From: a virus
IMG/VR virus record: IMGVR_UViG_3300047323_000339
Location: 1-21,571 of that record
DNA: 21,571 nucleotides
Reading direction: 5' to 3' (one strand)
Within the stretch, counting starts at the first letter, position 1; the number at the start of each line of letters is the position of its first letter. The notes beneath the pieces were generated by a model, which did not search any database, was not told where the DNA came from, and saw only the letters and a list, made by a program, of their open reading frames with translations. The position numbers and the translations under genes are program-made. This document shows, one piece after another, positions 1 through 21,571 of this stretch.

Positions 1-911
1 TCATCGACGAAGCCTCGATGATCGATACGCCCCTGCGCAACAAGATCCTGGAAGGCACCAACGGCTGCAAGATCGTCTACGTGGGCGATCACTGCCAGCT
101 CTCCCCGATCATGGAAGCGGTGAGCCCCGTGTATGTCGCCAGTCTGCCCTTCTTCGAGCTCGAAGAGCAGATGCGCACCACCATCCCCGAGCTGCAGGCG
201 ACCAACGCCCAGCTGCGTGAGACGGTGAAAACCGGTGTCTTCAAGCCCATCCGGGCTGTCCCCGGCATCATCGACTGGCTCGATGGCCCGGCGATGGAAG
301 CGGAAGTGGCCAAGGCCTTTGCCGAGCAGACGCACGACAAGCGCATCCTCGCCTACACCAATAACCGGGTGAAGGACTACAACGCCCACATCCGTGAGAT
401 GCGGGGCTTGGGCAACGACTACACGGTGGGTGAATTCCTCATCAACAACTCCGCGGTGATGCTGGGCAACATGACCATCCACGTGGAAGAGGAACTCGAA
501 ATCATCTACCAGGGTGACACCGAGATGATCCAGCTCGAAGGTGGCGTGGAGCTCGAGATCATCCACACGACGCTGGCCAACCGTTACAACGAGGTCTACC
601 GCGACGTGGAAGTGCCAGTGGACCGGGATCACTTCGACCGGCTGCTGAAGTACTACAAGAGCCAGAAGAACTGGTTCATGTATTACGACCTGAAAAAGAC
701 CCACCCGGATCTGCGTCAGCGGGATGCGGCCACCGTCCACAAGGCGCAAGGCTCCACCTACGACACGGTGTTCATCGATCTCGATGACCTGTCCACCTGC
801 CGCAATCCGGACCAGGCTGCCCGCCTGCTCTATGTCGCCTTCAGCCGTGCTCGCCGAAGGGTCGTCTGCTATGGCGACCTGGCCGAGAAGTTCGGAGGCA
901 TGACCCGATAA
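1..911 (+). CDS. SF1 DNA helicase, Dda/RecD type (5' partial)
   Basis: ATP-driven DNA helicase of superfamily 1, expected to unwind duplex DNA for phage replication. The frame is open to the left edge: codons from position 3 read IDEAS, the Walker B box (motif II), so the P-loop lies upstream and the ATG at 18 is not the start. Downstream are motif III (VYVGDHCQLSPI, about 78-113), motif V with the HKAQGSTYD sequence (about 735-765) and motif VI with YVAFSRARRR (about 832-861). HKAQG plus the YVAxSRAR box is typical of Dda/RecD-like helicases. The middle insert (about 420-680) probably corresponds to the accessory domain of Dda. In N4 a helicase of this kind (gp37) sits just before the DNA polymerase, as here. 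Family call is secure; the exact role at the fork is inferred from N4. Confidence 0.93.
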   Translation, partial: IDEASMIDTPLRNKILEGTNGCKIVYVGDHCQLSPIMEAVSPVYVASLPFFELEEQMRTTIPELQATNAQLRETVKTGVFKPIRAVPGIIDWLDGPAMEAEVAKAFAEQTHDKRILAYTNNRVKDYNAHIREMRGLGNDYTVGEFLINNSAVMLGNMTIHVEEELEIIYQGDTEMIQLEGGVELEIIHTTLANRYNEVYRDVEVPVDRDHFDRLLKYYKSQKNWFMYYDLKKTHPDLRQRDAATVHKAQGSTYDTVFIDLDDLSTCRNPDQAARLLYVAFSRARRRVVCYGDLAEKFGGMTR

Positions 912-921
912 AGGAAAGATC

Positions 922-1455
922 ATGGCCACCAAGCCCTTACCTGTCACCGCAGGGAACCAGACGTACAAGTGGCTCACCCAGTTCATGGACCGAGTTTTTG
1001 AGCCAGAGAGCCGAAGGATGCAGCAGGCACTGGATCGCATCGTGGAAATGCACGAAGAGATCCTGCCCCCGGAACAACGGGGCTGGCTGGCCTTCCGGTA
1101 TGGCGGTGAGGTGTTTGCGCATGGCCGCACTGTCAAGGTTCCCACCAAGTGCGCATCCAATCTGGCGTTCGCACTGAACGATCAGATGGACAAGTGGCTC
1201 AAGGAAACGCGAGAACTCCGCCTGGATAAAGACCAGATCCAGCAGACGCTCTTCAAGTGTCTGCATGGCTGGAATGACCGGCAGGACTTTCGCAACCGGA
1301 TGCCGGAGTGCCTGGTTGCTGTCACTGGCTCCAATCTGGAACGCACGATGCCTTTCGAGGAGGCGACATGTCATCTCACCCCGAGGGACAGACGGCAGTT
1401 CGAGAAGATCCTGCCGAAGATCCAGCTGTACGCAACAACCCGACTGATTTACTGA
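922..1455 (+). CDS. Conserved hypothetical protein between helicase and polymerase (N4 gp38 position)
   Basis: A 177-residue protein of unknown function. The ATG at 922 follows the helicase stop by 10 bases and has an AAGGAAA ribosome binding site at 911-917. It is mostly charged and helical, with no signal peptide, membrane segment or catalytic motif I recognise. Two segments look folded: residues about 50-75 (GWLAFRYGGEVFAHG) and the C-terminal 30 residues. Position and size match the small gene between helicase and DNA polymerase in N4, so it is likely a replication accessory factor, but that is inference from context. Its 3' end overlaps a possible earlier start of the polymerase gene (ATG at 1368). 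Confidence 0.8.
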   Translation: MATKPLPVTAGNQTYKWLTQFMDRVFEPESRRMQQALDRIVEMHEEILPPEQRGWLAFRYGGEVFAHGRTVKVPTKCASNLAFALNDQMDKWLKETRELRLDKDQIQQTLFKCLHGWNDRQDFRNRMPECLVAVTGSNLERTMPFEEATCHLTPRDRRQFEKILPKIQLYATTRLIY

Positions 1456-1460
1456 AGGAG
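1455..1460 (+). promoter_or_regulatory. Ribosome binding site selecting the DNA polymerase start
   Basis: AAGGAG lies 9 bases before the ATG at 1470 and touches the stop codon of the preceding gene (1453-1455), suggesting translational coupling. A competing site, GAGGAGG at 1357-1363, precedes an in-frame ATG at 1368. The 34 extra residues from 1368 look like an out-of-frame reading of the upstream gene, so 1470 is preferred. Confidence 0.6.
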
Positions 1461-1469
1461 CTTCACGAG

Positions 1470-4091
1470 ATGCGGCATCACGTTTGGTCACAGCAGCCGG
1501 AGTATCCGGTGTGTCTTCTGGTCGGTCAGATCATGAAGGATGAGATTGCCCGTGCGTACTTTCCCGAGGGCGGGAAAGTGCATCAGGATGACGTGATGGT
1601 GCTCGACCTGCACTTCACCGGCAAGAAGACTTCGGCTGCCGAGATGCAGCGCTACATCAAGGAGCAGCTGCAAGGCACGCTGGATGACAACAAGGTGCAG
1701 TACATCCTTGTGACTGACTCCGGCTACTTCAAGACGCTCACCGGCGCCAACAAGAGCGATGCCAATCTCGGCTACGTGATGGACTCCAAGTTCGGCGACC
1801 AGAAGGTGCTCTACATTCCTTCGTTCAGAGCGCTCTTTGCCGATCCGACCGGTATCCGGGCGAAGATCAAGCAAGGCATCGACGCCATGGTGGAGCACGC
1901 AACCGGCGCCTATAAGGCACCCGGCCACGGCATCATCAAATTCGCTGATTATCCTCAGACGGATGTGGAGATCGAGGCGTGGCTGGACAAGCTCATCGAC
2001 ATGAACGTGTCGCTGTCGATTGACATCGAGACGTTTGGCCTGAAGCACTATAACGCTGGCATCGGCACCATCAGCTTCGCCTGGAACCAGGGAGAAGGGA
2101 TTGCCTTCCCGGTGGACTATGTGCCCATCGAGGGAGCGACCGAAGCCCCGTTCGGCAGACAGGTGAGAAACGAGCACCGCCGCATGCTGCTGCGCAAGTT
2201 CTTCAACCGGCTCAAGCAGAAAGCGGCCTATCACCGCATCGCTTTTGACGTGTACATCCTGATCTATCAGCTGTACATGAAGCACATCGTCGACACCGAA
2301 GGCCTGCTCAACGGCATCGAAGTGATGCTCCGGAACTGGGACTGCACGCTGCTGATCACGTATCTGGCGACGAATTCCTGTGCCGGTAACAGTCTCGGTC
2401 TGAAGGACCAGTCACAGGCATTCGCCGGCAACTACGCGCAATCGGAGATCGAGGACATCACCAAGATCCCCCTGCCGCAGTTGCTGGAATACAACCTGGT
2501 GGACTGCCTGTCTACCTGGTTCGTCTACAACAAGCACTACCCGACCATGGTCAAGGATGACCAGCTCAACATCTACCAGACCCTTTTCAAACCGGGAACG
2601 GTGGACATCATCCAGATGCAGTTGACGGGCCTGCCCATCAACATGCAGACGGTCAAGAAGGTCAAAGCAGAAATGCAGACCGACTATGACCGGTCGCTGA
2701 CCATCATCAGCCAGTCGAAGATTGCGCAGCAGTATTCGTATCGACGGGCTGAGAAATGGGCGGAGAAGAAGAACGCCACCCTGAAAAAGAAGCGCGTCAC
2801 GGTCGCAGACTGCCCGCAGGATGAGCGCGAGTTCAATCCTCGCTCGGCGCCCCAGCTACAAGACCTGCTCTTCGAGGTGCACGGTCTGCCAGTCATCGAC
2901 CTGTCCGCCACCCGGCAGCCGAAGACCAACGCCAAGACCTTCGAGGCGTTGCAGAACCACACCCAGGATCCACACATGCTGGAGTTCCTGAAGGCCATGC
3001 TCGACTTCAAGCTGGTCGAGAAGATTCTGGGCACCTTCATCCCGGCGATGGAGAACGCTCAGCTCGGTCCTGACGGCTGGTATTACATGTTCGGTGGCTT
3101 CAACCTGGGCGGCACCGTCTCCGGACGGCTGTCATCCAATGAGCCGAACCTGCAGAACCTGCCAGCTGGTGGCCACAAGGGCCGCAAGGGCGAGTACGGC
3201 AAGATGATCAAGAAGTGCGTCGAAGCACCACCCGGCAAGATCTATGCGGGACTGGACTTCGCCTCGCTCGAGGATCGCATCAGTGCGCTCACGACCAAGG
3301 ATCCGAACAAGCTCAAGGTCTACACCGATGGCTATGACGGACACTGTCTGCGGGCTTACTCGTACTTCGGTGAGCAGATGCCAGACATCGATCCCAATTC
3401 GGTGGACAGCATCAACTCCATCGACGGGAAGTATTCCGTGCTACGCGGCAAGTCCAAGGCACCAACCTTCGCCCTCACCTATCAAGGGACGTATGCCACC
3501 TTGATGAAGAACTGCGGCTTTTCGCTCACGCTGGCCATGTCCATCGAGGCGGCGTACAAGTCGCTCTACAAGGTGAGCATCGACTGGGTGCAGGACAAGC
3601 TCGACAAAGCATCCAAGGATGGTTACGTGACCGTGGCTTTTGGTCTGAGGGTTCGCACTCCCCGTCTGGCTCAGGTGATCCGTGGCACGAGCAAGACGCC
3701 ACGGGAAGCGGAAGCTGAAGGCCGTACTGCCGGCAATGCGCTCGGGCAGAGCTGGTGTCTGCTCAACACCCGAGCCGGTGTCGAGTTCATGGAAAAGGTG
3801 CGGGCCGCCCCGTACATGCGTACACGGATTCGGCCCTGCGCCCACATCCACGATGCCCAGTATTACCTGGTGGATGAGGACATGAAGTGTCTCGAATTCA
3901 TGAACGAACACCTGGTGAAGGCCGTGCAGTGGCAGGACCACCCGGACATCTGGCATGACCAGGTGAAGCTCGGCGGCGAGGTCGGTATTTTCTTCCCGAC
4001 CTGGGCCAACGAAATCACCATTCCCAATGGGGCCAGAGAGCCGGAGATCCTCGCCGTGCTCGATGCCGCCATGGAGAAACTCGCTGCGTAA
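1470..4091 (+). CDS. Family A DNA polymerase with 3'-5' proofreading exonuclease (N4 gp39-like)
   Basis: Replicative DNA polymerase, 873 residues from the ATG at 1470. Exonuclease domain: Exo I DIET (D185, E187), Exo II HRIAFD (D260), Exo III YNLVD (Y341, D345). Polymerase domain: TVSGRLSSNEPNLQNLP at about residues 550-566, motif A LDFASLEDR (D596), motif B R659-x3-K663-x7-Y671 (the O-helix pattern), motif C HIHDAQ (D795). No 5'-3' exonuclease domain is present. Two departures from the E. coli Pol I pattern: the Exo II Asn four residues before the Asp is Arg256, and motif C is HDA rather than HDE. All main catalytic acids are present, so both activities are expected. Starts at 1368 (907 residues) or 1308 are possible but overlap the upstream gene and add low-complexity sequence. 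Confidence 0.96.
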   Translation: MRHHVWSQQPEYPVCLLVGQIMKDEIARAYFPEGGKVHQDDVMVLDLHFTGKKTSAAEMQRYIKEQLQGTLDDNKVQYILVTDSGYFKTLTGANKSDANLGYVMDSKFGDQKVLYIPSFRALFADPTGIRAKIKQGIDAMVEHATGAYKAPGHGIIKFADYPQTDVEIEAWLDKLIDMNVSLSIDIETFGLKHYNAGIGTISFAWNQGEGIAFPVDYVPIEGATEAPFGRQVRNEHRRMLLRKFFNRLKQKAAYHRIAFDVYILIYQLYMKHIVDTEGLLNGIEVMLRNWDCTLLITYLATNSCAGNSLGLKDQSQAFAGNYAQSEIEDITKIPLPQLLEYNLVDCLSTWFVYNKHYPTMVKDDQLNIYQTLFKPGTVDIIQMQLTGLPINMQTVKKVKAEMQTDYDRSLTIISQSKIAQQYSYRRAEKWAEKKNATLKKKRVTVADCPQDEREFNPRSAPQLQDLLFEVHGLPVIDLSATRQPKTNAKTFEALQNHTQDPHMLEFLKAMLDFKLVEKILGTFIPAMENAQLGPDGWYYMFGGFNLGGTVSGRLSSNEPNLQNLPAGGHKGRKGEYGKMIKKCVEAPPGKIYAGLDFASLEDRISALTTKDPNKLKVYTDGYDGHCLRAYSYFGEQMPDIDPNSVDSINSIDGKYSVLRGKSKAPTFALTYQGTYATLMKNCGFSLTLAMSIEAAYKSLYKVSIDWVQDKLDKASKDGYVTVAFGLRVRTPRLAQVIRGTSKTPREAEAEGRTAGNALGQSWCLLNTRAGVEFMEKVRAAPYMRTRIRPCAHIHDAQYYLVDEDMKCLEFMNEHLVKAVQWQDHPDIWHDQVKLGGEVGIFFPTWANEITIPNGAREPEILAVLDAAMEKLAA

Positions 4092-4223
4092 TTAGAGGTT
4101 TGTTTGGGGTTGCAGTTAACCGCTAGACACCGCTGAAATCGTCCTTTATCATCCGTCCATTAGAAATAAGTTTGAGGGGAGCCAAGGGAAACCGGCTCCC
4201 CTTCTTCATCAATTGAGGCCCAC
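4092..4223. other. Intergenic gap with AT-rich patch, hairpin and one copy of the dispersed motif
   Basis: This 132-base gap is the largest in the rightward block. It has an AT-rich stretch (about 4141-4173), a direct repeat ACCGCT at 4119-4124 and 4129-4134, and a GC-rich hairpin at 4175-4202. I see no convincing sigma70 -35/-10 pair. In N4, middle genes are read by the phage RNAPII from AT-rich promoters, so the AT-rich patch could be such a promoter, but this is a weak inference. GAGG at 4215-4218 is the ribosome binding site of the next gene. Confidence 0.5.
4175..4202 (+). terminator. Terminator-like hairpin after the DNA polymerase gene
   Basis: AGGGGAGCC (4175-4183) pairs perfectly with GGCTCCCCT (4194-4202), a 9-bp stem with a 10-base loop. 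It is followed by TCTTCATC, pyrimidine-rich but not a clean T run, so it may be a leaky terminator or an RNA-stability element between the polymerase and the next gene. The left arm and loop also contain a reverse-strand copy of the dispersed CCTTGGCTC motif (4179-4190). Confidence 0.55.
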
Positions 4224-4574
4224 ATGAAAGCTCCCGCATCCAAGAAACGTTTCTTCTTCCTCGTCTCGGCCACCATCGTCTTCCATGTGAAGGGTGTCGA
4301 GAACGCACAGCCGTCTTCGGTTCCGCTGAACGCCACCATCACGGGCGACAAGGACCAGCTTCCTTCGGCCATGATCGGCAAGGCGCAGCAGGCCGTACAG
4401 ATGCAGCTGCTCAAGAAGCTCGGCGAAGAGTTCCAGACCATCGACATCGTCGATGTGGTGATCAACAACATCGTCACGCTCGGCTTCATGACCGAGGACG
4501 AGTTCCTCGCGCCTCCGAAGGTGGACGAGAGCGCAGCCAAGAAGGTGATGTCGGTCATCAAGGGCGGGCTCTGA
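4224..4574 (+). CDS. Hypothetical protein, 116 residues
   Basis: Function not recognised. The ATG has a GAGG site 5 bases upstream. The N-terminal stretch KRFFFLVSATIVFHVKG is hydrophobic, but alternating strand-like residues and a lysine suggest a beta-strand rather than a signal peptide or membrane helix. The middle (about residues 50-95) is amphipathic helix with QMQLLKKLGEEF, and the end is charged (SAAKKVMSVIKGGL). It sits between the DNA polymerase and the nuclease gene, two bases before the next start, so the pair is probably co-translated. Confidence 0.75.
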   Translation: MKAPASKKRFFFLVSATIVFHVKGVENAQPSSVPLNATITGDKDQLPSAMIGKAQQAVQMQLLKKLGEEFQTIDIVDVVINNIVTLGFMTEDEFLAPPKVDESAAKKVMSVIKGGL

Positions 4575-4576
4575 TC

Positions 4577-5116
4577 ATGAGCGACGCCAAGCTCACGGGC
4601 GGTAAGGTGAACTACTACCTGTGCCGTGTCGACAATCCGCAGCGCAAGGAACAGGCTCCGTATCAGGCGGAGTGCGAGGACATTATCCGTGCGCTCGGCA
4701 TGGACTTCGATGAAGGCTGCGAGTTCAAGGCACTGTGGCGCACGGCTGCTGCTCGTCAGGGCAATGGCAAGCCTGGCCGCAGCCAGACTGACCAGGCGAT
4801 CTACGATGCTGAAAAGCGCGTGCACTACGCCAACCGTTCGCTGCGTCACTACCAGTTCGAGCGACTGGGTCAGGAAAGTGCAGTTCTGACAGAACAGCTG
4901 AAGCTCCAGGAAGATCAGATGAAGCTCGCTATCAATGCCATGAAAGGCTCGTGGATCGATTGGGAAGGCGGCGACACATTGCCAGTGCCGAATGAAACCT
5001 TCGTTGAAGTCGTTCTCCGCAACGGCCAAAAAATTGGCCGTTCGAAGGCAATCTACCGTGCATGGGCGATCCGCAACTGCGACGATGACATTGTGAAATA
5101 CCGCATCGTCCCCTGA
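4577..5116 (+). CDS. Two-domain phage hypothetical protein, 179 residues
   Basis: No enzyme motif seen. Residues about 10-90 form one unit (NYYLCRVDNP, then ECEDIIRALGMDFDEG and EFKALWR, ending in a DAEKRVHYANRSL helix), a pattern I associate with small podovirus replication-region proteins. Residues about 122-179 form a second unit with WIDWEGG at its start and DDDIVKYRIVP at its end. This tryptophan-glycine unit closing on a DIxxYR strand recurs at the ends of otherwise unrelated phage proteins, which suggests a small portable binding domain. Starts two bases after the preceding stop with only a weak ribosome binding site. Function unknown; membership of both domain groups is from memory of the pattern. 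Confidence 0.8.
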   Translation: MSDAKLTGGKVNYYLCRVDNPQRKEQAPYQAECEDIIRALGMDFDEGCEFKALWRTAAARQGNGKPGRSQTDQAIYDAEKRVHYANRSLRHYQFERLGQESAVLTEQLKLQEDQMKLAINAMKGSWIDWEGGDTLPVPNETFVEVVLRNGQKIGRSKAIYRAWAIRNCDDDIVKYRIVP

Positions 5117-5167
5117 TTCCTTTCCCTGGTTCGGCTGCCTTTCCACATTCCTTTTTGAGCACTCCTC
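5117..5167 (+). promoter_or_regulatory. Pyrimidine-rich leader of the nuclease gene with dispersed motif
   Basis: This 51-base gap contains TTTCCCTGGTTC at 5121-5132, a plus-strand copy of the dispersed motif. Pyrimidine runs (CCTTTCC at 5119-5125 and 5139-5145, CCTTTTT at 5150-5156) follow. There is no clear Shine-Dalgarno sequence before the ATG at 5168. A regulatory role is inferred only from the recurring motif. Confidence 0.4.
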
Positions 5168-6148
5168 ATGAGAGTTTCCAATAACTCGGACATCTCACTG
5201 CCGCTGGCAGTGTGGCTGCTCCACGATGAGTACGATTATCAGACGGATGAGAACTACATCAGCGCCACCAAGCTGATGCGCCCTCTGCGTCATCTCGTGC
5301 TCCCGCACCGCATTCCCGAAGCCCAACGTCCCATGCCGGACGTGCAGGACTACATCGCCTCGGCGCTCGGCAAGGCGCTCCACGACTCCATCGAAAAGGC
5401 GTGGACCACCGGCCACAAGAAAGCGCTCAAGATGCTCGGCTACTCGGACGACATCATCGAGCACGTGCGCATCAACCCTGCTGAGCCAGAGGAAGGGACG
5501 ATCCCGATCTACATCGAGCAGCGTGCCAAGCGTCAGGTTAAGGTCAATGGCCGGGTCTACACCATCGGCGGCAAGTACGACATGGTGATGGAAGGCAAGG
5601 TGATGGACAACAAGTCCACCACCGTCTATTCCTGGATCTATGGCGGCAAGGACGATGACTATCGTCTGCAGGGCAGCCTGTATCGCTGGCTCAATCCGCA
5701 GAAGATCACCGAGGACACCATCCGCATCAACTTCATCTTCACGGACTGGAGTGCAGCGGATGCTCGGGCCAATCCGAAGTACCCGCAGTCCCGTGTGGCC
5801 TACAAGGAGATCCCACTTCTGAGTCTCGAAGAGACCGAAGCCTGGGTGATCTGGAAGCTCACGCAGGTGCAGAAGTACTGGGGCGTGCCGGAAGCGCAGG
5901 TGCCCAACTGTACCGATGAAGAACTCTGGCGCTCGGCCCCCAAGTTCAAGTATTACGCAGACCCCACCAAGACCTCGGGGCGCTCGACCAAGAATTTCGA
6001 CACGCTTGCTGAGGCAAACGGGTTCTGGAAGGTCGAGAAAGGAGGCAAGGGAATCGTCATCACCGTACCCGGCGAAGTCAAACGCTGTGGCTACTGCGAG
6101 GCATTCGACATCTGTACACAGAAAGATCTCTATCAACAGCCAACATGA
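5168..6148 (+). CDS. PD-(D/E)XK nuclease, RecB-like, with four-cysteine cluster
   Basis: Predicted DNA exonuclease or endonuclease, 326 residues, at the N4 gp42 position. Core motifs: GGKYD (D138), MDNKST (D147, K149) and a RecB-family QxxxY motif in LQGSLY (Q168, Y172). The protein has exactly four cysteines: C248 in VPNCTDEELW, and C307, C310, C316 in RCGYCEAFDIC. The CxxCxxxxxC tail resembles the iron-sulfur tail of AddB/Cas4-type nucleases, but here the first cysteine follows the nuclease core rather than preceding it, so zinc is also possible. The start at 5168 lacks a good Shine-Dalgarno, but the N-terminal DISLPLAVWLLHDEYDY segment looks native. Likely processes DNA ends during replication or recombination. 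Confidence 0.88.
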   Translation: MRVSNNSDISLPLAVWLLHDEYDYQTDENYISATKLMRPLRHLVLPHRIPEAQRPMPDVQDYIASALGKALHDSIEKAWTTGHKKALKMLGYSDDIIEHVRINPAEPEEGTIPIYIEQRAKRQVKVNGRVYTIGGKYDMVMEGKVMDNKSTTVYSWIYGGKDDDYRLQGSLYRWLNPQKITEDTIRINFIFTDWSAADARANPKYPQSRVAYKEIPLLSLEETEAWVIWKLTQVQKYWGVPEAQVPNCTDEELWRSAPKFKYYADPTKTSGRSTKNFDTLAEANGFWKVEKGGKGIVITVPGEVKRCGYCEAFDICTQKDLYQQPT

Positions 6149-8337
6149 TCGACCTCACCGGAGTCACCCACCATCCGGTCATCGAAGAGATGACCGACGT
6201 TCTGTGCGCCAAGTCCCAGAACCAGGACCGCGGATTCTTCCGCACCGAAGTTGCCTACTTCCTCGGGAAGATGGCTGCGAGCATGCGTGCAACCGTTGTC
6301 ACGAAAGACCGTGGTGAAGTTCCGGTGAACGTCTATGCCCTGGCTCTGGCCACCTCCGGCTTCGGCAAAGGCCTCTCCGTGAACATCATCGAAGGCGAGT
6401 TCATGGCTGGTTTCCAGAAGCGCTTCACCGAAGACACCTTCCCGGTGATCGCCGAGAAGCACTTGTGGGAGGAGGCGGCAGCTCGTGCTGCACGTAACGC
6501 GTCCGATCCGAATGAAGAATTCGAAGGCGTCATGGGCGAGTACAAGCGCTGTGGCACCTACGTCTTCACGTTCGATAGCGGCACACCGCCTGCCATCAAG
6601 CAGCTGCGCAACAAGATGATCCTCGCCCAGTGCGGGGCCATCAACCTGCAGATCGACGAGATCGGCTCGAACCTGATCAACTCCACGGACGTGCTCACGC
6701 TATTTCTGGAGCTCTACGACCAGGGGCTGGTGAAGCAGAAGCTCACCAAGAACACCGCGGAAAACACCCGTGGCGAGGATGTGAGCGGCAAGACGCCGAC
6801 CAACATGCTCCTGTTCGGCACACCGGCCAAGCTCCTTGACGGGAGCCAGACGGAAGACCAGTTCTACTCGTTCCTGGAGACCGGTTACGCACGCCGGTGT
6901 CTGTTCGGCTGGGGCAGTCCTGAGCGCAAGTCGAGTCACTCGATGACGGCGGAAGAGATCTACAAGAAGCTCACCAACCCGACCAACGACAGCAACATCA
7001 AGAAGTGGTCGGCGCACTTTCACAAGCTCGCAGACCCGGCCATGTACGGCTGGAAGATGCTCGTGGAAGAGCCCGTGGGCGTGAAGCTGATCCAGTACCG
7101 CATCGCCTGCGAAGCGGCAGCGGAGCTCATGCCCGAGCACGAAGAGATCCGTAAGGCCGAGCTCTCCCACCGCTACTGGAAGGCACTGAAGCTGGCTGGC
7201 GCCCTGGCGTTTGTCGACGAATCCAATGAGGTGGAAATGGATCACCTCATGAGCGCCATCCTCCTGGTCGAAGAGTGCGGCAAGGCCTTCGAGAAGATCC
7301 TCAATCGTGAGAAGAATTACGTGAAGCTGGCGAAGTACATCGCCACTTGCGGCAAGGAAGTCACGCACGCGGATCTGAACGAGAACCTGCCCTACTACAA
7401 GACGGGGGCTGCTGCTCGCACCGAGATGATGACGCTGGCCATTGCCTATGGCTACAAGAATCACATCATCATCAAGAAGAGCTTTGCCGATGGCATCGAA
7501 CTCTATAAAGGTGAGACTTTGCAGGAGACCAAGCTCGACGAGATGACGCTGTCCTACGGCGAGCACTGGGCCTACAACTACCTCTCGGAGAAGGTGCCTT
7601 TCGATCAGCTGCATCTGCTGACCAATGGCACGCAGGCTGATGGCTCAGCGCTGCACTGGTGCAATCACTTCTTCAAGGGCGGTAACGAGGGTAAGGGCCA
7701 CCGAGCCGAGGAGAACGTCATTCCCGGCTTCAACCTGCTGGTGCTGGACATCGATCACGGCGTGACGCTGGATGTGGTGCATGACTTGATGAAGGAATAC
7801 AAGTTCATGACCTACACCACCAAGCGCCATCAGAAAGATGGCCATGGCGATCGCTTCCGTCTGATCCTGCCGATCAACTACCGGCTGGAGCTTTCCTCGG
7901 ACGAGTACAAGGAGTTCATGAACAACATCATGGAGTGGCTCCCGTTCCCGACCGATGAAGCAGCGAACCAGAGAAGCAAGAAGTGGGAGAGCTTTGCAGG
8001 CGGTCAGTACCACTACAACCTCGATGGCGAGATTCTCGATGCCCTGCCGTTCATCCCGAAGACCTCCAAGAATGACCAGCACCAGGCGGAGATGAAGAAG
8101 ATCGGCTCGATGGACAACCTCGAACGCTGGTTTGCGCAACGCATCGCCACGGGCAACCGCAACAACAACCTGCTCAAGTACGCCATGGCACTGGTGGATT
8201 CAGGACTGGATCTGCTGCAGGTCCAGCAGGCGGTGTTCGCCTTCAACGCGAAGCTCTCCAATGGCCTGACCGAAGACGAGATCCGTTCCACGATCCTGGT
8301 CTCGGTGAGCAAACAGTTCGGCAAGAAAGCAGCCTGA
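6145..8337 (+). CDS. Helicase-primase-like protein: P-loop domain plus AEP-type primase domain (N4 gp43-like)
   Basis: 730 residues, starting inside the previous stop (ATGA overlap), so translationally coupled. N-terminal half: a degenerate Walker A around residues 69-76 (A-x4-GK75 followed by Gly, not Ser/Thr) and Walker B NLQIDEIGS (D171, E172), as in phage DUF3987-like ATPases. C-terminal half: LVLDIDHG (D535, D537), a TTKRH then DRFRLILP segment (H562, R572) and a later Asp (D604), which fit the three motifs of archaeo-eukaryotic primases. The last 70 residues (GNRNNNLLKYA onward) resemble the helical region that follows such primases. N4 gp43, of similar length, is required for N4 replication. 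The primase assignment is by motif; activity is inferred. The ATPase-then-primase order is the reverse of most phage primase-helicases. Confidence 0.85.
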   Translation: MIDLTGVTHHPVIEEMTDVLCAKSQNQDRGFFRTEVAYFLGKMAASMRATVVTKDRGEVPVNVYALALATSGFGKGLSVNIIEGEFMAGFQKRFTEDTFPVIAEKHLWEEAAARAARNASDPNEEFEGVMGEYKRCGTYVFTFDSGTPPAIKQLRNKMILAQCGAINLQIDEIGSNLINSTDVLTLFLELYDQGLVKQKLTKNTAENTRGEDVSGKTPTNMLLFGTPAKLLDGSQTEDQFYSFLETGYARRCLFGWGSPERKSSHSMTAEEIYKKLTNPTNDSNIKKWSAHFHKLADPAMYGWKMLVEEPVGVKLIQYRIACEAAAELMPEHEEIRKAELSHRYWKALKLAGALAFVDESNEVEMDHLMSAILLVEECGKAFEKILNREKNYVKLAKYIATCGKEVTHADLNENLPYYKTGAAARTEMMTLAIAYGYKNHIIIKKSFADGIELYKGETLQETKLDEMTLSYGEHWAYNYLSEKVPFDQLHLLTNGTQADGSALHWCNHFFKGGNEGKGHRAEENVIPGFNLLVLDIDHGVTLDVVHDLMKEYKFMTYTTKRHQKDGHGDRFRLILPINYRLELSSDEYKEFMNNIMEWLPFPTDEAANQRSKKWESFAGGQYHYNLDGEILDALPFIPKTSKNDQHQAEMKKIGSMDNLERWFAQRIATGNRNNNLLKYAMALVDSGLDLLQVQQAVFAFNAKLSNGLTEDEIRSTILVSVSKQFGKKAA

Positions 8338-8354
8338 CATCGACAGACGCTGAT

Positions 8355-8379
8355 CCCTTTCCTTGGCTCAAGGAGAGGG
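8355..8379 (+). repeat. 11-bp hairpin with three-base loop in the ATPase leader
   Basis: CCCTTTCCTTG (8355-8365) pairs with CAAGGAGAGGG (8369-8379) along all 11 positions (one G-T wobble), with loop GCT. It sits 19 bases before the ATG at 8399, upstream of the GGGAG site at 8388-8392. It contains the dispersed motif TTTCCTTGGCTC. There is no T run after it, so a terminator is unlikely. Confidence 0.7.
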
Positions 8380-8398
8380 GTAGCACAGGGAGAAACAC

Positions 8399-9169
8399 AT
8401 GAGCGAAGTGCAAGAAGACGATGTGCAGAGCATCGGCGAAGTCAACGACCAGCTGGTACTGGTTGCCGGCTTCTCTGGCGAAGGCAAGAGCGCATCGCTG
8501 CGCAACATCCGGAACCAGGAAAGGTGGATGTACCTGAACTGCGAAGCAGGCAAGCGTCTGCCCTTTCGCAACAAGTTCGATGCGTACCGGATCACCGATC
8601 CGTACCAGGTGCACGAGGCATTCGATGCGGCCATCGCGGGCCAGCTCGACTACGAGCCCGAAGGCATCATCATCGACAGCTCGACGTTTCTCATGGACAT
8701 GTTCGAGTCGCAGTACATCCTGAACTCGGCCAACACCATGCAGGCCTGGGGCCAATATGCCCAGTTCTTCAAGGTGCTGATGCAGCAGAAGGTGACGAGC
8801 TTCGGCAAGCCCGTAGTCATCATTGCCCACCTGCTGGATGAGCTCGATGAAAAGAACATGGAGATCAAGACCAAAGTACCGGTCAAGGGCTCTCTCAAGA
8901 ACAACGGCATCGAGGCTTACTTCTCGACTGTCGTCGTTGCCAAGAAAGTTCCGATCAAGGAACTGGAGAAGTATGGCAGCAAGCTCCTCGACATCACCGA
9001 GGAAGAGCGGGAACTGGGCTTCAAGCACGTGTACCAGACCCGTACCACGAAGCAGACGACAGGCTATCGGGTGCGCAGCCCGATGGGCATGTTCGACAAG
9101 GCAGAGACGTACATCGACAACGATGCACAGAAGCTGCTGGATCACCTGAACGAGTTCTACGACCTCTAA
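8399..9169 (+). CDS. RecA-superfamily P-loop ATPase, Sak4-like (N4 gp44-like)
   Basis: 256-residue ATPase. Walker A is G24FSGEGKS (K30), Walker B IIIDSST (D93), and VVIIAHLLDE at about residues 138-147 fits the third core strand of RecA-like folds. This compact form, with no DNA-repair RecA extensions, is typical of Sak4-type phage proteins, which promote single-strand annealing or recombination and usually lie beside an SSB gene, as here. Start supported by GGGAG 6 bases upstream. Probably works with the SSB and the RuvC-like nuclease. The P-loop call is secure; the recombinase role is inferred. Confidence 0.88.
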   Translation: MSEVQEDDVQSIGEVNDQLVLVAGFSGEGKSASLRNIRNQERWMYLNCEAGKRLPFRNKFDAYRITDPYQVHEAFDAAIAGQLDYEPEGIIIDSSTFLMDMFESQYILNSANTMQAWGQYAQFFKVLMQQKVTSFGKPVVIIAHLLDELDEKNMEIKTKVPVKGSLKNNGIEAYFSTVVVAKKVPIKELEKYGSKLLDITEEERELGFKHVYQTRTTKQTTGYRVRSPMGMFDKAETYIDNDAQKLLDHLNEFYDL

Positions 9170-9215
9170 ACCAACGAACTCAAAACATCAATCAACGGAA
9201 CCAAAAGAAAACATT

Positions 9216-9995
9216 ATGAGCACTCTGTTCGGCAACCTCAGCAGCGAAGGCCTCGAAGAATCCACCGACCGTCTGGGTGGTGGCTTCGGCCCGCGTGACA
9301 GCGACATCTACGACTTCGAAATCAAGGCCATGTACGCCGGCCAGTCGGCAACGCCGGGTTCGCAAGCACGTTCGATCACCTTCATCGGCACGGAAGGTGG
9401 CAAGGAATACCGCGAAACGTTCTGGATCACGAACGCCAAGGGCGAGAACTTCTTCCTCGCCAAGGACAAGGACGGCAAGCCCACGGGCAAGAAGTCGCCC
9501 CTGCCGGGTTTCACCATCGTCGATGACATCTGCCAGATCGCGACCGGCAAGCCGCTCTCGGAGCAGGATGCCGAGGACAAGATCGTCCAGGTCTGGGAAG
9601 ACGGCAGGCAGGTCAACAAGTCGGTGCCGATGCTCATCGACGCCATCGGCCAGCACGTGGCACTCGGCGTGATCCGCCGCAAGGTCAACAAGAACGCCAA
9701 GAATGACGCAGGCGTGTACGTTCCGACCGCGGAAGAGCGCGAAGAGAACGCCACCGACAAGGTGTTCCACCCGGAACTGAAGTTGACCATCGTCGAAGCC
9801 AAGGCCGGTTCGGACGTGGCCACCTTCTGGGATGCGTGGCTCGACCTGAACAAGGGCAAGACGCAGGACCGCCGCAAGATCAAGGACGGTCAGGCAGGCG
9901 CAGCAGGTGCCCCGCAATCGAACCGTGCAGCAGCGCCGGCTCCGGCTGCAGGCGGTGACGCTGCTCCGCGCAAGTCGCTGTTCGGCAAGAAGTAA
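9216..9995 (+). CDS. Single-stranded DNA-binding protein, N4 gp45 type
   Basis: 259 residues, close to the 265 of N4 SSB, and in the N4 gene position. Residues about 30-215 form the presumed OB-fold body (YDFEIKAMYAG, ITFIGTEGGKEYRETFWI, FHPELKLTIVEAKAG). Residues about 220-252 are an Ala/Pro/Gly-rich disordered linker, ending in RKSLFGKK. The tail is basic, unlike the acidic tail of bacterial SSBs. In N4 the SSB coats replicating DNA, takes part in recombination and activates host RNA polymerase at late promoters through contact with the beta' subunit; the basic tail may serve this. The gene follows a 46-base A-rich leader without a clear Shine-Dalgarno. The N-terminus also carries STLFGNL, echoing the tail. 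Confidence 0.9.
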   Translation: MSTLFGNLSSEGLEESTDRLGGGFGPRDSDIYDFEIKAMYAGQSATPGSQARSITFIGTEGGKEYRETFWITNAKGENFFLAKDKDGKPTGKKSPLPGFTIVDDICQIATGKPLSEQDAEDKIVQVWEDGRQVNKSVPMLIDAIGQHVALGVIRRKVNKNAKNDAGVYVPTAEEREENATDKVFHPELKLTIVEAKAGSDVATFWDAWLDLNKGKTQDRRKIKDGQAGAAGAPQSNRAAAPAPAAGGDAAPRKSLFGKK

Positions 9996-9999
9996 CGCC

Positions 10000-10557
10000 A
10001 TGAAGATCCGTGTCTGCGGCATGGATCCCTCAATGAGAAATTGGGGGATCGCAGAAGCTGACCTGGATCTGGATTCTGGCGTGCTTGATACACCGATCCT
10101 CTCCCTGGTTCAGGGGGAGGATCTCGAAGGGAAGCAGGTTCGCCAGAACTCCAGTGATGTCCACCTGGCCACGACGCTGTGCAAAGGGGTGTTCCCCGCT
10201 GCACGCCGGTCCAAGGTGATCTTCGTCGAAGTGCCGGTTGGATCCCAATCGGCCTACGGCATGAAGTCCTACGGGATCGTCTGTGGGGTGCTCGGTGCCC
10301 TTCGAGCAGAAGGCCACGAGATCATCCAGGTGAGCGCCTTGGACGTGAAGGAGATCTTCACGGGCAAGAAAGACGCCACCAAGAAACAGATGATCGCCCA
10401 GGCAGTAACGGAGTATCCGGCAGCGAACTTCCCCGTGCACAACGGCAAGATCAGCGCCGCGAAAGCAGAACATTGCGCAGACGCCATAGCAGCCATTCAC
10501 GCGGGTGTGCAGACACCCATGTTTCAAAATCTCATGCGACTTTTCGCAAAGGTGTAA
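10000..10557 (+). CDS. RuvC-like Holliday-junction resolvase / RNase H-fold nuclease
   Basis: 185 residues from the ATG at 10000, 4 bases after the SSB stop. RuvC-type motifs: CGMDPSMRNWG (D9), VIFVEVPVG (E77) and AEHCADAIAA (E157, D161), giving the D-E-(E/D)-D set of a two-metal RNase H-fold nuclease. The segment GMKSYGIVCGVLGALR fits the helix after the second strand. Expected to cleave branched DNA from replication and recombination before packaging. The frame is open upstream to 9907, but that extension is Arg/Gln-rich and lies inside the SSB gene, so it is rejected. Codons 32-42 span a long perfect hairpin (10095-10123). Confidence 0.9.
   Translation: MKIRVCGMDPSMRNWGIAEADLDLDSGVLDTPILSLVQGEDLEGKQVRQNSSDVHLATTLCKGVFPAARRSKVIFVEVPVGSQSAYGMKSYGIVCGVLGALRAEGHEIIQVSALDVKEIFTGKKDATKKQMIAQAVTEYPAANFPVHNGKISAAKAEHCADAIAAIHAGVQTPMFQNLMRLFAKV
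10095..10123 (+). repeat. 13-bp hairpin with three-base loop inside the RuvC-like gene
   Basis: GATCCTCTCCCTG (10095-10107) pairs with CAGGGGGAGGATC (10111-10123) at all 13 positions (one G-T wobble) around loop GTT. It contains the dispersed motif (CTCTCCCTGGTTC, 10099-10111) and encodes the tolerant segment SLVQGED. A 13-bp stem in coding sequence is unlikely by chance. Confidence 0.75.
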
Positions 10558-10559
10558 AG

Positions 10560-11075
10560 ATGCAGATCATCATCGTCGAAGCAGAAATCAAGCAGGCCAT
10601 CAAAGACCTCATCCTCAACCAGATGAGCATCAAGGAAGGCATGGATGTCGAGATTGACCTGAAGGCTACCCGTGGTGAAGCGGGCTTCATGGCCACCATC
10701 GACATCGTGCCGGCTAAGGCCGCAGCACCGGTCAAGGCAGAAGCGCCGGCAGCCCCGATTGCCAAGCCGGTCACCAAGACCGTCGAAGTGAAGAAGGAAA
10801 CGCCGGCACCGAAGGCAGTCGAACTCCCGACGTTCACGCCGGAAGCGGAAGTGCCGGTCAGCCAGGGAAAGGCAGAGACGCCGGCAGAAGAGCCGCCCGT
10901 CGAGGGGATGATCGAGACTTCGGACTCGACGAGTACCGAGACTGCTGGCCCTGGCAGCGAAGCAGCAGCCGAGCCGAGCTCGACGGAACCGCAAGCTGAG
11001 CAAGACCAGTCGGCAGAAGCGAAGCCCGCAGGCCGTAGCCTCTTCGGCAATCTGAAGCGCGTGTCGAACAGCTGA
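10560..11075 (+). CDS. Small folded domain with long disordered tail ending in an LFG peptide
   Basis: 171 residues from the ATG at 10560, two bases after the RuvC-like stop, with AAAGG at 10548-10552. Residues 1-50 look folded: alternating strand and helix with KQAIKDLILNQM and DVEIDLKATRGEAGFMATIDI. This RG-x-x-G-x-x-A-x-IDI ending is seen in small phage proteins of unknown function. Residues about 51-155 are low complexity, rich in Ala, Pro, Glu, Lys and Thr, and surely disordered. The end GRSLFGNLKRVSNS repeats the peptide at both ends of the SSB (STLFGNL, KSLFGKK), suggesting a shared docking peptide. Function unknown. The frame extends upstream to 10179 inside the RuvC-like gene; that part is not credible. 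Confidence 0.8.
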   Translation: MQIIIVEAEIKQAIKDLILNQMSIKEGMDVEIDLKATRGEAGFMATIDIVPAKAAAPVKAEAPAAPIAKPVTKTVEVKKETPAPKAVELPTFTPEAEVPVSQGKAETPAEEPPVEGMIETSDSTSTETAGPGSEAAAEPSSTEPQAEQDQSAEAKPAGRSLFGNLKRVSNS

Positions 11076-11254
11076 TGAATCCGCTGGCAGTCGTCATCCT
11101 CGTGGTGGCGGCTGTGGTTGGTCTCACAGTTGCCATCATCGCAGCAGCCCCCTACATCGCCATGGGCATTGTGGCAGTGGGGGTAGTCTACGCCGTACTG
11201 AGCCAGGGGAAAGACGAGGATGATCCTCCCCCTGGCCCACCTACGGTAAGATGA
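11075..11254 (+). CDS. 59-residue protein with two transmembrane helices
   Basis: The ATG overlaps the stop of the previous gene (TGATG at 11073-11077), a coupling arrangement. Residues 4-25 (LAVVILVVAAVVGLTVAII and onward) and 27-42 (YIAMGIVAVGVVYAVL) are membrane segments. The C-terminus SQGKDEDDPPPGPP is acidic and proline-rich. With a very short N-terminus and a short turn between helices, both ends probably face the same side. Size and topology would suit a small holin or an inner-membrane factor, but there is no lysis gene nearby and N4-like lysis genes usually lie elsewhere, so no function is assigned. The tail codons overlap a reverse copy of the dispersed motif (11198-11213). Confidence 0.72.
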   Translation: MNPLAVVILVVAAVVGLTVAIIAAAPYIAMGIVAVGVVYAVLSQGKDEDDPPPGPPTVR

Positions 11255-11258
11255 AGTC

Positions 11259-11277
11259 CTCACCCTGAGAAAGTGAG
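11259..11277 (+). other. First of two hairpins with a shared nine-base loop
   Basis: CTCAC (11259-11263) pairs with GTGAG (11273-11277) around loop CCTGAGAAA. It lies just after the small membrane-protein gene. The loop differs at one of nine positions from the loop of the terminator 26 bases further on, although the stems are unrelated. Confidence 0.5.
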
Positions 11278-11291
11278 AGATGCAGTAGTAC

Positions 11292-11330
11292 AAAACCCCC
11301 AAGCCTGAGAGACTTGGGGGTTTTTCTTTT
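11292..11330 (+). terminator. Rho-independent terminator between converging genes
   Basis: CCCCCAAG (11296-11303) pairs with CTTGGGGG (11313-11320) around loop CCTGAGAGA, followed by TTTTTCTTTTT. A preceding AAAA (11292-11295) extends the stem and gives a short T run on the other strand, so it may act in both directions. It ends the rightward replication block and abuts the vRNAP stop codon (11330-11332, minus strand). Confidence 0.92.
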
Positions 11331-14300
11331 TACCGGCTCAGGATGTTCTCCAGTGGCAGCATCATCGGGGCGTGGAACAGTTGCCCGAAGCCGAAGCTGT
11401 AGTGGAGTTTCCCACTCGCCGCCTGCGTGAAGATGTTATCCGTGATCGGCGTGCCAATCGAGCCAAGGAGCGGAGGGGTCGGCGCCAGTCCCGCCAGCAG
11501 CGCATGCACCGGGTTATTCCGGATCATGCTCAAGGCCACCTTGGCCGAACGGATCTTGAAGTTGTAGAACCACATCAGACCCATCGACTCGACATAACCC
11601 CGGAAGCGGCCCGGCAGACGATCGTAGTTCACGTACTCTTCGGTCACTCGAGCCAGTGCGTATTCGCGGCTCTGCTTCTTACGCTTGGTCAGATCGTCAT
11701 ACAGAATCGCCTTGGCGAGGAAGTCCCCGTACTCCACCGCCGTCTGCATGCCCTTGAAGAGCGCCGTGTCCTTGGTGATCATCGCATAGCGGCCTGCGGT
11801 GCGAATACCTGCCGGCAGCTGGTTCACCTTGCGCTCGAAGTACTCGCTCAAGCGGCCCGAGGTGAGCTCCACTTCCTCGGCGGTGGCCTGACCATCGGAG
11901 ATGGCGGAGAACTCACCCGCTTCGATCAGCGGCCAGATCGAGAGACGCTTGTGCGAATCCCGGATCGACTGGATCTCGGCCTTGAGCTTACGCGCCACAT
12001 CCACCTTGCCCTGACCTTCGGCGGCACGCAGCTCCGCATCAGCTTCGATACGGCGCAGCTCGGAGGCAACGTAGGCCTTCACCTCAGCCGTTTTTCTGGG
12101 CATGCCGGTGATGATGTCCTTGATCGGCACACCACGGGAGGCGAGCTGGTAAGCGTTGGACACCAGGTTGGAGATCGGCACCACCACCGACTTGACGACG
12201 ATCATCGTCTTGGCATCGGATACGAAGTTCTGCCACTTCTTTTCCGCCGTCACCGCATACTGGTAGGCCTTGTTCCCGAACACCGACATGGCGATACGCT
12301 GAACCTGCTTCTGCGTATCGTCAGACCAGCGGGAGTTGCCTGTCCACGCATCGCCCACCGAGGCCGAGCGGTAGCCCAGTGCATCGTTGAGCATATCCCG
12401 GCGCACGAAAAACTGCTTGCCGAACTTCTGCTGGATCTGTTGCTTCATGGCCGGTGTGATCAGCTTCACCGCATCCGCCAGCACCGGATCCTTTGCCAGC
12501 TCACGCTTGTCGAACACATCGATGTAGCGGTCTTTGTTAGCTGCATCCTTGGCCATGTCTGCGTCATACATATCGGCCAGACGGTCAATCAGTTGCGTGT
12601 TGTAGTGGGAAGCCAGTTCCTCTTCCACCTGACGGCCACGCCACACGCCGAGCATCTCATGCAGACGGGTGTTGAACTGCAACTTGCTGTTCACCATCTC
12701 CGGATTCAGCGACCGTTCGTAGGCGACCACTTCGCCTTGATCGTTGAAGATCGGCAGCAAGTGTTCCTTGTCCCCTTCCAGACCTGCGGAGACCAGCGAC
12801 TGGATGCGGCTCACTTCCTTGGGACTCGTGATCCGGCCAGCAGACGCCATCTGCGAGTAACCCGACGCCACATCTACACCACCCGCAGTCTGACGAACAT
12901 TCTGCAAGATGCCCTGCTGGAACGCATTGCGACCAGAGACCGGCAGGAAGTAGTAACCCTTCTTGGTCTTTCCTGGCTCAGCGCGGCTGCCTTCGTAGTC
13001 ACCGATGCGCACATACGAACGCTTGGTGAGTTCCGCGTACTCCGAGTCATCGGCGACGATCAGTGACGTACCGGCCTGCTGCACTTGGGGAATGTAACCC
13101 TTGAAGTGATTCAGCAGTGCGCGGTCATTGGACTGAGCCTTGGTCATCTCATCTGCACGCTGACCTTGCAGGTAGGACAGGGCAAACTTCATACCCTTCT
13201 CTTCCTGGTTCGCCAGCATCGAGAGCTTCATGTGCTCGACATCATCGAGCTGCTCCAGCGCATAGAGCGAGGTGAGCATGTCGATGGGCTTGACCAGATC
13301 CTTGCTGGCCTTGCTGACCAGCCAGTTGGGCGTGCCGGCCATGCGGGCAATCGCATGGGCATTGCGCAACAGATCCGACGAAGTCTGACCCGTCACCATG
13401 TACTTGGCGAGCTCCTGCATCTTCTTCTTGCGGAAGTCGAAGTAGGGCTTGTCCAGTGACTGGATCTGGTCTTCCAGTTCCTTGATCTTGGTTTCGCGTG
13501 CCTTGCGATCCTTGAGCATCGACAACACTTCGTTCTGCGACATCCCTTGAGCCAGGGAAGCGAGATCGGTCTTGCCCATGCCCTTATGCAGCAGATCCCA
13601 CTCAGCTTCCGTGAGATTCCTGCTGAACTGCTTGGCGATGATCTTGGGCACTTCCTCGCGGAACTGCTGACGCATCTTCTGGACCATCGAGCGCACGGCC
13701 TTGATCATGTCGTAGACCTCGGCATTCGAGGCGACACGACCGATCATGTCGTGGATCAGATCGGTGAAAGGCTTGAACGCCTGGATCTTGTTGGCATAGG
13801 TGAGCATCCCCTCTGCCACGATACCGGCCTGCTCCTCGTTGATGATCGCCGCAAACAGGCGTGTCGAATTCGTACCCAGACGCACCAGCTTGTTGCTGGT
13901 CTGCGTGTCGATCTTGTCCGCCTTCTGAACCAGGAAGCGAGCGAGATCGCCCATGCCCTGCACCATATAGTCATTGGCCGAGTCGATGACCCCGCCGCTA
14001 TTCTTCAGGTACAGGTCCATGGCCGTCTGGCGCTCCTGTGCCAGATCCACGAAGCGTGCCGAGAGCGCATCCATCGCTGCGAGCACATCCGGGCTCTTGC
14101 GCTCACCCGACAGACGCCGGCCCAGTGCATCGAGGGTGTCGGTGGCGAAGTTCTCCAGCGCCTGATCCACACGGGACTCCGCATCCGAGCGAGCCTGCTT
14201 CTCGGTGGCGATCTTCGCCAGCACGCTGCGGAAGTGGTCGTTGGTCATCGCCAGCGCCATGAACGTGGGCAGCAGCGTCGAACGGCCCTTCGAGTCGTAC

Positions 14301-17300
14301 TCTTCGAAGATGTCACCGCGGATCGCATCGACCTTTTCCTGAGCGTCATGGCGACGCTGGTTCGGATCGAGCTCGTTGGGATCCTCCATCATCGTGGCAT
14401 CGAGATGCTTGTTCACGAGCGACCAGAGCTGGTGCATGCGAGCCAGCACATTCGGATCGAAGTGCGCTTCAGTAACGAGGCCGGCCACGATCTGATGGAA
14501 CGTGGTCTTCTCCTGCAACGTCATCGGGAAGACCGTGGCGAATGCGTTGGACAGGCGTGTGCCTTGCTGCTGTGCCAGATGCTTGGCCTCGTACTGACGG
14601 CGCAGCATCTCCGGCACGTTGCCCTTGGCATCGGCCACCCAGTTGGTGATGGTGCGGTCGAACATGTCACCGAGCTCAGCCAGACGCTGATCATTGCCGT
14701 ACTGGGCGTTCTGGTATAGGACGGTGTCGCGCATCATCTGACCCATGGTCGGCTGAGCCGTGAGGACCACCTGCGTGTTGAACTGCAGGTGACTGAACAT
14801 GTCCTCACCCGGCGTCTTGACCAGCTGCTTGCCGAAGACGATCTGACGCAGCCAGTCGATCACCGACTGGGCCATCTTCACCAGCGGATGCGCATCGACC
14901 TTCTTCTGGAGCGCTGCGAGCTGCTGGTTGGCCAGACCCCAGGCCATGTACTCGTTCAGTGCCGCAGCCGAACGGGTGGCCGGATCGAGATCGGGATTGT
15001 TCAGCGCCGTGTTGATGGCGGTGAAGGCGTTGTGATACGCCACCTGCATCTCACGGGGCAGCGAGTCGATGTCGTCATTCAGACCCAGGAACTGCTGCAT
15101 CAGCGTTTCCAGGTTCTGGATCGCTTCTTCCACGTGCGTGTGATTCTTGCCCAGGTTCTCGCCGTTGTAGTAGGCGAGCACCGCCTTCATCGTGGCAGCG
15201 TGGATCAGCTCGTGCGTGAGCGTCTCCGAAGACGGATTGACGATCCAGACCTGCTGGCGGCCCGGCATCGTGAAACCCTGCACGTTCGGATTGGCCAGGT
15301 TCGCTGCATCGACCTTCATCGCACCCAGCGACTCGTTGTAGGCGGTGAGCTGCTCCCGGTTGCCGTGGATCAGCGTGTAGCCATCTGCCTGCATCGAGCG
15401 TGCAATGTGCTCGAGCATCACCGCCTGTTCACGCGGCAGACGCTCGAGCACATTGCCGATCAGGTTCCTCACCCCATCGAAGCGCCAGATCTTCACACCC
15501 GTGCGGTGCGGCTCGCCAGCTGCGGCCAGACCCGTGTTCAGGGCTTCACTGGTTCGCGGTGCCTTCTCGTTTTGCGCATCGATCTTCGCCTGCTCTTCAG
15601 CGGTGAGCTCGGTGATGCGGGCTGCGATCTCGTCAGGAGACGCCGCTGCATCGATGCTCTCCTTACCGCCGATACGGTGCGGCGAGCTGGCGCCGGCCAT
15701 CTGGTCGATGGTGACGTTGACCCGCATCAATGCACGGTGACGAGCGTCCACCGCATCGGAGCCAGAGGAAAGATCCTCACCCAGCGTCTGCAGGGCTGCG
15801 ATGACTTTCGCCGGGGGATTGCGCTTCAGTCCCTTGTCGGTGGCCGCGAACGGGCCATAGAGTGCTGCGACCAGTGCCTTGTGCAGATCCGAGCCGAAGG
15901 TGACTTCGGTCGCCGGAATATGGGCGAGGAACGTCTGGTACGCACGGCTCACGGCCTTCAACGGATTGCCCGTCATCGCCGTCCATGCCGCCTCGTTGGC
16001 CTGCTTCGACCCCTGCTCGATGTCGGACAGGGCGAAGTGAATCCCGTCGAAGATGTTCAGGTGATTGCCCACCACACCCGGCATCGTTGAGAACGACTGG
16101 ATCATGCGGCCATCACCCATGCCGATATTGATCGAGGCGGGGCCGGCCACCCCGATATTGCCCGGACCATTGAGCACAGCCGGTGCACGGTAGCGGTCGG
16201 ACAGTGCCGAGCCAAACGACTCCACCTGGGGCGTGACCCGCTGCTTGCCCGACATGTAGAAGGTCTGGCCCGGTGCCTCGATATACGGCGAGAGATTGCG
16301 GACTGACTTCTGGATCTCGTCCAGTTGCTTCTGCGAGAGGTAGTCGCCCTTGCGGTAATCGGTTGCCTTCGGGTCATCCTGTCGTGCTTTCAGGGCTGCG
16401 TCCACGGCCTGGTTGTAGGCGTATTCCTGAAAGATCGATTGAACTTGCGTGGCCTGCTGCACCATCTGCATGGCATCGAACACGTCCTGCCCCACCACCG
16501 CACCGATGGAAGCGCGCATCGGATCGACGAAGAGCATACGAATGTTCTTCTGGATCGTCTGACGATCCATCGGACCAAAAGTGAACTCCGTCATCTTCTG
16601 GTTCTTCGTGTCCCGCTCTTTATTCTCAGCGAGGATCAGTTCGTCAGTCTCACCCTTGTCCACGACCCGGTCCATCAAGGCCTTGAGCGAGGTGTTGAGA
16701 ATCTCGTTCTTTTCCTTCTGCTCAGGACCGAAGAGCTCGCCGATCTTCCAGTTGTTTTGCAGCGCCTTGGACATCTGCGCATAGACGGCATCCGTGAGCA
16801 TGCCGGCAATCTTGTTGGCGATGCCGTTCGGACCTGACGAATACATGGTCACGGTCAGCGGATTCTTGGCGATGTCCCGGCCCATCTCCACACCCGTGCT
16901 GCCATCGAACTTGATGACGTTATCGCCCAGCAGCACATTCATCACTTTCAGCAGGTGTGCAAGCTGCTCACGCACATCGGCATCCATGCCCGAACCTTCC
17001 TGCAGCAATTCGCTCAGGGTCTGGTTCAGGTTGTTGGCCGTGGCCTTGTACAGATCGACCGGATCCTTGATGAACTGCAGACCTGCCGTGTTCGTCTGGC
17101 TGTCGCCAAAGAGCACACCGCCACGGGACAGGTTGATGACTTCATTGGCCGTCATCTTGCCGCGGCCAAACATGGCCATGGCCATGATCGGACCATTGGT
17201 CTTGCCATCGGCTTCCAGATAGAGCTTGGTCTTGAACTTCGACAGATCATCGCCGTTCTGTTGCGCCAGCTCGTACTTGGCCTGTTGCAGCACAGCGTAG

Positions 17301-20300
17301 AGCGCAGCAAACGATGCCCCTGAGCCAAGGGAAGCATGCAGGTTTTCCAGGTCTTCTGGCTCCAGCTTGCCGCTCTGAAGGAACGATTTCATGATCGAAA
17401 GCGGCACGGCGTACTTGCCGGCCAGTGCTTTCTCGGCCTCGGTGCGGGCCATCTCCGGCGTCATGTTGTGCACCTTCACGCCCAGCCCCTGTGCCACACC
17501 CAGCCACCAGGCTTGCTGCCCCTTGGTGCTCGTCAGCTCGAGCGTCGATTCGGTGGGCAGCACCGCATGGCGCATCAACTTGGAAGCCTGCGGATTGAAG
17601 GCGCCGAGCATCTGCAAGCGTCCCACCTTCGAGACGTTGTAGCCGTAGCGGATCTCCACCTCCCCTGGCTCCTTGCCGTTGGCTGCAGCATGATCTTCGA
17701 CTTGCGCCGTGAGATCGAGGAACGCATCGAAAGCACCCGTGATCGAGAGCTTCTGACCTTCCTGGGAGTTCAGATCGTTCTTGTTGAGCTTCTTCGGATC
17801 GATGTCACCGGGGCCGAAGATCTTCGCCATCCAGTCACGATCAATCGCACGGAAGAGCGCCACCGAATCCATATCCAGCTTGTGGACGGTGTCGGTCTCG
17901 TTGGCGATCATCTGCTTTTGCTCATCCGTGAGCTTCACGCCGGGATTGCGCATCTGCTCCTTGGGCGGCGTCGGCAGCTCGCCATCGAGGTAGTGGCTCA
18001 GCTCAGGCTTCGTGGCAATCACCCGCTCGATCGCATCGGGCAGCTTCTGCAAGGCGCCGAACTTTTCCAGTGCCGGCGTCTGCAGCACGGGAATGGACTT
18101 GTAGTTCTTGCCCGTGAAAGCCTTCGGGATCTCACCATCCTTGGCGACTTCCCGCGTGTCGACGATTTCACCTGTGCGCACGTCCACCGTCTTGGTGACT
18201 TCACGCACGAAGGGTGTGCCGTCTTTGAGCTTCAGACCCGTTTCCGGATCGGTCATGGTGTCGAGAATTTCGGCAGCCATGGCATCCAGAATGCCGTGGG
18301 TGTAGGCCACATCCATGTTCGGATCGGAGGCCAGTCCCCAGTAGGTCTGGATCTTCTGAGCCAGGGAGGAATAGCCTTCGATGCGGGCCGACCCCGACTT
18401 GAGATGGTTCTCCATCTCTTCGGTCACCTGGTCCGGACGTACACCGAAGATGCTGGCGATGTCCATCGTGTCATAGTGCGAGGCATTGTTCTGCGCACCG
18501 AGCACCCATTGCAGACCGGCCAGTGCTGCAGCTTCAGCCAGCGACTGGTTCAGACGCAGACCGTCTTCCGTTTCCTCGGCGATGTTGAGCAGCTTGCCAT
18601 TGCGATAGCGGTTCGGATCCTTGGCACCCGAGACGATGTCCTGTGCATTGGTGCTCTTCTTGAGCATGGCCTGCAGATGCTCATTGAATGCGGCCACCAT
18701 CTTCGGCGCAAAGCTCAGGTGATAGCGGTACGCCGCCCGAGTCTTGTCATCGAAACCACGCGTGCTCTTGCCCGATGCCGCACGGAAGTTCGGTTCCGTG
18801 TTCAGCGCATCCCGCACCTGTTCAAGGGGCTTCTCCACACCGGCCAGCTTCGAGCGAGCTTCACTCGGCAGACGGAAGGCACGGGTAAAGAAGTTGCCAC
18901 CGACCGGCACGATGAGATTCGGGTAGAGCGCAGACACGCCCTTGCCATCGGACTCACCGACAGTCGACAGATCTCGCTCGAGACCCTTGTTCACGCCCGC
19001 ATGAATCTCCTGATCGATCTCACGCAGGCGTGCTTCTTCCTGCACCGTGAGGGGACCGGCGATCTTGCGGTTGATCAGGGCTTCACGTTCCTGCGCCACG
19101 TCATGCGGCTGAGCCGGTTCTTCCTTCTGGCTCGACGTATCGTTTACCGGTTCTGCTGGCTTGGTCGTCTCTTTTACTGCATCCTTCGGTGCCGACTGTT
19201 GCGCAGACGTAACCGGTTGTTTCGGGGCTTCATCCGGGGCACTCGGTTTACTAGACTGTGCGGCAGATTCCTTTTCCTTAACCGGCTCGGTTGCAGAGGG
19301 CTTGTCCTGCTTCTTGCCCCGAGTACCGTCAGCGAACTCCTTTGCCACCTTCGACGGATGCGCATCGGAGAGCAACGGATCCAGAGAAACTGACTCCACA
19401 TGCTTAACACCCAGCTCCGGAAAAGCCGTAGCCAGTGCGTTGTGAATCCCGGTGAGCGCTTGAGTTTCAGCCGCTACCTGTTGAACGAAGCCGATGGAGT
19501 TGGCCGCACGCTTGCCTTGAACCGACACGCCAAAGGGCTTGTCGCTCTTGCGGAACCCCGACTTGTCCTGCAAAGCAGCATCGTAGTGGAGCGCGTTGTT
19601 CGGATTCGCATTCCCGCCGTGCGTCGCAATCTGGGTGTTCACCGCACGGATCTTGTTCTGCTGGCTCTGGACAAAGTTCTGAAATCCGAGCAAAGCAGCC
19701 TTGGCACCTTTGAAGTCACCTCGACCATACGCCGAACGAATGGCGTCCATGTGCTCCTTGGCCGACTCCGCACCTTCTGGCGAACCTTCGTTGACCGTCA
19801 CCTGATGGCTGACCAGGTCTGAGGCCGACTTTGCACCGACTTGCTTCAACTGAGCCTGGTGCTTTTCCTGTTCACCGAGAATGGCGTTGGCAATGCGCAG
19901 CGCTGCACTCTGACGGTTGTCGAGCGTGATCTTGCCCGCTGCCGCCATGTTCAGGATCAGCTCATTGTTCGCCCGGTTCGAGTGTTGCGGGCTCAACTGT
20001 GCCGCAGCAATGTTGGCCTGGACTGCCTGCTGACCTTCCGGTGTGTCGAAGTGTTCCGGCGTGAGGTTCTCTTTCGCTACGCGCTCAGCCGTCTTCGCCG
20101 CACGCTCTTCGTTGCTGGCCGTCTTGCCTGCCGGTGACTGCTGGAACTTGGTCCACAGTTCTGCGACATCACCCGTGAAGAGCTTGGCATCGTGCGTATC
20201 GGGCAGCGCATTGAATTCAGCGCTGGCGATGTTGATGCCCTTCTCACCCAACACACCGTCGATGGAGGCCTGAAGCGTAGCCAGTGCCAGTGCTTGCTCC

Positions 20301-21571
20301 TGTGCCGAGTTCTTCGGGTTCTTGGCTTCGTTGGCGAGGTTCTGGAAGAACTGCAGACGGGAAGTCTGTCCTTCAGCAGCACGCTGGATCACCTCCGGCA
20401 TGCCCTGAACTTCTGCCGGATCGAAGTGCACCACCCCCTTGGCCTGTTCGACGTAGGAGTGCGCTTCTTCCTTCTGGCTCGGGGTGAGATCGGACTTGTC
20501 AATCGCATCCGTTGCGGCCTGTGCCGCTGCCGGTGCGTTCTGTACCGCTTCAGCGGCTGCTGTGGCAATGGACTGATCCGAGACCGGCGACTTCGCCTCA
20601 TTCTCGGCCATGATCCGGTCGCCCCGCTTGCCGGCCAGTTCCACCGCCTTGTTGCTGATGCCCAGTGCCGCACGGGTGCCCGAGCTCAGGATGGAGCCAG
20701 GACCAGACACCACGCCTGCCGAGGCCATGCCGTATAGGCCACCCAGACCCGCCTGCTCACCGACCCCCTGCAGCAGATCCTGCTTGTCGTTAGCCGTTTG
20801 CTTGGTGGCGATGTTCTGTGCAGCCTGACCCGTACCCGACTGGATCGTCTCTTCGGTGCCTTCCTTGAGAATGTTCTGGCCGAGCTGACGCAGCGTCGGA
20901 ATCTTCAGCGGCGCCGATTCGAACTTGGAAACCAGTGCACCGGTAGCGGTGGCAATCGGCGCCTGAATGGCCGCGGCGAGGAGGCCGGAGCGATTGGCTA
21001 CCGTGCGGCGAGCCTCTTCCTGAAGGGCAGTGACCTGTTCCGGCGTCGGATTCGGTCCCATCTTCTTCATGCCATCTTCGACGAGCTGATTGAACATGGG
21101 CGAGGTCTTCTGCAGATCCTCGAACTTCATGTCCATCACGTCCGCTGCGTTCTGCTGGTAAGCACCACCAGCTTCCGTGGCACCGATGCCGGCCATCGTG
21201 GCGCCTTCATGCTTGGCGAAGTCCAGTACCTTGGAGCCAAGGGGAGAAGTAGCGGCCCGGCCCAGAAGCGCCGAAGCACCGCCTGCACCTGCATCCGCTG
21301 CAATGGCGCCTTCGACCAGTGCACGGCGAGCCACGCCACCGACTAGAGCGTTGGCGCCAAGCGAGATACCACGACCAATCGGCCCAGCGGTGAGGAGCGA
21401 ACCGATACCTTGTGCCACACCATCGGAGGCGACTGTAGGATCCATGACAGCGTTTCCGACAGCGGTGGCCGCATCTTTGCCGATACGGCGCAGACCGGCC
21501 ATAAACTCACCGTCCGTTCCCTTGGTTCGATCGTATTCCGCTTCACTGTCCCGATACCCCAGTTCGTTCCG
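11330..21571 (-). CDS. Giant virion RNA polymerase (N4 gp50-like) with embedded metallopeptidase motif, 5' partial
   Basis: Single-subunit, T7-like RNA polymerase packaged in the virion and ejected with the DNA to transcribe early genes. 3390 residues from the ATG at 21502, but 23 more codons are open to the window edge and that ATG has no good ribosome binding site, so the start lies outside. Numbering from 21502: Gly/Ala-rich N-terminal region (1-115); disordered Pro/Lys/Glu/Ser hinge (731-803); polymerase about 870-1975 with VSKVGR (R1295, T/DxxGR motif) then FNPQ, motif A EADGKTNG (D1432), motif B R1542-x3-K1546-x7-Y1554, motif C IFDGIH (D1819). Spacings (137, 114, 273) closely follow N4 as I recall it (135, 111, 281). 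HELIH (H2097, E2098, H2101) and NEYMAWG (E2184) suggest a zincin. The C-terminal part (about 2200-3390) is helical, as in the N4 encapsidation domain. No cysteine anywhere. Transcribed opposite to the replication genes, as N4 late genes are. Confidence 0.95.
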   Translation of the reverse strand, partial: RNELGYRDSEAEYDRTKGTDGEFMAGLRRIGKDAATAVGNAVMDPTVASDGVAQGIGSLLTAGPIGRGISLGANALVGGVARRALVEGAIAADAGAGGASALLGRAATSPLGSKVLDFAKHEGATMAGIGATEAGGAYQQNAADVMDMKFEDLQKTSPMFNQLVEDGMKKMGPNPTPEQVTALQEEARRTVANRSGLLAAAIQAPIATATGALVSKFESAPLKIPTLRQLGQNILKEGTEETIQSGTGQAAQNIATKQTANDKQDLLQGVGEQAGLGGLYGMASAGVVSGPGSILSSGTRAALGISNKAVELAGKRGDRIMAENEAKSPVSDQSIATAAAEAVQNAPAAAQAATDAIDKSDLTPSQKEEAHSYVEQAKGVVHFDPAEVQGMPEVIQRAAEGQTSRLQFFQNLANEAKNPKNSAQEQALALATLQASIDGVLGEKGINIASAEFNALPDTHDAKLFTGDVAELWTKFQQSPAGKTASNEERAAKTAERVAKENLTPEHFDTPEGQQAVQANIAAAQLSPQHSNRANNELILNMAAAGKITLDNRQSAALRIANAILGEQEKHQAQLKQVGAKSASDLVSHQVTVNEGSPEGAESAKEHMDAIRSAYGRGDFKGAKAALLGFQNFVQSQQNKIRAVNTQIATHGGNANPNNALHYDAALQDKSGFRKSDKPFGVSVQGKRAANSIGFVQQVAAETQALTGIHNALATAFPELGVKHVESVSLDPLLSDAHPSKVAKEFADGTRGKKQDKPSATEPVKEKESAAQSSKPSAPDEAPKQPVTSAQQSAPKDAVKETTKPAEPVNDTSSQKEEPAQPHDVAQEREALINRKIAGPLTVQEEARLREIDQEIHAGVNKGLERDLSTVGESDGKGVSALYPNLIVPVGGNFFTRAFRLPSEARSKLAGVEKPLEQVRDALNTEPNFRAASGKSTRGFDDKTRAAYRYHLSFAPKMVAAFNEHLQAMLKKSTNAQDIVSGAKDPNRYRNGKLLNIAEETEDGLRLNQSLAEAAALAGLQWVLGAQNNASHYDTMDIASIFGVRPDQVTEEMENHLKSGSARIEGYSSLAQKIQTYWGLASDPNMDVAYTHGILDAMAAEILDTMTDPETGLKLKDGTPFVREVTKTVDVRTGEIVDTREVAKDGEIPKAFTGKNYKSIPVLQTPALEKFGALQKLPDAIERVIATKPELSHYLDGELPTPPKEQMRNPGVKLTDEQKQMIANETDTVHKLDMDSVALFRAIDRDWMAKIFGPGDIDPKKLNKNDLNSQEGQKLSITGAFDAFLDLTAQVEDHAAANGKEPGEVEIRYGYNVSKVGRLQMLGAFNPQASKLMRHAVLPTESTLELTSTKGQQAWWLGVAQGLGVKVHNMTPEMARTEAEKALAGKYAVPLSIMKSFLQSGKLEPEDLENLHASLGSGASFAALYAVLQQAKYELAQQNGDDLSKFKTKLYLEADGKTNGPIMAMAMFGRGKMTANEVINLSRGGVLFGDSQTNTAGLQFIKDPVDLYKATANNLNQTLSELLQEGSGMDADVREQLAHLLKVMNVLLGDNVIKFDGSTGVEMGRDIAKNPLTVTMYSSGPNGIANKIAGMLTDAVYAQMSKALQNNWKIGELFGPEQKEKNEILNTSLKALMDRVVDKGETDELILAENKERDTKNQKMTEFTFGPMDRQTIQKNIRMLFVDPMRASIGAVVGQDVFDAMQMVQQATQVQSIFQEYAYNQAVDAALKARQDDPKATDYRKGDYLSQKQLDEIQKSVRNLSPYIEAPGQTFYMSGKQRVTPQVESFGSALSDRYRAPAVLNGPGNIGVAGPASINIGMGDGRMIQSFSTMPGVVGNHLNIFDGIHFALSDIEQGSKQANEAAWTAMTGNPLKAVSRAYQTFLAHIPATEVTFGSDLHKALVAALYGPFAATDKGLKRNPPAKVIAALQTLGEDLSSGSDAVDARHRALMRVNVTIDQMAGASSPHRIGGKESIDAAASPDEIAARITELTAEEQAKIDAQNEKAPRTSEALNTGLAAAGEPHRTGVKIWRFDGVRNLIGNVLERLPREQAVMLEHIARSMQADGYTLIHGNREQLTAYNESLGAMKVDAANLANPNVQGFTMPGRQQVWIVNPSSETLTHELIHAATMKAVLAYYNGENLGKNHTHVEEAIQNLETLMQQFLGLNDDIDSLPREMQVAYHNAFTAINTALNNPDLDPATRSAAALNEYMAWGLANQQLAALQKKVDAHPLVKMAQSVIDWLRQIVFGKQLVKTPGEDMFSHLQFNTQVVLTAQPTMGQMMRDTVLYQNAQYGNDQRLAELGDMFDRTITNWVADAKGNVPEMLRRQYEAKHLAQQQGTRLSNAFATVFPMTLQEKTTFHQIVAGLVTEAHFDPNVLARMHQLWSLVNKHLDATMMEDPNELDPNQRRHDAQEKVDAIRGDIFEEYDSKGRSTLLPTFMALAMTNDHFRSVLAKIATEKQARSDAESRVDQALENFATDTLDALGRRLSGERKSPDVLAAMDALSARFVDLAQERQTAMDLYLKNSGGVIDSANDYMVQGMGDLARFLVQKADKIDTQTSNKLVRLGTNSTRLFAAIINEEQAGIVAEGMLTYANKIQAFKPFTDLIHDMIGRVASNAEVYDMIKAVRSMVQKMRQQFREEVPKIIAKQFSRNLTEAEWDLLHKGMGKTDLASLAQGMSQNEVLSMLKDRKARETKIKELEDQIQSLDKPYFDFRKKKMQELAKYMVTGQTSSDLLRNAHAIARMAGTPNWLVSKASKDLVKPIDMLTSLYALEQLDDVEHMKLSMLANQEEKGMKFALSYLQGQRADEMTKAQSNDRALLNHFKGYIPQVQQAGTSLIVADDSEYAELTKRSYVRIGDYEGSRAEPGKTKKGYYFLPVSGRNAFQQGILQNVRQTAGGVDVASGYSQMASAGRITSPKEVSRIQSLVSAGLEGDKEHLLPIFNDQGEVVAYERSLNPEMVNSKLQFNTRLHEMLGVWRGRQVEEELASHYNTQLIDRLADMYDADMAKDAANKDRYIDVFDKRELAKDPVLADAVKLITPAMKQQIQQKFGKQFFVRRDMLNDALGYRSASVGDAWTGNSRWSDDTQKQVQRIAMSVFGNKAYQYAVTAEKKWQNFVSDAKTMIVVKSVVVPISNLVSNAYQLASRGVPIKDIITGMPRKTAEVKAYVASELRRIEADAELRAAEGQGKVDVARKLKAEIQSIRDSHKRLSIWPLIEAGEFSAISDGQATAEEVELTSGRLSEYFERKVNQLPAGIRTAGRYAMITKDTALFKGMQTAVEYGDFLAKAILYDDLTKRKKQSREYALARVTEEYVNYDRLPGRFRGYVESMGLMWFYNFKIRSAKVALSMIRNNPVHALLAGLAPTPPLLGSIGTPITDNIFTQAASGKLHYSFGFGQLFHAPMMLPLENILSR

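Follow-up and report, generated by a model that had tools for sequence, protein, structure and literature searches.

A zincin-like domain with a conserved HExxH motif follows the polymerase in an N4-type virion RNA polymerase

Directly behind its polymerase, the N4-type virion RNA polymerase (vRNAP) encoded in the window (the whole stretch of DNA analyzed here, a 21.6 kb virus record) carries a domain, C1, with a HExxH motif and a later glutamate. The best explanation, which we hold with about even confidence, is that C1 is a gluzincin-type zincin-like metallopeptidase of the polyvalent kind; we infer its zinc, catalysis, and substrate from sequence and a structural model. A trans-acting or trigger-dependent peptidase is favored over a constitutive self-cleaver with moderate confidence. 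If this is true, the injected polymerase would bring with it a protease for immediate use in infection across Schitoviridae, held in common with phiKMV-like ejected proteins.

A zincin-like domain in N4-like vRNAPs has already been published, and the window phage is another member of this set. Iyer et al. 2017 (PMC5512222) described the domain in the N4 vRNAP, classed gp50 aa 2130-2448 among the zincin metallopeptidases, and stated that every N4-like polymerase comes fused to a zincin-like domain. The first-pass annotation of the window knew of no protease role for an N4-type vRNAP, which that paper corrects: the two roles the annotation itself put forward, self-processing and host targeting, had been proposed there for the N4 domain. 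A 2021 review (PMC8472413) restates the domain for N4 and Pectobacterium phage CB1, and a cryo-EM preprint on N4 gp50 names it C1 and notes its HExxH (Bellis et al. 2025, PMC12633501). Our literature search found no experiment on zinc binding, protease activity, or substrate of a vRNAP. The comparison made here adds strong evidence from conservation, ties the domain to ejected proteins that carry no polymerase annotation, and draws attention to the EDTA used in the 2025 purification.

Domain architecture

The 3390-aa frame matches the virion RNA polymerase family end to end (Table 1). It runs open to the window end (21571); its residue 2 corresponds to residue 203 of N4 in the alignment, and contig L001, which is 98% identical, extends approximately 196 codons further upstream. 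By these comparisons the true N-terminus (~200 aa, judged against N4) lies outside the window, and residue numbers such as 2097 and 2184 therefore start at an internal Met. Window protein and N4 gp50 come from different phages, and the former lacks its N-terminus where the record ends. The replication genes of the window lie on the plus strand and include a Dda-like helicase, DNA polymerase, exonuclease, primase, Sak4-like protein, SSB, and RuvC-like resolvase.

Table 1. Positions of the vRNAP frame, its domains, and the elements of the putative metal site in the window
Feature	Residues	Window position	Strand	Basis or remark
Virion RNA polymerase reading frame	3390 aa from internal ATG	11330..21502	(-)	phrog_2206, E 0
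RNA polymerase domain	~876-1970	15593..18877	(-)	Pfam vRNAP_dom_2, plug, N4_RNAP_helical, vRNAP_dom; N4 alignment
Polymerase-C1 linker	~1971-1992	15527..15592	(-)	Poorly conserved; counterpart of invisible N4 linker 2102-2123
C1 zincin-like domain (N4 C1 2124-2375)	~1993-2244	14771..15526	(-)	AlphaFold2, Foldseek, A2 profile
Strand QVWI, ahead of the motif helix	2084-2087	15242..15253	(-)	DSSP of model
Helix bearing HExxH	2092-2112	15167..15229	(-)	DSSP of model
E2093, four residues ahead of HExxH	2093	15224..15226	(-)	Invariant, 70/70
HELIH	2097-2101	15200..15214	(-)	Two putative zinc ligands and putative general-base Glu2098
Helix with ALNEYMAWGLAN	2174-2191	14930..14983	(-)	AlphaFold2 model
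E2184, candidate third zinc ligand	2184	14951..14953	(-)	70/70 in alignment; column biased by retrieval pattern
C2, helical C-terminal domain	2245-3390	11333..14770	(-)	N4 comparison

HELIH is the sole HExxH in the 3390-aa frame, where 0.07 per protein would be expected by composition, and it begins about 127 residues beyond the end of the polymerase (near residue 1970). E2184 follows 83 residues past H2101, so that the coordinates given for both elements in the first-pass annotation hold. The equivalents in N4 gp50 are H2228, E2229, H2232, and E2310, and among relatives the glutamate ligand candidate lies 68-93 residues from the counterpart of H2097.

Fold and relatives of C1

An AlphaFold2 model of residues 1985-2262, computed with the 70-sequence alignment A2, was confident (pLDDT 92.3, pTM 0.90) and placed strands at model positions 59-62, 92-95, and 100-103, the HExxH helix at 108-128, and the glutamate helix at 190-207. 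The core of the polyvalent MPTases has the same order of three strands, HExxH helix, and Glu helix (Iyer et al. 2017, PMC5512222), and this agreement supports a zincin layout. The strand ahead of the motif and the helix bearing it, both read from the letters in the first-pass annotation, are present in the model. The helix with HExxH thus follows a beta sheet, and the candidate glutamate ligand lies in a later helix (2174-2191), as in gluzincins. The annotation's broader claim, that a domain of zincin type with HExxH and a glutamate as third ligand comes right after the polymerase, is supported by this model and by the conservation described below.

Searches placed C1 firmly beside N4 and only loosely among other peptidases. 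In the PDB, Foldseek matched N4 gp50 (9pnt, E 3e-9; 9pnr, E 5e-9), whose C1 shares the position after the polymerase and the four site residues at 39% domain identity; no other PDB match, zincin or otherwise, was significant. Because the window domain sits directly after the polymerase and is homologous to N4 2124-2375, it belongs with the C1 domains of N4-type vRNAPs. Anthrax lethal factor and PPEP-2 metallopeptidases have been named as fold matches, from HHpred for the N4 domain (Iyer et al. 2017, PMC5512222) and from Phyre2 for CB1, where the match was PPEP-2 (PMC8472413), yet against the window model they were non-significant in Foldseek, lethal factor at rank 17 with E 1.2 and PPEP outside the top 50. 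Scans of Pfam, NCBIfam, and PHROGs gave weak matches only (Peptidase_M91, SprT-like, and Tox-MPTase4 in Pfam; phrog_13742, 'peptidase'). Although the polyvalent-protein MPTases of Iyer et al. include the N4 domain, the Pfam model of that group, MPTase-PolyVal (PF18818), misses the window branch: it stayed below its curated cut-off, and at E <= 0.001 nothing in the window matched it. Profile alignment with hhalign reached E 0.0019 for SprT and 0.0017 for PolyVal versus 0.38-0.65 for reversed controls, over just 14 and 11 columns, respectively, at the motif. As a prediction from model and sequence, the zincin assignment is well supported by layout and conservation, rather than by an independent significant structural match.

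The HExxH could instead bind iron, in a 2-oxoglutarate-dependent peptide hydroxylase like the radical-SAM-linked HExxH enzymes; radical SAM enzymes appear in the N4 preprint as another group carrying the motif (Bellis et al. 2025, PMC12633501). We regard this as very improbable, since the invariant third glutamate in a later helix and the zincin order of elements fit gluzincins, and no radical SAM partner was recognized among the scanned window ORFs. NCBIfam likewise gave no hydroxylase family match at E up to 1, although the presence of such a model in the library is unconfirmed.

C1 is also found in proteins not annotated as polymerases. Foldseek matches among viral models include, besides other vRNAPs, 'large polyvalent protein' entries and phiKMV-like internal core proteins. 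The A2 profile, which covers window residues 1988-2252, matched PDB 9sfn chain G, a 1337-aa internal virion protein (E 1.3e-13) that is identical over the matched stretch to gp37 of phage LKD16, a phiKMV-like protein; we found nothing in the literature on entry 9SFN. Like the window vRNAP, LKD16 gp37 is a large internal virion protein with the HExxH and KELVAWGLT layout, but its annotation names a lysozyme motif and no polymerase. A further profile match is the DarB-like protein of Serratia phage Parlo. Given these two proteins, the domain belongs to ejected or co-injected phage proteins generally and not to the polymerase alone. Separately, chain A of PDB 8vb2, the 'tetrameric ejection protein (gp48)', aligned weakly at residues 383-419 from the HExxH region onward (E 0.6), and may possibly be another ejected protein of the C1-bearing kind.

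Conservation and selection

A single-sequence search of viral contigs returned one near-identical contig only, and a profile search was needed to find relatives. Relatives were retrieved by a pattern on the downstream glutamate motif alone, leaving HExxH unused, and HExxH was present in 87/87 contig loci so retrieved, among them L098, whose frame is split between HExxH and the glutamate motif. In A2, H2097, E2098, H2101, and E2184 were each invariant (70/70), and among its 278 positions H2101 ranked 2, H2097 3, E2184 8, E2098 9, and E2093 10 in conservation; the HExxH columns are unbiased in this respect, whereas those of the glutamate motif are biased by the retrieval pattern. The loss of these residues in close relatives, which would have spoken against the first-pass reading, was seen in none of the sequences aligned. 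In another 20 phage records drawn from across Schitoviridae, with Vibrio lineages among them, every vRNAP read likewise kept HExxH, and the vRNAPs that retain it span Vibrio, Rhizobium, Roseobacter, Erwinia, Klebsiella, and Pseudomonas phages as well as N4. Pairwise dN/dS for C1 was mostly 0.03-0.15 in independent lineages, similar to the flanking polymerase and C2, and by these sequence comparisons C1 and the polymerase are under equally strong purifying selection.

Invariance extends from the ligands to the general-base glutamate, and this favors catalysis over a structural metal. A non-catalytic C1, in which the metal site only stabilizes the fold and the domain serves in encapsidation or as a clasp between the polymerase and CTD, would be consistent with the reported need for the N4 C-terminal region in encapsidation and with the salt bridge via which N4 C1 touches the polymerase (Bellis et al. 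2025, PMC12633501). However, a structural site would tolerate loss of this glutamate in some lineage, and the catalytic set is kept even in proteins not annotated as polymerases; we consider a purely structural role unlikely.

Putative role of C1 during infection

In the metallopeptidase that we favor, H2097, H2101, and E2184 would hold one zinc while E2098 would activate water. C1 would be carried in the capsid either inactive or without access to its substrate, would be ejected together with the polymerase, and would refold in the host with host zinc. There it may cut a specific protein in trans, either a host protein or an ejectosome partner; alternatively, it may cut itself, and then only upon a trigger tied to ejection.

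C1 is most likely not a constitutive self-cleaver. N4 vRNAP is reported to be packaged unprocessed and to be full-length in virions (Iyer et al. 2017, PMC5512222), and recombinant N4 gp50 made in E. coli reportedly showed no degradation (Bellis et al. 2025, PMC12633501). Since the recombinant protein went through purification in 1 mM EDTA, how stable it was after lysis reveals little and is no test of an autoprotease. Nonetheless, gp50 had spent hours in zinc-containing cells before lysis, and this, along with the unprocessed gp50 of virions, argues against spontaneous self-cleavage. The reported full-length N4 gp50 also weighs against a constitutive form of the release proposed in the first-pass annotation, that of the polymerase from the ejection domains.

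Self-cleavage could instead await ejection, after which C1 would cut its own chain, for example in the linker between the polymerase and C1, and free the polymerase from an inhibitory CTD or from the membrane-bound N-terminal part. This is a possibility to which we give roughly one chance in four. The N4 CTD binds the polymerase and lowers its activity, and an unresolved linker of 23 residues connects the two (Bellis et al. 2025, PMC12633501); the MPTase-bearing DdrB of phage P1 is cleaved before packaging (Iyer et al. 2017, PMC5512222). On the other hand, the undegraded recombinant protein and the unprocessed virion protein count against an autoprotease here too, and the linker is poorly conserved, varying in length and sequence among relatives, with no conserved cut site or evident cut-site motif seen. 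Furthermore, polymerase release cannot be the general role of the domain, which also sits in ejected proteins lacking a polymerase annotation. The most specific form of triggered cleavage, in which C1 would cut the linker between the polymerase and CTD in the host upon an ejection trigger, lift the CTD inhibition, and so switch on early transcription, with the activity masked in vitro by EDTA purification and the absent trigger, seems improbable.

Variation among vRNAP loci

In the longest frame of Vibrio phage phi 1 (L022), tandem C1-like HExxH domains follow the polymerase, at aa 1950 and aa 2185, and both match the profile. The longest frames of two Rhodovirinae phages, DFL12phi1 (L016, aa 114) and RPP1 (L017, aa 117), hold a second HExxH of a different type (HEAAHIVDF and HEMAHIIDF, respectively); it lies N-terminal to the polymerase, over 1200 residues ahead of the C1 motif. 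The vRNAP frame of Shigella phage pSb-1 (L098) is broken inside C1, leaving HExxH in one ORF and the glutamate motif in the next, either through a frameshift or through a sequencing error. A full N4-type vRNAP is also encoded on a 69 kb contig labeled as an archaeon MAG (L104, JANQNF010000027.1), which is probably a mis-binned phage contig.

The window and L001 proteins differ by six amino-acid changes clustered at window residues 2106-2125 (~15128-15187), in the loop after the HExxH helix, and are otherwise approximately 99% identical; the cluster rests on small counts and is absent in other lineages. We considered an arms-race signature in C1, given a dN/dS of 0.23 versus 0.07 for the polymerase between these two sequences (Fisher p 0.007, small counts), and rejected it, as the difference was not repeated in independent pairs. 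Synonymous divergence between the window (11330-21502) and L001 is about 0.09 over the N-terminal part and drops to <0.01 in C2, a pattern resembling a recombination mosaic.
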